From a bacterium 336/3 (lineage in GTDB: Bacteria > Bacteroidota > Bacteroidia > Cytophagales > Thermonemataceae), in contig LJIE01000001.1 of assembly GCA_001281695.1 (NCBI GenBank), forward strand, positions 2,556,586-2,620,585: a stretch of 64,000 nucleotides of DNA. Reading direction: 5' to 3'. Below are positions 1 through 64,000 of this stretch, piece by piece. Both the position numbers and the translations under genes were made by a program. The notes under the pieces were generated by a model that had not been told where the DNA came from, made no database searches, and saw nothing but the letters and a program-made list of their open reading frames with translations. Within the stretch, counting starts at the first letter, position 1. Each line of letters begins with the position of its first letter.

Positions 1-437
1 CTCTCCTCCTCACCATCTATGTGCATAGATTTCCCTGCATCTTCTTCTAAGTGCATACGAGTAAGATTGATATATTTCTCTCTGTTATTTTCTTCTTTTA
101 CTTGAATCAAAACCCCGCCACCTGTACAAATAGGCGTTTTATCTTGTGTAATCTGATAACCTTTGGGTAAATCGGGATAAAAATAGTTTTTACGAGCAAA
201 AAAAGTTTCTCTTGTAATCTTTGAACCCAACGCCAAACCCATACGAATGGCATAATCAAACGTCTTTTTATTGGCTCTTGGAAGTACACCAGGGTGAGCC
301 AGCGTAACCACACTGATATTGGTATTGGGTAAATCGCCATAGCTATTGACTTCAGGAGCAAAAGCTTTCGCCTCCGTTCTGAGTTGAGCATGTACTTCCA
401 AACCAATCACTAATTCATATTTATCTTTTAAATTCAT
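1..437 (-). CDS. gatB: Asp-tRNA(Asn)/Glu-tRNA(Gln) amidotransferase subunit B (partial)
   Basis: Only the N-terminal 145 codons are in the window; the gene runs off the left edge. Reading from the ATG at 437 gives MNLKDKYELVIGLEVHAQL, followed by FARKNYFYPDLPKGYQI and a GGGVLI stretch. These are the N-terminal signatures of GatB, the subunit that recognises misacylated tRNA and phosphorylates Glu/Asp before GatCA-driven amidation. The family is usually about 480 residues, so roughly 70% is missing here. The start lies 12 bases downstream of the alaS stop on the same strand, so both probably belong to one transcript devoted to aminoacyl-tRNA formation. The reading frame is open to the window edge. 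Confidence 0.95.
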   Translation of the reverse strand, partial: MNLKDKYELVIGLEVHAQLRTEAKAFAPEVNSYGDLPNTNISVVTLAHPGVLPRANKKTFDYAIRMGLALGSKITRETFFARKNYFYPDLPKGYQITQDKTPICTGGGVLIQVKEENNREKYINLTRMHLEEDAGKSMHIDGEEE

Positions 438-449
438 AAGTTCGTATTT

Positions 450-3176
450 TTAAGAATTTAGTATCTCTTTGGCATTTTTTAGGACTTTTTCTACTCCGTT
501 TACATCACTTCCGCCTGCTGTAGCATAGAAATTCTGTCCACCTCCGCCACCTTTGATTTCCTTCGCCAATTCTTTCACGATTTTAGAAGCATCCAAGCCT
601 TTTTCTGTGACCAAATTTTCAGAAATCATCACCGTAATTTGTGGTTTTTCATTTACCACACCTATCAGCACAGCAAACAGATTTTCTTGTTGATTACGAA
701 GGTCAAAAGCAATCTGCTTAACATAATCAAAATTATTAACATTCACTTTGCCAATAATTGTATTGATATTTCCTACTTTTGAAAGGTTCTCAGAAAGTAA
801 ACGCTGTTTTTCTGCTTGTGCCTGAGCTTGCTCAAAACGCTCTAATTGCTTTTGTAGGGCATTTTTTTCATCCAAAAGTGTCTGAATAGACTTTACAATA
901 TCTTTAGGATTTTTCAGCACCTCTTTTACTTCAGCAAAAGTTTTGAGTTCATCATGTAAAACCTTTTCAGCTTCTATGGCTGTTACAGCTTCGATACGTC
1001 TCACGCCTGCCGCAATAGAACTTTCTGAAATAATCTTGAAAAATCCGATTTCGCCTGTAGATTTTACGTGAGTACCACCACACAATTCTCTCGAAAAATG
1101 CTCATCAAAGGTAATTACACGAACAAAATCCCCATATTTTTCACCAAAAAGAGCTGTAGCACCCAATTTTTCGGTAGCTTCTTGGATGGGAACGTTTCTG
1201 CGTTCATCCAAAGAAATATTTTCTCTTACTTTCTGATTGACAATATTTTCTATTTTCACTATTTCCTCATCTGTCAGTTTAGCAAAATGCGAAAAGTCAA
1301 AACGTAAAAGCGTATCATTTACTAGAGAACCTTTCTGAGCAATATGATTACCCAAAACCTCTCTGAGAGCAGCCTGCAACAAGTGTGTGGCTGTATGGTT
1401 ATTTTTGGTTAAAACTCTCTTCTGAACATTGATTTTAGCTGTAATAGAAGTATTGAGATTACTTAATGCCTCTATCAATTTTTCAGCGTTTTTATCCTCA
1501 GAAATATGGATAATCAAATCATTTTCTTTCTTGGTATCTGAGATGAAAACTTTGAAAGCCTCATTTTGATGATTTACAATATCCAGAGTATGTATTTCAA
1601 AAGTACCTGTATCACCTACCTGTCCGCCACTTTCGGCATAGAAAGGCGTTCTATCCAATACAAAATGATACAAGGTTTTATTTTTCTCTTTTACTTTTCT
1701 ATAACGCAGGATATTTGACACGGATTCTGTGTAATCGTAGCCAATAAACTCTACATCAAAATTACTTTCATTCACAATTACCCAATCACCAGCTTCTTGT
1801 TTTTGGTCTTTGCGAGAAAGTTCTCTTAGAAGTTCTAATTCTATTTTAAAACCTTCTTCATCAATAAGAAAGCTTCTTTCTTTTGCTATTAGTGCAGTTA
1901 AGTCTATAGGAAATCCATCCTGATTGTATAATTCAAAAACAAATTTACCATCAATAATGAAATCACCTTTTTTACTACCTTCAACACTCCCTACTTTTTC
2001 AAATTCTTTTTCTTTTTTTGATATATACTCTTCTAGTTTCTCTATCCCTTTATCTAAAGTACGCAAGAAAGAGCGTTCTTCTTCCAAAATTACATTTTGT
2101 ACAAATTTTTCTTGTGCTTTGAGTTCAGGAAATACATTTTCAAATTGAGTTGCAAGCAAAGGCACAATTTCATTGAAAAATGGTTCTTTAAAACCTAAAT
2201 AAGAATAACCATAACGAACAGCTCTTCTTAAAATTCTACGAATCACATAGCCTGCTCCTGTTGCTGAAGGTAACTGTCCATCTGCAATGGTAAATGCCAC
2301 AGCCCTGATATGGTCAGCGATTACACGCAAGGCAATATCTGTTTGTTTGTCATTTCCATAGGTTACACCAGCTTTTCCACCTACAAATTGAATCAGAGGT
2401 TGGAAAATATCTGTATCGTAATTCGATTTTTTGCCCTGAATCGCTACACAAAGCCTTTCAAAGCCCATTCCTGTATCTACGTGTTGTGCTGGAAGAGGTA
2501 CAAGCGATTTATCTGCTTTACGCTCAAACTGCATGAATACGTTGTTCCAAATTTCAATCACTTGCGGATTGTCTTGGTTTACAAACTCTCTACCTCCTAT
2601 TTTGGCAACTTCTGCTTCATCACGCAGGTCTATATGAATTTCTGAGCAAGGTCCACAAGGTCCTACCTCTCCCATCTCCCAGAAATTATCTTTTTTGTTT
2701 CCGAATAAAATCTGAGATTCTGGCAAGTATTGTTTCCAAAGTTCAAAAGCCTCCATATCCGCAGGAAGATTTTCTTTTGCATCTCCTTCAAATACAGTCG
2801 CATACAATCTATCTTTGGGCAATTTATAAACCTCTGTGAGTAGCTCCCAAGACCAGTCAATGGCTTCTTTCTTGAAATAGTCACCAAATGACCAGTTTCC
2901 AAGCATTTCAAAAAGTGTGTGGTGGTAGGTATCGTGTCCTACATCTTCCAAATCGTTGTGTTTACCTGTAACACGAAGGCATTTTTGTGTATCGGCTATA
3001 CGAGGCGATGTGGCGGGCTTTGTTCCCAAAAAGAAATCTTTAAACTGTGCCATTCCTGAGTTTACAAACATCAGGGTTGGGTCGTTTTTAAGCACAAGTG
3101 GTGCTGAGGGTACAATCAAATGCCCTTTTTCCTTGAAAAAATCGAGAAATTGCTGACGTATTTCGTGGGAAGTCAT
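450..3176 (-). CDS. alaS: Alanyl-tRNA synthetase
   Basis: A full-length AlaRS of 908 aa that charges tRNA(Ala) in the cytoplasm. The N-terminal class II catalytic core begins MTSHEIRQQFLDFF and contains the motif 2 region (DVGHDTYHHTLFEMLGNWSFGD). The editing domain carries the zinc-type HxxxH site (HTATH, about residues 593-597) and the downstream CGGTH site (about 697-701). The C-terminal DHHA1 segment has the glycine run GGGGGQ followed by ATAGG. All the diagnostic residues are present, so both aminoacylation and editing of Ser/Gly mischarging should be intact. It is preceded by a near-perfect Bacteroidota promoter and followed after 12 bases by gatB. Confidence 0.98.
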   Translation of the reverse strand: MTSHEIRQQFLDFFKEKGHLIVPSAPLVLKNDPTLMFVNSGMAQFKDFFLGTKPATSPRIADTQKCLRVTGKHNDLEDVGHDTYHHTLFEMLGNWSFGDYFKKEAIDWSWELLTEVYKLPKDRLYATVFEGDAKENLPADMEAFELWKQYLPESQILFGNKKDNFWEMGEVGPCGPCSEIHIDLRDEAEVAKIGGREFVNQDNPQVIEIWNNVFMQFERKADKSLVPLPAQHVDTGMGFERLCVAIQGKKSNYDTDIFQPLIQFVGGKAGVTYGNDKQTDIALRVIADHIRAVAFTIADGQLPSATGAGYVIRRILRRAVRYGYSYLGFKEPFFNEIVPLLATQFENVFPELKAQEKFVQNVILEEERSFLRTLDKGIEKLEEYISKKEKEFEKVGSVEGSKKGDFIIDGKFVFELYNQDGFPIDLTALIAKERSFLIDEEGFKIELELLRELSRKDQKQEAGDWVIVNESNFDVEFIGYDYTESVSNILRYRKVKEKNKTLYHFVLDRTPFYAESGGQVGDTGTFEIHTLDIVNHQNEAFKVFISDTKKENDLIIHISEDKNAEKLIEALSNLNTSITAKINVQKRVLTKNNHTATHLLQAALREVLGNHIAQKGSLVNDTLLRFDFSHFAKLTDEEIVKIENIVNQKVRENISLDERRNVPIQEATEKLGATALFGEKYGDFVRVITFDEHFSRELCGGTHVKSTGEIGFFKIISESSIAAGVRRIEAVTAIEAEKVLHDELKTFAEVKEVLKNPKDIVKSIQTLLDEKNALQKQLERFEQAQAQAEKQRLLSENLSKVGNINTIIGKVNVNNFDYVKQIAFDLRNQQENLFAVLIGVVNEKPQITVMISENLVTEKGLDASKIVKELAKEIKGGGGGQNFYATAGGSDVNGVEKVLKNAKEILNS

Positions 3177-3222
3177 CGCTGTCTTTTAATATTTAGTAAT
3201 GAGTATTCAGTATTTTAGAGGG

Positions 3223-3253
3223 CAAAAGTAAGGTTTTGTACTGAAAAAGCAAA
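3223..3253 (-). promoter_or_regulatory. Bacteroidota-type promoter for alaS-gatB
   Basis: On the minus strand, TTTG (3253-3250), exactly 19 bases, then TACTTTTG (3230-3223). This is a perfect match to the Bacteroidota primary sigma consensus TTTG-N19-TAnnTTTG. Predicted initiation is near 3218, leaving a leader of about 40 bases before the alaS ATG at 3176. Confidence 0.8.
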
Positions 3254-3260
3254 ATAAAAG

Positions 3261-3284
3261 AAAAAAAGCCCCAAAGGGCTTATC
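3261..3284 (-). terminator. Intrinsic terminator of the four-lipoprotein operon
   Basis: Minus strand: AAGCCC (3281-3276), a four-base loop, GGGCTT (3271-3266), then a run of T. It lies about 25 bases past the last lipoprotein stop and directly before the alaS promoter, so it separates the two minus-strand units. Confidence 0.75.
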
Positions 3285-3308
3285 ATGTCTTAGATATATA
3301 TTACAAAA

Positions 3309-3878
3309 TTACTCAAAATCAATTTCTCGATTTGCTTCAAATCTTTTCCCTGCTGAGTTTTCATAAATAATTTTAAATTGATGGACACCTGATACAGGAC
3401 GAGCATTTTCTTTAAAAGTTATATTGTAACCTTCAGCTTCTTTAGGCATTCTTGAGAGATAACTGGCTAAATAACCTTCATTCTGGTTGTTATCTTTCAT
3501 ATAAAGCAACCAAACTAAATTTGTACCAGCAGGATATCCCTCAAAATCTTTATTGCTGTAAATAGCGATACTTGTAACAGTTTTTTGAGATGCTGGTTTT
3601 GGGGGAATACATGCCATAGCTGAAAAACCTCCTGAAAACAGATTAATAGAACCATAATATCTCACATCCATTCTTAACCAAAATGATATTTGATTAATAG
3701 ATGAAACAGGGATTTCTCTTTCATCATAAACTTTATTACCAAAATTTATGAGAAAATACATATTTGTTGTTTCAAAATAAGTTTGTTTTTGTTCAGGACA
3801 AGAGTTGCAACTTTGTAGAATAGTAAAAAGTACAGGTAAAAAATATAAAAATGCAATACCAACAAATATTTTTTTCAT
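3309..3878 (-). CDS. Small lipoprotein, tandem paralogue 4 of 4
   Basis: A 189-aa predicted lipoprotein of unknown function. The N-terminus has Lys-Lys, a hydrophobic stretch and the lipobox LQSC, so Cys would be lipidated after export. The mature part shares a core with the three genes upstream: a YFETTNMY strand, IPVSSINQISFWLR, DVRYYGSINLFSGGFSAMAC, YSNKDFEGYPAGTNL, and a C-terminal FKIIYENSAGKRFE strand. A run of beta strands seems likely. The size, signal and conserved AC-P-P then T-I-S-D/N-F-G-T-N pattern recall small Bacteroidota lipoprotein families such as DUF5034, but I cannot confirm this. It is the last gene of the operon and is followed by an intrinsic terminator. Confidence 0.85.
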   Translation of the reverse strand: MKKIFVGIAFLYFLPVLFTILQSCNSCPEQKQTYFETTNMYFLINFGNKVYDEREIPVSSINQISFWLRMDVRYYGSINLFSGGFSAMACIPPKPASQKTVTSIAIYSNKDFEGYPAGTNLVWLLYMKDNNQNEGYLASYLSRMPKEAEGYNITFKENARPVSGVHQFKIIYENSAGKRFEANREIDFE

Positions 3879-3896
3879 ACAAATTAAAAATTGTGA

Positions 3897-4475
3897 TTAC
3901 TTAAATTTTACTTCTTTACTCATTTCAAAAATCTTCCCTTTTGAGTCCTTAAAAACAACCCTAAATACATGATTACTTGGACTTATTTTTGTATTTTCTT
4001 TAAAAATTAATTCATAGCCTTCATCTACCTTAAGTCTTAGAGCTATAAACTCTGAAATACCTGCAAAATTACTACGCATATTTCTTATATACATGATTGG
4101 AGCTAAATTTGTCCCAGCAGGATAACCTTCAAAATCTTTATCACTATAAACTTCTAAGCTTTCTATGGTTTCCTTAGATTCGGAAATACTTACACAATCT
4201 AAAGCCATAGCTGAAAAACCTCCTGAAAACAGATTAATAGAACCATAATACCTTACATCTGTTCTTAACCAAAAAGCAACTTGATTGATAGATGAAACAG
4301 GGATTTCTATATCATCATAAATTCCTCCACCATATTTTGTTACCAAATACATATTAGTAACCTCAAAATAAGATTGTTTTGTATTCCCACAAGATGGAAT
4401 ACACCCCTGTAAAATCGTCAATATTAAGGGCAGGAAATAGAAAATGCTGATTCCGATAAAAATCTTCTTTTTCAT
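3897..4475 (-). CDS. Small lipoprotein, tandem paralogue 3 of 4
   Basis: A 192-aa predicted lipoprotein: MKKKIFIGISIFYFLPL signal and lipobox LQGC, with further cysteines just after the lipidation site. It is the closest relative of the gene at 5057-5623: both have GGxIYDDxEIPVSSI, LRTDVRYY, GFSAMAL instead of GFSAMAC, and a KETIESLEVYSDKDFEGYPAGTNL block. The mature ends align through HxFRVVFKDSKGKxFxMxKEVKFK. Function is unknown; a surface or periplasmic beta-sandwich is a guess. It sits 18 bases upstream of the next paralogue and 3 bases after the preceding one, consistent with one transcript. Confidence 0.85.
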   Translation of the reverse strand: MKKKIFIGISIFYFLPLILTILQGCIPSCGNTKQSYFEVTNMYLVTKYGGGIYDDIEIPVSSINQVAFWLRTDVRYYGSINLFSGGFSAMALDCVSISESKETIESLEVYSDKDFEGYPAGTNLAPIMYIRNMRSNFAGISEFIALRLKVDEGYELIFKENTKISPSNHVFRVVFKDSKGKIFEMSKEVKFK

Positions 4476-4478
4476 GAT

Positions 4479-5048
4479 TTATCTAAAATGTATAAAATGA
4501 GTGTTCATTTCAAAAACTCTATTTTTGGAGTCTGTATAAACTATTTTAAATAGATGTAGTCCTGATGTGGGTTGAGCTTGTTGTGAAAAATACAAATAAA
4601 AACTTTTTTGCGATTTTGGTTTTGTAGCAAGATACTCCGTAAGATTTCTACGCCCACCTCCTTCATAAGGGGTTTCAATACCTAAAAGTGGAGCTAAATT
4701 TGTCCCAGCAGAAAAGCCTTCAAAATCTTTGTCACTAAAAATTTCTATGTTTGTAATGGTTTCTTTCATCACAGGCTCTTTGGGGCTACAAGCCATTAAG
4801 CTAAAACCTACATTTTCATGATTCATAAAGCTATAATATCTTATTTCTCCTTTTACCCAGAAACTTATATCACGAACAGAAGTTAACTCATATTGATAAG
4901 GAGCTTTATAATGTAGCGTTTCAAGATACAACTTTGTAATCTCAAAATATTTATCAGATTTCCCTCCACAAATACAGCTTTGTAAAAGTGTAAGAGCCAA
5001 AGGCAAAAAGAAAAGTATGCTACTACTAATCAATAGTTTCTTTTTCAT
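4479..5048 (-). CDS. Small lipoprotein, tandem paralogue 2 of 4 (most divergent)
   Basis: A 189-aa predicted lipoprotein with lipobox LQSC. It keeps the family framework (KYFEITKLYLET, FWVKGEIRYYSFMN, GFSLMACSP, ETITNIEIFSDKDFEG, AGTNLAPLLGI, LHLFKIVYTDSKNRVFEMN) but differs from the other three where they agree: IPVSSI is replaced by LTSVRDI and FSGGFSAMA by ENVGFSLMA. It is therefore the most diverged copy, consistent with an older duplication or different ligand. Function not recognised. Confidence 0.85.
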   Translation of the reverse strand: MKKKLLISSSILFFLPLALTLLQSCICGGKSDKYFEITKLYLETLHYKAPYQYELTSVRDISFWVKGEIRYYSFMNHENVGFSLMACSPKEPVMKETITNIEIFSDKDFEGFSAGTNLAPLLGIETPYEGGGRRNLTEYLATKPKSQKSFYLYFSQQAQPTSGLHLFKIVYTDSKNRVFEMNTHFIHFR

Positions 5049-5056
5049 GATTTTTA

Positions 5057-5623
5057 TTACTTGAATTTCACTTCTTTAATCATATCAAAAACTTTACCTT
5101 TTGAATCCTTAAGAATAACTCTAAACAAATGATTATTTGGGGTAATTGTTACGTTTTCTTTAAAAAGTAATTCATAGCTTTCTTTTGCTATAAATCGTTT
5201 TGAAATATCTAAAAAATTTCCTCCCTGTGTATCACGGAGTCTCATAATATCTGTTAAGTTCGTACCCGCAGGATAACCCTCAAAATCTTTATTACTATAA
5301 ACTTCTATACTTTCTATGGTTTCTTTAGATGTAAAAACTTCCTCACAACTTAAAGCCATTGCAGAAAAACCCGATGAAAACGGTTTGGTAGAACTATAGT
5401 ACCTTACATCTGTTCTCAACCACAAGGATACTTGACTGATAGATGAAACAGGGATTTCTGTATCATCATAAATACTGCCACCTACTTTTGTTACCAAATA
5501 CATCTTAGTAACCTCAAAATAAGTCTGTTTTCTACTACTACCACAAGTGCACCCTTGCAAAATTGTTAACATCAAGGGCAAAAAGTAAAAAATACTAATT
5601 CCAATAAGTAGTTTCTTTTTCAT
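5057..5623 (-). CDS. Small lipoprotein, tandem paralogue 1 of 4
   Basis: A 188-aa predicted lipoprotein, promoter-proximal member of the operon. The signal MKKKLLIGISIFYFLPLML leads to the lipobox LQGC followed by CGSSRKQTYFEV. The mature domain has the family blocks GSIYDDTEIPVSSISQVS, LRTDVRYYSS, GFSAMALSC, KETIESIEVYSNKDFEG, YPAGTNL and VILKDSKGKVFDM. The ATG at 5623 directly follows a divergent promoter region shared with the beta-helix gene at 5743. No function can be assigned. Confidence 0.85.
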   Translation of the reverse strand: MKKKLLIGISIFYFLPLMLTILQGCTCGSSRKQTYFEVTKMYLVTKVGGSIYDDTEIPVSSISQVSLWLRTDVRYYSSTKPFSSGFSAMALSCEEVFTSKETIESIEVYSNKDFEGYPAGTNLTDIMRLRDTQGGNFLDISKRFIAKESYELLFKENVTITPNNHLFRVILKDSKGKVFDMIKEVKFK

Positions 5624-5652
5624 AAAGTTAATAGGTTTAGGGTTTTATGATA

Positions 5653-5684
5653 CTAAAGTAATGATTCCCCATAAAAAAAACAAA
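5653..5684 (-). promoter_or_regulatory. Probable promoter of the lipoprotein operon
   Basis: Minus strand: TTTG (5684-5681), 20 bases, TACTTTAG (5660-5653), one mismatch from TAnnTTTG. It lies about 30 bases before the first lipoprotein gene. It is back to back with the plus-strand promoter at 5688-5717, so the two units could be co-regulated. Confidence 0.5.
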
Positions 5685-5687
5685 TGT

Positions 5688-5717
5688 TTTGTTTTTTCAT
5701 AAGTTTTGGTATTTTTG
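5688..5717 (+). promoter_or_regulatory. Bacteroidota-type promoter for the beta-helix gene
   Basis: TTTG (5688-5691), 18 bases, TATTTTTG (5710-5717), a full match to TAnnTTTG. Predicted initiation near 5722 leaves about 20 bases of leader before the ATG at 5743. Confidence 0.7.
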
Positions 5718-5742
5718 AATACACCACTACCCTATTACCACT

Positions 5743-7458
5743 ATGGAAGAAAATACAGAAAACTACACAGAAATTTCAGGAGAGGAGTTTAAGGCTATCT
5801 TGCGAGGAGAGAAGTTAGAATATGTTACTGTTGATAGCTCTCGTTTTCCACCACAAACATTTATCAATATCAATAATCTAAAAGTTAAACAGCCTATATA
5901 TATAGACACCGAATTACTAAATTTTGATCTCAAATTTACATCTGGATTTTTTGAAGAAATTAATTTTACGGAGGTTTTTTACAAAGATGAGTATGAAGAT
6001 GTTGCAGAGATTATGTCTGATGAGTTAAAGAAACCTAAAATCAGAAATTATAAAAAGGCAAGAGCAATTGAAATTGAAGGCGGAACTTTTAATAGTCTCA
6101 ATATTTATTCTGGATTCTTTGAATATTTTTTTATTAAAGGAGGAATTTTTGGTCTTTTTCACATAGAAGAGTGTCTATTTGAAGGTAAGTTTAATATCAA
6201 CAATGGAACATTTCAAGATATTTTAATTAGTGGAGGTAAATTTCAAGATATATGGGTATTGGAAGGCAGTATCGAAGATTTTTTCCTAACAAATGGGGTG
6301 TTCAGAAACATTCAATTTGGTGATTATTATATTGAAGAAATCCCATTAAAAACAAATAGGATTATACTTACTGGGGGAACTTGTGATAATATTTCTTTTG
6401 ATGGTTTAGAATCAAAAGAGTATATAAGATTGAGTGGCACAACAGTTTTTAATTCTTGTAAACTTAGATATGGAAAATATAAATATATAATGGTGGAAGA
6501 ATTAAAATCAGAAAATATATCTATTTGGCTTTCTGATAAAATGTTTATAGATACCATTGGTTTTAATCTCCCAAAAGCAAAGAATATATCTATATATGGA
6601 GGATATGTTTGGAATACTTTGAATGTTTTACAATTTATTAGAGTAAATATAAATAATGGCATTTTAATAAAAATAGACGATATTTACATCCATAGAATTA
6701 TTTTTGATAACTGTGTAAATGCAGGTAACATCATTTTCAGTGGTGTAAAAAGTAAGAAACTAGAAGGCATTTCTCCTACCCTCAAAATCCACAATTCAGA
6801 TTTAGGCAAAACTACTTTTATAGACTGCGATTTTGAAGGCATGGAATTAGATTTCAAGAGTAGTAAAATTACGGAGGTATTTCTCGCAGGTACAAAAATG
6901 CCCAAAGATATTACAACTGATGACAACGAACAAAAACGTTTGGGTTATGGGCAACTCAAAAAAATCTACGACAACCGAGGCGATACAGTTACAGCCAACG
7001 AGTATTTTGCAAGGGAAATGAATGTATTGTATGACCAGACAAAATGGTCAGATGTTCCTTTTTGGAAAAACCCAATTAAATGGTTGTGGAGGTTTTCAAG
7101 AGAAAAAATCAATTTATTTTTCAATAAAATATCTTCAAATCACGGTACAAGTTGGGGACGTGCCTTGTGGGTTACTGTAGGTTTTGCAGGCTTTTTTTAC
7201 TGGTTATATTGTTTGAGTTTGAGTATCTACCCTGCTTTTCCCACATGGGACAAATGGGAAAACTTTGGTGAGTACATGAGTTATTTTATAGAATTTATCA
7301 ATCCGTTTCATAAAGCAGACTACATTGCTGAAAGTTTAGGGTTAAATTCAAAAATAAATGGCTGGACAAGATTCATTGACGGAGGTTCTCGTATTATCAA
7401 TTCTTATTTTATATACCAGCTTATCCAAGCATTTCGCAAGCACCGAAGGGGTTCCTAA
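5743..7458 (+). CDS. Membrane-anchored beta-helix (pentapeptide-like) protein
   Basis: A 571-aa protein with no signal peptide. Roughly residues 100-380 are a degenerate repeat of about 20 residues built on GGxF, a short hydrophobic strand, and GGxF again (for example GGTFNSLNIYSGFFEYFFI, GGIFGLFHI, NGTFQDILI, GGKFQDIWV). This is the pattern of a right-handed beta-helix. It is followed by the segment KRLGYGQLKKIYDNRGD and AREMNVLYDQ, a helical linker, and one or more hydrophobic segments near the C-terminus (about 475-500, LWVTVGFAGFFYWLY, and possibly further ones). The same plan, a beta-helix before membrane helices, is known in pentapeptide-repeat membrane proteins of unknown role. The cytoplasmic N-terminus and membrane tail suggest a sensor or scaffold, but this is inference. 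It is divergent from the lipoprotein operon. Confidence 0.85.
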   Translation: MEENTENYTEISGEEFKAILRGEKLEYVTVDSSRFPPQTFININNLKVKQPIYIDTELLNFDLKFTSGFFEEINFTEVFYKDEYEDVAEIMSDELKKPKIRNYKKARAIEIEGGTFNSLNIYSGFFEYFFIKGGIFGLFHIEECLFEGKFNINNGTFQDILISGGKFQDIWVLEGSIEDFFLTNGVFRNIQFGDYYIEEIPLKTNRIILTGGTCDNISFDGLESKEYIRLSGTTVFNSCKLRYGKYKYIMVEELKSENISIWLSDKMFIDTIGFNLPKAKNISIYGGYVWNTLNVLQFIRVNINNGILIKIDDIYIHRIIFDNCVNAGNIIFSGVKSKKLEGISPTLKIHNSDLGKTTFIDCDFEGMELDFKSSKITEVFLAGTKMPKDITTDDNEQKRLGYGQLKKIYDNRGDTVTANEYFAREMNVLYDQTKWSDVPFWKNPIKWLWRFSREKINLFFNKISSNHGTSWGRALWVTVGFAGFFYWLYCLSLSIYPAFPTWDKWENFGEYMSYFIEFINPFHKADYIAESLGLNSKINGWTRFIDGGSRIINSYFIYQLIQAFRKHRRGS

Positions 7459-7528
7459 ATATTTCAAGAAAAATGGAAATTTTTTAGAAAACATCTTTGT
7501 TTCATATAAAGACCAAACTACTACTTTT

Positions 7529-8167
7529 ATGTCCACAAAAAAAGTGTTTTTATCAGGTATTTTTGCATTATCTTCTATCTCGGTGTTTTCTCAAATCACC
7601 TACACCGCCCCTATCAGCACAATCTATGAGGGTTATGGCAATACGATTGTCATCAATGGTGTCAAAAATCCAACTTTTCAGGCTTCCAACGCTGAAGTTT
7701 TGGCAAGCGAAAACTCCAATACTATCAAACTCATTCCCAAAATAGATGCAGAAACTGTAAAATTAACAGTTCTTTCTCAAGGAAAAGTTGTCGATACCAA
7801 GGAATTCAAAGTTATACAGTTGCCTCTTGCAACAGTACATTTTGTAAAAGATGGCAAACCTCTTGATGTTTCTAATGGAATTGAGAAAAATATTGAAAAT
7901 TTATCTATTCAAATTATCCCTTCTACCGAAACAAAAGAAGAAAGTCAGTATACAGCAGAAGTTTCTGTTATTATTAAACGAAATGGAAAAACTATTTTCA
8001 CGAAAGAAAATGTAGCTTTTGGTAGTTTATTGGATGATATTCTCCAAAAAACAGAAAAAGATGATATAGTTTCTATCAGAACAACAACTGTAAAAAGGAA
8101 AAATTCCAAAGGTGAATATGTTTTCAGCAAAATTTACAACCCTATTCTTAACGTTCCTATAAAATAA
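7529..8167 (+). CDS. Secreted protein resembling the C-terminal domains of GldM
   Basis: A 212-aa protein. I choose the ATG at 7529 (STKKVFLSGIFALSSISVFSQ, a standard signal peptide ending in FSQ) over earlier in-frame starts that overlap the preceding gene. The mature part starts with APISTIYEGYGNTIVINGV, then a short beta domain (VKLTVLSQGKVVDTKEFKVIQLP), and ends with GSLLDDILQKTEKDDIVSIRTTTVKR...NPILNVPIK. Order and spacing resemble the last two domains of GldM, the periplasmic shaft of the T9SS motor: a strand naming a value, F-V-I-P-x-P-A, then G-D-x-V-x-I and a final L-N-P-I-x-F. No GldL/K/N neighbour is present, so this would be a stand-alone relative, not the motor subunit. Homology is my reading and unproven. 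Confidence 0.6.
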   Translation: MSTKKVFLSGIFALSSISVFSQITYTAPISTIYEGYGNTIVINGVKNPTFQASNAEVLASENSNTIKLIPKIDAETVKLTVLSQGKVVDTKEFKVIQLPLATVHFVKDGKPLDVSNGIEKNIENLSIQIIPSTETKEESQYTAEVSVIIKRNGKTIFTKENVAFGSLLDDILQKTEKDDIVSIRTTTVKRKNSKGEYVFSKIYNPILNVPIK

Positions 8168-8196
8168 AGATTTCCCACACATATTTTATCCTCTGA

Positions 8197-8225
8197 CAGA
8201 AGCTCCAAAAGGCTTCTGTTTTTTG
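8197..8225 (+). terminator. Intrinsic terminator after the GldM-like gene
   Basis: CAGAAGC (8197-8203), 8-base loop, GCTTCTG (8212-8218), then TTTTTTG. It lies 30 bases past the stop at 8167. The rest of the 324-base gap to 8491 is AT-rich and holds only the promoter at 8415-8446. Confidence 0.85.
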
Positions 8226-8414
8226 TTGCTTGAACACGACTTTGTTTTTAATTCCAATTATTATCTGTTTATTTTACTTTGAATATCAAAGTAATTTACT
8301 AAATAAATAGAACTTTTTATTTTTAATTTCGTAAAAGCTATGTGCTATTTTATTCAAGTATTTATTGATTTAACAGTGTTTAAAATTCTGCTTTTCAGTG
8401 TTTTGTGAAATTTA

Positions 8415-8446
8415 TTTGGTAGGTTTAGAATAAATACTTAATTTTG
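8415..8446 (+). promoter_or_regulatory. Promoter for the M23 peptidase gene
   Basis: TTTG (8415-8418), 20 bases, TAATTTTG (8439-8446), matching TTTG-N19-TAnnTTTG apart from one extra spacer base. Predicted initiation is near 8451, about 40 bases before the ATG. Confidence 0.65.
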
Positions 8447-8491
8447 GCGTTTCAATTTTTAGTACAGTAAACAAACCTCAAACTATCTTCT

Positions 8492-9502
8492 ATGGCGAAA
8501 ATCAAGTATTACTACGATACCGAATCGTGCCGATATGAGCGTGTACAGGTAAACAAATGGGATATAGCCTTTAATATTGCAGGTCTTTTAATTTTTGCAG
8601 CATTGTTTGGTTTAGGATTTACATTTATTTATACCAAATTTCATAAATCTGATAAAGAGGCTGAATTAGCCAAAGAAGTTGAAGAATTAAAGAGTTATTA
8701 TCAGCTCATAAACAAGAAGTTAGAGGAATCTGACAAAGTGCTTACTTCACTACAAGAAAGAGACGATAAAGTATATAGAGTAATATTTGCATCAGACCCA
8801 GTACCCATGTCTGCTCGTATCGCAGGCTCAGGCGGAACAGAGAAATATGCCGACTTACTCAAAAAAGGATTAAAAAGCGAAGATTTAGTATTAAATGCCC
8901 TTCAAAAAATAGACAGATTAAAACGTAAGATGTATGTACAAACAAAATCTTATGATGATATCATGCAAATGGCTAAAAGTAAAGAAGATAGATTAGCAAG
9001 TATTCCAGCCATTCAACCCCTCTCAAACAAAGAACTAACACGACTTTCTTCTGGTTTTGGTACACGCTTCCACCCTATTTTTGGAGGAGCTCAATTCCAC
9101 CCAGGTATAGATTTTGCTGCTCCACATGGTACGCCTATTTATGCGACTGCTGATGGTGTGGTTACTGTGGCTCAAAATAATTTTGGTGGTTATGGCAATG
9201 AAATTCAGATTAAACACAGCGAAGACTATACTACGCTTTATGCTCACCTTTCTGGTTTCAAAATACAAAAAGGACAAAAAGTAAAACGTGGCGAGTGTAT
9301 CGGTTATGTAGGAAGTACAGGTTTCTCTACTGCCCCACACTTACACTACGAGGTGATTCATAAAGGCGAAAAAGTAAATCCTGTTTATTATTTCTATAAC
9401 GACCTCTCTCCTGAACAATACGACAAGATTTTAGAATTGGCTTCTCGTGAAAATCGTTCTTTGGGAGCTGTGGATTCTAGAAACATCAAGATACAAGAAT
9501 AA
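8492..9502 (+). CDS. M23 family zinc metallopeptidase (murein hydrolase)
   Basis: A 336-aa envelope peptidase. The N-terminus is a short cytoplasmic part (AKIKYYYDTESCRYE), a single membrane segment at about residues 25-50, then a coiled-coil region (about 55-95). The C-terminal LytM/M23 domain has the zinc ligands H203 and D207 in HPGIDF and the HLH at 283-285 (HLHYEV), so it looks catalytically complete. The family cleaves peptide cross-links in peptidoglycan; membrane-anchored members with a coiled coil often act in division or envelope remodelling. It has its own promoter and terminator, so it appears monocistronic. Confidence 0.93.
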   Translation: MAKIKYYYDTESCRYERVQVNKWDIAFNIAGLLIFAALFGLGFTFIYTKFHKSDKEAELAKEVEELKSYYQLINKKLEESDKVLTSLQERDDKVYRVIFASDPVPMSARIAGSGGTEKYADLLKKGLKSEDLVLNALQKIDRLKRKMYVQTKSYDDIMQMAKSKEDRLASIPAIQPLSNKELTRLSSGFGTRFHPIFGGAQFHPGIDFAAPHGTPIYATADGVVTVAQNNFGGYGNEIQIKHSEDYTTLYAHLSGFKIQKGQKVKRGECIGYVGSTGFSTAPHLHYEVIHKGEKVNPVYYFYNDLSPEQYDKILELASRENRSLGAVDSRNIKIQE

Positions 9503-9523
9503 TTTTTATTATGTTAAGTAATT

Positions 9524-9560
9524 AAAAGTTCTAAAAAAATTTCTTTTTAGAACTTTTTTT
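9524..9560 (+). terminator. Intrinsic terminator after the M23 gene
   Basis: A 12-bp stem, AAGTTCTAAAAA (9526-9537) against TTTTTAGAACTT (9544-9555), followed by a T run. It separates the peptidase gene from the permease. Confidence 0.8.
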
Positions 9561-9616
9561 ACGAAAAAACCTTTATTTTCGCCTCTATTATATACACTAA
9601 GTTATTCAAATTTTAC

Positions 9617-11008
9617 ATGTCATCTCAAAAAATTAGTTTCAACACAGCAATTGCGATTGTTATTGCCAACATGATAGGTGCTGGCGTTTTTACCAGTTTG
9701 GGCTATCAGGCAGTGGGTACGCCCCACATTTTCCCTTTACTTGCATTATGGTTGATTGGAGGAATTGTTGCTCTTTGTGGAGCTTTAAATTACGGAGAAT
9801 TAGCTTCCTTAATGCCTCGTTCTGGTGGTGAGTATAATTTTTTATCTCAAATCTATCATCCACTATTCGGATTCCTTTCAGGCTGGATTTCAGCTACCAT
9901 TGGTTTTGCTGCTCCTGTAGCTTTGGCTGCTGTGGCCTTAGGGACTTATGCCTCCAATGTGGTTGGTATAGATGCCAAAATTATTGGAATTATTGTAGTT
10001 TTGATTGTTACGGCAATTCATGCAACAGATGTAAAAGCTGGAGGAAGTTTTCAGCGTTATTCTACGGCTGTAAAAGTAGGTTTGATTTTGTTGTTTATTC
10101 TTTCAGGCTTATTTCTTACCAATGAACCCCAAAGTATCAGTATTTTACCCAAAGCAGGCGATTGGGATGAAATTGTAAAAAGCACTTTTGCAGTTTCTTT
10201 AGCTTTTGTTTCTTTCGCTTATTCAGGTTGGAATGCTTCAGCTTATTTAGCAAATGAAATTGAGAATCCTCAGAAAAATGTACCGAAATCGCTTCTGATG
10301 GGTACACTTGTGGTAATGTTTGCTTATATTCTACTCAATTTTGTATTTCTTTATACCATTCCAGTTTCTACCTTATCGGCAGAACAAGCAAAAGACTTTA
10401 GTAAACCCTTAGAAGTGGGTTATTTATCAGCAGGTGTGATTTTTGGACAAATTGGTGGTAAAGTAATGGCAACATTGATTGCTTTGTTGCTTGTTTCTTC
10501 TATTAGTTCAATGGTATTTGCTGGCCCTAGAGTAACTCAGATGATTGGTGAAGATTTCCCTATGTTCAAAAGTTTTGCAAAATTAAATGCGAAAGGCGTT
10601 CCCAGTACAGCCATTATCGTACAATCTGTTATTTCAGTGATTCTAATTTTAACATCTTCTTTTGATTCAATTTTATATGCAATAGCCTTTATCTTAGATG
10701 TATTTACATTCTCTACAGTGTTGGGTGTGATTGTTTTAAGAATTAGAAAACCACAAGAAGAAAGAAAATATAAAGCATGGGGATTCCCTATTACATCACT
10801 TATATTCTTGGCTGCAACAGGTTGGACCATGTGGTATTTGTTTAAAGAACGTATTTTGCCTGCTACCAAAGCCATTTTTGGTGTTGGCTTAAACCCTGAA
10901 TCAAGTTATTTACAACAAACCATGCCTTCTTTTATCACTTTAGGAATGCTTGTGTCTGGTACAATTGTTTACTTTATCAGTAAAAATATCAAAGAATCAA
11001 AAGCTTAA
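9617..11008 (+). CDS. APC superfamily amino acid permease
   Basis: A 463-aa integral membrane transporter with about 12 hydrophobic helices. The first helix carries the signature IANMIGAGVFTSLG, the unwound GAG substrate-binding segment of the amino acid-polyamine-organocation (APC) family. NYGELASLMPRSGGEYNFL and AYSGWNASAYLANEIENPQKNVPKSL are the family's TM3 and TM6 regions. The substrate cannot be read from sequence; relatives import neutral amino acids or exchange them. The gene stands alone upstream of an unrelated lipoprotein 33 bases further on, which may be co-transcribed. Confidence 0.92.
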   Translation: MSSQKISFNTAIAIVIANMIGAGVFTSLGYQAVGTPHIFPLLALWLIGGIVALCGALNYGELASLMPRSGGEYNFLSQIYHPLFGFLSGWISATIGFAAPVALAAVALGTYASNVVGIDAKIIGIIVVLIVTAIHATDVKAGGSFQRYSTAVKVGLILLFILSGLFLTNEPQSISILPKAGDWDEIVKSTFAVSLAFVSFAYSGWNASAYLANEIENPQKNVPKSLLMGTLVVMFAYILLNFVFLYTIPVSTLSAEQAKDFSKPLEVGYLSAGVIFGQIGGKVMATLIALLLVSSISSMVFAGPRVTQMIGEDFPMFKSFAKLNAKGVPSTAIIVQSVISVILILTSSFDSILYAIAFILDVFTFSTVLGVIVLRIRKPQEERKYKAWGFPITSLIFLAATGWTMWYLFKERILPATKAIFGVGLNPESSYLQQTMPSFITLGMLVSGTIVYFISKNIKESKA

Positions 11009-11041
11009 AAAATAATAGTTTTATTTATCAACCTGTTTCTT

Positions 11042-12361
11042 ATGAAATCAAAACTTAGTCAACTACTCTTATTAGTTGCAACTATCACCTTTTTAGAATC
11101 TTGCAAGGGTGGCGAAAATACCAAAGACAATGGCAAGAAAGATACAACCTCTGTCAAAAAAGATTCTACACAGAAAAAAGAGGAAACTTCAGATCGCCAA
11201 GTTCCACAAGACAAAAAATTCAATCAAATTGCTCGCTTTATTGCTGGTTTACCTCAAGTAGAAAGTGATGAGCTTAAAAAATATGAAGAGTCTGGTGCTT
11301 GGAAAAGTTATTCAAAAGAAAGTGAAGCAAAATGGAAGAAATTAAAAGATGGAAAAATAGCCAAAATGCGTACTTGGGGTGAGCAAGAGCTTAAAGAACC
11401 CAATGCACAAGGTGGATTATTGTTCTATCCTTTCAGTGGAGCAGATTTTATGCATGCTCAAACATTTTTCCCCAATGCAGATGACATTGTTATGATTGGG
11501 CTTGAACCCATTGGTACACCCTTAGATCTTGAAAAAGTAGAAAAGAAACAAACCAATTATTTCAATGCTCTCAATAAAGCAGGTTATTTTTTAGCTGAAT
11601 TTAGCTTTTTCAGAACGATTGATATGGCTGTGGATTTGACTGGGCAACGCTCCATAGAGGTTGATGGAACTATTCACTTGATTATGTTATACATGGCTCA
11701 ATTGGATAACGAAATTACATACTACGAAAAAGTAGCCATCAATAAAGAAGGGAAAGTTGTACTTGCCAACGATTACAAAGTTGATGATAGCAACAAAAAG
11801 AAAGTAGTTTATGGAAATAAAATATATTTCAAGAAAAAAGGAGATAACAAAGTAAGGTCATTGACATATTTTAGTGTCAATATTATTAACATGGCTTTAG
11901 AAAAAGAAACACCTGAATTCAAAGCTTACTTACAGAGTCTTCGTCCAACAGCTACTTATTTGAAAGCTGCTTCGTATTTGATGTATAATGAAGTGTTTAG
12001 TACAGTGAAACATGTTATCTTAAAGAATAGCAAATTTGTTTTACAAGACGATTCAGGAATGCCTTTGAAAAACTTTGCTGATGATAGCAAATGGCAAAAA
12101 ACTTTTTTTGGGGTGTATGCAGGTCCTATTAGTTTATTCTCTGGTCGTTATCAGACAGACATGAGAGAAGCTTTCAAAAATAAAGACCAAGTTCGTGCTC
12201 TTCCTTTCGGAATTGGTTATCAATTTAGAGAAGGTTCTTCTAACTTGATGCTCGCTAAAAAAGTTGGAGAAGTAACAGATGCAGACTTAGAAACTAAACC
12301 TGCAAAAAAAGAAACAAAAGAAGAGGTTAAAAAAGACGATTCAAAAAAAAATAATAAATAA
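11042..12361 (+). CDS. Conserved lipoprotein of unknown function
   Basis: A 439-aa predicted lipoprotein: MKSKLSQLLLLVATITFLESC gives a lipobox ending at Cys21, followed by a Lys/Asp/Thr-rich low-complexity linker to about residue 60. The mature domain contains WGEQELKEPNAQGGLLFYPFSGADF, FFPNADDIVMIGLEPIG and, near the end, FFGVYAGPISLFSGRYQ. The C-terminus is again Lys/Glu-rich. I do not recognise an enzyme motif. The GxLFYPFSGADF and GLEPIG pattern looks like a conserved uncharacterised bacterial family, with a globular domain of about 350 residues. A strong hairpin follows the stop. Confidence 0.8.
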   Translation: MKSKLSQLLLLVATITFLESCKGGENTKDNGKKDTTSVKKDSTQKKEETSDRQVPQDKKFNQIARFIAGLPQVESDELKKYEESGAWKSYSKESEAKWKKLKDGKIAKMRTWGEQELKEPNAQGGLLFYPFSGADFMHAQTFFPNADDIVMIGLEPIGTPLDLEKVEKKQTNYFNALNKAGYFLAEFSFFRTIDMAVDLTGQRSIEVDGTIHLIMLYMAQLDNEITYYEKVAINKEGKVVLANDYKVDDSNKKKVVYGNKIYFKKKGDNKVRSLTYFSVNIINMALEKETPEFKAYLQSLRPTATYLKAASYLMYNEVFSTVKHVILKNSKFVLQDDSGMPLKNFADDSKWQKTFFGVYAGPISLFSGRYQTDMREAFKNKDQVRALPFGIGYQFREGSSNLMLAKKVGEVTDADLETKPAKKETKEEVKKDDSKKNNK

Positions 12362-12384
12362 TACTCAATTATTTAATTAAATTT

Positions 12385-12424
12385 TAAGCCTATAAGCCTC
12401 CCACGCTTATAGGCTTAGTTTTGA
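12385..12424 (+). terminator. Intrinsic terminator after the lipoprotein gene
   Basis: A 13-bp perfect stem, TAAGCCTATAAGC (12385-12397) against GCTTATAGGCTTA (12405-12417), then GTTTTG. The T tract is short, so termination may be partial. Confidence 0.7.
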
Positions 12425-12441
12425 TAAACACTTCTATAATC

Positions 12442-13722
12442 ATGAAAATCAGAATTTTATATATTTTTGTTTTGTATATTTTACCTCATGTACTAAAAAG
12501 TCAGGGTAAAGAAAACAACGTTTTAGAAAAAATTCTGTATTTGCAATACGACCAATTCAAACCCTATCTTGACAACAAAGACGCTTACAATATCCAGATA
12601 TTATACACTCAAGTTCTGAGAGATAAGAATAATAAGCCCAGTTTAAAAACATATACTTATAACATAGATAATCGTAACTATATTTATCCTGCCAGCACAG
12701 TAAAACTTCCTGTAATTTTACTATCTTTAGAAAAAGTTAACAAAATCAACGAATTAAAAGAAGAAATTGTTTTAACCAAAAATACTCGTATGAGTACTTT
12801 GGCAAGTAGCATTTGTCCTGAAGGCGTTTTGGCAACTATACCCCAAGATACCAACCCTCCTTGTATAGCCCAGTACGCAGAAAGGATGTTGCTTGTCAGT
12901 GATAATCCTTCTTTTGCTCGTTTGTACGAATTTTTGGGGCAACGTTATATTCATGAAACTTTACAGGGGAAAGGTTATGACAGCATTCGTATTGTCAGGC
13001 GTTTGGGTGGAAGTCTTTGCTATACAGATCAACAAAATGCTTGTACCAATCCTGTGATGTTTCATAATAATCAATTACAAATGGTTTATAAACAGGATGA
13101 AATCTGCAATGACTCTCTCCCTCAACCCATTTTTTCAAAAATAGAAGTGGGTAAGACTCATTTAGATGGTTTTGGTAGATTTCAGAATTTTCCACTTGAT
13201 TTCACAACCAATAACTTTTTTGCTTTAAGTCAATTGCATAAAATTACCATTGCTACAATTTTACCTGAAACCTTAGAGAAGAAATTACGTTTCAATCTAA
13301 CAGCAGAGGACTACACTTTCTTATGGCGTTTGATGGGGGCTTATCCCAGAGAAGGAATAAAAACTGCATATTCTATCCAAACAGGTCATTTTGATACTTA
13401 CAAAAAATATTTATTTTATGGGCAAGACCCCAATGCACAAATCAATCCGAATATCCGAATTTTTAATATCGTAGGATTAGCTTATGGTTTTGCGATTGAT
13501 TCTGCTTACATAGTTGATTTTGAAAACAATATTGAGTTTTTTCTTACGGCTGCCATTTATACCAATCGGGATGGTGTACTCAACGATAACCTTTATGAAT
13601 ATGCCACTGAAGGAATGCCTTTCTTAAAAATGTTAGGACAAACTATTTATAAATATGAGTTAGCAAAAGAAAAAAAATACAAATCGAACTTAAGTAAATT
13701 TCAAGTTTTTCAAAAAAATTGA
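12442..13722 (+). CDS. Class A beta-lactamase-fold serine hydrolase
   Basis: A 426-aa exported protein; the ATG at 12442 begins a signal peptide (KIRILYIFVLYILPHVLKSQ). The fold is that of class A beta-lactamases and DD-peptidases (Beta-lactamase2 family): SxxK motif S85-T-V-K88 in YPASTVKLP and SDN motif S153-D154-N155 in VSDNPSFARLYEFLG. The third box, usually KTG, appears to correspond to NIVGLAYGF near residue 350, where Lys is replaced by Ile. The insert with paired Cys residues (SSICPEGV, NPPCIAQY) is outside the usual fold. This is likely a periplasmic hydrolase related to penicillin-binding enzymes; true beta-lactamase activity is doubtful. Confidence 0.82.
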   Translation: MKIRILYIFVLYILPHVLKSQGKENNVLEKILYLQYDQFKPYLDNKDAYNIQILYTQVLRDKNNKPSLKTYTYNIDNRNYIYPASTVKLPVILLSLEKVNKINELKEEIVLTKNTRMSTLASSICPEGVLATIPQDTNPPCIAQYAERMLLVSDNPSFARLYEFLGQRYIHETLQGKGYDSIRIVRRLGGSLCYTDQQNACTNPVMFHNNQLQMVYKQDEICNDSLPQPIFSKIEVGKTHLDGFGRFQNFPLDFTTNNFFALSQLHKITIATILPETLEKKLRFNLTAEDYTFLWRLMGAYPREGIKTAYSIQTGHFDTYKKYLFYGQDPNAQINPNIRIFNIVGLAYGFAIDSAYIVDFENNIEFFLTAAIYTNRDGVLNDNLYEYATEGMPFLKMLGQTIYKYELAKEKKYKSNLSKFQVFQKN

Positions 13723-13841
13723 AATTATTTTTTCATAAAATTTTATTAATATTTTTCACATAAACTATTGACTTTTAGTTTTTTATTTTTTAAATTTATC
13801 TCATCAAAAATTGAAAATTGACATTTTATATCTCAAAAAAA

Positions 13842-14192
13842 ATGATGCTTATGGAGACGACTTATGAGAAAAGTACAAAATTGTACTACACTATAGGAGA
13901 AGTCGCAGAAATGATGAATGTTACAACTTCACTCATACGATTTTGGGAAAGTGAATTTGATATGCTCCATTTTCAAAAAAATAAAAAAGGAGACAGAAGA
14001 TTCACACAAGAAGATATTGAGGATTTGAAAGCGATTTATCATTTAGTGAAAGAGAAAGGATATAAATTAGAGGCAGCAAAAGAAATTATGAGGCAACGCT
14101 CTAAAGAAGTAAAACAAAAAATAGAAACATTACAATCTTTGTACAGACTCAAAGATTTTTTACAAATGCTCAAAAATGAACTTCCTTTATAA
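13842..14192 (+). CDS. MerR family transcriptional regulator
   Basis: A 116-aa DNA-binding protein (starts at 13842 or 13851 are both possible; an upstream TTG is less likely). The winged-helix MerR domain spans about residues 13-85: YYTIGEVAEMMNVTTSLIRFWESEF, then GDRRFTQEDIEDLKAIYHLVKEKGYKLEAAKEIM. It is followed by a short helix for dimerisation and no effector domain, so it is a minimal MerR. Bacteroidota carry a conserved MerR of this type (NKKGxRxFT, LIxHLVKEKG) next to M23 peptidase and dprA genes, as here. Its ligand and targets are unknown. It sits 39 bases upstream of dprA and may be co-transcribed. Confidence 0.88.
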   Translation: MMLMETTYEKSTKLYYTIGEVAEMMNVTTSLIRFWESEFDMLHFQKNKKGDRRFTQEDIEDLKAIYHLVKEKGYKLEAAKEIMRQRSKEVKQKIETLQSLYRLKDFLQMLKNELPL

Positions 14193-14231
14193 ACGCAAAC
14201 TTAGTATCTTCGCAAAGCTAAATTGTTTTTT

Positions 14232-15371
14232 ATGAGTTCATTTGTTCGTGTAAATATATACGAAATGGCGTTACATTTGATAGAAGGTGTTGGAGGAGTA
14301 ACCGCTCGAAATTTACTAATTCATTTTGGTTCAGCAGAAAATATTTTTAAGGCAAAAAAGCATCAACTCCTCCAATTACAAGGAATCGGTTCAAAAGTAA
14401 GTCAATCTATTACAGAAAATCAAAGTCAATTATTTGAAAAAGCTGAAAAAGAAATAAAGGATGCTGAAAAAAATGGTATCCAAATTTTATTTTTTTCGGA
14501 TGAAGCTTATCCCAAACGCCTCAAGTATATTGATGATGCTCCTATCCTTCTATACAAAAAAGGTAATACTGACCTCAATCAAGATAAAACCATTGCCATC
14601 GTGGGTACTCGGCAATCTACTCAATATGGTAAAAACTTTATAGAGCAATTATTACTTGAACTCAAAGCCTATAAACCCATCATTATCAGTGGAATGGCTT
14701 ATGGAATAGACATCATTGCTCATAAAGAATCTCTTAAAAATGAATTGGCTACTGTGGGCGTTTTGGCAAATGGTTTGGATACCATGTATCCATCTTCTCA
14801 CCAAAATACAGCCGAACAAATGGTGATTCATCAAGGATCTTTGATTTCAGAGTTTCCTTTGGGTACACGCCCAGATGCTCCCCGATTTCCTGCAAGAAAT
14901 AGAATTACAGCAGCCTTGTCGGATGTAGTGATTGTCGTGGAATCTATGAAAAAAGGTGGAGCAATGATTACAGCTCAATATGCCAATGACTACAATCGAG
15001 AAGTTTTTGCTCTACCTGGTAATATTGGTCTGACCACTTCAGAAGGTTGCAATCATCTCATCAAAACTCATCAAGCTCATTTGATAACTTCTGCTGAAGA
15101 TATTGCTTATATCATGAATTGGGAAAAAATATCTGATACTCCTTCAAAAAAGATTTTAAGTTTAAATAATTTAGAACTTTCTGAATCTGAAATTTCTGTT
15201 ATCAAATATCTATTTGAAAAAGAAGAAGCAAGCTTAGACGAAATGTGTTTGCTATTAAACATACCACTAAATCAAATGGCAGTAATTTTGCTTAATTTAG
15301 AAATGCAGGATTTTATCAATGCCTTGCCTGGTAAAAGATTTAATCTTAAAACTAAATTGTTTATTCGTTGA
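14232..15371 (+). CDS. dprA: DNA-processing protein DprA
   Basis: A 379-aa DprA/Smf protein, which loads RecA on incoming single-stranded DNA in natural transformation. The N-terminus has a helix-hairpin-helix segment ([19 protein letters not shown]). The Rossmann-like core contains [66 protein letters not shown] and the [12 protein letters not shown] segment. A C-terminal winged-helix-like tail follows. The ATG at 14232 is chosen over a TTG nine bases upstream. The stop is 8 bases before the start of the J-domain gene. Confidence 0.95.
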
Positions 15372-15379
15372 TACTGACT

Positions 15380-16261
15380 ATGAATTACTATGAAATTTTA
15401 AACATATCTACACAAGCAACAGAAAAAGAAATAAAACTTGCTTTTAAAAAATTGGCTTGGAAATATCACCCTGATCAAAATCTAAATGATAAAAAAGCCG
15501 AAGAAACTTTTAAGTTGATTAATGAAGCTTATCATACCCTCTCTGACTCCAGTAAACGACAATTTTATGATGCGAAGATTGGCATACGCCAAAATATAGA
15601 TGCTTTTCATTATTATAAAACCTATCAGAAAAAAGAACAAGAAGAAAGAGAAGTCAAAAAAGCTGTTTTTCAAGAGTTTATAAAAAAATTTAAAGCTGAA
15701 AGACAAGCCAAACAAATAGAAGTACAACAAACAGTTAAGAAAGCAAACTTCTGGATAGGGATATTTGTGGTGCTTTTTGCTATATTTGTTGTTATAATCA
15801 ACTTTTTAGATATTCGAGAACGAAATATTTTATATCAAAATGCCCTATTACATTATAAAAACAAACAATTAAAAAAATCGGACTCTATTATACATATTTT
15901 GCTCAATAAGAAGCCAACAAATGAAAAATACTACCTATTATCTATAAAAATACTCATTGAGCAAGGGAAATATGATTTGGCTTATAAAAAACTACATTAC
16001 AGCACTCATACAAATGAATCTGAATACATATTCTGGGAATTGGTGTGTCGTTATCAGACCAAGCAGATTATTGCACCTGAAGTATTGAAAGAATTTTCTG
16101 TTTTAGAGAAAAAGGGATACCGAGATGCAAGTTTGTATTTTTGGAGAGCTCTTATAAAATTTGAAATCTTGGCAGATAGACAGACTATTTGCCAAGATTT
16201 ACATTTGGCTGCCACTTTGGGTGAGTGGAAAGCCGAACAATATTTTTATGTTTGTGAATAA
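15380..16261 (+). CDS. J-domain protein with a membrane segment and TPR-like tail
   Basis: A 293-aa protein. Residues 1-66 are a J domain ([22 protein letters not shown], then the catalytic HPD in WKYHPDQN) that would stimulate an Hsp70 ATPase. A basic coiled-coil stretch (about 75-120) precedes one membrane helix (about 122-142, [20 protein letters not shown]). The remainder is helical with TPR-like spacing ([41 protein letters not shown]). No Gly/Phe-rich or zinc-finger region is present, so it is a type III J protein, probably recruiting DnaK to the inner membrane. It abuts the convergent DUF4293 gene with no gap. Confidence 0.88.
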
Positions 16262-16735
16262 TTATCGGATTCTATCTGCCGAACGCACCAAGTTTTCGTC
16301 TTTTCTGATAAACCTGTTGGCTAACATATTACACACAAGAGCAATGACTGGCAAAAACAATCCTACTTGAAAATTTCCTTTTTGAGCAGGAAGTAAGATT
16401 TTTTCTGCATCAGAAATTAGTAATGCTGAAGCCACTACCGAAATAGCTATCAAAAGAGAATTTATAAGATTAAGTAATATTTGGCGAGGACGATTTCTGT
16501 AATTGAGTAAAGAAATCACACTGATAATCACAGAGAAAAATGCCAAAATAAAGATATAAACTGCTCCTTTTTCAGAAATCATTATTTCTCCTTTCATATG
16601 GCTTGTACCAAATGCGTTGATGAGAACATGTTCTCCAGCTTGGGCATCTATTTTCTTCCAAATGGGCAAGAACAAGAAAAGTGTCATCAGGATGGCTATC
16701 AACCCTAAAAAAACACTCTGAATACGTTGAATCAT
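16262..16735 (-). CDS. DUF4293 family membrane protein
   Basis: A 157-aa protein with four predicted membrane helices; the ATG at 16735 gives MIQRIQSVFLGLIAILMTLFLF, the typical start of DUF4293 proteins in Bacteroidota. FLPIWKK follows, then a short loop of about 40 residues and a pair of helices separated by NYRNRPRQ. The family's function is unknown. It lies upstream of no other gene in its own direction and its stop codon directly abuts that of the J-domain gene (16261/16262). Confidence 0.85.
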   Translation of the reverse strand: MIQRIQSVFLGLIAILMTLFLFLPIWKKIDAQAGEHVLINAFGTSHMKGEIMISEKGAVYIFILAFFSVIISVISLLNYRNRPRQILLNLINSLLIAISVVASALLISDAEKILLPAQKGNFQVGLFLPVIALVCNMLANRFIRKDENLVRSADRIR

Positions 16736-16785
16736 AAAGTTTAAAATTTTAAAACCCAAGCAAATATAAGACTTTTTTCAATAAA

Positions 16786-16812
16786 ATGAAAAAACCTGCC
16801 TTGAAAGGCAGG
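16786..16812 (-). terminator. Intrinsic terminator of rpsO
   Basis: Minus strand: CCTGCC (16812-16807), TTTCAA loop, GGCAGG (16800-16795), then TTTTTTCATT. It starts 22 bases after the rpsO stop. Confidence 0.9.
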
Positions 16813-16834
16813 CTCTTCAAGAGGAAAAGTAAAA

Positions 16835-17110
16835 TTACTTTCTCAAATTTAGGTCATTCAAAACTTGGCGATAACGCTCTAAGTTTGTTTTTTGTAAATA
16901 GCCTAATAAGCTTTTACGCTTACCAACTAATTTCAAAAGACCCAAGCGAGAAGAGTGGTCTTTCTTATTGCTTTTTAAGTGCTGTGTCAAATAGTTAATT
17001 CTATCTGTAAACAAAGCAATTTGAGATTCAGGAGAGCCTGTATCTGTTGCATTCTTAGAAAAGCTATATTTTGCGAATATTTCTTTTTTGTCTTGGCTTG
17101 AAAGATGCAT
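16835..17110 (-). CDS. rpsO: 30S ribosomal protein S15
   Basis: A complete 91-aa S15 ([56 protein letters not shown]), which binds 16S rRNA and organises the central domain of the small subunit. The conserved GSPE...LT.RI...L and SRRGL-like segments are present, with L replacing one residue of the usual RRGL. It appears monocistronic, with a clear terminator. Self-regulation through its mRNA leader, known in other bacteria, cannot be judged from the 87-base leader. Confidence 0.97.
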
Positions 17111-17197
17111 TTCTTTTATTCTTTTAGTGTTATTATATTTTCAGGTTGCAATATTAGCTTTTTTTTAATATATAACCAAATATTTTTACAATATTTT

Positions 17198-18169
17198 TTA
17201 AAGAGGCTTTATTTTTTCTATATTTACCCATTCATCCCACTGGCTTCCATAACCATCATATGATATTTTGTATTGAGAGCCACTTTTATCTATAATAGAG
17301 GCCTTATAATAAGATCCTTTCCAATTTACTTGCACCTTATCTCCTATTTTATAGTCTGTTGGTAATAGATTGGTTTTTGAGTCTTCGGTACCATAACTTG
17401 AGTTTGTTTTTTGTATAGGTTCTATATCTGAGGGTTTATAAGTATTTGTACTTTTTTTTAATAATAGTATTAAAATAATCGCTCCTAAAATAGTTATTGC
17501 AATTCCTACTTTTAGTACATTTCTTTTAGTTTGAGTTTTTAGGATATTTATTTTCTCCTCAGAGGGTATTCTTTTTTCTGTAATCCACTCATTCCAATAG
17601 TCACTATACCCTTTATAACGGATTTTATACTGAAACCCTTCTATATCAATGATAGTCGCATCATATATTTTATCATTCCAAAGAACTTTTATAGTATCTC
17701 CAACTTTTCTGCTTTTCTTTAAAGATATATTTACTTGAGATAAAGTTTTTTTCTCTTGATTACTTTGTTTGATAACAGAAATCGCCTCAAACGACTTTTC
17801 ATAATCAGGAATATGCTCTAATATTTCTTCAGCTTTAGAAAGAGCTTTTTCTTTGTAATTTGCGTTTTTTTCTTGCTTCCATGCTTCAAAATAAGCTTGT
17901 AGAAGCATTTTAAGTGTTTCTACATTTTCCGCATTTAAAATATATGCGTGCTCCAAAGCCACAATAGCATCTTCATAATTCTGATGAGTTAAAAAACCCT
18001 CTCCTCTTTCTTGATATTTTATAACTTCTTTTTCAAGAGAAGCTTGGTCTATACCCAATTCTTGAGCAATTTCGTTCAAATCATCTTGATTTAAGCGTGT
18101 TTTTTCTTGCTCATTTTTAATTGAGAGAATTTTTTTAACAAATTCCTCTATATTTTTATCCTCATCCAT
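17198..18169 (-). CDS. TPR-like membrane protein with two chromo-barrel/Tudor-knot domains
   Basis: A 323-aa protein. Residues 1-55 are helical (NIEEFVKKILSI, LNEIAQELGIDQASLEKEV, possibly helix-turn-helix-like). Residues 55-130 look like a TPR-type repeat (EGFLTHQNYEDAIVALEHAY). Residues 155-201 and 275-321 are two copies of a small beta-barrel with the pattern V-G-D-x-I-x-V-x-W...YDATIID...YKIRYKGY...W-x-EW, as in the chromo-barrel/Tudor-knot family (MRG15, MOF). A membrane helix lies between them at about 218-238, so the two barrels should be on opposite sides of the membrane. It lies 12 bases after a shorter paralogue. In eukaryotes such barrels bind methylated histones or RNA; the bacterial ligand is unknown. 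Confidence 0.75.
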   Translation of the reverse strand: MDEDKNIEEFVKKILSIKNEQEKTRLNQDDLNEIAQELGIDQASLEKEVIKYQERGEGFLTHQNYEDAIVALEHAYILNAENVETLKMLLQAYFEAWKQEKNANYKEKALSKAEEILEHIPDYEKSFEAISVIKQSNQEKKTLSQVNISLKKSRKVGDTIKVLWNDKIYDATIIDIEGFQYKIRYKGYSDYWNEWITEKRIPSEEKINILKTQTKRNVLKVGIAITILGAIILILLLKKSTNTYKPSDIEPIQKTNSSYGTEDSKTNLLPTDYKIGDKVQVNWKGSYYKASIIDKSGSQYKISYDGYGSQWDEWVNIEKIKPL

Positions 18170-18181
18170 TGTTTTGCTATT

Positions 18182-18889
18182 TTAATGAATATCTTTTTCA
18201 TTTACCCACTCATCCCAAGTATTACCCCAACCTACATATCTAATTTTGCACTTTCCTTTTCCATTATTTTCTAAAATAATGACCTCGTAATCATTATATT
18301 TTCCTTTTCCACCCTCTTCATATTTGGCTTTTTCAATTTTCTTAGATGATTGATTGGAGTATTTTACTTTTACTTTATCAAGATCTTTTAACTCTTCTTT
18401 TTCTTCATTTTGCTTATTTTCTTTTGCTGTACTACTCCACAAAAAACTATCATCTTGGTTTATCAAAGCTGGATTTTTATCAATTTTCTTGATATGGGAG
18501 ATTATTGCAAAAGCAAAATCGTTGCTGGTATCCAAATCAAGGATTTCCTCAGCTTTTTCAAGTACTTTTGTTTTAAACGTTGTCTCTTTATTTTGTTTCC
18601 AACCTAAGAAATGTGCCTTTGAGAGCATTTTGAGTGTATCTAGATTCTCAGGATTAAGGGTATACGCATGCTCCAAAGCCTTCAAAGCGTCATCTATATT
18701 GTTAAACTTCAAGAATCCCTCTCCTCTTTGTTGATGCTTTTTGATTTCTGCTTCTAAGGTTTCAATACTTACACCTAACTCTTGAGCTATGGCATGAAGG
18801 TCTTTGTGGCTCAATTTAGAGGTTTTATTCTCCTCTTGTATTTCTAGGACTTTTTTTACAAAATCATCTATATTATTTTCTTCATTCAT
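18182..18889 (-). CDS. TPR-like protein with one chromo-barrel/Tudor-knot domain
   Basis: A 235-aa paralogue of the following gene. It shares the N-terminal FVKKVLEI, SHKDLHAIAQELGVSIETLEAEI, QRGEGFLKFNNIDDALKALEHAYTLNPENLDTLKML blocks almost position for position, including a variable segment to residue 150. It then has a single barrel at about residues 170-235, ending CKIRYVGWGNTWDEWV, with no membrane helix. It is probably cytoplasmic. The pair looks like a duplication in which one copy kept the soluble form and the other gained a membrane segment and a second barrel, or the reverse. Function unknown. Confidence 0.72.
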   Translation of the reverse strand: MNEENNIDDFVKKVLEIQEENKTSKLSHKDLHAIAQELGVSIETLEAEIKKHQQRGEGFLKFNNIDDALKALEHAYTLNPENLDTLKMLSKAHFLGWKQNKETTFKTKVLEKAEEILDLDTSNDFAFAIISHIKKIDKNPALINQDDSFLWSSTAKENKQNEEKEELKDLDKVKVKYSNQSSKKIEKAKYEEGGKGKYNDYEVIILENNGKGKCKIRYVGWGNTWDEWVNEKDIH

Positions 18890-18961
18890 AACAGTATGAT
18901 TATGTTGAAAATATATAAATAAAATAGTTCTAATCTAAAAGAATAAAATTATTTATTTTTC

Positions 18962-19006
18962 AAAAAAAGAACTGTAAGTTTCAAATAATCTTACAGTTCT
19001 TTTTTT
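18962..19006 (-). terminator. Intrinsic terminator of the glycine-rich protein gene
   Basis: A 17-bp perfect stem: AAAAAAAGAACTGTAAG (18962-18978) against CTTACAGTTCTTTTTTT (18990-19006), palindromic enough to work in both directions. It lies just beyond the minus-strand stop at 19014. Confidence 0.85.
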
Positions 19007-19013
19007 ATCTATC

Positions 19014-20897
19014 TTATAATTTCATTACCTTTTTAATCAAAGTGCTTTCTTTACTCATTATCAATATGATATATGTACCTTTTGGATATTTATCTAAGTT
19101 AATATTTTGTTTTTGACTTGGGTTTTTAATTTCTAAAAGTTGCCTTCCCCATAAATCTTGAACAATAATTGCTTCAGTATTTTCATTATTTTGTATCCAA
19201 AATTCTTTTTCAAAGGGGTTAGGATAAGTTATAAAATCATTATTAAATGAAGAATTTTGATTGTTTAAGGAAATTATTTTTGAATAATCTACCCTACCGT
19301 CTATAAAATAAATTTTTAGCCTATAATAGGTTGTATTTTTAGTAAAATGATTATCTGTTGTCTGATAATGTCTTTGATTTTGAGATGGTATTTTTTCTAT
19401 AGTTTGGAAATTTAAAATATTTCCCACTGATTTTTCTAATTCAAATTTAGCAACCTCATCTCTTTCAATAGCCCATAGTACATTGATTTGATTATCATCT
19501 TGTTTCTGAGCATAAAAATAAATTAATCTTACAGGTAAAGGTGTATTAGCATCATCAAATATACCACTATTATTAGGTCCACCTCCACTGGGAGCTTGGG
19601 AGTTGCAAGGGCTTGAATTATTATTACAACCACCAGAACCAAAATTTGTAGTAGTAGTTGTATTGGAAGTTGGTTCATTGATAGAATAAAAAATAGCACC
19701 TTGGCCACCTCCGCCTCCTCCACCGTGGGTTCCAGCATTTACATTAGCACCGTTTCCACCATTAGAAGCCACTATAATAGGACAACTACTTATGATATTC
19801 CAAGATATCACTTGCAATATAATACTTCCACCTGCTCCACCACCTCCTCCACCGTCGTTTCCTGCTAAACTTGAAGCAGCACCATTCGCTGAAATATTTA
19901 TGCCACCACAAGTTCCTGTTGTACGAAGCTCATTTGCTCTAACAAGTATAATTCCACCACCATTTCCACCATTAGTCCCACCAGAGTTATTTTGTTGGCC
20001 ACCACCACCTCCTCCTCCCATAAATACTCTGTTTGCACTAATAGAACCTGCAAGGGCAATACCTCCAAGACCTCCTGCTGTTGGGCTACATCCAACAGCA
20101 GAGCTATTCCAACCTACTCCTCCTTCTCCACCTAACGAGAAATTTCCACCACCTCCACCTCCAGCATTGATTTCATTTCCACCTCCACCTCCATTCAAGA
20201 TTTTTCCTCTTGCATTGGTATATGTAGCAGATGTTACTCTATAAATACCTTCTCCTTTGAAACCTAAATTTGTTGATGAGGATGCAAAAACATTAGGTTT
20301 ACAAGTAGTTGTTCCATCATAAAAATTGTTACTTCTATTTCCACCCCTAAAACCCCTATTGTCTACATTGAGATTGTGTTGAAGAGTGAGTGTCCCATTA
20401 ACATTAAAAGCTAAAACACCACCAATATTACCATCCCAAGCTCTAGCAGTTAAGTTATCAGTTGTTGTAAAATTTGGTGAACCTAAAGTTGGATAAGTAA
20501 TGATCTGCAAAGTACTATTAGCACCTGTGTTGTAGGTATTAGATAAAACAGAAGTTAGTGTAATAGAAATAACTCTTCCTCCACCATCTCTCGTAACTGC
20601 CGAAATCTGTGCTACTTCATACAAACCTGCTGATTCAATATTTGCTAAATTTCCAAAATTAACATCATCATTGGTATTTGTACCTATTACATTATCCTGC
20701 ATTTGCATGATAATAATATTACTACCATTGGTAAAGGTCCCTGTTGTTGGAACTTCTGACTGTTCAATTGCAGAAATAGTGAGTGTTGTTCCTATATAAG
20801 TTGTAACACGAGCATAACCATTGATGGTTGTTTGACCAAAAATAGTTAAATAAGACAACAAAAATATTGCTGAAAATAAGATTACACGTAGAGCCAT
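19014..20897 (-). CDS. Glycine-rich secreted protein with T9SS type A sorting domain
   Basis: A 627-aa exported protein: signal peptide MALRVILFSAIFLLSYLTIFGQ, an N-terminal beta region (GYARVTTYIGTTLTI), a central stretch (about 200-440) extremely rich in Gly, Asn and Ser (GGGGGGG tracts with GNGANVNAGTHGGGGG), then PLPVRLIYFYAQKQDDNQINVLWAIE and a C-terminal type A sorting signal (TYPNPFEKEFWIQ, LWGRQLLEI, KGTYIILIMSK, KKVMKL). The T9SS should move it across the outer membrane and remove the C-terminal domain. The glycine-rich part probably forms beta-helix or structural turns, as in some adhesins or matrix proteins. It is transcribed alone. Confidence 0.88.
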   Translation of the reverse strand: MALRVILFSAIFLLSYLTIFGQTTINGYARVTTYIGTTLTISAIEQSEVPTTGTFTNGSNIIIMQMQDNVIGTNTNDDVNFGNLANIESAGLYEVAQISAVTRDGGGRVISITLTSVLSNTYNTGANSTLQIITYPTLGSPNFTTTDNLTARAWDGNIGGVLAFNVNGTLTLQHNLNVDNRGFRGGNRSNNFYDGTTTCKPNVFASSSTNLGFKGEGIYRVTSATYTNARGKILNGGGGGNEINAGGGGGGNFSLGGEGGVGWNSSAVGCSPTAGGLGGIALAGSISANRVFMGGGGGGGQQNNSGGTNGGNGGGIILVRANELRTTGTCGGINISANGAASSLAGNDGGGGGGAGGSIILQVISWNIISSCPIIVASNGGNGANVNAGTHGGGGGGGQGAIFYSINEPTSNTTTTTNFGSGGCNNNSSPCNSQAPSGGGPNNSGIFDDANTPLPVRLIYFYAQKQDDNQINVLWAIERDEVAKFELEKSVGNILNFQTIEKIPSQNQRHYQTTDNHFTKNTTYYRLKIYFIDGRVDYSKIISLNNQNSSFNNDFITYPNPFEKEFWIQNNENTEAIIVQDLWGRQLLEIKNPSQKQNINLDKYPKGTYIILIMSKESTLIKKVMKL

Positions 20898-21047
20898 TAA
20901 ATTTTAGGTAATTAAGTTTTTTATTTTAAGATTTATATATATTTGAACAAAAAAGTAACTGAATTTTTCATTCTTTCTCGTTGAAATACCTGTTTTTCTC
21001 GGTAAAATAAAAATCTTCCTAAAATTTGCAGTCTTTATAAATTTCTT

Positions 21048-22310
21048 TTATTTGAGTACAGAAGCTAACGCTTGTTCTAACTGTTCGCCTCGCAAGTTTT
21101 TTGCAATAATTTTTCCGTCTTTATCCAAAAGGAAATTCATAGGAATACCTTCTACTCGATACAAGGGAACCACATCAGATATCCAGCCTTTCAAGTCTGA
21201 GACCTGTGTCCAAGTAAGTTTATCTCTTTGGATAGCTTTCAACCATGCATCTTTTTCTTCATCCAAAGAAACTCCCAATATATCAAAACCTTTTGATTTA
21301 TATGTATTATAGGCTCTTACAACATTTGGGTTTTCTCTTCGGCAAGGTCCACACCATGCAGCCCAAAAGTCTATCAATAAGACTTTTCCACGCAAAGAGG
21401 CAAGGCTTACGGGCTTTCCTTCAGGAGTATTGAGTGTAAAATCAGGTGCTGTGTTGCCAATATTCAAACCTACTACACTACCCCCACTATTTTCAGATGT
21501 GTTTGCAGATTTATTATCTTTTCGATTTTTATCAAGGTCGTCATTTTTCACACGACTCATAAATTCTACAAAGTGCTTTGCGGGTGTCGAATTAGGCATT
21601 TGTTGGGCTACTTTATCAGCAAAATCTTTCAAAAAGAGATAATCACGTTGTACATCAAGTTGCTCAGCAAGTAAAATAGAGCCCACAGAAGGCATATTTT
21701 CCTCAATAGTCTTATAAATAGTTTGATTCAGAGCCTTTAAAAATATTGTTACTTTTTGAGTGTAGAGTGTTTCAAGAGAATCTAATTTTTGTTTATCATT
21801 TGGTTTTTGAGAAATTTCAAATGCTTCTCTGGCATTATGAATCTGCCCTTCAAGATTTGCAATTTCTTGGTTATTTTTCAGTTCAGAGTTATATTTATCC
21901 AAAAAGTCCAAGAACATGTGATTGAGTTTTACATCTGTAGGGTTTCCTCCTTCCAACTGATAAGGCTTTTTAGAGATGTCAAGGGTAATATCTTTGACTG
22001 TAAGTGTGCCTTCTCCAGCTACTACATAAATATTAAAATCAGCATTATTTGCAAAAGTTATTCTGTAAATATCAGGTTCTTGCCCTTTTAATTGGAAGCT
22101 AAATTTGCCATCCTTTACTTCTGCACTATCTATTTTAGTCATTGGGTCTAAAAAGTACAAATTATGCTTTCCTGCTATTCCCAAATATACTTTTCCTTTG
22201 ATAGTTGTATCTTTTAAGATACCCACAATACTGGATTCTTTTTTTGTTGTACAACCAAATATTGATAAAATGAAACCTAAAGTAATGAGGAAACTTAGAT
22301 TCTTTTTCAT
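21048..22310 (-). CDS. TlpA-like thiol-disulfide oxidoreductase lipoprotein
   Basis: A 420-aa predicted lipoprotein (lipobox FGC, Cys20). About residues 25-130 form a DUF4369-like beta domain (GKVYLGIAGKHNLYFL, DGKFSFQLKGQEPDIYRI), followed by a helical linker. Residues 280-420 are a thioredoxin fold: NIGNTAPDFTLNTPEGKPVSLASLRGKVLLIDFWAAWCGPC with the redox pair C320-G-P-C323, and GIPMNFLLDKDGKIIAKNL with the cis-Pro loop. Such proteins reduce or oxidise substrates in the periplasm, often for cytochrome maturation or secreted protein folding. It stands alone upstream of pcm on the same strand. Confidence 0.92.
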   Translation of the reverse strand: MKKNLSFLITLGFILSIFGCTTKKESSIVGILKDTTIKGKVYLGIAGKHNLYFLDPMTKIDSAEVKDGKFSFQLKGQEPDIYRITFANNADFNIYVVAGEGTLTVKDITLDISKKPYQLEGGNPTDVKLNHMFLDFLDKYNSELKNNQEIANLEGQIHNAREAFEISQKPNDKQKLDSLETLYTQKVTIFLKALNQTIYKTIEENMPSVGSILLAEQLDVQRDYLFLKDFADKVAQQMPNSTPAKHFVEFMSRVKNDDLDKNRKDNKSANTSENSGGSVVGLNIGNTAPDFTLNTPEGKPVSLASLRGKVLLIDFWAAWCGPCRRENPNVVRAYNTYKSKGFDILGVSLDEEKDAWLKAIQRDKLTWTQVSDLKGWISDVVPLYRVEGIPMNFLLDKDGKIIAKNLRGEQLEQALASVLK

Positions 22311-22363
22311 ATACTAACAAATTGATTTTGAGTTTTTAATATAATTTTAATCTTAATTTTTTC

Positions 22364-23023
22364 TTAATTTTTCCAACCATTTTTGCCCAAAAGTGGAACA
22401 AAGCTAAAATTATCAAATTCTTCTTGTGTGAAATGCTTTTCTTCTTTTCGAGTAATACGCATCATTTTCTGAGTATCGTTGTTACCAACAGGAATTACCA
22501 GCTTTCCACCTATTTTTAGTTGAAATAAAAGTGATTCGGGTACTGCAGGAGCTCCTGCAGTTACCAAAATACCATCATAAGGGGCAAATTGTTTGAGTCC
22601 TTGTGAGCCATCTCCCAAAAAACATTGAATTTTTCTATCATAACGCAAAATATCTATCATGCGTTTGGCTTTTCGGTGTAATATTTCGTTGTACTCTATG
22701 GTATAGACTTTTGCACCCATTTCAGCAAGGACACAAGCCTGATAAGCAGAGCCTGTACCTATTTCTAAAACAGATTGATAAGATTGTATTTCTAATAATT
22801 CAGTCTGAAAAGCAACTGTGTAAGGCTGTGAAATAGTTTGCCCTTCATCAATAGGAAAAGCCTTATCCTGATAAGCATGTTGTAGAAATACAGAATCTAA
22901 AAACCAATGACGAGGCACTGCCTGAATCGCCTTCAGCACACTTTCGTCTTGAATTCCTTTTTTACGTATCTCTTCTATGAGTTTTTTGCGTAAACCTTTA
23001 TGTTGGAAATTATCTTCTAACAC
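22364..23023 (-). CDS. pcm: Protein-L-isoaspartate O-methyltransferase
   Basis: A 219-aa SAM-dependent methyltransferase that repairs L-isoaspartyl residues in aged proteins. The motifs are HKGLRKKLIEEIRKKGI, VPRHWFLD, AYQDKAFPIDEGQTISQPYTVAFQTELL, VLEIGTGSAYQACVLAEMGA (SAM site), IQCFLGDGSQG and VTAGAPAVPE. I prefer the GTG start at 23023 (MLEDNFQHKGL), which lines up with the usual family N-terminus, over a TTG at 23062. It is divergent from ribE with about 75 bases between them. Confidence 0.93.
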   Translation of the reverse strand: MLEDNFQHKGLRKKLIEEIRKKGIQDESVLKAIQAVPRHWFLDSVFLQHAYQDKAFPIDEGQTISQPYTVAFQTELLEIQSYQSVLEIGTGSAYQACVLAEMGAKVYTIEYNEILHRKAKRMIDILRYDRKIQCFLGDGSQGLKQFAPYDGILVTAGAPAVPESLLFQLKIGGKLVIPVGNNDTQKMMRITRKEEKHFTQEEFDNFSFVPLLGKNGWKN

Positions 23024-23100
23024 AATAATCTCTATTTTTTGTTTATTTTTGCAAAATAACAAAAAATTACAATCAAAACCTTTAACCTTCCAAAATCTTT

Positions 23101-23697
23101 ATGTTTACAGGCATTGTAGAACAGATAGGAACTATCAAAAATATCGAAAATCAAGCATCTAATGTTGTTTTTACCATAGAAAGTTCATTAGCTCCTGAAC
23201 TAAAAATAGACCAAAGTCTATCGCATAATGGTGTATGTTTAACTATAACCTATTCTGATAAAAACTCTATTCATCAGGTAACAGCCATTCAAGAAACTCT
23301 CCGAAAAACAAATTTATCAGATTGGAAAATTGGAGATAAAGTCAATTTGGAAAGAGCCATGCAAATGAATGCTCGTTTGGATGGGCATATTGTACAGGGG
23401 CATGTAGATGAGATTGGTACTTGTGTGAGTATCAAAGATGAAAATGGAAGCTGGATTTTTACATTTGAGTACAATTCTGATTCTAAAAATATCACCATCG
23501 AAAAAGGTTCTGTTGCTATCAATGGAACAAGTTTAACGGTTGTCAATTCTCAAAAAAATAGTTTTTCTGTGGCAATTATTCCTTATACATACGAACACAC
23601 AAATTTTCATCAGTTGCAAGTAGGCTCAAGAGTAAATTTGGAATTTGATATGATTGGGAAATATCTTCAAAAGCTTTCTGAAGTATATAGAGGTTGA
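23101..23697 (+). CDS. ribE: Riboflavin synthase, alpha subunit
   Basis: A 198-aa enzyme that converts two 6,7-dimethyl-8-ribityllumazines to riboflavin and the pyrimidinedione. Two lumazine-binding repeats are visible: the first from MFTGIVEQIGTI with SHNGVCLTI, the second from LDGHIVQGHVDEIGTC with INGTSLTVV. The C-terminal helix is ANLEFDMIGKYLQKL-like (VNLEFDMIGKYLQ). It is divergent from pcm and convergent with the cob operon; no other rib gene is next to it, and no FMN riboswitch was seen upstream. Confidence 0.97.
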   Translation: MFTGIVEQIGTIKNIENQASNVVFTIESSLAPELKIDQSLSHNGVCLTITYSDKNSIHQVTAIQETLRKTNLSDWKIGDKVNLERAMQMNARLDGHIVQGHVDEIGTCVSIKDENGSWIFTFEYNSDSKNITIEKGSVAINGTSLTVVNSQKNSFSVAIIPYTYEHTNFHQLQVGSRVNLEFDMIGKYLQKLSEVYRG

Positions 23698-23773
23698 TTT
23701 TTTAGAAAAAAGAACATAGAGAAAAGAAGAAAGATTTTTTCACTGTCTTTTCTATTTTTTTCATACCCTTGCA

Positions 23774-24334
23774 TCAGTAAATCTTCTGAATAGAATCTCT
23801 GTTTTTCTCTTTTCCTAATTTGAGTTTGAATACTTCTCCAAAATGAACAGGCATTTTGAAAATATTTTGGAGAGGTATTTCAAGTACATATGCCCATATA
23901 CAACGTATTACTCCTCCATGTGTTACCAGAAGTACATTTTCATGCTGTTTATTACGCAAATCATCTAAAAAAAGGATTGTTCTTTTATGCAATTGTAGAA
24001 GATTTTCGCCATTTGGAGCAGAAATATTTACAAAATCGTTCATCCAAGTGTTTAATTCTTCTCCATTGATTTCATCCCAAGTCTTCATTTCCCAATCACC
24101 AAAATGCATTTCCATTAAATTTTCGTCTAAAATTAAATTTGGGTGTAGGTATTCAGCCAGTTGCTTACATCTTGAAAGTGGGCTTGTATAAATGTATTCA
24201 ATGTTTTTAGGTAGTTTTAGCTTTAAATTTTTGGCTTCTTCCAAAAAAGTATCTGCCAAACCTATATCTGTTTGTCCATAACAAATGTTTTTAGGGACGT
24301 TTACTTGTGTATGCCTTACGATATAAACTTCCAT
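23774..24334 (-). CDS. cobC: Alpha-ribazole phosphatase (histidine phosphatase family)
   Basis: A 186-aa phosphoglycerate mutase-like phosphatase. The catalytic RHT is at residues 7-9 (MEVYIVRHTQVN), followed by CYGQTDIGL, SPLSRCKQLAEYL, MHFGDWEMKTWDEI and the second His in VLLVTHGGVIRCI. It removes the 5'-phosphate of alpha-ribazole-5'-phosphate (or of adenosylcobalamin phosphate) in the last step of cobalamin assembly. Its start overlaps the cobS end by 19 bases, which supports a role in the cob operon over a general phosphatase. Confidence 0.92.
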   Translation of the reverse strand: MEVYIVRHTQVNVPKNICYGQTDIGLADTFLEEAKNLKLKLPKNIEYIYTSPLSRCKQLAEYLHPNLILDENLMEMHFGDWEMKTWDEINGEELNTWMNDFVNISAPNGENLLQLHKRTILFLDDLRNKQHENVLLVTHGGVIRCIWAYVLEIPLQNIFKMPVHFGEVFKLKLGKEKNRDSIQKIY

Positions 24335-25095
24335 ATTCCCAATACTGTTAAGTAAAACACCATTTCACTGATTTGTTGGGTAGTTCCTAGACAATCGCCT
24401 GTGTAACCTCCAATATGCTTTTTAAAATAATAGCCCAAATACATTTTGGATAGATAAGTAGTTGGTAAAACTAATAAAATCCATAGATTTTGAAATATAG
24501 CAAGTGGTATAAGCATAAATAATGAGCTATATATCATTTCTAGCCCCGAGAGTTTCTGAGAAGCCAGTGGTTTCGATTTACTTTGATCTATATCTTGTAC
24601 ATATTCGTGGGTTTGCACCATTGTAGAGGCTATAAATCGACTGGTGATGTGAGCATTGAAAAGCGTAAACATCATCAACCACTTGTTATTCTTATCTAAC
24701 TCGTACAATACAGCGAATTTTAAGCCTAGAAGCAAGATAATTCCTATACCACCATAAGCTCCTATTCTACTATCTTTCATGATGGTTAGGATTTTTTCTT
24801 TTCCCCATCCACCTCCAAATCCATCACAGACATCTGTAAAACCATCTTCATGAAAAGCTCCAGTAGTCAGTACACTTGCTATCATAGATAAGATAATGCT
24901 AATAACAGGTGAAAACACATAAGATGCTCCCCAATACACCAAAACAGCTATTGCTCCTACTATCCAACCAATGAATGGGAAGTATTTTCGAGATTTTTGC
25001 ATGTTTTTGTCTGAATATTCTAATCCTTTTGGACATGGTATTCTTGTGAAAAACATCAATGCTGTCAAAAAATATGTTATTTCTCTACGAATCAT
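24316..25095 (-). CDS. cobS: Adenosylcobinamide-GDP ribazoletransferase
   Basis: A 259-aa polytopic membrane enzyme that joins adenosylcobinamide-GDP to alpha-ribazole(-phosphate). The family signatures are present: FFTRIPCPKGLEYSDKNMQKSRKYFPFIGWIVGA, GAFHEDGFTDVCDGFGGGWGKEKILTIMKDSRIGAYG, and GGYTGDCLGTTQQISE near the C-terminus. The Asp/His-rich segment binds Mg and the nucleotide substrate. It overlaps cobT by 4 bases (ATGA-type) and cobC by 19. Confidence 0.96.
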   Translation of the reverse strand: MIRREITYFLTALMFFTRIPCPKGLEYSDKNMQKSRKYFPFIGWIVGAIAVLVYWGASYVFSPVISIILSMIASVLTTGAFHEDGFTDVCDGFGGGWGKEKILTIMKDSRIGAYGGIGIILLLGLKFAVLYELDKNNKWLMMFTLFNAHITSRFIASTMVQTHEYVQDIDQSKSKPLASQKLSGLEMIYSSLFMLIPLAIFQNLWILLVLPTTYLSKMYLGYYFKKHIGGYTGDCLGTTQQISEMVFYLTVLGIWKFIS

Positions 25096-26114
25096 GATTC
25101 TTTTTGGCTCACGCCTGCACTTTCAAAACTTGCCATTTCATTTAAAAAATTCACTGCACTTTGTATAATAGGATATGCCACAGCACAGCCTGTTCCCTCT
25201 CCCAATCGCATTTGTAGATTTAGCAAAGGCTCTACTTCCATAAAGTCAAGCATATTTTTATGTCCGTATTCATCAGAAAGATGGCAGAATATAGCATTGT
25301 TTAAAATTTCTTGATTGATAGAATATGCCACCAAAAAAGCACTAGAAGCAATAAAACCATCTACCAAGATAATCATATTCTTTTTGAAGGCTGTAATCAT
25401 GGCACCACACATTTGGGCTATCTCAAAGCCTCCAAATGTTCGCAAAACATCCATAGGGTTTTCTATTTGATGTTTAGCTTTGGCTTCTTCCAAAATTGCT
25501 ATTTTATGATTGAATTGTTCATCATTGAGCCCTGTTCCTCTTCCTACACATTTTGAGATAGGCAAATCGCATAGTACACTCATCAGCATAGTCGCTGATG
25601 AAGTATTGGCTATGCCCATTTCTCCAAAACCAATGATATTTGAGCCTTCTTCATGTAATTTTTCTACAATTTCTTCACCTTTCAGAAAACACTCTTTAAG
25701 TTGGTTTTCTGTCATGGCTTGAGTGTGCAAAAAGCTTTGTGTTTGCTTGGCTATTTTAGCATTTATCAGACTTGGATGTGGTTCAAAATCAAAATTAACG
25801 CCTGCATCCACAATTTTCAAATCAATGTTATTTTGTTTTGAAAAAACATTGATGGCTGCCCCTCCTGCCAAAAAATTCATTACCATCTGATAAGTAACTT
25901 CTTGTGGATATGCACTTACACCCTCATGAGCAATTCCATGATCTGCTGCAAATATGACAATCGTTGGCTTTTGAAGGCTCGGGCTAAGAGTGTTTTGTAT
26001 TTTTCCTATTTGTAAGGCTATTTTTTCTAATTTACCTAATGCTCCTAAAGGTTTTGTTTTAAAATTTATTTTATGCTGGAGTTGTTCTTGTATATCCATT
26101 TTTAATATGTTCAT
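25092..26114 (-). CDS. cobT: Nicotinate-nucleotide-dimethylbenzimidazole phosphoribosyltransferase
   Basis: A 340-aa enzyme that makes alpha-ribazole-5'-phosphate from the lower-ligand base and nicotinate mononucleotide. Motifs: TKPLGALGKLEKIALQIGKIQ, VIFAADHGIAHEGVSAYPQEVTYQMVMNFLAGGAAINV, VDAGVNFDF, GFGEMGIANTSSATML, GRGTGLNDE and the catalytic Glu of EVEPLLNLQMRLGEGTGCA. The ATG at 26114 lies inside a perfect inverted repeat; an alternative ATG at 26099 gives MDIQEQLQHKI. It leads the cobT-cobS-cobC set. No cobU/cobP gene is present in the cluster. Confidence 0.96.
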   Translation of the reverse strand: MNILKMDIQEQLQHKINFKTKPLGALGKLEKIALQIGKIQNTLSPSLQKPTIVIFAADHGIAHEGVSAYPQEVTYQMVMNFLAGGAAINVFSKQNNIDLKIVDAGVNFDFEPHPSLINAKIAKQTQSFLHTQAMTENQLKECFLKGEEIVEKLHEEGSNIIGFGEMGIANTSSATMLMSVLCDLPISKCVGRGTGLNDEQFNHKIAILEEAKAKHQIENPMDVLRTFGGFEIAQMCGAMITAFKKNMIILVDGFIASSAFLVAYSINQEILNNAIFCHLSDEYGHKNMLDFMEVEPLLNLQMRLGEGTGCAVAYPIIQSAVNFLNEMASFESAGVSQKES

Positions 26115-26156
26115 GATAATTAGGCAAATCTAAAATATTTATCCTAATTATCATGA
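26111..26156 (-). promoter_or_regulatory. Perfect 14-bp inverted repeat over the cobT start codon
   Basis: TCATGATAATTAGG (26111-26124) and CCTAATTATCATGA (26143-26156), separated by 18 bases. In the cobT transcript they would fold into a 14-bp hairpin whose 3' arm contains the ATG at 26114. It could be an RNA hairpin that hides the start codon or a DNA operator. It lacks a T run, so it is not a standard terminator of the gene upstream. Confidence 0.6.
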
Positions 26157-26198
26157 TGCTTTGTATATCTATCTGTAACTACTTTTTCTCATTAAAAT

Positions 26199-27338
26199 TT
26201 ATTCTGAGAATTTAATAAGTTCTTTTCCATCATAACGATACAGTTCAAGACCACTTGTTATCCAAATATTCCCTTTATTATCTTCTGTAATAGAACCAAT
26301 AAATCTTTTTCCTTTATCTTCAGTAATTGGAATATATTTGAATGTTTTGCCATCATAGAAGCATACACTTTTTTCATTTCCTTTGCTATCACCTCCCACC
26401 CAAATATTGCCTTTCCCGTCTTTAAAAGCCTGAAAAACACTATAAAAACAAGCATTTTCTTTCTCTATACTTTGTGTAAATGTTTTTCCGTCAGATTTGT
26501 AAATTCTTCCCCAATTTCCAAACCACATCATACCGTTTTCATCTCTCAATAAGGGCCTTAGCCATTCTTCTTTATTAGGTTTGATATTGATTAATGTTTT
26601 CCCATCATATTTGAATAAGCCTTTCATAATTCTACCACCAAACCAAATATTGCCTTCTGTGTCTTCCACAATTTTCTCCACCCAGCTTATTTCTATGCCA
26701 GTATTATTAGGAATACCGTCATTTATCGTAAAATTTGTAAATATTTTTCCATCATAACGAAATAGCCCTTTTCCACCTCCAAACCAAAGGTTTCCTTTTG
26801 AATCCTGTATAATTTCGTCTATGGTATTATCTAAACTTACAGTACCAAAATCAGGGTTTTTGTATGGTGGTTTGTATGGAATAGCATTTTTACCTCTAAT
26901 AGTTGTGATAGAAATATTTTTAAATGAAGTGCCATTCCATACAGAAACTCCGTCAGATGTTCCAATCCACAAAAGTCCATTTTTGTCCTCACATAAAGAC
27001 AGAACATCATTATGGCTTAATCCTTCTTGAGTTGTAAATTGCAAAAATTCTTTTCCATCATATCTATAAACACCTCCACCTGTTGAGCCAAACCAAAGAT
27101 GCCCGTTTTTGTCTTTTAAAGAGCAAAGAATATGGCTATGAATTGTTGCTCCATCAAATTTTTTAAGTTTTGGTGTACCTATGGGCATTTTCATTGCTTG
27201 AACCTGAAACGGATTGAACATATTTATCTGTACATCACAAGAAAATGAATAAGTAGTTGAGGTTTTCTTTTTTACTTGTCCATCACAGGAAGCAAAAAAA
27301 ATGGTTGTTAAAAGTATTAGACAAATAGATTTTTTCAT
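26199..27338 (-). CDS. Two-component regulator propeller (Reg_prop) lipoprotein
   Basis: A 379-aa predicted lipoprotein (lipobox FASC, Cys18) built of beta-propeller blades of the Reg_prop type: repeats of DKNGLLWIGTSDGVSVWNG, DSKGNLWFGGGKGLFRYDG, DTEGNIWFGGRIMKGLFKYDG, KDGKGNIWVGG and DNKGNIWITSG. These are the ligand-sensing blades of hybrid two-component systems (HTCS), but there is no transmembrane, kinase or response regulator part here, only the periplasmic sensor tethered by lipid. It is one of two intact propeller lipoproteins plus one broken copy, next to a membrane-tethered winged-helix regulator. Confidence 0.9.
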   Translation of the reverse strand: MKKSICLILLTTIFFASCDGQVKKKTSTTYSFSCDVQINMFNPFQVQAMKMPIGTPKLKKFDGATIHSHILCSLKDKNGHLWFGSTGGGVYRYDGKEFLQFTTQEGLSHNDVLSLCEDKNGLLWIGTSDGVSVWNGTSFKNISITTIRGKNAIPYKPPYKNPDFGTVSLDNTIDEIIQDSKGNLWFGGGKGLFRYDGKIFTNFTINDGIPNNTGIEISWVEKIVEDTEGNIWFGGRIMKGLFKYDGKTLINIKPNKEEWLRPLLRDENGMMWFGNWGRIYKSDGKTFTQSIEKENACFYSVFQAFKDGKGNIWVGGDSKGNEKSVCFYDGKTFKYIPITEDKGKRFIGSITEDNKGNIWITSGLELYRYDGKELIKFSE

Positions 27339-27355
27339 ATTATTTATGATTATTG

Positions 27356-27658
27356 TTAATGAAAAGTGTACTTTACAAATTGTTTCCCATTGAATTTACA
27401 AATGGCTTCTCCGTTGATTACAAACCATAACTCATTTTTATTGTCTTTATAAATTGTCCAAATAGCATTTCCTGTTAGCCCATCTTGAGTAGTGTAATTC
27501 GTTAAATTTACTCTATCAAATTTCCATACTGCATCAATTGTTCCTATCAAAAGATTGCCTTCGTTGTCTTCATTCATTGTCCAAACTCTTGCTATGTTTC
27601 AGGTCAAAAAAAATATCAGCCACGCTAATTGAATAAATATTTGATTTTTGAAATTCAT
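27356..27658 (-). pseudogene. Broken Reg_prop propeller lipoprotein
   Basis: Reading from an ATG at 27658 in the same frame gives MNFKNQIFIQLAWLIFFLT then a TGA, and the frame continues through NIARVWTMNEDNEGNLLIGT to a stop at 27356 (100 codons). The first 19 residues match the signal peptide of the intact gene at 27730-28818 (MNLKNKRIFIQLTWL), and the 5' flank (TTAATGGTTTGACACTTCAT on the plus strand) matches that gene's flank as well. The rest is less than two blades of a propeller. So a large internal deletion and a nonsense codon have destroyed a third copy. A 73-aa open frame from 27577 remains but is unlikely to be functional. Confidence 0.8.
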
Positions 27659-27729
27659 TTTGTTATAAAAATTAATGGTTTGACACTTCATAGCCGAAGA
27701 ATTGTTGTCTTAGTTAAAGTTCGTGGAGG

Positions 27730-28818
27730 TTATTGTTTATATTCTGAATAAGTAATAAATTCTTTTCCATCGAAAATGAAGAGACCATTTTCTTTCGTAC
27801 TCACCCAAAGATTTCCAATTGCATCTTCCAAAATTGACCAACCACCTAAATTGGCTAATCCATCTTTTGTTGTAAAAGGAGCAATAGATTTTCCATCGTA
27901 ACGAAAAAGTCCATCACCACAAAACCAAAAGTTTCCCTTTTTGTCTTCGATAATTCTAGCAATCATTGTAACGGTTAAACCCTCTTTTGCTGAAAAGCTT
28001 GTAAATGTTTTTCCATCATAACGGTAAGCTCCACCCCAATTGCTGAACCAAAGATTCCCATTTTTGTCCTGCAATTGAGGCCATCCCCAACTATGAGGTT
28101 TTGGTCTTGATCCATTTTGTCCTTGGATTAATTCTTGTAGTTTAAAATTGGTTATAGATTTACCATCGTAACGAAAAACACCTTTATTGGTTCGTCCACC
28201 TAACCAAATGTTACCTGCATTATCTTCTAAAATGCGTTCCACTTTATCATTACTGGTCAAAAAGCCATTTGGGACTTCATTCATTGGAAAATGTGTAAAA
28301 GATTTGCCATCATAAATATAGACACCATCAATCGTTACAAACCATAATTTTCCGCTTTTTGCTTGCAACATACTGTAAACCCAATGGTTTTGATAGTAGG
28401 TATTTTTGTTGGGAGGCAGGTTTTTGGGTAAAGGAATCTGGATTTTGTCAAATGTTTTACCATTGTAAAGACAAAGTCCCTTTTCAGTACCTATCCACAA
28501 TTTTCCATCTTTATCTTCCAAAATGCAATAAATATTATTACAATCTAACCCATCTTTTACTGTAAATTGGTTGAACGATTTTCCGTCATACTTATAAAGC
28601 CCTTTTTCAGTTGTTCCAAACCAAAGATTACCTTCATTGTCTTGTAAACTACATCGAACGTTGCCAAATTGGGGGTCACTTATAGTTTTCATAAGTTTTG
28701 GATCTTCCTTTTCTTTTGGCAAATCTTTTTTAACTTGTCTGTTGCAAGAAGAAAATAGATTCAACAAGATTGTCAGCCAAGTAAGTTGAATAAATATCCT
28801 TTTATTTTTTAAATTCAT
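27730..28818 (-). CDS. Two-component regulator propeller (Reg_prop) lipoprotein
   Basis: A 362-aa predicted lipoprotein (LFSSC lipobox near Cys25) made of Reg_prop blades: DNEGNLWFGTTEKGLYKYDGKSF, DKDGKLWIGTEKGLCLYNG, DNAGNIWLGGRTNKGVFRYDG, DKNGNLWFSNWGGAYRYDG, DKKGNFWFCGDGLFRYDG and AIGNLWVSTKENGLFIFDG. Like its paralogue at 26199 it is a sensor domain without an output domain. Its promoter region faces that of the ToxR-like regulator at 28993. Confidence 0.9.
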   Translation of the reverse strand: MNLKNKRIFIQLTWLTILLNLFSSCNRQVKKDLPKEKEDPKLMKTISDPQFGNVRCSLQDNEGNLWFGTTEKGLYKYDGKSFNQFTVKDGLDCNNIYCILEDKDGKLWIGTEKGLCLYNGKTFDKIQIPLPKNLPPNKNTYYQNHWVYSMLQAKSGKLWFVTIDGVYIYDGKSFTHFPMNEVPNGFLTSNDKVERILEDNAGNIWLGGRTNKGVFRYDGKSITNFKLQELIQGQNGSRPKPHSWGWPQLQDKNGNLWFSNWGGAYRYDGKTFTSFSAKEGLTVTMIARIIEDKKGNFWFCGDGLFRYDGKSIAPFTTKDGLANLGGWSILEDAIGNLWVSTKENGLFIFDGKEFITYSEYKQ

Positions 28819-28992
28819 TTTTTTATAAAATTAATGGTTTGGCACTTCATATTTGTTTTGCTATTTTTGTAAACTTTATAACTAAACAAAATTAACATCA
28901 ACCATATATCTTGGATTATTTTTGTGGTAAAAAGAAGGTAAAAAATGGTAAATACATGATTATTACTTATTTTTAGAGATAAATTTATTCGA

Positions 28993-29829
28993 ATGAATAT
29001 CAAACTAATTACACTTTGGATAGGTATTATAAGTTTGCCTTTGTACCTATTTGCCAAGAATGATGATATTTCTGAAAAAGAAAAACAAGTTATTTTTAGA
29101 CAGATTGGTAACAGAATTTTATGGCTTTCGGGAGATTCTACTTCAAGAGTATTGCCCATAGAAAAGAAAAATGACAATACTTACATCATTTCATTTGAAA
29201 AAAAACTCAGTATAGTATCTGATTCTTTATACAAGATAGTAATCCAAGAATTACAAAAAAATGGAGAATTTGATTTTGTAGCTGAATTGAAAGATTGTAA
29301 CTCTAAGAAAGTTTTTGCTTCGTTTTTACACTCTCCCACAGACTCTATGACACCCTGTACAGGCAGGGAACTCCCTATAAATTGTTATACTCTTGAAATT
29401 ACTTTACAAGAAAAAAAGAATGTGAAGTGGTTATGGTTAAGTATCCTCATATTGCCTCTAAGTATTGCCATGTATTATTTTTTAAAAAAGAAAGAAAATA
29501 CTAAAATTCAAAAAGATATTAACCAAGCCGATTTTATTCAAATAGGTGATTATCAGTTCTGCGAACAAAAAAGAATACTCTATCACCTTTCTCAGAATGT
29601 AGAACTGACAGAAAAAGAGACACTTTTATTGTCCATATTTTTAAAAAACATAAATGATGTTCAAAGTAAAGATCATCTTATTGAAGAATTATGGGGTAAG
29701 AATGGTATAGTAGTTGTTCCAAAAAATCTGGATGTGTTGGTATCTCGCTTGAGAAAGAAGCTTGTTTTTGATGAAAAAATTAAAATTGTCAATAGTCACG
29801 GCATAGGCTACAAGTTAGAATGCTTATAA
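28993..29829 (+). CDS. Membrane-tethered winged-helix regulator (ToxR-like architecture)
   Basis: A 278-aa protein with an inverted order: signal peptide (NIKLITLWIGIISLPLYLFA), a periplasmic domain (about 25-145), one membrane helix (about 148-168, WLWLSILILPLSIAMYYFL), and a cytoplasmic OmpR/PhoB-type winged helix (about 180-278: LTEKETLLLSIFLKN, LIEELWGKNGIVVVPKNLDVLVSRLRKKL, IKIVNSHGIGYKLE). There is no receiver domain, so no phosphorelay. The DNA-binding end is C-terminal and the periplasmic end N-terminal, as in one-component sensors known from Bacteroidota. It is divergent from the propeller lipoprotein genes, which may be its targets or its sensory partners. Confidence 0.88.
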   Translation: MNIKLITLWIGIISLPLYLFAKNDDISEKEKQVIFRQIGNRILWLSGDSTSRVLPIEKKNDNTYIISFEKKLSIVSDSLYKIVIQELQKNGEFDFVAELKDCNSKKVFASFLHSPTDSMTPCTGRELPINCYTLEITLQEKKNVKWLWLSILILPLSIAMYYFLKKKENTKIQKDINQADFIQIGDYQFCEQKRILYHLSQNVELTEKETLLLSIFLKNINDVQSKDHLIEELWGKNGIVVVPKNLDVLVSRLRKKLVFDEKIKIVNSHGIGYKLECL

Positions 29830-29940
29830 AATTGTTTGATAATGGTGCATCAAAAAATGTCATTTTGTCATTGGCATTTTTTTTGTAAAATATTTTTCAA
29901 AGAATCACGTTTTATCATCAAACTAAAAACTTTTTTTACT

Positions 29941-31407
29941 ATGAATGATTTAAAAAAATTAACCTTAGCTGCTTTATTGGGTGGTGGCGTTTCTGCGGGC
30001 ATTGTTAAAATATTTGAAAAGCCTGCTTCTGTTACCCGTATAGAGACTACTAATGGTAACATTGCAAAACCAGCTATTTATACCAAAGATGCAGAAGGCA
30101 ATTTAATTCCTATCGATTTTACAATTACCTCCGAAAAAGTAACCAAAGCTGTTGTCTTCATTAAATCTACTAGTACAAATTCTACAGTTAGAGGTAACAG
30201 AGAGATGGATATGCTGGAAGAATTTTTTGGAGATGGAAGTGGACGCAGACGAAACCAACCTAGTGTAGGAACTGGTTCAGGTGTAATTATAGATTCTAAA
30301 GGACATATTGTAACGAATAACCATGTAATTAATGGTGCTGATGTAGTAGAAGTAGGATTGACTGATGGTAGAACTTTCAAAGCCAAAGTAATAGGCACTG
30401 ACCCTAATACAGATTTAGCTGTTATCAAGATAGAAGCATCTGACCTACCCTTTTTGAAATTTGTAAACTCAGACCAAGTGAAAGTGGGTGAATGGGTGCT
30501 TGCTGTGGGCAATCCATTTAATTTGAATTCAACAGTTACAGCAGGTATTGTGAGTGCAAAAGCTCGTAATATTAATATTGTTCGTGAAAATTTTGCCATT
30601 GAATCATTTATTCAAACAGATGCAGCCATCAACCCTGGCAATAGTGGTGGAGCTTTGGTAAACCTTAATGGTGATTTAATTGGTATCAATACAGCTATTG
30701 CAAGCCCTACGGGTGCTTATTCTGGTTATGGATTTGCAGTCCCTTCTAATATTGTAACTAAAATCATTGAAGATTTATTAGAACATGGTGTTGTACAAAG
30801 AGGTTTCTTGGGTGTACAACTACAAAATGTAGATGGTAATGTAGCTAATGATAGAGGTTTAAAGGTGACAGCTGGTGCTTTGATAGCGAAAATCAATGAA
30901 AATAGTGCTGCTCAGAAAGCTGGTATCCAAGAAGATGATGTCATTATAGAAGTAGAGGGTAAAAAAACCAACTCTGTTTCGGAAGTGCAAGAAATGATAG
31001 GAAGAAAACGCCCTGGTGATGAAATAAAAATAAAAATAAATAGAAAAGGTACTGAAAAAGAATTAAAAGTAGTTTTAAGAAACCAAAGTGGTGGAACTGA
31101 CAAAGTTACAAAACCTTCTGCAAAAGATGTAGCCAATCTTTTAGGAGCGAAATTTGAAGATATAGATGCCTCTACTGCTCGTAAACTGGGTATAACTGGT
31201 GGTGTGAAGGTAGTAGAATTGGGTGATGGAAAACTCAGTAAAAATACCAACATGCGTGAGGGATGTATCATTACCAAAGTAGATAGAAAACCTGTAAAGA
31301 ATGTTGCTGAATTGCAAAAAATCTTAGAAAACGCTCAAGATGGCGTCATGATTGAGGGAGTCTATGAAGATATGTCTGGTACGTTTTTCTATGCCTTTGG
31401 ACTGTAA
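29941..31407 (+). CDS. Do-like (DegP/HtrA) serine protease
   Basis: A 488-aa exported protease-chaperone. The ATG at 29941 starts a membrane-spanning or signal segment (NDLKKLTLAALLGGGVSAGIV); an upstream start is not needed. The trypsin-like domain has the complete triad H128 (TNNHVING), D158 (NTDLAVIKIE) and S235 (NPGNSGGALVN). Two PDZ domains follow, the first from about residue 275 (RGFLGVQLQNVDGN, AQKAGIQEDDVIIEVEGK) and the second with GCIITKVDRKPVKNVAEL. It would degrade or refold misfolded envelope proteins. A bidirectional terminator follows. Confidence 0.95.
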   Translation: MNDLKKLTLAALLGGGVSAGIVKIFEKPASVTRIETTNGNIAKPAIYTKDAEGNLIPIDFTITSEKVTKAVVFIKSTSTNSTVRGNREMDMLEEFFGDGSGRRRNQPSVGTGSGVIIDSKGHIVTNNHVINGADVVEVGLTDGRTFKAKVIGTDPNTDLAVIKIEASDLPFLKFVNSDQVKVGEWVLAVGNPFNLNSTVTAGIVSAKARNINIVRENFAIESFIQTDAAINPGNSGGALVNLNGDLIGINTAIASPTGAYSGYGFAVPSNIVTKIIEDLLEHGVVQRGFLGVQLQNVDGNVANDRGLKVTAGALIAKINENSAAQKAGIQEDDVIIEVEGKKTNSVSEVQEMIGRKRPGDEIKIKINRKGTEKELKVVLRNQSGGTDKVTKPSAKDVANLLGAKFEDIDASTARKLGITGGVKVVELGDGKLSKNTNMREGCIITKVDRKPVKNVAELQKILENAQDGVMIEGVYEDMSGTFFYAFGL

Positions 31408-31429
31408 AATAATTTAGTAATCTTTTATC

Positions 31430-31462
31430 AAAAGCCTGATATTGCTATCAGGCTTTTGTATT
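31430..31462. terminator. Bidirectional terminator between the protease and ARPP-1-like genes
   Basis: A 12-bp stem, AAAAGCCTGATA (31430-31441) against TATCAGGCTTTT (31446-31457), with a 4-base loop and T runs on both strands. It serves two convergent genes. Confidence 0.88.
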
Positions 31463-31463
31463 T

Positions 31464-33347
31464 TTAATAAACAGCAATATGAATCACTCTGTTATCCTTT
31501 GTAAAAGCTTGTCCTTTTTCTTTCACAAAATTTACTTGCTGATTGGGGTCTAAAAGTTGATTGATATAATTATCAATGGTTCTTTTTTCTACATTTACAG
31601 GTGCTCCATAAGTGATGGCATCATCCAAATACGAGTATATAATTTTCTGATATTCTTGTCTGAAAAGATTATTAGATATAAACAAATCTGCTCCTTCTAT
31701 TTGGTTTCCTGTTACTGCTATCACACCTACAATATCATCTTGTCCCTGAAAAACCTTCTCAAAGAAATTCATGTATTCTTGTTCTTGTTTTCTAAACTCT
31801 CTATTTTCAGCATGGGCTGTGTAAGCATCTGTATTGCTATAAATATTGTCTTTTTTGTTGGTTTTGGAAACTTCATTCCAAACAGCTTGTTGACCTTTTT
31901 TGTGGTCAACAATATCTCTTAAATGTTCATTAGCCATTCCATAATATTCTTGAAATTTCTCGTTTCTTCCATCTCCTTTGTATTGCCAACGTCCTTTTTC
32001 AACACAAAAAACAGGTAGTTTTACTTGTCCACTATTGGGTGCAATGAGCATATCACTGGCTATGACTCTGTCCTGCTTTCCACCTATCAAAACTTCACCA
32101 GACATCACAAATAAGGTATCGTTTGAGAGGTTGCGTATGAGTAGTGTATTCACTGAACCACTCTTGTTTACTTCATTAATTACAACTTTATCTGTATTAA
32201 TGGCTTCTTGCAATGTGAGATAATAGCCCATATTGCCCGCCACTTGTTTAAAGTTACTATTGGCTCTTACAGGAATCAATCTTAAATTTTTATACGTATA
32301 ACGATTGGCATTGCTGAAATCTACTGTAACATATTCCAAGTTAAAAGGGAATAAACCAGTATCTGCATTATTTGTACTGGAACTTGTGTTAAAACTGAGT
32401 TGAACATCTATTCTTTGTGTTGGGCAACGAAGGCTTTGCATCAAATATTTATAATATTGATCGTCTGAGCTACCTTTTGAGAAATTTTTCAAATCTAATT
32501 TTACTTCTATTTGCTTCATTTCGGGGTTATTGGAGGGTGAAATTGCTACCAAAGCCTCACCTTTCTGATTGGTAAAATAATTATTCTGATTGATTTTTTG
32601 TGGTAAAAAGCTTATTTGTAATGGAATTTTGGGGACAATCAGATTATTCAAATCTGTTACTTTAATGGTAAGACTTTTAGACTCATTTCGTGATGAAAAC
32701 GCCAAAGAGGATACATTGGTAATGATATTCAATTTATCTAAAAGTTCTTGGATATTGGTGTATGCCTCTATAGCTAAATTGATTGATTTCCCTTGATAAG
32801 TAGTTTCTATGTTTTCGCCCCAATATGCTTTTATAGCCAATAAAGATTGCAAATAAAAATCAATAGCTGTGGTATAAGATTTTAATTTTTCTGCATTTTG
32901 AGCCTTTTCATAGAATTGCAATGCCATTTTTCGAGCATTTTCCAAATTTCTTTGTTTTTGGCTGGCATATTCAGACTTTAGGATTCGGTAATAAATCCAA
33001 TAATTTTGTTCATCTTCATAAGTATCAACTAGTTCTAAATTTTCTATTTCATCAGCAACTGTCGATTTGATAGTAGATTGATATTCTTCTCTAAATGTAC
33101 CATTTTTATCCATCTGGTTCAGAATAGAAACACTCTGAATCGTAACTCTAATTTCACTCAATAGGTCTTGCAGGGCGTTTTTTTTAGCAACTTTCTGATA
33201 ATCCGTATTTCGTTTGGTGGCAGAGGCTACTCCAATATAATGCAGAGAGCTATTAGGACGGCTCTGCACCCATGAAGGCTCTTTTTTCTGAGCAAAAATA
33301 CCCTCGAATGCTACCAACCATACAAAAATAAATAAGAGACTTTTCAT
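31464..33347 (-). CDS. Secreted LPP20-like/ARPP-1-like protein
   Basis: A 627-aa exported protein; the ATG at 33347 starts a signal peptide (KSLLFIFVWLVAFEGIFAQ). Residues about 25-150 resemble LPP20-type domains (PSWVQSRP, YIGVASATK, AKKNALQDLLSEIRVTIQS). A helical stretch follows (about 150-240), then a beta domain. The C-terminal part (about 345-627) has the pattern of the ARPP-1 domain: YYLTLQEAINTDKVVINEVNKSGSVNTLLIRNLS, VMSGEVLIGGKQDRVIASDMLIAPNSG, and PVFCVEKGRWQYKG. ARPP-1 is known from conflict and RNA-repair contexts in the cytoplasm, so its appearance in an exported protein is unusual. Function unknown. Confidence 0.75.
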   Translation of the reverse strand: MKSLLFIFVWLVAFEGIFAQKKEPSWVQSRPNSSLHYIGVASATKRNTDYQKVAKKNALQDLLSEIRVTIQSVSILNQMDKNGTFREEYQSTIKSTVADEIENLELVDTYEDEQNYWIYYRILKSEYASQKQRNLENARKMALQFYEKAQNAEKLKSYTTAIDFYLQSLLAIKAYWGENIETTYQGKSINLAIEAYTNIQELLDKLNIITNVSSLAFSSRNESKSLTIKVTDLNNLIVPKIPLQISFLPQKINQNNYFTNQKGEALVAISPSNNPEMKQIEVKLDLKNFSKGSSDDQYYKYLMQSLRCPTQRIDVQLSFNTSSSTNNADTGLFPFNLEYVTVDFSNANRYTYKNLRLIPVRANSNFKQVAGNMGYYLTLQEAINTDKVVINEVNKSGSVNTLLIRNLSNDTLFVMSGEVLIGGKQDRVIASDMLIAPNSGQVKLPVFCVEKGRWQYKGDGRNEKFQEYYGMANEHLRDIVDHKKGQQAVWNEVSKTNKKDNIYSNTDAYTAHAENREFRKQEQEYMNFFEKVFQGQDDIVGVIAVTGNQIEGADLFISNNLFRQEYQKIIYSYLDDAITYGAPVNVEKRTIDNYINQLLDPNQQVNFVKEKGQAFTKDNRVIHIAVY

Positions 33348-33460
33348 GATTTTAAATATTTTCAAAGTTTTACTATCTTGACTTATAACTTTACTACCTT
33401 TCAAAATGTTTGCCAATTCTATCACTTAAATTAAAAAACTTGAACTCCTTCTAAAACAAT

Positions 33461-33488
33461 CAAAGGGCTGGAAATTTCCAGCCCTTTG
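33461..33488. terminator. Terminator between uvrB and the ARPP-1-like gene
   Basis: A perfect 28-base palindrome (CAAAGGGCTGGAAA and its complement) that forms a 12-bp or longer hairpin. It lies 41 bases after the uvrB stop. The T run on the minus strand is interrupted (TTTGATTGTTTT). Confidence 0.7.
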
Positions 33489-33529
33489 AAAAGTCTAATA
33501 TCTTATGTCTCGTTTCTCAAGTCTAAAAC

Positions 33530-35545
33530 CTATTTTCCCAATTTCTTTTTGATAGAGTTCAGTTCATCACGTAATCGGGCTGCCTCGACAAAATCTAAAT
33601 CTTTAGCTGCTTTTTCCATCGCTTTTTGGGTTTCTTTGAGTAATTTTTCTAAATCTTGCTCTTTCATATTATTTACCACAGGGTCAGCGAAAATATCTAC
33701 TTCTTCAGGTTCTACATAATAATTTTTAACAGTTTTCTTGGCATTTGCCATTTTGGTTTGCTCCATAATTGCTTCTCTCGACTTGAAAACAGTTGTTGGC
33801 GTAATGCCATTGGCTTCGTTGTACAAGGTTTGGAGTTTTCTTCTGCGTTGCGTTTCGTTGATGGCTTTCTCCATAGAGTTTGTGATTTTATCTGCGTACA
33901 TAATCACACGCCCTTCAGAGTTACGAGCAGCCCTTCCAATTGTTTGAATGAGAGAACGCTCATCTCTCAAAAAGCCTTCTTTATCTGCATCCATAATAGC
34001 AACTAATGATACTTCTGGCAAATCGAGTCCTTCTCGGAGCAAATTTACACCCACCAATACATCAAAAATGCCCAAACGCAATTCTCTCAAAATCTCAACT
34101 CTATCCAATGTTTTTACTTCCGAATGAATGTATCTGCCCTTCACACCTACTTTATCCAAATACTTAGAAAGCTCTTCTGCCATACGTTTGGTAAGTGTAG
34201 TAACAAGTACTCTCCCTCCTCTTTGGGTAGTTTTATCTATTTCATCCAACAAATCATCAATTTGGTGCAAACTGGGTCTGATGATAATTTCAGGGTCTAA
34301 AAGTCCCGTAGGACGTATTACTTGCTCTATGATAACACCTTCTGAATTTTGAAGCTCATATTTTTGAGGTGTAGCACTTACATATACTATTTGATTGATA
34401 AGGCTCTCAAATTCTTCAAATTTCAGTGGACGGTTATCCAAAGCAGCAGGCAGACGGAAACCATATTCTACAAGCGAAGTTTTACGAGAACGGTCGCCAG
34501 CGTACATTGCCCTGATTTGTGGAATGGTTACATGGCTTTCATCAATAATAAGTAAAAAATCTTCAGGAAAATAATCCAACAAACAAAAAGGACGTTGCCC
34601 TACTTTTCTGTTATCAAAATAACGAGAATAGTTTTCAATACCTGAACAATACCCCAATTCTCGCATCATTTCCAAATCGAATTCGGTACGTTCTTTGAGT
34701 CTCATGGCTTCTTCGGATTTACCTTCTCGTTCAAAAAGTTTGATTTGCTCTACCAAATCATCTTGAATTTCCTGAATGGCTCTATGGAGCGTTTCTTGAC
34801 CTGTTACAAATAAATTGGCAGGATAAATAGCAATTTGTTGCTCATCTGACTGTTTTTTGCCTGTGGGTGGGTCAATGATTTGAATATTTTCGATTTCATC
34901 ATCAAAAAAGTAAATTCTGTATGCGAAATCGGCATACGCCACAAATACATCCACTGTATCGCCTTTTACTCTGAAATTTCCTCTTTGGAAATCTACTTCA
35001 GTTCGGCTGTATAAAATATTTGTCAGAGCATATAAAAACTGATTTCTTGTAATCCTTTGCCCTATTTTGAGGTGTAGTACATTTTTACCAAACTCTTGTG
35101 GATTGGCAATACCATAAATACACGAAACAGAAGCTACAACAACAACATCTCTTCTACCTGAAAGCAATGCAGATGTAGCTCTCAAACGCAGTTTTTCAAT
35201 TTCATCATTGATTGCCAAATCCTTTTCGATATAGGTATTGGTGCTGGGGATGAAGGCTTCGGGTTGATAGTAGTCGTAATACGAAATAAAGTACTCTACA
35301 GCATTATTTGGAAAAAATTGTTGAAATTCTCCATAAAGCTGTGCAGCAAGCGTTTTATTATGGCTTAGAATCAGGGTTGGTTTCTGAACTTCTTGGATAA
35401 CATTTGCCATCGTAAATGTTTTTCCTGAACCTGTTACACCTAAAAGAGTTTGGTGTTGCTCTCCATTTTGTAAACCTTCCACCAATTTGATAATGGCTTG
35501 TGGCTGGTCGCCTGTGGGCTTAAATTCACTGGTCAGTTGAAACAT
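33530..35545 (-). CDS. uvrB: Excinuclease ABC subunit B
   Basis: A complete 671-aa UvrB, the damage-verifying helicase of nucleotide excision repair. Walker A is G36-V-T-G-S-G-K-T43 (LLGVTGSGKTFTMANV), followed by ISYYDYYQPEAFIPSTNTYIEKDL (beta-hairpin region), DESHVTIPQIRAMYAGD and the helicase C-terminal segment YIHSEVKTLDRVEILRELRLG. The UVR domain that contacts UvrC is at the C-terminus (about 625-670, LEKLLKETQKAMEKAAKDLDF, EAARLRDEL). Single gene, with its promoter region divergent from the adenine deaminase gene. Confidence 0.98.
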   Translation of the reverse strand: MFQLTSEFKPTGDQPQAIIKLVEGLQNGEQHQTLLGVTGSGKTFTMANVIQEVQKPTLILSHNKTLAAQLYGEFQQFFPNNAVEYFISYYDYYQPEAFIPSTNTYIEKDLAINDEIEKLRLRATSALLSGRRDVVVVASVSCIYGIANPQEFGKNVLHLKIGQRITRNQFLYALTNILYSRTEVDFQRGNFRVKGDTVDVFVAYADFAYRIYFFDDEIENIQIIDPPTGKKQSDEQQIAIYPANLFVTGQETLHRAIQEIQDDLVEQIKLFEREGKSEEAMRLKERTEFDLEMMRELGYCSGIENYSRYFDNRKVGQRPFCLLDYFPEDFLLIIDESHVTIPQIRAMYAGDRSRKTSLVEYGFRLPAALDNRPLKFEEFESLINQIVYVSATPQKYELQNSEGVIIEQVIRPTGLLDPEIIIRPSLHQIDDLLDEIDKTTQRGGRVLVTTLTKRMAEELSKYLDKVGVKGRYIHSEVKTLDRVEILRELRLGIFDVLVGVNLLREGLDLPEVSLVAIMDADKEGFLRDERSLIQTIGRAARNSEGRVIMYADKITNSMEKAINETQRRRKLQTLYNEANGITPTTVFKSREAIMEQTKMANAKKTVKNYYVEPEEVDIFADPVVNNMKEQDLEKLLKETQKAMEKAAKDLDFVEAARLRDELNSIKKKLGK

Positions 35546-35643
35546 AGTAGTAAGGTGCTAAACCAACAAATTTAACATTTTTTTGTAGTATTCTTGCATG
35601 TTCATTCCGAAATAATTTACTTAGAATTATAAACCAACATATC

Positions 35644-36663
35644 ATGGATACAACGCTTCAAAATTTTATTCAGAATATTCCTAAAGCAGAATTACACTTG
35701 CATATTGAAGGCACTTTTGAGCCAGAACTCATGTTTGCTATTGCTCAAAGAAATAAAGTAGATTTACCTTATAAATCTGTGGAGGAACTCAGAAAAGCAT
35801 ATCAGTTTTCTTGTTTGCAAGATTTTTTGGATATTTATTACACAGGTACAAACGTACTACTCAAGGAAGAAGACTTTTATGATTTGACAATGGCTTATTT
35901 TGAAAAATGCCATGAACAGAATATCCGCCATACTGAAATCATGTTTGACCCACAAAGCCATACAGATAGAGGCGTGAGTTTTGAAACTGTTATCACAGGT
36001 ATCAATAAAGCCCGAAAAGAAGCTCAGAGCAAATATAATATTTCATCTCTTTTAATTATGTCATATTTAAGGCATTTATCAGAAGAATCTGCTTTTGAAA
36101 CACTGAAACAGTCTTTACCTTTTAAAGAGCATATCAAGGCTGTAGGGCTTGATTCTTCTGAAAAAGATAATCCTCCTTCTAAATTTGAAAGAGTTTTTGC
36201 TGCCTCCATTCAAGAAGGTTATATTCCACTTGCTCATGCAGGTGAGGAAGGTTCTGCCGAATATGTGTGGGAAGCATTAAAACTTCTCAAAATTCATCGT
36301 ATTGACCATGGAAATAGATGCTTAGAAGACAAAACACTTTTAGATTACATTATCAAAAACGATATAGCTCTTACAATTTGTCCTTTATCTAATTTGGAAC
36401 TCAAAGTAGTTGAAGATTTAAAACAGCATCCTATCAGAGAAATGCTTGATTTGGGTTTAAAAGTTACTGTAAACTCTGATGACCCTGCTTATTTTGGCGG
36501 ACAACTCACTAAAAATTTTGAAGCCATTGCAGAAAATTTAAACTTAGGAGAATCTGATATTTATGAATTTGTCCGTAACTCATTTCAGTATTCGCTACTA
36601 CCCGAAACAGAAAAACAAAAGCATTTAAAAGAATTAGAAATCTTTTATCAAGCTCATTCATAA
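35644..36663 (+). CDS. Adenine deaminase (adenosine deaminase family, Aah1-type)
   Basis: A 339-aa zinc hydrolase. Metal ligands H18 and H20 are in AELHLHIEG; further signatures are PLAHAGEEG, RIDHGNR and NSDDPAYFGG. The pattern SSEKDNPPSKFERVF, FLDIYYTGTNVLL and FDPQSHTDRG matches the adenine deaminase branch (yeast Aah1 type) more than true adenosine deaminase, so the likely reaction is adenine to hypoxanthine plus ammonia in purine salvage. Adenosine deaminase activity remains possible. Divergent from uvrB. Confidence 0.9.
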   Translation: MDTTLQNFIQNIPKAELHLHIEGTFEPELMFAIAQRNKVDLPYKSVEELRKAYQFSCLQDFLDIYYTGTNVLLKEEDFYDLTMAYFEKCHEQNIRHTEIMFDPQSHTDRGVSFETVITGINKARKEAQSKYNISSLLIMSYLRHLSEESAFETLKQSLPFKEHIKAVGLDSSEKDNPPSKFERVFAASIQEGYIPLAHAGEEGSAEYVWEALKLLKIHRIDHGNRCLEDKTLLDYIIKNDIALTICPLSNLELKVVEDLKQHPIREMLDLGLKVTVNSDDPAYFGGQLTKNFEAIAENLNLGESDIYEFVRNSFQYSLLPETEKQKHLKELEIFYQAHS

Positions 36664-36739
36664 TTTTTCTGTTTCTGATGCAACCTTTTGAGAGAATCTG
36701 CATCTTTTATATAAGTTATGTATCTTAATCATTACTTTT

Positions 36740-38233
36740 ATGAAACTATCAGGTTCTCTCGTTATTTTAATGGTATTTTGTTCGGCATTTAATATTTTAT
36801 TGGGACAAAATTCCAAAGCTCCTTGCAAATGTGAGCAAGATTTTAATTATACTATCAATTATCTTGAGAATCATTATTCTGGCTTTCAGGATAATGTAAT
36901 AGATGCCAATAAAGAACAATATAACAAGCTCAAACAAGATATTTTGGCTGATATTCAGGCTCATCAAACACCTGATATGGTTTGTTTGGCATTTATGAAA
37001 AGATACCTTGCATTTTTTAAGGATAACCATTTACAAATTTGGGGCAGTAGCATAGATGTGGACGAAAACAAACCAGAATCTATTGCTAAATTCAAAGAAA
37101 GTGATGTTTTTAAAAATAGAGAACGCATTCAATATGATTCTATGAGTGTTTATCAGTATTTGTCTAAAAGTCAAGATCCTATTGAGGGTATTTATAAAAC
37201 AAGTGTTTATGAATTTGCTGTTCTAAAAAATCAGAATAGTTTAAGGGATTATTATGCTGTGATGATTAGAAGCACCACTTCTCTTTGGGAAAGAGGACAA
37301 ATAAAATTAGATTTAAAACGGATAAATGGCAATTATTTCCAATCTATTGTGTATATGCGAAATCATAGCATGAACATCCAGAATATTACATCAGAATCTC
37401 CTATTTTTGAAATTTTTGGAGGTGTACAAAAAAATTTCCCAAAACAGGAGTCTAAAGAAATTGTAAAACAAAAATTCAGTGTTGCACCAGAAGGTGAATG
37501 GTTTCAGTTCAAGGCTCTCAATGATAGCACTCATTATGTACATATCAAAACTTTTGATGGAGCTTTGCAAACTAAATTTGATTCTGTTTACAAACAAATC
37601 ATTCCTGTCATTAAAACCAAGCCTTATCTGATCATTGATATTAGAGACAATGGTGGTGGTAGTGATAATAACTGGAAGCCTTTGGCACAATTGGCTTATA
37701 CTACTCCCTACGAATATGATAAGACCTATGTTTTCTGCACTACCGAAACTATTAAACGCTATGAGGAAATACTTGAAAAAATGCAGAAAAATCAAAAAGA
37801 TTATGGTGATGATATGATTAAATGGGCAAAAGAAAGAGTTACTTTGATGAAAAAAGCTCCTCTCAATACATTTGTGCTAGCAGGAAAGTACAAAGGAAAA
37901 AACAAATACCGAAAACAGAAACAAATTGAGCCTACTCCTAAAAAGATTATATTGATGTATAATCGGAATAGTGGTAGTGCAGCCGAAGGGATTATTTTGG
38001 ATGCGATGCATAGTAAAAAAGTAATAACCTTTGGAGAAAATTCAGGTGGATATATCACTTTTGGCAATGTGATGACCATTCCTACGCCTGAATTGAAACT
38101 AAATTTGCAAACAGCTACTCAAAAAACACCCAATAGATTTATTTATGAAAAAACTGGCATCCCTCCACAAGTAAGAGCCAATAATAATGAAGATTGGCTT
38201 GTACAGGCTTTAAATCTGTTGAAAAGCAAATAA
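36740..38233 (+). CDS. S41 family peptidase (C-terminal processing protease-like)
   Basis: A 497-aa exported protein: signal peptide KLSGSLVILMVFCSAFNILLG, then a helical N-terminal domain with paired Cys (APCKCEQDF). The S41 core begins near residue 270: YVHIKTFDGALQTKFDSVYKQII, PYLIIDIRDNGGGSDNN, then IILMYNRNSGSAAEGIIL with the likely nucleophile S413, and ITFGENSGGYITFGN. No PDZ domain is obvious. It would cleave peptides in the periplasm or outside. It may be followed in one transcript by the AlkD-like gene 34 bases further on. Confidence 0.88.
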   Translation: MKLSGSLVILMVFCSAFNILLGQNSKAPCKCEQDFNYTINYLENHYSGFQDNVIDANKEQYNKLKQDILADIQAHQTPDMVCLAFMKRYLAFFKDNHLQIWGSSIDVDENKPESIAKFKESDVFKNRERIQYDSMSVYQYLSKSQDPIEGIYKTSVYEFAVLKNQNSLRDYYAVMIRSTTSLWERGQIKLDLKRINGNYFQSIVYMRNHSMNIQNITSESPIFEIFGGVQKNFPKQESKEIVKQKFSVAPEGEWFQFKALNDSTHYVHIKTFDGALQTKFDSVYKQIIPVIKTKPYLIIDIRDNGGGSDNNWKPLAQLAYTTPYEYDKTYVFCTTETIKRYEEILEKMQKNQKDYGDDMIKWAKERVTLMKKAPLNTFVLAGKYKGKNKYRKQKQIEPTPKKIILMYNRNSGSAAEGIILDAMHSKKVITFGENSGGYITFGNVMTIPTPELKLNLQTATQKTPNRFIYEKTGIPPQVRANNNEDWLVQALNLLKSK

Positions 38234-38267
38234 TTTTTGCATACATTGGGTTATCAAAAAATCAGGT

Positions 38268-39077
38268 ATGACAACTCAAACTAAACGTAAAGGGGCTCGC
38301 TCCATCAAAGATATTCCACAGGATATTCTAAAAAAACTCAATTTGGGAGAAATAGAAACAGCCAATTTGATGGAGTGGCTTGCCATTGATACTTCAGAAC
38401 TGCTGAAAAATCTTTTGAATCAATTAAAAAGGCAAGATTATCTAAAAACAATACTCAGCAATATTGATGCTCTAAAAAAGAAAACGATTAATACTGTCAA
38501 TGAAACGATTGGTTTGAGTTTTTATCAGTTAGCTACTGAAAATAATGATAAAGACTTTTTTAGCCTCTTATCTAAACATACTTCCGATTCGGTTAGGTGT
38601 TGGGCTGCTTATATGATAGGACAGAATTCGACTTTAGAAATTGCTCAAAAACTTTCTCAAATAGCTTTTTTTGCAGCAGATAGTCATTTTGGAGTACGAG
38701 AAGTGAGTTGGCTAGCAACTCGTCCAGATATTGCAAAAAGTTTGGATAAAAGCATTGAAATTTTGTCTAAATGGTCTGTCTCTCAAGATGAAAATATCAG
38801 ACGTTTTGCCAGTGAAGCTACACGCCCCAGAGGTGTCTGGTGCGAGCATATTGAGATTCTCAAGAAAACCCCTGCCCTAGCACTTGATATTTTAGAGCCT
38901 CTTAAATCGGATAAAGCTAAATATGTACAAGACAGTGTAGGCAACTGGCTTAACGATGCCAGCAAAACACAATCTGAATTTGTAAAAGATTTGTGTAAAA
39001 AGTGGGAAAAAGAAAGTTCTACCAAAGAAACAGCCTATATTATCAAAAAAGCTTTAAGAACTCTTCAGAAACAATAA
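38268..39077 (+). CDS. DNA alkylation repair protein (AlkD-like HEAT repeat)
   Basis: A 269-aa all-helical HEAT-repeat protein. The DNA alkylation repair family is suggested by VRCWAAYMIGQ, FAADSHFGVREVSWLATRPDIAK, SVSQDENIRRFASEATRPRGVWCEHI and YVQDSVGNWLNDASKTQSEFV. AlkD glycosylases remove bulky or cationic 3-methyladenine and 7-methylguanine without base flipping. The conserved Trp and Asp/Arg of the DNA-binding concave surface appear present (W and D in RR-ASEATRPRG-W), but catalytic activity is not certain because some relatives only bind DNA. Confidence 0.85.
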   Translation: MTTQTKRKGARSIKDIPQDILKKLNLGEIETANLMEWLAIDTSELLKNLLNQLKRQDYLKTILSNIDALKKKTINTVNETIGLSFYQLATENNDKDFFSLLSKHTSDSVRCWAAYMIGQNSTLEIAQKLSQIAFFAADSHFGVREVSWLATRPDIAKSLDKSIEILSKWSVSQDENIRRFASEATRPRGVWCEHIEILKKTPALALDILEPLKSDKAKYVQDSVGNWLNDASKTQSEFVKDLCKKWEKESSTKETAYIIKKALRTLQKQ

Positions 39078-39110
39078 AAAACACATTTTCACAAAATATT
39101 CAAAATAATA

Positions 39111-39140
39111 TTTGGATTTATATAAAAAATATTATTTTTG
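39111..39140 (+). promoter_or_regulatory. Promoter of the SAM riboswitch transcript
   Basis: TTTG (39111-39114), 18 bases, TATTTTTG (39133-39140), a match to TTTG-N19-TAnnTTTG. Predicted initiation is near 39145, about 20 bases before the P1 stem of the riboswitch. Confidence 0.75.
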
Positions 39141-39164
39141 CACATCGTTCATTTACATCAGATA

Positions 39165-39264
39165 CTTATCCAGAAAGATGGAGGGAATTGACCCTGTGAA
39201 GTCTTGGCAACCATCAGCAATGAAAAGGTGCCAAATTCAACTCGAATATTTCGAGAAAGATAAG
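39165..39264 (+). ncRNA. SAM-I (S-box) riboswitch
   Basis: The S-box core is read directly: P1 CTTATC (39165-39170) with GATAAG (39259-39264), AGAAAGATGGAGGGAATTGACC, GTGAAGTCTTGGCAACC, GAAAAGGTGCCAAATTC, and a P4 hairpin CTCGAA-TAT-TTCGAG (39241-39255). These are the conserved segments that bind S-adenosylmethionine. It has its own promoter and a downstream intrinsic terminator. The segment AGATAAGTTAG (39258-39268), which includes the 3' strand of P1, can pair over 11 bases (two G-T wobbles) with CTAGCTTGTCT (39310-39320) in the terminator, so a transcriptional off switch is likely. The first gene downstream is a chitinase, not a methionine gene. Confidence 0.94.
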
Positions 39265-39298
39265 TTAGAAAATTTGCACTTCATTATTCTTTGATATT

Positions 39299-39336
39299 AA
39301 AATGCTCTTCTAGCTTGTCTGAAGAGCATTTTTGCT
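39299..39336 (+). terminator. Riboswitch-controlled terminator
   Basis: AAAATGCTCTTC (39299-39310), a 10-base loop, GAAGAGCATTTT (39321-39332), then TTGCTTTT. It lies 34 bases after the riboswitch. Its loop is the target of the proposed antiterminator pairing (39258-39268 with 39310-39320). The stretch 39337-39519, up to the chitinase start, shows no ORF or clear element. Confidence 0.9.
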
Positions 39337-39519
39337 TTTCAGTCTTCATAGTCCTATTCTATTTTTTCTATTCGGTGAATAAAATCTTTTGGAATGATAT
39401 TTCATCATTTTAAAACCTATTTTATGATGCTTACGTATTCATTTTTACAGAAAGATTTTGGGTAAAACCACTCTGATTTTCAACACAAACAACGCTTAAA
39501 CAATTAAACTATTAAATTT

Positions 39520-41133
39520 ATGAAATTTTTTCTATTTGTATTACTCGCAACTATTGGTTGTTTATCAGAAAGTTACAGTCAGGAAAATCAAGCTTATCGT
39601 GCCATTGATGACCTTCTGACAAATGCTCAATGGAATGCCATGTTTCCTAGAAGAGCTGGCACTTATGGAACTCATCCACAAGGATATACTTTAGATTTTT
39701 ATTCATTTGCCAATTTTAAACAAGCCATTCAAGAACTTTCTGATTACAGAGTTCACATCCGAAAAAAACCTAATGTATGGGGCGAACTGATTACTATTAC
39801 AAGAGTTTCAACCAATCATACTTATAATTATAGTGATGTGGATATTTCTTGGCACAATAACACTACTCCAGAAGTAATTATCAATATCAATTTTGCAGAT
39901 TTTGTAAATACAGCCTCAGAAATCAATAATAAAAGAGAGTTAGCAGCTTTTTTAGCTAATATTTCTAAAGAAACTACTGGAGGATGGCAACCCATTGGTA
40001 GTGGATTAGATGGAGATTATACACTTTGGGGTTTATATTTTGTACACGAATTGGGTTATACAAGTAGTAATTGTAATAATGCTTATACATCTCCACATTC
40101 TGAATATCCACCCGTTTCTAATAAATGTTATTATGGAAGAGGCCCGATTCAGTTGTCATGGAATTATAATTATGGACAGTTTAGTAAGTTTTTATATGAG
40201 GACAAAACCGTTTTGCTCAATAACCCTGATGCTATTCAACAAGATGGTGTATTAGCTTTTAAGTCAGCTATTTGGTTTTGGATGATGCCTCAATGGCCTA
40301 AGCCCTCTTGTCATCAGGTGATGCATGACAAATGGTTGCCTCAGAATGGAGAGTATGTTACTAACAAAATGTATAAAAAAGGATTCGCCCATACCAATAA
40401 TATCATCAATGGTGGCTTGGAGTGTAGAAATACCTCTGGTGTTGCTTTTACACAAAAAGTTGTTTTGCGTTCTCAACTTTACAAATATTATTTAGGAATT
40501 TTAGGGTTTTCTCCTGCCCAAATTAATAACGAGGATTCAGGAGATTATACTACTCTATGCCACGAAGGAGCCAGCAATGCTATGGAAAATTATAAAAGTG
40601 CCTATGTAATTGCCGATGCCCCTTTAGCTGTCAAATTAGGCAGTTTTAAAGCTCAATTAAAGTCTAAATATGTTGAATTGTTATGGACTCTTTATTCTTC
40701 AGATATCAGTTATATAGAAATTGAAAAATCTGACATGCATTTATCTAATTTTCAAACTATTACTAAAATACATCATCAGCCTGTCCATGAGTATAGTTAC
40801 CACGATTTTCAGGTTAAAGAATGTTATTATCGTCTTAAAATCGTAGAAAATGGTAGCAATATTATTTATTCAAAGCCTATTTATTTTACACCTTATCCCG
40901 AAAAAAATTCCGTAGAAATATATCCAAATCCTGCTTCTGATATTGTTTGGATAAAAGGTTTAGAAGACAATGAAAAAATCAGCATTTATGATATTTGGGG
41001 AAAGACTTTTTATAAAAATATTCCTTATAACGCTCAAATTGGCATTTCTCTTGCTAATTTTCCAAAAGGAACTTATTATTTGCATATACAAACCAAAGAA
41101 AATTATAAAATCCTCAAGTTCATTAAATTGTAG
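39520..41133 (+). CDS. GH19 chitinase-like enzyme with T9SS type A sorting domain
   Basis: A 537-aa exported protein with signal peptide KFFLFVLLATIGCLSESYSQ. The glycoside hydrolase 19 domain covers about residues 120-325: SKETTGGWQP with the acid E151 (the usual HETTGG has Lys in place of His), LYFVHELGY with the second Glu E177, CYYGRGPIQLSWNYNYG, and NIINGGLEC. It should cleave chitin or a related beta-1,4-GlcNAc polymer, possibly peptidoglycan. A beta domain (about 375-450) and a type A sorting domain (VEIYPNPASDIVWI, DIWGKTF, FPKGTYYLHI, LKFIKL) follow, so it should be exported by the T9SS. It lies 184 bases after the SAM riboswitch terminator and is the only gene that could be controlled by it. 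Confidence 0.92.
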   Translation: MKFFLFVLLATIGCLSESYSQENQAYRAIDDLLTNAQWNAMFPRRAGTYGTHPQGYTLDFYSFANFKQAIQELSDYRVHIRKKPNVWGELITITRVSTNHTYNYSDVDISWHNNTTPEVIININFADFVNTASEINNKRELAAFLANISKETTGGWQPIGSGLDGDYTLWGLYFVHELGYTSSNCNNAYTSPHSEYPPVSNKCYYGRGPIQLSWNYNYGQFSKFLYEDKTVLLNNPDAIQQDGVLAFKSAIWFWMMPQWPKPSCHQVMHDKWLPQNGEYVTNKMYKKGFAHTNNIINGGLECRNTSGVAFTQKVVLRSQLYKYYLGILGFSPAQINNEDSGDYTTLCHEGASNAMENYKSAYVIADAPLAVKLGSFKAQLKSKYVELLWTLYSSDISYIEIEKSDMHLSNFQTITKIHHQPVHEYSYHDFQVKECYYRLKIVENGSNIIYSKPIYFTPYPEKNSVEIYPNPASDIVWIKGLEDNEKISIYDIWGKTFYKNIPYNAQIGISLANFPKGTYYLHIQTKENYKILKFIKL

Positions 41134-41141
41134 TTTCAAAT

Positions 41142-41169
41142 AAAGAAAAGGCTTTTTAGCCTTTTCTTT
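41142..41169. terminator. Bidirectional terminator after the chitinase and the kinase genes
   Basis: AAAGAAAAGGCT (41142-41153), TTTT loop, AGCCTTTTCTTT (41158-41169): a 12-bp stem with A/T tracts on both sides. It serves convergent genes on both strands. Confidence 0.85.
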
Positions 41170-41177
41170 TGAATTTT

Positions 41178-42260
41178 TCAATCTTTTTTTATAATTATTA
41201 ATCCTTTTCCTTTCAGTTTACTTGTAGTTTTTTCTTCTTTTGTTTCTTCCTTTTTAGAAAAACTAATTTTTAAACTCCCTTTTGTTTCATCTTCTTCTTT
41301 TTTAGATTCCCAATAGCTTTCTACATACGATTTTCGAGGTTCTTTTTCGAGTTTGGTGAGTTCTTCTTCTTTTTTTAAATCTAAGTTTTTGAGAAAGTCA
41401 AATATTTCTTCAGCATCTGGGCGTTGAGATGCATCATGGTTCATCATGGAACCGATGAGGCGTTTTAGTTTATTGGGCAAGCGTGTATCCACAATTTTCA
41501 ACTCTTTTCCTTCGTTAGTAGCCTGACATGCATACACATATTTTTTAGGAAATTCGGGTAAATCTCCTTGTAAGTAAATACAATACAAAAGTCCTAAAGC
41601 AAAAATATCAGATTTTATAGTAAGGTTTTCAGACTTTTCTTTTCCTTGCACATATCTTGCTAGTTCAGGTGAATAGAAAACCATATCTCCTACTACTTCT
41701 TCTTGCAACTCAGGAGGTTTTGACGAAAAATAACTATTGTCAAAATCTATAAGTTTTGTTGTGTAAAAATTTGTTCTTGTTTGCTTGATAAGCACATTAT
41801 CGGGTTTTAAATCGCCATGTACAATACCTGCTTTGTGCAAAATATTTAAACTATGAGCTATTGTCTTTAAAATCAGGATTTTGTTAGGTAATGGCAAAGA
41901 ATATACTTCATCTGTTGAAAGCGAGGCTACATCAATTTTTTCTGTTACTTTGTAATAAGTACTTCCACATCTGAAGAAATCTAACGTAAATACCAAATTT
42001 CCGCCTACTCCACATTTTTCATTGATTTGCTCCATCAGAGCTTTATGATGTACTTCAAAGCGTTCGCATTCTTTTCTTTTTCGTTCTTTGGAAGCCACGC
42101 TCCCTGGTGAGCCTTCTGTGGGGTATTTAGGAGCAAGAAACTCCTTCATAAAATATACTTTATCGCCTTTTTGGGCAAAAGTCCACTTGCTCAAGCCTCC
42201 ACCTGCTGTGGTAAAATCTTGCAAAATTTTATATCCATTGATGATTTCGCCCTTTAACAT
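41178..42260 (-). CDS. Serine/threonine protein kinase
   Basis: A 360-aa cytoplasmic kinase; the ATG at 42260 (MLKGEIINGYKIL) is chosen because the extra upstream codons are not kinase-like. Residues about 5-290 form the kinase domain: GGGLSKW loop, catalytic Lys K39 (YFMKEF), HGDLKPDN at 148-155 with catalytic D150, DFD in place of DFG (D172), and SPELARYVQGK. The HGD and DFD variants occur in some bacterial kinases of signalling modules, so activity is plausible. The tail after residue 300 is Lys/Glu-rich and disordered. There is no transmembrane segment. Divergent from a small membrane protein gene. Confidence 0.9.
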   Translation of the reverse strand: MLKGEIINGYKILQDFTTAGGGLSKWTFAQKGDKVYFMKEFLAPKYPTEGSPGSVASKERKRKECERFEVHHKALMEQINEKCGVGGNLVFTLDFFRCGSTYYKVTEKIDVASLSTDEVYSLPLPNKILILKTIAHSLNILHKAGIVHGDLKPDNVLIKQTRTNFYTTKLIDFDNSYFSSKPPELQEEVVGDMVFYSPELARYVQGKEKSENLTIKSDIFALGLLYCIYLQGDLPEFPKKYVYACQATNEGKELKIVDTRLPNKLKRLIGSMMNHDASQRPDAEEIFDFLKNLDLKKEEELTKLEKEPRKSYVESYWESKKEEDETKGSLKISFSKKEETKEEKTTSKLKGKGLIIIKKD

Positions 42261-42280
42261 GAGATATTTGGTCAGATAGC

Positions 42281-42310
42281 TTTGGTTATTATAAGAATTT
42301 AATATATTTG
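42281..42310 (+). promoter_or_regulatory. Promoter for the membrane protein at 42341
   Basis: TTTG (42281-42284), 18 bases, TATATTTG (42303-42310), a match to TTTG-N19-TAnnTTTG. Predicted initiation is near 42315, 25 bases before the ATG. Confidence 0.65.
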
Positions 42311-42340
42311 AGATGCACAAATTTACAAAATTTTATACTT

Positions 42341-42808
42341 ATGATACCCAAAAACTTCTTTTCTACACTTAGAATTTTACATTTAGCAATTAGTTTTGGT
42401 ACTTTGGCAATCATTGTCATTTTTTATGTTTTGAGTAAAAATCAACCAGAACCTCTTCTCACTCAAGATAACAAAATGCTTGTGTATATTTTCCCTGTTT
42501 TTGCTATAGTAGTAGGAGCTACTGGTATTTTTCTAAGTAAACAATTTTTAGCTAAAATAAAAGATCAAAAATTATTAGACAAACTAAACCAATATCGAGT
42601 TGCTTATATTGTTCGTTGGGCAATGATTGAAGGAGGTAGTGTCATGTTGGTGATGGGATTTTTTATGAGTAAACAAATTGCATTTTTGGGTTTAGCGAGT
42701 GCTGGATTGGTATTTTTACTTTTGCAAAAAGCGGATATCAATACTTTTCAAAATGATGTTCAATTATCCTCAGAAGAGAAAAAAGAGTTAGAAAGTACTT
42801 TTAGATAG
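42341..42808 (+). CDS. Conserved membrane protein of unknown function
   Basis: A 155-aa protein with four hydrophobic segments (SFGTLAIIVIFYVL; YIFPVFAIVVGATGIFL; IEGGSVMLVMGFFM; AFLGLASAGLVFLLL). The ATG at 42341 is preceded by a good promoter; an in-frame TTG upstream is less likely. The conserved core Y-R-V-A-Y-I-V-R-W-A-x-I-E-G is typical of a short Bacteroidota membrane family with no assigned function. It ends in a Glu/Lys-rich tail. Confidence 0.78.
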   Translation: MIPKNFFSTLRILHLAISFGTLAIIVIFYVLSKNQPEPLLTQDNKMLVYIFPVFAIVVGATGIFLSKQFLAKIKDQKLLDKLNQYRVAYIVRWAMIEGGSVMLVMGFFMSKQIAFLGLASAGLVFLLLQKADINTFQNDVQLSSEEKKELESTFR

Positions 42809-42910
42809 ATTAAGTAGCAATAAATTATAAGTTATGATTTATTTGAGGGCGTACTATAACTAATTTCTTTGATGGAATTATAGAATTGTTTCATTACACA
42901 AGAATCATAA

Positions 42911-42938
42911 AAAAGCCCCGAAAAAAATCGGGGCTTTT
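42911..42938 (-). terminator. Intrinsic terminator of the E2 gene
   Basis: AAAAGCCCCGA (42911-42921) against TCGGGGCTTTT (42928-42938), an 11-bp GC-rich stem. It lies about 6 bases after the minus-strand stop at 42944. Confidence 0.9.
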
Positions 42939-42943
42939 AGTTT

Positions 42944-44287
42944 TTAAAATAAGCTTTTACTTAAATCAAATTCTTCAAGGTAGTCAGCTACACGGCGTAC
43001 AAACATCCCTCCTAATGCTCCATCTACTACTCTGTGGTCGTAAGAATGCGATAGGTACATCATATGTCTTACTCCTATTGTATCTCCAAATGGGGTTTCA
43101 ATAACAGAAGCCTGTTTTCTGATAGCACCCAAAGCCAAAATACCTACTTGTGGTTGCATGATGATGGGTGTACCCAATACATTTCCAAAAGAACCTACAT
43201 TGGAAACGGTGTAAGTTCCACCTACGAGTTCATCTGGTTTCAATTTATTTTCTCTAGCTCTACGAGCAATATCATTGATTTTTTTAGTCAAACCTACTAA
43301 ATTCAATTGGTCTGTATTTTGGATGACAGGCACAATCAAATTGCCACTAGGCAAAGCAACAGCCATTCCAATATTGATATTTTTGCGTTTGATGATTTTA
43401 TCACCATCCACAGAAATATTCATCATGGGGTAGTCTTTGAGAGCTTTGGAAATAGCTTCTATAAACATAGGCATGAAAGTAAGAGCTTCTCCTTCTTTTT
43501 GAAGCATTTCATCTTTTACTTTTCTTCGCCAGTAAACCAAATTAGTTACGTCTGCTTCTACAAATGAAGTAACATGTGGAGCTGTATGCTTCGATTCTAC
43601 CATTCTTTGGGCAATCATCTTACGCATTCTATCCATTTCAATCACTTCATCACCAGCAAATATAGGTACTGGTGTAGATTTTTTCTCAGGCTGAACAACT
43701 TTTACCTCTTGTACTGGTGTTACTTGTATTTCCTCAACTGGTTTTACTTCAATCACAGGTTCAACAGTTTTAGGTTGTTGTATAACTGTTCCCCCTGATT
43801 GCTTAGCTTTTACATAAGCTAATATATCATTTTTAGTAACTCTCCCCTCTTGTCCTGTTCCTGCAATAGTTTCAAGTTCACTCATTGAAATACCTTCTTC
43901 TTTTGCAATATTTAACACCAATGGAGAATAAAAACGACCAGCAATAGGTTCTGAAAGTGTTTTTACTTCTTCGATTTTAGCTTCTATTTTTTGAGCTTCT
44001 TTTACAACTTCTTGTGTTGGTGTAGTTTGTGGTTGGCTTGCTCCTCCTCCTGTATCAATAACAGCTATTGTTTTACCTACTTGTACAACATCACCTTCTT
44101 TTACCAAAACTTCTTTCAATACACCCGCATGCGTAGAAGGTATTTCTGTATCCACTTTATCAGTGGCTACTTCCAAAATAGACTCATCTTGTTCTATTTT
44201 ATCACCAACTTTTTTGAGCCAGTTCAAGATAGTGCCTTCCATGACACTTTCGCCCATTTTGGGCATAACCAATTCTACTAAAGCCAT
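42944..44287 (-). CDS. 2-oxoacid dehydrogenase complex E2 (dihydrolipoyl acyltransferase)
   Basis: A 447-aa enzyme. An N-terminal lipoyl domain (about 1-77) has the lipoylated Lys K44 in ATDKVDTEIP. A linker of Val/Glu/Pro-rich residues leads to the E1/E3-binding domain (about 125-165, SPLVLNIAKEEGISMSELETIAGTG). The catalytic domain follows, with MISVDGDKI, GTYTVSNVGSFG and the active site SYDHRVVDGALGG. It transfers the acyl group from lipoate to CoA. The residues do not settle whether the substrate is pyruvate, 2-oxoglutarate or branched-chain; the family pattern fits branched-chain or general 2-oxoacid enzymes. No E1 or E3 gene is adjacent. Confidence 0.94.
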   Translation of the reverse strand: MALVELVMPKMGESVMEGTILNWLKKVGDKIEQDESILEVATDKVDTEIPSTHAGVLKEVLVKEGDVVQVGKTIAVIDTGGGASQPQTTPTQEVVKEAQKIEAKIEEVKTLSEPIAGRFYSPLVLNIAKEEGISMSELETIAGTGQEGRVTKNDILAYVKAKQSGGTVIQQPKTVEPVIEVKPVEEIQVTPVQEVKVVQPEKKSTPVPIFAGDEVIEMDRMRKMIAQRMVESKHTAPHVTSFVEADVTNLVYWRRKVKDEMLQKEGEALTFMPMFIEAISKALKDYPMMNISVDGDKIIKRKNINIGMAVALPSGNLIVPVIQNTDQLNLVGLTKKINDIARRARENKLKPDELVGGTYTVSNVGSFGNVLGTPIIMQPQVGILALGAIRKQASVIETPFGDTIGVRHMMYLSHSYDHRVVDGALGGMFVRRVADYLEEFDLSKSLF

Positions 44288-44513
44288 ATTATTTAGTTGC
44301 GTTTAAAGATTATTTGGGTGTGTTTTGGTTGCTAAATTACAAATTAAAAGTTACTTGGCAAATTTTACAATGAAATTCCTTTAGATGCAACTTTTATACA
44401 AATTTTACTTCTTAAAACACTTTTATCTTAGTTTATATGATTCCTAATATTATATTTTCTTAAAAATGTTTTTTCAGAATAACATGTTTTGATATAGTGT
44501 TTTTATAATATTT

Positions 44514-45020
44514 TTATTTTACAAACTTTTTTACCATCATAAAAGTATGCATTTCAAAACCTTCTCCAAATTCTTTATCTTCAAGTTTTTCTATGATAAA
44601 ACCACTCTTAAAATAAAAATTAATTGCTTTGAAGTTTTTTCTATTTACATCTACATATACTATTTCTGGTGTATTTTTTTCTTCTAAATAATTCAAAAAG
44701 CCTTCTCCTATTCCATTCCCATGATAATCTGTATCTATATAAAATCTACTTAAATCATAAATTTTTCCATCTGTGGTGTAAGTGCAAGAATAGGCTACAA
44801 TCTTTTCTTCTTTTACACCCACAAAAAAGTGATAGTTCCTATCCATTAACTCTTTGATATTCTTTTCAGAGTGAACATTGGCAAGCATATATTCCATTTG
44901 TTCTTCTGTGGTAAGGTTATGATATATTTTTCTCCAAATTTTTTCATTCAGTTCATGAATATCTTTTACATCATTTTTATTTGCTTCTCTAAACGAAATA
45001 GATGAGTATTTATTTGCCAT
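44514..45020 (-). CDS. GNAT family N-acetyltransferase
   Basis: A 168-aa acetyl-CoA-dependent transferase; start at the ATG 45020 (MANKYSSISFREANKNDV). The GNAT core shows ISFREANKNDVKDIHELN, AYSCTYTTDGKIYDLSRFYIDTDYHGNGIGEGFL with the Q/RxxGxG/A-type acetyl-CoA site (HGNGIG), and NFYFKSGF. The substrate is unknown; YIDTDYHGNGIGEG recalls enzymes acting on small amines. The 226 bases before it, 44288-44513, hold nothing I recognise. Confidence 0.88.
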   Translation of the reverse strand: MANKYSSISFREANKNDVKDIHELNEKIWRKIYHNLTTEEQMEYMLANVHSEKNIKELMDRNYHFFVGVKEEKIVAYSCTYTTDGKIYDLSRFYIDTDYHGNGIGEGFLNYLEEKNTPEIVYVDVNRKNFKAINFYFKSGFIIEKLEDKEFGEGFEMHTFMMVKKFVK

Positions 45021-45159
45021 AATTTTATAGTTTAAAATGGTGCTTACCAAAACTATATTTTTTTTAGATAAGATAAAATTTTCTTTTTATAATTTTAGAG
45101 AAAAATAGTTTGTTTGTTGTTATGGGATTCTGTTTTTTTGCATTCTAATTAGTTTTTTC

Positions 45160-46290
45160 ATGAAATTTGAATTATTACATACTGATTCTCAAACAAAAGC
45201 TCGTTTGGGAAAAATAGAAACAGATCATGGAGTCATAGAAACCCCTATTTTTATGCCTGTGGGTACAGCAGGTACAGTAAAGGCTGTACATACAAGAGAA
45301 TTACATAATGATATTCAAGCCCAAATTATTTTGGGAAATACTTACCATTTGTATCTACGCCCAGGGCTTGATGTCCTCAAACAAGCAGGTGGATTGCATA
45401 AATTCAATGGTTGGAACAAACCCATTCTTACAGATAGTGGTGGTTATCAAGTATATTCGCTTGCAGAAAACAGAAAGATTACAGAAGAAGGTGTAAAGTT
45501 TAAATCTCATATTGATGGCTCATATCATTTCTTTTCACCTGAAAGTGTGATGGATATTGAAAGAATCATTGGAGCTGATATTATGATGGCTTTTGATGAA
45601 TGCCCTCCCTACCCTTGTGATTATACATATGCCAAGAAATCGATGCATCTCACACACAGATGGTTAGAACGTTGTTGCAAACGTGTAGATGAAACAGAAG
45701 GCTTGTACGGATATAGTCAAACGCTTTTCCCGATTGTACAAGGTAGTGTTTTCAAAGACTTGAGAAAGGAATCGGCTGAATTTATTGCTTCTATGGGTAG
45801 AGAAGGCAATGCCATTGGAGGACTTTCAGTAGGTGAACCTGCTGAAATGATGTATGAAATGACAGAGTTTGTTTGTGATATTCTTCCCAAAGATAAACCT
45901 CGTTATCTGATGGGTGTAGGTACACCTGCCAATATTTTGGAAGGAATTGCTTTAGGTATAGATATGTTTGATTGTGTAATGCCCACTCGTAATGCTCGAA
46001 ATGGTATGTTGTTTACCACACAAGGCATTATCAATATTAGAAATGAAAAATGGAAAACTGATTTTACACCTATTGATGAAACTTTGGGTGGTGAAGTAAG
46101 TGGCTTTTACTCAAAAGCTTATTTAAGGCATTTGATGATTAGTAAAGAAATTTTAGCTGCTCAAATAGCCAGTATTCATAATTTACGTTTTTATTTGTGG
46201 CTGGTTGCTCAAGCGAAAGAACAAATCAGATTAGGAACTTTCAAAGCTTGGAAAGATAAAATGGTGGTAGATTTAATGAGAAAATTATAA
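45160..46290 (+). CDS. tgt: Queuine tRNA-ribosyltransferase
   Basis: A 376-aa enzyme that exchanges guanine-34 of GUN-anticodon tRNAs for preQ1. Motifs: GTVKAVHTRELHNDIQAQIILGNTYHLYLRPGLD, LTDSGGYQVYSL with a catalytic Asp, FDECPPYP, GGLSVGEP, YLMGVGTPANILE and GIDMFDCVMPTRNARNGMLFT. Where other bacteria have CxCxxC for zinc (after IDE), this protein has TLGGEVSGFYSKAYLRHLM; the Cys cluster is absent. The Bacteroidota enzymes I recall are also Cys-poor there. A hairpin terminator follows at 46321. Confidence 0.95.
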   Translation: MKFELLHTDSQTKARLGKIETDHGVIETPIFMPVGTAGTVKAVHTRELHNDIQAQIILGNTYHLYLRPGLDVLKQAGGLHKFNGWNKPILTDSGGYQVYSLAENRKITEEGVKFKSHIDGSYHFFSPESVMDIERIIGADIMMAFDECPPYPCDYTYAKKSMHLTHRWLERCCKRVDETEGLYGYSQTLFPIVQGSVFKDLRKESAEFIASMGREGNAIGGLSVGEPAEMMYEMTEFVCDILPKDKPRYLMGVGTPANILEGIALGIDMFDCVMPTRNARNGMLFTTQGIINIRNEKWKTDFTPIDETLGGEVSGFYSKAYLRHLMISKEILAAQIASIHNLRFYLWLVAQAKEQIRLGTFKAWKDKMVVDLMRKL

Positions 46291-46320
46291 AAAAATTATA
46301 TCTGAAATCAAAAAAACAGA

Positions 46321-46364
46321 AACCTTATAGGCTTTTAAAGCACTCCTATAAGGTTTTCATTTTA
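46321..46364 (+). terminator. Intrinsic terminator after tgt
   Basis: AACCTTATAGG (46321-46331) against CCTATAAGGTT (46345-46355), an 11-bp stem with a 13-base loop, then TTCATTTTAAT. Confidence 0.78.
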
Positions 46365-46386
46365 ATAACTTTCTTTATGATCAATA

Positions 46387-47388
46387 CTATTTCACAAACT
46401 TCATATCGAGTGTTCCAACGTGTTTTATTTCCATTCCCATCATATTTTGTTTAGTAGTAATATTACCTGCAATGTTATTGAGCATACCCACTTTATTATC
46501 AAATAAGTAGTTAAAATCAGCTACCATTGTCTGTCCCATTTGTGGGGCTAGCATTTCTTTATCATCTTCTTCAAGTTTGGTATCTTTCTCAATTTTTTGA
46601 GCGTCAATCGAAGATTTCAGATTCAATTTAATAGATGCTTGCTGATTGGTAAAAGAATTGACTTTCTGTATAACCTCCATTCCCATCATGCTCATTTTAT
46701 TTTCTTCGCCTACTGTAGTATTTTGGGGTAATTGCAAAAGGTCAATAAAATCTGTTGGAATAAGGTCTATGGTATTGTCTGTTTCTTTTATTTCAACTGT
46801 TTTAGGCTTGGGTTTATTGATAGTAGTTACTGTATAACCAGCTTTGAGTTGCCCTGTCTTTGGATTAAACTCTGCCATGACTGAAAGTTTTTCTCCATCA
46901 GCTTCAGCAGAAGCTGCTATTCCACCTTCTTTTACTTTAGCTTCTACCAAAATGCTTCCACTCTCACGTACTACCAAAAAAGGTGTTTCCAAAAAGGTAA
47001 AGTTACCCTGATCATCCACCAAAAAATCAGCTTCTAAGCTTGATTTTGGGAGATTGATGATTGAGGCAACGATTCTTTTTTTGTCATCCACTACATTAAA
47101 ATTTTCTAAATAAAAAGTACCTTTTGCACCACCATTGGGTGTTTTGGAATTAATTTTGAGTACAAAAGTAGATTTTGTAGTGAATTTCATGGTAGGCATT
47201 GCACTTTGCATCATACCTCCTATGTTTACACCACCTACGTTTCCACCACCAGAACTGGAAATTTCATCTGTTTGTGTAGCGGCAAAACGATAAATAACCC
47301 CTTCTTTCCATTGATAAGCCAATTTTTGAGCATTTGCTTTCTGAAAAAATGTAAATAAACATGCGATTAGTAAAATTCTTAATTTCAT
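46387..47388 (-). CDS. Secreted DUF6263-like protein
   Basis: A 333-aa exported protein with signal peptide KLRILLIACLFTFFQKANAQ. The mature N-terminus (KLAYQWKEGVIYRFAATQTDEI) and the repeated beta-strand texture, with GNFTFLETPFLVVRESGSILVEAK and FNPKTGQLKAGYTV, resemble the DUF6263 family of periplasmic or outer-membrane-associated proteins. The C-terminus has VGMLNNIAGNITTKQNMMGMEIKHVG. Function unknown. The 235 bases between its start and the MoxR-vWA operon hold no visible gene. Confidence 0.78.
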   Translation of the reverse strand: MKLRILLIACLFTFFQKANAQKLAYQWKEGVIYRFAATQTDEISSSGGGNVGGVNIGGMMQSAMPTMKFTTKSTFVLKINSKTPNGGAKGTFYLENFNVVDDKKRIVASIINLPKSSLEADFLVDDQGNFTFLETPFLVVRESGSILVEAKVKEGGIAASAEADGEKLSVMAEFNPKTGQLKAGYTVTTINKPKPKTVEIKETDNTIDLIPTDFIDLLQLPQNTTVGEENKMSMMGMEVIQKVNSFTNQQASIKLNLKSSIDAQKIEKDTKLEEDDKEMLAPQMGQTMVADFNYLFDNKVGMLNNIAGNITTKQNMMGMEIKHVGTLDMKFVK

Positions 47389-47623
47389 AGAATAATGATT
47401 TTGAGGTGTGTAATGATGAATTTAGATTATAAGATTGAGTTTACAACTATTGTGCCAACTTGGTTTATGTACTTTAGAGATTCCTTTGGATTGTAAGTAA
47501 GATACTCGCTTATATATCTAATAGCCTGTTTATTTTATAAAACATAAAAAAACTGTTTATTTGTAGTTAATAACCCAAACATAAGAGCAAATTGAACTTG
47601 AATATTCAATAAAATTATAAACT

Positions 47624-48253
47624 ATGCAGGAAAACGCTCTGCTTCTCATGCTAAAAACTTTAAGAGAAAAAGAAGAAGTTATTTTATATAATAACTTATT
47701 GGACATTCCACAACAATATGTTCAGGAAGTACTAGAATATTTGGCTGATGAGTACAATAGAGAAAAAATTGATTATCCTTATCCAGCTCCTCCATTTGAT
47801 AAATATGCTGCTCAATGGGGTATGTATGTAACTTATTTTGCTACTCAATTAATTCTTTATAGAGAACACAAGAGTAAAGATTTGGATATACTATTTACTC
47901 AATTTCAAAATAGAATAACAGCAGAATCAGTTTTATCAGCTGATATCTGTTTAAGATTTATTCCTCAAATTATTTATGAGCTTAATTTGATAGATATAGA
48001 AGATCCTTTAAAGAAAAAATTAGAAAATATTTTGCATATTTGGCACTATTCAGGACTTGAATATACTTCTTTGGATAGTGAAAATTTAGACTTTTCTGTA
48101 ATAACATCAGACCCATGTCTTCTTCAATTGTATGTTGATAGGATTATAAGGTTCAAAAATAAATCTGTGGCTTGTCATCCAGCCATCATTCATCACATAA
48201 AGTCTAGTTTAGGTTTATATCATCAAGATTTTTGGAAAGATTTAAAACTATGA
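47624..48253 (+). CDS. Ternary-system component, first gene of the MoxR-vWA-bpX operon
   Basis: A 209-aa helical protein with no signal, membrane helix or recognised motif; segments include LREKEEVILYNNLLDIPQQYVQEVLEYLADEY, AAQWGMYVTYFATQLIL and ADICLRFIPQIIYEL. Its stop overlaps the start of the MoxR ATPase (ATGA), so it is translated with it. In MoxR-vWA-beta-propeller ternary systems described by comparative genomics, small helical proteins named bpX families accompany the AAA+ and vWA genes, and I infer that this is one. I cannot say which bpX number it belongs to. Confidence 0.7.
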   Translation: MQENALLLMLKTLREKEEVILYNNLLDIPQQYVQEVLEYLADEYNREKIDYPYPAPPFDKYAAQWGMYVTYFATQLILYREHKSKDLDILFTQFQNRITAESVLSADICLRFIPQIIYELNLIDIEDPLKKKLENILHIWHYSGLEYTSLDSENLDFSVITSDPCLLQLYVDRIIRFKNKSVACHPAIIHHIKSSLGLYHQDFWKDLKL

Positions 48254-49383
48254 ATACAATTGAAAAACTTAACCAAGTCCTCTCCTACTTAAAAAAATGT
48301 TTTGTAGGAAAAAATGAGATTATTGACCTGCTTGCCATTGGTTTAGTAGCCAGAGAAAATACATTTCTGTTAGGGCCTCCTGGTACAGCTAAAAGTGCGA
48401 TTGTCAAACAGTTATCTACTTGTATTGAAAATGGAAAAAACTTTGAGTATTTATTAACCCGATTTACTGAACCCAATGAAATATTTGGCCCTTTTGATAT
48501 TCGTAAATTAAAAGAAGGTGAATTGGTAACCAATACAGAAGGTATGATGCCAGAAGCTTCTTTAATTTTTTTAGATGAAATCTTCAATGCCAATAGTGCT
48601 ATTCTCAATAGTTTATTGATGGCTCTTAACGAAAAAATATTTAGACGAGGAAAAGAAACAAAGAAATTACCTGCCTTGATGTTTGTGGGGGCTAGCAATT
48701 TACTACCTGAAGATGATACTTTAGCAGCATTATTAGATAGGTTTTTGATTCGAGTAAAATGTGATTATGTAGATACAGACTTATTAGAAGAAGTTTTACT
48801 TGCTGGCTGGGCTTTTGAAAAGCAACATGAAACAACCTATCCTTCTATTCTTCCTGATGAAATTATTCATTTACAACAAGAAGCCAAAAATGTTGATTTA
48901 TCAGATATTCGTAAAACGTATATTCACCTAATTCACTCTCTAAGAACTTCTGGGATTAATGTTTCTGATAGAAGAGCTGTTAAAATTCAGAATTTAATTG
49001 CAGCTAGTTCCGTTATATGTGGCAGGAAACAAGCGATTACTTCAGATTTCTGGGTCATGAAATACATTTGGGATACAGAAGAACAAATAGAAATTTTAGC
49101 AGGCATGATAGACCAAATTATTGAAAAAGAAGAAAATAAAGATTTTGTTCATCCACAAGCATTTTTCAATAAAACTCCTAATTCTGAAGAAGTTATTAAA
49201 GAGGTTTTGTATTTACAGAATAAATGGGAACAAGAAGATTTATCTTTGGAAGAGAAAAATATTATTAAAGACAAGCTACGATATATCCAAACCAGAAGTC
49301 ATTGGATCAAAAATCAGGAACATAAAATACATATTCAACAAGAAATTGATAAGCTATGGCAGAAAATGTTACAAACCATCTGA
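48250..49383 (+). CDS. MoxR-type AAA+ ATPase
   Basis: A 377-aa cytoplasmic ATPase. Walker A G42-P-P-G-T-A-K-S49 (LLGPPGTAKSAIV), Walker B with D109-E110 (LIFLDEIFNANSAIL), sensor 1 in FVGASN and arginine-finger region ALLDRFLIRV. TEPNEIFGPFDIRKLKEGE is the MoxR-characteristic insert. MoxR proteins load metal into vWA domains or act as remodelling chaperones together with them; the vWA gene two cistrons downstream fits that pairing. The start overlaps the preceding gene by 4 bases and the end overlaps the next by 28. The C-terminal 100 residues are helical. Confidence 0.95.
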   Translation: MNTIEKLNQVLSYLKKCFVGKNEIIDLLAIGLVARENTFLLGPPGTAKSAIVKQLSTCIENGKNFEYLLTRFTEPNEIFGPFDIRKLKEGELVTNTEGMMPEASLIFLDEIFNANSAILNSLLMALNEKIFRRGKETKKLPALMFVGASNLLPEDDTLAALLDRFLIRVKCDYVDTDLLEEVLLAGWAFEKQHETTYPSILPDEIIHLQQEAKNVDLSDIRKTYIHLIHSLRTSGINVSDRRAVKIQNLIAASSVICGRKQAITSDFWVMKYIWDTEEQIEILAGMIDQIIEKEENKDFVHPQAFFNKTPNSEEVIKEVLYLQNKWEQEDLSLEEKNIIKDKLRYIQTRSHWIKNQEHKIHIQQEIDKLWQKMLQTI

Positions 49384-50090
49384 TATACTATGTAGCCATT
49401 GCCAAAGAAGAAAAAGACAGTCTTGCTATTTTACGTATTTGGGATAATCTTAAAATAGCTTTTGATGATGAATTTGTATGGATTACAGGTTTTACAGAAG
49501 AGCAAATTCACAGTATTGAAATAAAATCTTTACCTTATAAATCTATTTATTACAGTGTAGAAGGTAACTTATTTCTAAAAGATAGTCTCCTACCAAATAG
49601 ACGTATACCTTCTCTCCTTTGGACACCCATCCAAAGGGCTCTTCCTATTCAACTGCCTTCATTTAATCATAATTTTTTTGGAATACATGAAAAAATCAGT
49701 ATTCATATAATTCCATCTGATGAAGAAAAAACAGCATTTGCTATTTTATGTAGTTTAGCTATACTTGGAAATTATGTCGAAAAAGCCCCAAAAATAAGAT
49801 TAGAGAATCTTCTTTGGACAATTGTAAACTCATCAAAAGCATTGATTGTAGACCTCCCCCTTCTTCCACTCAATGGCAATGTATATTGGAAATATCAAAA
49901 CATGCTTATACCTGTTGGGTACAGCTTTGAATTCCCTGAAATAGCACTTGTTTGGGAAAAGACCATAAACCCTGATGAAAAATATTGGATTTTATGGAAT
50001 ATTGATGACTCATATTCTTTAATTTTAAAGAAAGATTTCGAACCTCTCTCAATATCTTCTTTTAGAAAAACTATCCAAAATTATGAATAA
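49356..50090 (+). CDS. Ternary-system component of unknown fold
   Basis: A 244-aa protein of beta and alpha segments with no recognised motif: VTNHLIYYVAIAKEEKDSLAILRIWDNL, YYSVEGNLFLKDSLLPNRRIPSLLWTPI, FNHNFFGIHEKISIHIIPS, PKIRLENLLWTIVNSSKALIVDLPLLPLNGNVYW and WKYQNMLIPVGYSFEFPEI. It overlaps MoxR by 28 bases upstream and the vWA gene by 8 downstream, so it is almost certainly coupled to both. It fits the bpX accessory class of the MoxR-vWA-propeller systems by position. No closer function can be read. Confidence 0.72.
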   Translation: MAENVTNHLIYYVAIAKEEKDSLAILRIWDNLKIAFDDEFVWITGFTEEQIHSIEIKSLPYKSIYYSVEGNLFLKDSLLPNRRIPSLLWTPIQRALPIQLPSFNHNFFGIHEKISIHIIPSDEEKTAFAILCSLAILGNYVEKAPKIRLENLLWTIVNSSKALIVDLPLLPLNGNVYWKYQNMLIPVGYSFEFPEIALVWEKTINPDEKYWILWNIDDSYSLILKKDFEPLSISSFRKTIQNYE

Positions 50091-52386
50091 TAACGCTTCA
50101 CACTATTTTCAAGCATCCGAAGATTATTTTTGGCAGTGGGAAGATAATGGCGAAGTAATAGCCATTCCTAACGGAGAAACAATTGCTTATAAGGCTTATA
50201 TTTTAGAAATATTAGAATATCTTGCTCCACAAGGAATACCACGTTTTGGAGCATTATTATTAGCTCTCATAGCAACTAATAATAATGCTCATTTAGAGTC
50301 CATTACCCAAAATTTAAGTAAAAATGGAGCTCATATGAAGATTGTAGAGCAAGCTCTAGAATTTTTAAAAATACTTTCATCATTACCTCCAGAATATTAC
50401 AAGGGACAGAAAAAACTGATTTTACTTCAAACTATTTTTAAAGATGCTCACAACAATCTTTCTCAAAAACAAGCAGAAAAAATTTTAAGAATCTATAAAG
50501 CCTTAGATAGACCCATTACACCTGATGAACAAAAAAAGATATCTCCAAGCATTGATATTATTTATCATGATTTCAGGGTAATAGCTATCTTATCCTCTAA
50601 GTTTAAGACTGTTCAGGATATTTTGGATGCTGTAGATGCAATCCCTACTCTTGAAGAAACCATAGAAATACCCTTAGAAACATCTGAAAAAAAAGATTTT
50701 ATCTCATTATTAATTGAAGACGAAAAGACTTTTTATGTTGGATCTCTGGTAAAACATATTTGGAGTGGTTTACACATCCCTCTACAGAACAAACTACCCA
50801 GTCAACAACCTTTGGGTGGTTTTTCAGATTTAACGAATAAGGGTTCTTTTGATAAACTTTTAACTTCAGAATTTGCATACGAAGAAACTCTTTTTCTTTC
50901 TCGTATCGCAAATCAAGAAGCTTTGTATATACTGAGAGAAATCCCTCCTCAAAGCAATGATAAACAAAGAGTTATTTTAATAGATGTATCTCTCAAAAAT
51001 TGGGGAACTCCTCATGTTTTAGCTTTTGCAATAACTCTTGCTCTTATTCATCACCCTAAAAATAAGATGGATACATTTGTTTATGGTGTAGGTCAGAAAT
51101 ATTTCCCTTTAAAATTTGATTCTAAAGAAGATGTGATAGAAGGGCTTAATTATTTAGACGCTTGTTTACATGCTGGGAGTGGGATAGAATTACTTTTCAA
51201 AGAAAATCCTCTCTTAAAAAATGCAGAGCTATTTCTTATTGCATCTGATGAAACCTATCAAACACCTTATATACAAAAAATTATACAGGAACATCATCAT
51301 TTTTTTAATTACTGGATTCATACTAATATTGATGGAAATATTTCTGTTTACAAGAAACAAAACAGAGGTAAAATATTCATTCAAAATATTTTCTTACAAC
51401 TAAAAAGTATTTGGAAAACAGACAAAAAAAATATTCATTTTGATTCACCTCAAAAAAAATATTATCAAATTAGCTCTTCTTATCCTATATTATTTCCAAA
51501 CAATGAATTAAAGGCAAAAATTTTACTAAAAGATTCTATAGGGCGTATCTTTAGAATCACAAAAGACAAAAAGCTATTTTTATTAAATGCTCCAGATAAA
51601 GGCTGGTTACTTATTTATGATCATTTACCATTCTACGATGGAAAAAACTGTATAGGTTTTACAGAAAAATCAGAATGTATTTTGCTTATGTTTAATATCC
51701 ATGAAAGAGCTGTTTATATAATTGATATTAATACAGATCAACAAACTGTGCTGAACTTCCCTAATTATAATTATCATCTTGATTTTTTCTTTGATGATAC
51801 TAACTATCAATTTATATGCACGAATTATTCTTATCAATGGATTATTAAACAAAAAGATGAAGTTTGGATAATTGAGCAGTTTCAAAAATCTTATGAAGAA
51901 TTAAATTCTTTAAGAAACTTCTATCTACAGAAAGCAGAAAACAATATGGATATTACTGAGTCTAAAAAAAGCATGAATGTTTTAAAAAATATTGATACAA
52001 TCTTTATCAATGAATACAACAGTTTAATATTTTCAAAACATGAATTGTGCATAAATCAAGATGGTTGGAAATTAAATCCTTCTCAACACCTAAAACCTAA
52101 GATTATATCTAAAAGAACAAATATCAATTTTTTTAGATTTGGTGATGGTAGTAAAATTACCATCAATACAGGAGGAATGCTTACTTTTGAGAGTTCAAAC
52201 CCTAATATTCCTGTTTTTCATTGCCCAAGTGTACTTGAACAACCTTTGGCTTTTGCTTCTGAAACTTTTTTTATAGGAAATCCATATTATAAAATCAATC
52301 ATTTACAACAAAAACTCATAACACAACAAGAGCTAGCAAGTTATTTAATTGGATTTATTGAAAATATTAAAAACTATGGAACTTAA
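50083..52386 (+). CDS. vWA-domain protein with a C-terminal beta-propeller-like region
   Basis: A 767-aa protein. Residues 1-290 are helical (FGALLLALIATNNNAHLESIT and a long HEAT-like stretch). A von Willebrand A-like domain is at about 295-440: RVILIDVSLKNWGTPHVLAFAITLAL with D301 and S303 of the MIDAS and further YGVGQKYFPLKF and LFLIASDETYQTPY. The MIDAS is DVSLK, not DxSxS. The C-terminal half (about 450-760) repeats a propeller-like texture (GRIFRITKDKKLFLLNAPDKGWLLIYDH, CILLMFNIHERAVYIIDINTDQQ, FQFICTNYSYQWIIKQ). In the ternary systems the vWA and the propeller are usually present, and here they look fused. Confidence 0.75.
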   Translation: MNNNASHYFQASEDYFWQWEDNGEVIAIPNGETIAYKAYILEILEYLAPQGIPRFGALLLALIATNNNAHLESITQNLSKNGAHMKIVEQALEFLKILSSLPPEYYKGQKKLILLQTIFKDAHNNLSQKQAEKILRIYKALDRPITPDEQKKISPSIDIIYHDFRVIAILSSKFKTVQDILDAVDAIPTLEETIEIPLETSEKKDFISLLIEDEKTFYVGSLVKHIWSGLHIPLQNKLPSQQPLGGFSDLTNKGSFDKLLTSEFAYEETLFLSRIANQEALYILREIPPQSNDKQRVILIDVSLKNWGTPHVLAFAITLALIHHPKNKMDTFVYGVGQKYFPLKFDSKEDVIEGLNYLDACLHAGSGIELLFKENPLLKNAELFLIASDETYQTPYIQKIIQEHHHFFNYWIHTNIDGNISVYKKQNRGKIFIQNIFLQLKSIWKTDKKNIHFDSPQKKYYQISSSYPILFPNNELKAKILLKDSIGRIFRITKDKKLFLLNAPDKGWLLIYDHLPFYDGKNCIGFTEKSECILLMFNIHERAVYIIDINTDQQTVLNFPNYNYHLDFFFDDTNYQFICTNYSYQWIIKQKDEVWIIEQFQKSYEELNSLRNFYLQKAENNMDITESKKSMNVLKNIDTIFINEYNSLIFSKHELCINQDGWKLNPSQHLKPKIISKRTNINFFRFGDGSKITINTGGMLTFESSNPNIPVFHCPSVLEQPLAFASETFFIGNPYYKINHLQQKLITQQELASYLIGFIENIKNYGT

Positions 52387-54082
52387 AATTATCCCTTCTT
52401 CTATCTCCCCAAATAAAAACACTCTTAAAGGGATACTGATAGAAGGAAGCTCTGTAAAATATTGGCTTTCAGAAATACAAAGAATGCAAATATCCTTGTT
52501 TTTCTCGGAAGTATATGCCATACCAAACCAAACACCTAATAGCATTTGGGGATGTTTTGTAGTTTCGGAAATGCCTTTTCATAATGTAGATTTAGAGAAA
52601 AACATCTATTGTCAATTAATAGGAAATGTTTTGTTCATTCCAGAAAAGACATCTGTTTTTCCAAAAATATCTGATAATGAACTACAAAGCCTCTTTTTTT
52701 CTAGAAAACATATTTTACATCCTGCTTTTGGGTTAGTAGAGTTATCTGAGCCTATTCTCTGGGAGAAGATTATTCAAGAACCTATTCATAATTTAATCAA
52801 TATTTTGAAGCCTGTTTCTTCAGTCTTCATTCCATCAAAAATAAAGAGCTTTAGAATTAAACCTTTGGACATAGAAGAGTCTCTCCTTTTAATTGAAGAA
52901 AACACTTTTCCTAAGAAAGACTTCACTCAAAAACCTTTAAACAAACAGGAGAAAATAAAATTAAATTTTTATAAAAGATTTTTTGGTGAAAACTTATCCG
53001 AACCCCATAAAAAGAAAAGCTTACATACATTTTTAGATAAGATATTTAAGAAATTCTCTAAAAAATCAGAAAATTTCTTAAATCATTGGCAAAAGGATTA
53101 TGAACAATTGAACCAAAGAAATCAGTCAGCACTTAAGCAATTACTAGATTTATTGGATAAGAACCCCTTAGAAGCTCTAAAATACGCTATACCTATTGAT
53201 AATAAAGGTATTCAGCGAGGAGAAACATTATCATCAAACAATTGGGTGCTTCGAAAAATATGGGATAATTTTTCTATAAATCAATCTAATTCTTCTAATT
53301 CATCAAAAAAAGTTGGTTTGGAACAAGAAGACTTTTTTGAATTAGAAAACAGATATAAAAAAACTGCTGAAGAGTTCATTAACAAAAAAGAGTTTCAGAA
53401 AGCTGCTTTTATCTATATGAAGCTTTTAAAGGATTACTCATTGGCTGCAAAAGCTCTTGAAGATGGATACTTGTATCAGGATGCTGCATCTGTTTATTTG
53501 AAACACTTACAAAATAAATCCAAAGCAGCAGAATGTTATGAGAAAGGCAATATGACTTTAGAAGCTATTGAACTCTATAAAGAATTGATTATGAATGAAA
53601 AAGTGGGAGATTTATATATAAAACTGAATCAAAAAGATGAAGCATTTGTATATTATCAAAAAGTAATTGATGAATATGTTGCTAATAATCAATATGTAAA
53701 AGCTTCTTTAATTTATAAAGACAAAATGTATCTACCTTTAAACGGACAAAATATTTTATTAGAGGGCTGGAAACAAGATCAAGATGCCTATAATTGCCTC
53801 AATAACTATTTTGCCAATATTACTGATTCTGATAAATTAGCAAAAGAAATACAATTTATCTATAAAAATGAAGTTCGTGATACTCATCAATCAACTTTTT
53901 TAGAGATACTTAAACACGAATACAAAAAAGGAGTTGTAAAACAAGTCACTCGTGAAATAGCTTATGAAATTATTGCAGATTTAATTCTTACAAATCGTAA
54001 TTATATTCAAGAACTTATTACTTTCAATAAAGAAGATGAAATACTCATAAAGGATACTATTCGTTTTAAAAAGAAAAAATAA
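52376..54082 (+). CDS. bpX-type N-terminal domain with TPR-like tail
   Basis: A 568-aa protein, last gene of the operon; start at the ATG 52376, overlapping the vWA stop by 11 bases. Residues about 1-180 form a beta-rich domain (KIIPSSISPNKNTLKGILIEGSSVKYWLSEI, CFVVSEMPFHNVDLEKNIYC, HPAFGLVELSEPILWEKIIQEP). A charged linker, KSLHTFLDKIFKKFSKK, leads to a helical region that is clearly TPR/SEL1-like (YKKTAEEFINKKEFQKAAFIYMKLLKDYSLAAKALEDGYLYQDAASVYLKHLQNKSKAAECYEKGNMTLEAIELYKELI). The repeats probably bind partner or target proteins. No enzymatic domain is visible, so the effector of the system is not obvious. Confidence 0.78.
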   Translation: MELKIIPSSISPNKNTLKGILIEGSSVKYWLSEIQRMQISLFFSEVYAIPNQTPNSIWGCFVVSEMPFHNVDLEKNIYCQLIGNVLFIPEKTSVFPKISDNELQSLFFSRKHILHPAFGLVELSEPILWEKIIQEPIHNLINILKPVSSVFIPSKIKSFRIKPLDIEESLLLIEENTFPKKDFTQKPLNKQEKIKLNFYKRFFGENLSEPHKKKSLHTFLDKIFKKFSKKSENFLNHWQKDYEQLNQRNQSALKQLLDLLDKNPLEALKYAIPIDNKGIQRGETLSSNNWVLRKIWDNFSINQSNSSNSSKKVGLEQEDFFELENRYKKTAEEFINKKEFQKAAFIYMKLLKDYSLAAKALEDGYLYQDAASVYLKHLQNKSKAAECYEKGNMTLEAIELYKELIMNEKVGDLYIKLNQKDEAFVYYQKVIDEYVANNQYVKASLIYKDKMYLPLNGQNILLEGWKQDQDAYNCLNNYFANITDSDKLAKEIQFIYKNEVRDTHQSTFLEILKHEYKKGVVKQVTREIAYEIIADLILTNRNYIQELITFNKEDEILIKDTIRFKKKK

Positions 54083-54113
54083 AAAAGGGCAGGTTTTAAG
54101 TCTGCCCTTTTTT
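54081..54113. terminator. Bidirectional terminator after the bpX operon and pckA
   Basis: AAAAAAGGGCAG (54081-54092) against CTGCCCTTTTTT (54102-54113), a 12-bp stem. It lies within the last bases of the operon and ends 4 bases from the pckA stop (54117). Confidence 0.88.
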
Positions 54114-54116
54114 ATT

Positions 54117-55733
54117 TTAATTTATTTGTGAAGCTACTTTGGGAGCACCCGCTAGAATTTCTTCGTTTGCAAAATCTGCATATTTTTGGAAGTTTTTCAC
54201 AAATGCCTGAGCAAGTTCGTTTGCCTTCAAATCATATTGTGTTTTGTCAGTCCAAGTATCACGAGGATTCAAAACTTCAGAAGGAACATCTGGGCATGTC
54301 TGAGGTACAGCCACACCAAATACTGGATGATTTATAAAAGTAACATTATCCAATTTACCTTCCATAGCTGCTGTAAGCATAGCTCTTGTATAACGCAATT
54401 TCATACGAGAACCCACACCGTAAGGTCCACCTGTCCAACCTGTGTTAATCAACCACACATTTACCTTATTTTCAGTCATTTTTTTGCCTAAAAGTTCAGC
54501 ATATTTGGTTGGGTGCAAAGGTAAGAAAGCAGCTCCGAAACAAGCAGAAAAAGTAGTCTGAGGCTCTGTTACACCCATTTCTGTACCTGCAACTTTAGCA
54601 GTATAGCCAGAAATAAAGTGATACATTGCTTGTCCTGTGTTGAGTTTAGAAATAGGAGGAAGTACACCAAAAGCATCTGCTGTCAAGAAGAAAATATTCT
54701 TAGGAGTACCAGCCATAGAAGGCTCTACTGCATTGGCTATAAAATTGATAGGATAACCTACACGAGTATTTTCTGTTACAGAGGTATTTGTGTAGTCAGG
54801 GGTACGAGTATCAGCAATAAAACGAGTATTTTCTAATACTGAACCAAATTTAATTGCATCCCAGATTTCAGGCTCACTTTCATGAGTAATATTGATTACT
54901 TTTGCATAACAACCACCTTCAAAATTGAAAACGCCTTTGTCTGTCCAGCCATGTTCATCATCTCCAATCAAGCCTCTGTTAGCATCAGCAGAAAGGGTTG
55001 TTTTACCTGTACCAGAAAGACCAAAGAACACAGCTACATCACCTTCTTTGCCTACGTTGGCAGAGCAGTGCATAGAAAGTGTATTTTTTTCATGAGGTAA
55101 AATATAGTTTAATACTGTAAATATACCTTTTTTCATTTCACCAGCATAACCTGTACCACCAATCAAAATCATTTTTTTCGTGAAATTGATAACTGCAAAG
55201 TTTGCTTGACGAGTTCCATCTACAGCAGGGTCTGCTTGAAATTCAGGAATATTAATAATTGTGAAATTTGGAACAAAACTTGAAAGTTCTTCTTGTTTAG
55301 GTCTTAAAAACAAGTTGTTACAGAACATATTATGCCAAGCCTGTGTATTTACTACACGCAGTTTTAATTGATAGTCAGGGTCTGCTCCTGCATAAGCATC
55401 ACGTACATAAACTGTTTTATCAGCAAGGAAAGCCACCATTTTAGCATGTAAAGCATCAAATTTAGCAGGCTCAAAAGGCTGGTTTATATCTCCCCACCAT
55501 ACAGAATCTTTTGTTTTTTCATCTAATACAGTGAATTTATCTTTGGGCGAACGACCTGTGAATTTTCCAGTATCACACATCAAAGCCCCTGTATCAGTTA
55601 GCACTCCTTCTTTATTAGCAAGAGCATGTTCTACAAGCTCCGCAGGTGAAAGATTCCAGTATGCTTTTGTTACTTTCTGAATACCAAGTGCTTCCAAGCC
55701 ACTTACCAAAGATTTCTTACCAATTTCTTGCAT
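54117..55733 (-). CDS. pckA: Phosphoenolpyruvate carboxykinase (ATP)
   Basis: A complete 538-aa gluconeogenic enzyme that converts oxaloacetate and ATP to phosphoenolpyruvate. Motifs: LMCDTGKFTGRSPKDKF, RVVNTQAWHNMFCNNLFLRP, kinase-1a G238-L-S-G-T-G-K-T245 in FFGLSGTGKTTLSADANRG, GDDEHGW, FEGGCYAKVI, and TGWTGGPYGVGSRMKLRYTRAM. The CDS is monocistronic and is convergent with the bpX operon. Confidence 0.98.
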   Translation of the reverse strand: MQEIGKKSLVSGLEALGIQKVTKAYWNLSPAELVEHALANKEGVLTDTGALMCDTGKFTGRSPKDKFTVLDEKTKDSVWWGDINQPFEPAKFDALHAKMVAFLADKTVYVRDAYAGADPDYQLKLRVVNTQAWHNMFCNNLFLRPKQEELSSFVPNFTIINIPEFQADPAVDGTRQANFAVINFTKKMILIGGTGYAGEMKKGIFTVLNYILPHEKNTLSMHCSANVGKEGDVAVFFGLSGTGKTTLSADANRGLIGDDEHGWTDKGVFNFEGGCYAKVINITHESEPEIWDAIKFGSVLENTRFIADTRTPDYTNTSVTENTRVGYPINFIANAVEPSMAGTPKNIFFLTADAFGVLPPISKLNTGQAMYHFISGYTAKVAGTEMGVTEPQTTFSACFGAAFLPLHPTKYAELLGKKMTENKVNVWLINTGWTGGPYGVGSRMKLRYTRAMLTAAMEGKLDNVTFINHPVFGVAVPQTCPDVPSEVLNPRDTWTDKTQYDLKANELAQAFVKNFQKYADFANEEILAGAPKVASQIN

Positions 55734-55861
55734 ATATTTTGTGTATAGAATTTATTAAAAAATAATAAAATTTCGGCAAATGTACGATATTTTTATTTTT
55801 TTTGCTATAAAAATTAAAATATTCTTAGAAAAATATTGGACTTTGGGTTATATACTTTCCA

Positions 55862-55892
55862 ACAAAAAACCTCCTAATGACTTAAGAGGTTT
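55862..55892 (-). terminator. Intrinsic terminator of cysS
   Basis: Minus strand: AAACCTC (55892-55886), 12-base loop, GAGGTTT (55873-55867), then TTTGTTGG. It lies 33 bases beyond the cysS stop. Confidence 0.8.
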
Positions 55893-55925
55893 ATTTGTTT
55901 TATATTTCAATATGAATTTAACTAT

Positions 55926-57455
55926 TTACTCTTCTGTATATGCCCAATCTACACCAAATTTGGTATCTTTGAGTGTAATACCAACTTTCTTGAAGTCAGC
56001 ACGAATGGCATCTACTTTGTCATATTGTTTGTTGGCTTTAGCTTCCTGATAATTTTTAAGTAAACTAGCAGAAAGCTCATCAAAAGCATGAGGCTTATCT
56101 TCTTGGATTCCTAATATTTCTTCAAAAAACAAGATAAATTTATTTTTAAGTGTTTCAAAAGCCTCTTTTGAAATCGTACTTATTTTATCTGGATTGTTTT
56201 GGAAAGTATTGATTTTCTTGGTGATATTGAAAAGCTGAGAAAGAGCAAGAGATGTATTCAAATCATCATCTAAGGCATCATATACTTTTTCAAAATCAGA
56301 ATATATTTCTTCTTCAAGCTTTTTATCATGTTTTTCAGCAACAAACTCTGTGTATTCCATTTTTTTCAAGCCTTTGAGAGCATTGATAAATTTGAAATAG
56401 TTTTTCTGGGTATCTTTTAAGGCTTTATCTGAAAAATCTATGGTACTACGATATTGTACTTGCAAAATAAACAGACGAATAATCATAGGGCTGTATGTTT
56501 GAGAAAGAATAGGGTTTTCTCCTTCAAACAAATCTTTATTATCTCCATCAAATAAATCGCCTAGATTTATCACATTGCCCAATGATTTACTCATTTTTTG
56601 CCCATTTACTGTAACCATGTTGTTGTGCATCCAGTAGCGAACAGGTTGTTTACCTTGATTGGCAGCTTTGGCTTGAGCTATTTCGCATTCGTGGTGTGGG
56701 AAAGACAAGTCCATTCCACCACCATGTATATCAAAGGTTTCCCCTAAATATTTGGTACTCATAGCAGTACATTCAATATGCCAACCAGGGAATCCCTCGC
56801 CCCAAGGTGAATTCCAACGCATAATATGTTCAGGTTGAGCTTTTTTCCAAAGTGCAAAATCTGCTGAGTTTTTCTTTTCGTCTTGCCCTTCAAGCGTTCT
56901 ACGCTCTTCACCTGCCCCTGCTATCAACTCTTCTATCACTCTTCCCGAAAGTTCTCCATAAGTATATTTCTGATGGTAAGCATTCACATCAAAATATATA
57001 GAGCCATTCACTTCATAAGCCAACCCTGCTTCCAATATTCTTTTGGTTATTTCAATTTGCTCAACAATATGCCCAGTAGCTGTAGGTTCTACATCTGGAC
57101 GCATTACACCCAGTCTACCTATCACATCATGGTAACGAATTGTATAACGCTGAACAATTTCCATAGGCTCGAGTTGTTCGAGTTTGGCTTGTTTGGTGAT
57201 ACGGTCTTCTCCCTCATTGGTATCGCCCAAAAGGTGTCCAACATCTGTAATATTTCTTACAAAACGAACTTTGTAGCCTTTATGCTTGAGGTATCTTCTT
57301 AAAACATCAAAAATTACGGCAGGTCTGCCATTTCCTATATGAGCATCGCCATATACAGTAGGTCCACATAAATAAATACCTACAAAAGGAGGATTAAGAG
57401 GTTCAAATATTTCTTTTTTACGTGTAAGAGTGTTATAAATGATAAGCGGATTCAA
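55926..57455 (-). CDS. cysS: Cysteinyl-tRNA synthetase
   Basis: A 509-aa class I synthetase that charges tRNA(Cys). HIGH variant H39-I-G-N42 ([17 protein letters not shown]) with the zinc ligand C30, [38 protein letters not shown], and [10 protein letters not shown] for the KMSKS loop. The DALR-like anticodon-binding tail ends in [16 protein letters not shown]. The zinc Cys/His residues of the active site are present. Its own terminator lies 33 bases after the stop. Confidence 0.98.
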
Positions 57456-57479
57456 GGTAATGATGAGTTATAAGTTATA

Positions 57480-57517
57480 AAAATATATTGTACATTGATA
57501 CATCTTCATTGTACAAT
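57480..57517 (-). terminator. Weak hairpin after the rhomboid gene
   Basis: Minus strand: ATTGTACA (57517-57510), 15-base loop, TGTACAAT (57494-57487), then ATATTTTT. It begins 4 bases past the rhomboid stop and precedes cysS. Confidence 0.5.
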
Positions 57518-57520
57518 GTT

Positions 57521-58456
57521 TTAATCTTCTCTACTTGCATTGAATAGTTTTTGTTTTTCTTCTTTGGTAAGACTATCGTAACCTTTTTCAGAAATTTTAT
57601 CCAAAATCTTATCCAACTCTTCTTGTGAGGGAACTGTACCAGAAGCTATAGTTTGTTCGGGTTTTCCTTGTTTGGCTTGAGTAGCACCCTTGGTTACTTT
57701 TGCTTTTTCTTTGATGTAGGTAACTTTCATTTTAGGTTTTGGTTGGAATAAACCTGCCCACCATTCCAAAAACTGATTGATATATTTACCCAAGTCTCTT
57801 CCCTTTCTAAGTTGAATGATAAACAAATAGCCCAGTAAAGCTCCTCCTAAATGGGCTGCATTGCCACCTGGATTACGATTTGCTAATTCTAAAAATGAAA
57901 GTAAAACAAAAAACCAAGCAATATATTTCAGTCGTACAGGAAATATTCCAAATATAGAAACTATCATATTAGGGGCTAAAGTTGCTGCTGCAACAATAAG
58001 TGCATATACCCCACCTGACGCTCCTACTAAAGGAGCACCTTTATATATCAGAAGGCTGGGGACAAAGTTATAAATACCCATGAAAAATAACCCTCCAACT
58101 ACAACACCCAACAAATAAATAGATAAAACTCTTCTACTTCCTACAAAATCTTGTACCAAACGCCCCATAAAATACAAATTGAGCATATTGAACAAAATAT
58201 GAAAAATATCATTCAAGCTATGGGCAAAACCATAAGTTACAAGTGTCCAAGGTCTTGTAATAAATTTTATAGGGTTTGAGCTAAGCATAATCCAATCCAT
58301 TATATCAATAATAATAGACTGTTTACCTGCAAACCAAAGAATTACATTTACAATTGCCAGAAATAAAAATACCACTACATTGATGACAATGAGTTTCATT
58401 AAACCATTGTTTCGTTGACGAAAGGCATCTTTCAATTCAGAAAAAACATCTGTCAT
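57521..58456 (-). CDS. Rhomboid family intramembrane serine protease
   Basis: A 311-aa polytopic protease with six or more membrane helices. The catalytic pair is S147 (LVGASGGVYALIVA) and H202 (NAAHLGGALLGYL). TYGFAHSLNDIFHILFNMLNLYFMGRLVQDFVGSRR is the L1/TM2 region with the oxyanion His. A soluble C-terminal tail (about 235-311, rich in Lys/Glu, ELDKILDKISEKGYDSLTKEEKQKLFN) is typical of the Bacteroidota members. Its start is 2 bases after the stop of a second rhomboid, so both are one unit. Confidence 0.93.
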   Translation of the reverse strand: MTDVFSELKDAFRQRNNGLMKLIVINVVVFLFLAIVNVILWFAGKQSIIIDIMDWIMLSSNPIKFITRPWTLVTYGFAHSLNDIFHILFNMLNLYFMGRLVQDFVGSRRVLSIYLLGVVVGGLFFMGIYNFVPSLLIYKGAPLVGASGGVYALIVAAATLAPNMIVSIFGIFPVRLKYIAWFFVLLSFLELANRNPGGNAAHLGGALLGYLFIIQLRKGRDLGKYINQFLEWWAGLFQPKPKMKVTYIKEKAKVTKGATQAKQGKPEQTIASGTVPSQEELDKILDKISEKGYDSLTKEEKQKLFNASRED

Positions 58457-58458
58457 AA

Positions 58459-59049
58459 TTAATATCTTTTAGGAATTCTCCAAATCAATTTTATCATAAT
58501 AAATCCAAACAACATTCCTGCCAAATGAGCTCCATGAGCAACATTATCCCCAGGTAAATTTTGCATCAAAAATCCCACCTCAAAAACAATATACAACAAA
58601 ACCATGTATTTGGCTTTCAAGCTAATAGGAGGAAATAACATTTGCAAAGGCATATTTGGGAATATCAAAGCAAAACTTGTTACAATACCAAAAATAGCCC
58701 CCGATGCTCCTACCATAGCTCCTATATTCTCATAATTTGCTATTAAAGATAGCACTCCTGAACCCAATCCACACATCAAATATAACAATAAAAAGCGATT
58801 TTGCCCCAATACTTGTTCTAAAATACTTCCAAAAAATAGAAGCCCCAACATATTACTAAAAATATGCATCCAATTAGCGTGCAAAAACATATATGTGAGC
58901 AACTGATAAGGTTGAAATGGATCTTCTGGTGGATTATTAATATAACATAATGCAAATGCCTCTGCATATTTAGGATACATTAATCTAAGTATAAACGCAA
59001 TTACATTTAAAATCAATAATATTCGTACTGTGGGTGTAAGGTTAATCAT
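58459..59049 (-). CDS. Rhomboid family intramembrane serine protease (short form)
   Basis: A 196-aa minimal rhomboid: LLTYMFLHANWMHIFSNMLGLLFFGSILEQVLGQNRF (H of the oxyanion region, N of TM2), S116 in VGASGAIFGIVTSF and H175 in HGAHLAGMLFGFI. Six membrane helices fit the length. It directly precedes the longer paralogue by 2 bases on the same strand. Such pairs cleave membrane protein segments; substrates are unknown. Confidence 0.93.
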   Translation of the reverse strand: MINLTPTVRILLILNVIAFILRLMYPKYAEAFALCYINNPPEDPFQPYQLLTYMFLHANWMHIFSNMLGLLFFGSILEQVLGQNRFLLLYLMCGLGSGVLSLIANYENIGAMVGASGAIFGIVTSFALIFPNMPLQMLFPPISLKAKYMVLLYIVFEVGFLMQNLPGDNVAHGAHLAGMLFGFIMIKLIWRIPKRY

Positions 59050-59081
59050 GTATAAAAAACAAAATAGTTATGAATTATGGA

Positions 59082-59624
59082 TTAAATAGGGAATTCCCAT
59101 TCATTAAAACAACTGATAAAAATTTTTGCAATATTTTTGGCATCATCAATACCTCTGTGATGCGTTCCTTCCATCGTTAAACCTTCCATCTTAAGAGCTG
59201 TGGGCATTCCCACACCTTTAATTCCTTTTATGTCAGCATATTGATGTTTAAGACTGATATGGTTTTTGAGCCAACGAGTGTCTAAATTATGCAAATTGCA
59301 ATCATTTTTAAACTGCGTTTTATCATAAAAACCCCAAGAACAAAGAATATAATCATCATTAAAGCTCTTTATCCAATCTTGAAATTCTTTGAGAGCCTTT
59401 GGAAACAAAGGGGCATCATCTACCATTTTTTGTGAAATAGTAGTAAGTTTTTTACAAAAATTCGAAAGCTCGGGATGTACAGAAGGTTTTACAAACAGAG
59501 TAATTTCATCAATAACATCTAAATCATCATCTATACAAACAGCACCTATCTCTATAATTTCATTGGGTTGTACGTTCTTTTCCTCCCAACATGTTGCTTC
59601 TAAATCTAAAATAATATATTTCAT
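59082..59624 (-). CDS. 3'-5' exonuclease (DEDDh, ERI-1-like)
   Basis: A 180-aa nuclease. DEDDh motifs: D7/E9 in ILDLEATCWEE, the central Asp in the LCSWGFYDKTQFKNDC segment, and the C-terminal HRGIDDAKNIAKIF with the catalytic His and last Asp. TCWEEKNVQPNEIIEIGAV is the signature of the ERI-1/KapD branch, which trims RNA or structured DNA 3' ends. No other nucleic acid gene is adjacent. Confidence 0.9.
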   Translation of the reverse strand: MKYIILDLEATCWEEKNVQPNEIIEIGAVCIDDDLDVIDEITLFVKPSVHPELSNFCKKLTTISQKMVDDAPLFPKALKEFQDWIKSFNDDYILCSWGFYDKTQFKNDCNLHNLDTRWLKNHISLKHQYADIKGIKGVGMPTALKMEGLTMEGTHHRGIDDAKNIAKIFISCFNEWEFPI

Positions 59625-59667
59625 AGTTTTTATTCAATACTCTTATTATAACAGTAAGTTTTTGTTT

Positions 59668-60909
59668 TTAGTTTTTGTTTCTTCGATAAAATAAAGTAGA
59701 ACAATTATTCTCTGAAAGCACTTTTTGAGCTACTTGTTCTACTTGTTCTACATTTACAGAAAGTATCTGATTTTCAACGTCATTTATCATATCTGTATTG
59801 CCAAGCATAGTAAAATAGCACAAATTCATGGCTCTATTTAAAACTTCCATTTCTGAAAATAAGTATGTAGAAAGAGCTTTATTTTTCACTTTTTCCAACT
59901 CTTTACTTTCAATACCTTCTTGCAAAAGTTTTTTGATTTCATTTTCAAGGGCTATATGTGCCTCTTCAATACTAACATGCTGATTAACATTGCCTTGCAC
60001 TACCAGCAAACCATCATCTACTGAATCTGTAATGTAAGCATTGATACTATTGAACAATTGAAGTTCTCTGACTAATTTTTCGTTTAAACGAGAAGATTTG
60101 CCTCTACCAAGTACATCGCTAAGCAAATCGGTAGCGAAAAAATCGGAATGAACACGAGATGGCATTTTATAAGCCTTATAAATGGCATCCAAAGGTACAT
60201 CTGCGTAAGTTTCTGTAAATCTTGCTTTTTCTTGCGTTGGTTCTTTGGGCAAATTGCGTTTGTATGGCTCTCCAGCAGGTATTGGCTCAAACCATTTTTC
60301 ACAAAGCCTTTTTACTTCTTCTACTGTTACATTGCCCGCTACACATAAATAAGCATTATTTGGAATATAAAATTTATAGAAAAAACTCTTTACATCATCC
60401 ATGGTAGCCTGCTCTATGTGGCTGATTTCCTTACCAATCGTAGCCCAACGATATGGATGAACCTCATACGCCAAAGGACGTAATTTGAGCCAAGCATCTC
60501 CATAAGGCTGATTGAGATAGCGTTGTTTAAACTCCTCTATCACTACACTTCTTTGAACTTCAAGAACTTGTGGGTCAAAAGAAAGTGAAAGCATTCTATC
60601 TGACTCAAGCCAAAAAGCCGTTTCTAAATTGGCTGAGGGCAAGGTTATATAATAATTGGTGATGTCGTTGCTTGTGAAGGCATTATTTTCACCACCTACC
60701 ATTTGTAAAGGAGTATCATAAGAAGGTATATTTTTAGAGCCTCCAAACATCAGATGTTCAAAAAGGTGAGCAAAACCTGTTTTATGTTCACTTTCGTCTT
60801 TAGCACCTACATTGTAAAGTAGGTTAAAAGCTACAGTAGGTATACTTGTATCTTGATGTACAAGCACTTCTAAGCCATTTTTAAGTGTAAATTTTTCGTA
60901 TGAAACCAT
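59668..60909 (-). CDS. M16 family zinc peptidase
   Basis: A 413-aa peptidase with the inverted zinc motif H48-L-F-E51-H52 (TGFAHLFEHLMFGGS) and the downstream Glu of EDxxR type in EVQRSVVIEEFKQRYLN. The first half carries the active M16 domain, and the second half the inactive M16_C domain (ELERGKSSRLNEKLVREL-like: LGRGKSSRLNEKL). No signal peptide is visible, so it may be cytoplasmic or processed differently. It cleaves small peptides or transit peptides in the family; the substrate is unknown. Confidence 0.92.
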   Translation of the reverse strand: MVSYEKFTLKNGLEVLVHQDTSIPTVAFNLLYNVGAKDESEHKTGFAHLFEHLMFGGSKNIPSYDTPLQMVGGENNAFTSNDITNYYITLPSANLETAFWLESDRMLSLSFDPQVLEVQRSVVIEEFKQRYLNQPYGDAWLKLRPLAYEVHPYRWATIGKEISHIEQATMDDVKSFFYKFYIPNNAYLCVAGNVTVEEVKRLCEKWFEPIPAGEPYKRNLPKEPTQEKARFTETYADVPLDAIYKAYKMPSRVHSDFFATDLLSDVLGRGKSSRLNEKLVRELQLFNSINAYITDSVDDGLLVVQGNVNQHVSIEEAHIALENEIKKLLQEGIESKELEKVKNKALSTYLFSEMEVLNRAMNLCYFTMLGNTDMINDVENQILSVNVEQVEQVAQKVLSENNCSTLFYRRNKN

Positions 60910-60979
60910 GAAGGTATATTCAATTAGAAAGATACGGGCATATAGCCCGTATCAAGTACAAATTATATGATATATTTGT

Positions 60980-61960
60980 TTATTTTTTTAGACCTAATTC
61001 TATCAAACGTTCATTTAAAAATTCTCCCGCATTCATATCAGAATATAATTTTGGATGGTCTTCATCAATACAAGCTTCTAAGCAAGTCAAATCCATTTCG
61101 GAACGAGGGTGCATAAAGAACGGAATAGAATAACGAGAAGTATTCATTTTCTCTCTTGGAGGGTTTACCACTCTATGAATCGTCGATTTAAGTTTGTTGT
61201 TGGTAAGTCTATCAAGCATGTCTCCCACATTTACTACAATTTGGTCAGGAAGAGCCGTAATAGGAATCCATTTCCCATCTCTACGCAATACTTGTAAACC
61301 TTCAGCACTTGCTCCCATGAGTAAGGTAATGAGGTTAATATCTCCATGAGCAGCAGCTCTTACAGCATCAGCAGGTACTGAATCTGGGTCTTCGATAGGG
61401 AAATAATGCAAAGCTCTCAGAATGCTGTTTCCGTAAGCTATCTTGTCATCAAAATAATGTTCATCTAAATTCAAATACAAAGCAATGGCTTGTAACATGA
61501 GTTTTCCTGTATTTTCAAGGATTTTATAAGCCTCTAAGGTATAGCTTTTAAAGTCTGCCACTTCCTGAGGGAATACATTTTCAGGATATTCTTGTTTTAC
61601 AGGGTCAGAAGAAGGAATATTTGCTATTTCTTGACCAACATGATAAAACTCTTTCAAATCGCCTACATTTCTGCCTTTGGCATGTTCTTTATTTTTACCT
61701 GTATAGCCTCTTTGTCCTGCCAAACCTGCAATTTCATAACGAGTTTTCACTTCATCGGGCAGTTTGAAGAAAGTCATGACATTTTCGTATAATTTAGCTG
61801 TCAGTTCATCATTTAAACCATGATTTTTGATAGCTACAAAACCAATATTATTATAGGCTTCACCTAATTTTTCTACAAAAGTCTTCTTTTTTACAGGATC
61901 TCCAGAAATAAAATCTGCTAAATCCAAAGAAGGTACGGTATCAAATAAAATTTCTTGCAT
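60980..61960 (-). CDS. Isopenicillin N synthase family 2OG-Fe(II) oxygenase
   Basis: A 326-aa non-heme iron oxygenase. The iron triad is H205-x-D207 (AHGDINLITLL) and H262 (STIHRVVNPP), with the R-x-S of 2-oxoglutarate binding in SRYSIPFFM. An N-terminal DIOX_N-like domain (IGFVAIKNHGL, FFKLPDEVK, RGYTGKNKEHAKG, DLKEFYHVG) is present. The reaction is unknown; bacterial relatives act on amino acids or hormones. No biosynthetic neighbour is visible, so the substrate cannot be inferred. Confidence 0.92.
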   Translation of the reverse strand: MQEILFDTVPSLDLADFISGDPVKKKTFVEKLGEAYNNIGFVAIKNHGLNDELTAKLYENVMTFFKLPDEVKTRYEIAGLAGQRGYTGKNKEHAKGRNVGDLKEFYHVGQEIANIPSSDPVKQEYPENVFPQEVADFKSYTLEAYKILENTGKLMLQAIALYLNLDEHYFDDKIAYGNSILRALHYFPIEDPDSVPADAVRAAAHGDINLITLLMGASAEGLQVLRRDGKWIPITALPDQIVVNVGDMLDRLTNNKLKSTIHRVVNPPREKMNTSRYSIPFFMHPRSEMDLTCLEACIDEDHPKLYSDMNAGEFLNERLIELGLKK

Positions 61961-62086
61961 ACAACAATTGAGTATTTAGTTTTTAATGAGTTTTTAGGCT
62001 CTAAATATACAATAAAAAACACATTTGGCAAATTTAGAGACAAAGGTTTCCAAAAAAAATGCATTCTTTTATTTGATTATCAAAGT

Positions 62087-62116
62087 TTTGTTTCACCTAA
62101 AATATCTATATTTTTG
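62087..62116 (+). promoter_or_regulatory. Promoter of the PP2C-like gene
   Basis: TTTG (62087-62090), 18 bases, TATTTTTG (62109-62116), a full match to TTTG-N19-TAnnTTTG. The next ATG, at 62121, is only 5 bases further, so transcription would start at or just before the start codon. Confidence 0.6.
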
Positions 62117-62120
62117 TAAA

Positions 62121-62873
62121 ATGATAAATAACTCCTTTCAAATACATTCCATTCTCCAGATAGGCTCTTTTCATACAAATTTTTGTGAAGATTTTTTAAT
62201 ATATGAACCCATCAGTCCCAACATACAAGTTTTAGCTGTGATGGATGGGTGTACTATGGGAAAAGAATCGATGTTTGCTTCTTTGATTGCAGGTAAAATC
62301 TTGAGAAAAATCTGTAAAACAATGTTTTATCAAGATTTAATTCAACCTATTTCTAACAATTTGGAAAACATACTTCAACAAATCTTAAAAGAGTTATTTC
62401 AAGAATTAAAACATCAAAAAAACAGGTTGCTTTTAGAAACCGAAGAACTACTTTCTACCTTGATAATCAGCATCATTGATATTAAAAATCAAGAAACTTT
62501 GTGTTTGGTTGTTGGTGATGGTTGTATTTATTGTAATGAAAAGATCTATGAATATGAGCAAAATAACACGCCTGATTATTTGGGTTATCATCTACATAAA
62601 AATTTTGAAGAGTGGTATATATCTCAAAATCAGAAAATTCGCATTAAAGATATTCAAAATATTGCTATTTGTACAGATGGAATATTTTCTTTTCAAAAAC
62701 AAAAAGAGTCCATTATAGAGAAAACAGAAGCTGATTTTATAAAATTTTTACTTTCAGACAATAAAGATTTTAGTTTGCCTAATTTTTTTGAGAAAAAACT
62801 TAGATTCATTGAACAAAAGTGGCTTTACAATTTAACAGATGATTTAGCTATTGTGAGGTTTTCTTATTTCTAA
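62121..62873 (+). CDS. PP2C family protein phosphatase (divergent)
   Basis: A 250-aa protein; the ATG at 62121 (MINNSFQIHSILQIGSFHTNFCEDF) is preferred over upstream starts that add a segment before the promoter. PP2C motifs: NFCEDFLI with an acidic residue, VMDGCTMG at 40-47 with metal Asp D42, GDGCIYC, IAICTDGIFSF and TDDLAIVRF. The usual DG-G loop is VMDGCTMG, so the loop is altered, but the TDG and DD metal Asps remain. It should dephosphorylate a Ser/Thr protein; the kinase at 41178 is a possible partner but lies 20 kb away. Immediately followed by the convergent ADA gene. Confidence 0.85.
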   Translation: MINNSFQIHSILQIGSFHTNFCEDFLIYEPISPNIQVLAVMDGCTMGKESMFASLIAGKILRKICKTMFYQDLIQPISNNLENILQQILKELFQELKHQKNRLLLETEELLSTLIISIIDIKNQETLCLVVGDGCIYCNEKIYEYEQNNTPDYLGYHLHKNFEEWYISQNQKIRIKDIQNIAICTDGIFSFQKQKESIIEKTEADFIKFLLSDNKDFSLPNFFEKKLRFIEQKWLYNLTDDLAIVRFSYF

Positions 62874-62876
62874 TAC

Positions 62877-64000
62877 TTATTTTAATGATATTTGTCTCTC
62901 AAATTCAGAAAATTGCATATCTAAACGTTTCAGACACTCTTTTTTCCTACTTTCATCCATAAAGGAATACTGAATGCTGTTGTAAACAAACTGTTTAATT
63001 TCTTTATAACTCAATGAATATCTAGTAATTAATTTAAAATATTCGTTTGTCAGGCTTGATCTGGAAACTCCAGGGTCATCTGACGAAATAATGATAGGAA
63101 CTCCTGCTTTGTGGTACAACATAACAGGGTGGCTGTTTCCGTTCATACCCACTCCCAAAATAAATTCGTTGCTGGTAATGTTAATTTCGACAGGGATATT
63201 TTTGTTTTTCATTGTTTTAAGGGTATTTGCCATGTCTTTCTCGTAGGCAATATCCATACCATGCCCTATTCTTTCTGCACCTGCTATTTCAATAGCATTT
63301 TTGATATTGGATTGTAAATACTCGCCATTTGCTAGTGCTGGAACCAATTCGCCTGCATGCAAAGCAAGCCTTACACGAGGATATTTTTGCTTGAGTAACT
63401 TAAACATTTGCATGTGTAACCAGTAGTTTTTGAGGGCGTTTTCGTTATTTTCAGGTCCTACAATGTTTACACCCACAAATAAGCCTGCCTTATCAAGTTC
63501 TGTTGTTTTAAAACAAGAATACAAGTCTTTAAAAACTTTTACATTTTGTTGTAAACGAAACACATACGTCTGAAACCTCAATGTAAATTGTGAATCATCA
63601 ATGCCTTCATGATATTTTTTAGTTTGCAAAATATACTGCTGAATGTGTTTGATATAAGATTTTTCCGATTCCATTTTTTTGAGCATAGCAGTCAGTAAAC
63701 GAATTGCTCCGACAGAATCTTTTTTACTTTGGTACAAAAGTAAAGAATCTTCATAAAAATCTGGGAATTTGACTTTTAACTCTTGGGTTGAGGGAGCTTC
63801 ATAAATGGTTTCAATGTATTGAACTTTCTCTTTCAAAGCCTGCTCTTTAAGATACAGAAAACCATCTTTTTCGTTGCGTAACTCTAAACCCGCTCCAAAA
63901 TTGGGAGCTGTAAAGAAATAATGACTTGATTGTTTCACATCTAACGGTTTATTGTAGGGTATTGGAAAGCCCTCAATAGACCATCTTTGTAGTATTGTCG
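62877..64000 (-). CDS. Adenosine deaminase family protein (partial)
   Basis: The C-terminal 374 codons of an adenosine deaminase-like protein; the frame stays open to the right edge (TILQRWSIEGFPYNKPLDVKQ), so the GTG at 63938 is not the start. The visible signatures are HAGELVPAL, ERIGHGMDI, NSHPVMLYHKAGVPIIISSDDPGVSRSSLTNEY and VYNSIQYSFM. The N-terminal HxH metal ligands lie outside the window. The long spacer with YILQTKKYHEGIDDSQFTLRFQTYV suggests the ADGF/CECR1-like branch, whose members are often extracellular. Deamination of adenosine is likely. This is the second gene of the superfamily in the window. Confidence 0.88.
   Translation of the reverse strand, partial: TILQRWSIEGFPIPYNKPLDVKQSSHYFFTAPNFGAGLELRNEKDGFLYLKEQALKEKVQYIETIYEAPSTQELKVKFPDFYEDSLLLYQSKKDSVGAIRLLTAMLKKMESEKSYIKHIQQYILQTKKYHEGIDDSQFTLRFQTYVFRLQQNVKVFKDLYSCFKTTELDKAGLFVGVNIVGPENNENALKNYWLHMQMFKLLKQKYPRVRLALHAGELVPALANGEYLQSNIKNAIEIAGAERIGHGMDIAYEKDMANTLKTMKNKNIPVEINITSNEFILGVGMNGNSHPVMLYHKAGVPIIISSDDPGVSRSSLTNEYFKLITRYSLSYKEIKQFVYNSIQYSFMDESRKKECLKRLDMQFSEFERQISLK

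Follow-up and report, generated by a model that had tools for sequence, protein, structure and literature searches.

A predicted SAM-I riboswitch leader, most likely duplicated from a metB-like gene, upstream of a secreted-chitinase gene in a member of the Cytophagales

The window analysed here, a 64,000-nt stretch of the bacterium 336/3 (GCA_001281695.1, contig LJIE01000001.1, positions 2,556,586-2,620,585), carries on its plus strand a SAM-I (S-box) riboswitch leader followed by a gene for a GH19 chitinase. The aptamer comprises P1 to P4 (39163-39266) and matches RF00162 over model positions 1-108 of 108, with 86.7 bits (cmscan, E 3.6e-19) against a gathering score of 44.4; it is the sole match in the window to reach its gathering score. 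The four-helix core is complete, 31 of 33 aptamer pairs are standard, and the L2-J3/4 pseudoknot (UUGA/UCAA, placed by hand) has all four of its pairs both here and in the copy that precedes a metB-like gene elsewhere in the genome. Among the six SAM-I riboswitches of the source genome (4.71 Mb, 13 contigs), the window aptamer has the top score, the metB-like copy reaching 77.3 bits. The leader promoter, TTTG-N18-TATTTTTG (39111-39140, plus strand), conforms to the -33/-7 consensus of Bacteroidetes and attains the full score of 11, which is shared by five of the genome's six SAM-I leaders when the window's is counted.

Downstream of the aptamer, an intrinsic terminator hairpin with a T-run occupies 39300-39333 (plus strand; -14 to -15 kcal/mol). 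Its stem is formed by AAATGCTCTTC and GAAGAGCATTT (39300-39310 and 39321-39331), which enclose a loop of 10 nt, and the T-run follows directly; the hairpin is missing from a generic terminator scan because that scan permits loops of 3-8 nt only. A sequence-only reading of this DNA had proposed the promoter, the complete S-box core and the terminator, all of which are present in these places, as well as 11 pairs between 39258-39268 and 39310-39320. These pairs are exact to the base, two of them being G-U, and the helix extends to 13 contiguous pairs, with the P1 3' strand and the bases that follow it as the 5' arm (39258-39270) and the terminator loop region as the 3' arm (39308-39320). Of the folds available to 39255-39337, this antiterminator has the lowest energy (z -2.61; an equally good fold was obtained in 1 of 200 shuffles), and fold prediction makes it mutually exclusive with the terminator. 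An expression platform that competes with P1 is thereby predicted in the window leader. When folds were forced without ligand, the metB-like leader favoured the antiterminator (-50.5 kcal/mol) over the terminator (-47.1) and over P1 plus terminator (-46.9), whereas the corresponding values for the window leader are -46.8, -46.9 and -44.2 kcal/mol; antiterminator and terminator differ little in energy in this longer leader, a less clear-cut outcome than in the metB-like leader. By its sequence, the window leader is a switch that has been maintained, with somewhat less bias toward readthrough than its metB-like counterpart.

The gene behind the leader (39520-41133, plus strand) encodes a protein of 537 aa, for which the earlier designation as a T9SS-exported GH19 chitinase is borne out by domain scores above their cut-offs. 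The GH19 domain (PF00182, 4e-48) scores 164.7 against 25.5 bits, and residues 124-333 resemble 31 distinct solved GH19 sequences (E <=0.001; best 6.6e-50). The T9SS type A sorting domain is recognised by PF18962 (3.1e-11, 43.8 against 27 bits) and TIGR04183 (47.2 against 23 bits), and the start of the protein, judged by eye, is signal-peptide-like. Leader and chitinase lie on the same strand, with approximately 184 nt between the terminator and the ATG. This interval contains no ORF of at least 60 aa, and its top promoter score under the -33/-7 rule is 8, within the range of shuffled sequences (7-10). However, 23 of the 35 genes in the window, the chitinase included, score below 10 by the same rule, so the missing second consensus promoter says little. 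On the 3' side of the gene, a terminator-like hairpin (41142-41169, plus strand) has 12 pairs and the tail TGAATTTTTC; taken alone it is weak, as the scan gave 3 sites in 6 kb compared with 3.0 in shuffles. The GC content of the chitinase gene (0.326) matches that of the window (0.327). The gene upstream of the leader (38268-39077) has a relative in two of six other genomes compared and in none of three same-genus genomes.

The leader has one close counterpart. Comparison of window positions 36001-42500 with the 10 kb around the metB-like leader by blastn gave a single match, 39093-39333 (plus strand), in which 198 of 256 columns are identical (77%); this homology spans the region from the promoter to the T-run and then ends. 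The metB-like leader (G000:C1:2554149-2554403, minus strand) lies outside the window, 41 kb away and in opposite orientation, and genome-wide no further near-full-length copy was found; the match to the metH leader is confined to the aptamer. In a FastTree phylogeny of 30 chosen leaders of the same kind (kind A, see below), the window and metB-like leaders are sisters with a support of 0.999, the window leader having the longer branch (0.20, compared with 0.11 for the metB-like leader). Both resemble each other and their relatives in promoter type, spacing, terminator and antiterminator, the promoter consensus being present in the metB-like copy despite divergence of the surrounding bases, whereas the window leader differs by a shorter P3, a diverged spacer, the loop CTAGCTTGTC and the lack of a met gene behind it. 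The metB-like copy and most related leaders carry CTGACTTRTC or a sequence near it, from which the window copy differs by a change of GA to AG, with all antiterminator pairs still standing by way of wobble swaps. Since the common loop, CTGACTTGTC, is found in the metB-like copy, it is the window copy that is derived at these bases. Collectively, the leader most likely arose by duplication of the metB-like leader inside one genome, an origin that the sequence-only reading had not recognised.

The metB-like gene is present behind its own leader and encodes a PLP enzyme of Cys/Met metabolism, the family of which is clear, although its exact activity is not; none of the 25 matches listed reached an NCBIfam cut-off. 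Its closest relative among 18 other genomes is 67% identical (G015) and likewise stands behind a SAM-I riboswitch (L007), and the three same-genus genomes have metB-like relatives of 51-53% identity only. The sequence-only reading had offered, among its interpretations, that an original met gene had been lost from behind the window leader. That part is disfavoured, since the metB-like gene is present behind the donor leader, the homology ends at the terminator, and a tblastn search of the window (E 0.01) with metB, metH, metY, metX, cysH and nhaC-like proteins found no remnant; the other part, a predicted SAM-OFF leader upstream of a T9SS chitinase gene, stands. It is possible that the duplication once included metB, which later disappeared without a trace.

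The copy has diverged in a highly uneven manner. The two leaders differ at 59 of 234 aligned bases, distributed as 22/60 upstream, 15/104 in the aptamer, 17/33 in the spacer, 2/32 in the terminator hairpin and 3/5 after the hairpin. Across 48 pairs of the aptamer, terminator and pseudoknot, the window copy has two that are non-standard and the metB-like copy four. Random placing of all 59 substitutions gave a mean of 18.6 non-standard pairs, and none of 20,000 trials was as low as two; when only half of the substitutions were placed, the mean was 11.9 and a single trial in 20,000 was as low. This null spreads changes evenly, P3 is poorly aligned (a 10-nt gap), and the direction of change is known for the loop alone. 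In agreement with these counts, one P4 pair is altered on both sides between the copies (G-C/A-T), and all 13 antiterminator pairs hold in both, through two one-sided wobble swaps. By this comparison of aligned bases, the helices of the window copy are kept far beyond random substitution, which argues against a decayed relic.

The occurrence of SAM-I elsewhere in the order provides the background for its position here. The other five SAM-I riboswitches of the source genome precede metH, a metY-like gene, cysH, a gene for an NhaC-like transporter (by TIGR00931, with a score under its cut-off) and the metB-like gene. SAM-I is carried by 334 of 390 genomes of the order (E 1e-8), and the 13 SAM-I riboswitches in three same-genus and four other same-family genomes all precede metH or metY. 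In total, 163 loci were read, composed of 69 matches from a first survey and a further 12, 22 and 60 from a wider search, which listed the best scores first up to a limit and under stricter filters, so that weak SAM-I are under-represented beyond the first 69. To label the downstream genes, the first three ORFs of at least 100 aa on the strand of the riboswitch were compared with seven reference proteins by blastp (E 1e-8); the metB and metY labels are rough, as these belong to one superfamily, and a few label matches are weak (e.g., L182). The first recognised gene was metH at 62 loci, metY at 51, metB at 12, metX at 12, cysH at five, nhaC-like at one and a chitinase at one, with 19 unclassified by blastp. 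Pfam, applied to 18 of these 19, identified SAM synthetase (three), PALP (three), cysteine-desulfurase-like aminotransferase class V (two), TonB plug (two), an amino-acid permease, YceI, and DUF6364 plus PIN (one each), and left five proteins without a family, four of them of about 330-360 aa and the fifth at L184; the nineteenth locus, L177, has just a short ORF 1.5 kb downstream. The expectation that SAM-I normally controls methionine and cysteine genes agrees with this census, in which sulfur genes predominate and the window's is the only one of the 163 loci with a chitinase behind it. The chitinase target is thus a single case, although a few other SAM-I riboswitches also lack an evident sulfur gene: L177 (no 100-aa ORF for 1.5 kb) and L176 (a YceI-like protein), both in G031, L031 in G038 (a DUF6364 plus PIN pair) and L184 in G022 (an unknown ORF).

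By their P1, the SAM-I leaders of the order fall into two kinds, A (79 loci) and B (TTTATA type, 84 loci). Terminators were matched at 22 of 79 kind A loci and 3 of 84 kind B loci, compared with 0/79 and 1/84 in shuffled regions. Eighteen of the 22 kind A matches, those of the window and metB-like leaders included, show by eye a hairpin that resembles GCTCTTCTGACTTRTCGGAAGAGC and is followed by a T-run, located some 35-50 nt after the aptamer. These 18 precede genes labelled metB (11) and metH (three), PALP genes (three) and the chitinase gene (one), and the platform is found across families of the order (L038, L017, L136-L139, L246, L248, L257 and others). The loop of these hairpins repeats the P1 5' strand, with CTTATC in several members, a repetition that explains the switch.

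The chitinase itself has a different distribution. At E 1e-10, 10 of the 390 genomes of the order, the source genome counted, contain a GH19 relative, and none of the three same-genus and four other same-family genomes does so. A scan of named genomes yielded 24 chitinase-relative loci, two of them weak or partial (L126 and L127), the best being 70% identical over its best segment (Flavobacterium bernardetii). A FastTree phylogeny of the GH19 part places the chitinase of the window with Flavobacterium sequences, beside a branch formed by L125 and the f19/g35 copies; as this neighbouring branch is long, the exact place of the window protein is unsure. The chitinase gene was likely gained horizontally. 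An arrival of the leader together with the chitinase is disfavoured, because none of the 24 relative loci carries SAM-I in the fetched flanks (at most 6 kb, less where a contig ended); a further region, L091 of G023, is likewise without SAM-I. Additionally, four of 20 relatives (L104, L105, L108 and L112) have a CCCCTGAAAA/G motif 67-74 nt ahead of the chitinase start codon; these loci belong to two Flavobacterium genomes, a contig labelled as a Limnohabitans MAG, and Bizionia. Upstream of the window chitinase this motif is absent. The GH19 gene of L105 groups with Flavobacterium though its contig carries the Limnohabitans MAG label, possibly a binning error.

The reading that we favour, and hold to be probable, is that an intact SAM-I leader, duplicated from the metB-like gene, serves as a SAM-OFF attenuator of a probably horizontally acquired chitinase gene. 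Transcription would start at the leader promoter (39111-39140). With SAM bound, P1 would remain closed and the terminator would form, giving rise to an RNA of roughly 190 nt that ends near 39333; with SAM (methionine) scarce, the P1 3' strand would pair with the terminator loop and the polymerase would read through, upon which the chitinase would be produced and leave the cell through the type IX system. The same logic, termination upon closure of P1, had been put forward by the sequence-only reading, and as a prediction it gains support from the mutually exclusive terminator and antiterminator. We infer control of the chitinase by the leader, and with it SAM binding, termination in vivo, readthrough into the gene, export and a physiological purpose, from position, promoter and preserved structure, on which grounds a tie between chitin degradation and SAM appears to be the best remaining reading. 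Counting against such control, the approximately 184 nt before the ATG leave room for a promoter of another type, and the arrangement of leader and chitinase is known from one genome. The same holds for the lack of SAM-I in the fetched flanks of the 24 chitinase-relative loci, for the nearly equal ligand-free folds of the window leader and for its longer branch in the leader tree. A more specific proposal, to which we give about an even chance, is that the leader was copied as a ready-made cassette to a place before the horizontally gained chitinase gene, so that falling SAM would switch on the degradation of extracellular chitin (or of cell walls). If true, SAM-I would work outside sulfur metabolism, with methionine/SAM status governing a secreted polymer-degrading enzyme, and the rewiring of a riboswitch by duplication could be read directly in one genome. 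Ideas on how riboswitches acquire targets come mostly from scattered distributions; in the present case a single genome contains the donor leader, its copy and the new target, which makes the rewiring step directly testable.

This favoured reading has to be weighed against the view that the unit from promoter to terminator is a stand-alone, SAM-responsive, terminated small RNA, acting in trans or having no target, with the chitinase served by its own promoter. We regard this as rather unlikely, yet several observations speak for it: a duplicated stretch that runs from promoter to terminator, its homology ending at the T-run, fits a small RNA equally well, the bases just before P1 and those of the terminator are well kept between the copies, about 184 nt separate the terminator from the chitinase ATG, and the order has other SAM-I without an evident sulfur gene (L031, L177, L184). 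The kept terminator sequence, however, is explained by a leader type common to the order, and a plain terminated small RNA needs no antiterminator, which has been retained here through two pairing-preserving changes; the lack of a visible second consensus promoter between terminator and ATG is a further, though weak, argument against a small RNA. In Listeria, the SAM riboswitches SreA and SreB reportedly act in trans as small RNAs, and were the window unit to do so, it would share with them a terminated SAM-I transcript and a role outside methionine genes.

We consider it improbable that the leader, perhaps once accompanied by a met gene, is a duplicate that no longer matters, with the chitinase behind it by accident. 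Such a relic would agree with the restriction of the arrangement to a single genome, with GH19 being unfound (E 1e-10) in the seven same-genus and same-family genomes whose 13 SAM-I riboswitches all precede metH or metY, and with the longer branch of the window leader (0.20 against 0.11). It is at odds with a structure kept far beyond neutral expectation, with an aptamer that outscores the metB-like copy (86.7 against 77.3 bits) and with a window free of met gene remnants. A chance S-box-like sequence has virtually no probability given an E of 3.6e-19, the accompanying promoter, terminator and antiterminator, and a homologous leader before a met gene; chance is further excluded because the metB-like leader repeats the layout and related terminators occur in other leaders of the order.

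Compared with the SAM-I class (RF00162), the window leader has the same full-length P1-P4 fold with pseudoknot, the same type of terminator/antiterminator platform and the same predicted OFF logic, but it precedes a secreted chitinase rather than a gene that serves the metabolism or transport of methionine, cysteine or SAM, the usual mark of a SAM-I regulon. According to Barrick and Breaker 2007 (PMC2258182), SAM-I occurs in Bacteroidetes, and outside Firmicutes control is most commonly exerted by translation attenuation, which would make the terminator platform of the window leader a minority type. The same paper describes antisense control of a sulfur operon by a SAM-I riboswitch, a case that resembles the window in combining a terminator/antiterminator with an unusual arrangement, although the RNA there is antisense to the sulfur operon, whereas the window gene lies in sense and is non-sulfur. 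Searches of the open-licence literature yielded no report of SAM-I before a chitinase, nor of methionine/SAM status governing a secreted polymer-degrading enzyme; in the available part of PMC3766115 the word 'chitin' does not occur.

A separate observation concerns the kind B leaders. Kind B aptamers are often followed, 5-16 nt on (mostly 8-12), by the ATG of a short ORF with several consecutive cysteines at its end. A strict rule, which demanded an ATG, 8-90 codons, CCC among the final residues and a position at most 700 nt after the aptamer, picked out such ORFs at 38 of 84 kind B loci and at none of the 79 of kind A; in 34 cases the distance from aptamer to ATG is 5-16 nt, and in the other four it is 63-76 nt. 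They precede genes labelled metY (30), cysH (three), metX (one) and nhaC-like (one), and three unclassified genes. As a control, one such ORF was found in 641,602 bases taken from both strands elsewhere at the first 81 loci, mostly coding DNA and hence not fully matched. In the source genome, CCCC followed by a stop is present at five places, three of which follow SAM-I (L039, L040 and L037, all kind B and outside the window) and two of which have no in-frame ATG; the window has no poly-Cys ORF by the strict rule. Polycysteine ORFs have been described in mycobacteria (Canestrari 2020, as referenced in PMC9031893), and PMC8632094 presents a motif, uORFC-8-2, in which tandem cysteine codons precede a tRNA-synthetase gene; among the literature matches listed, there was no report of SAM-I combined with a poly-Cys leader. 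A kind B leader with such an ORF looks like a two-input device, in which the aptamer would sense SAM and stalling of the ribosome would report on cysteine.
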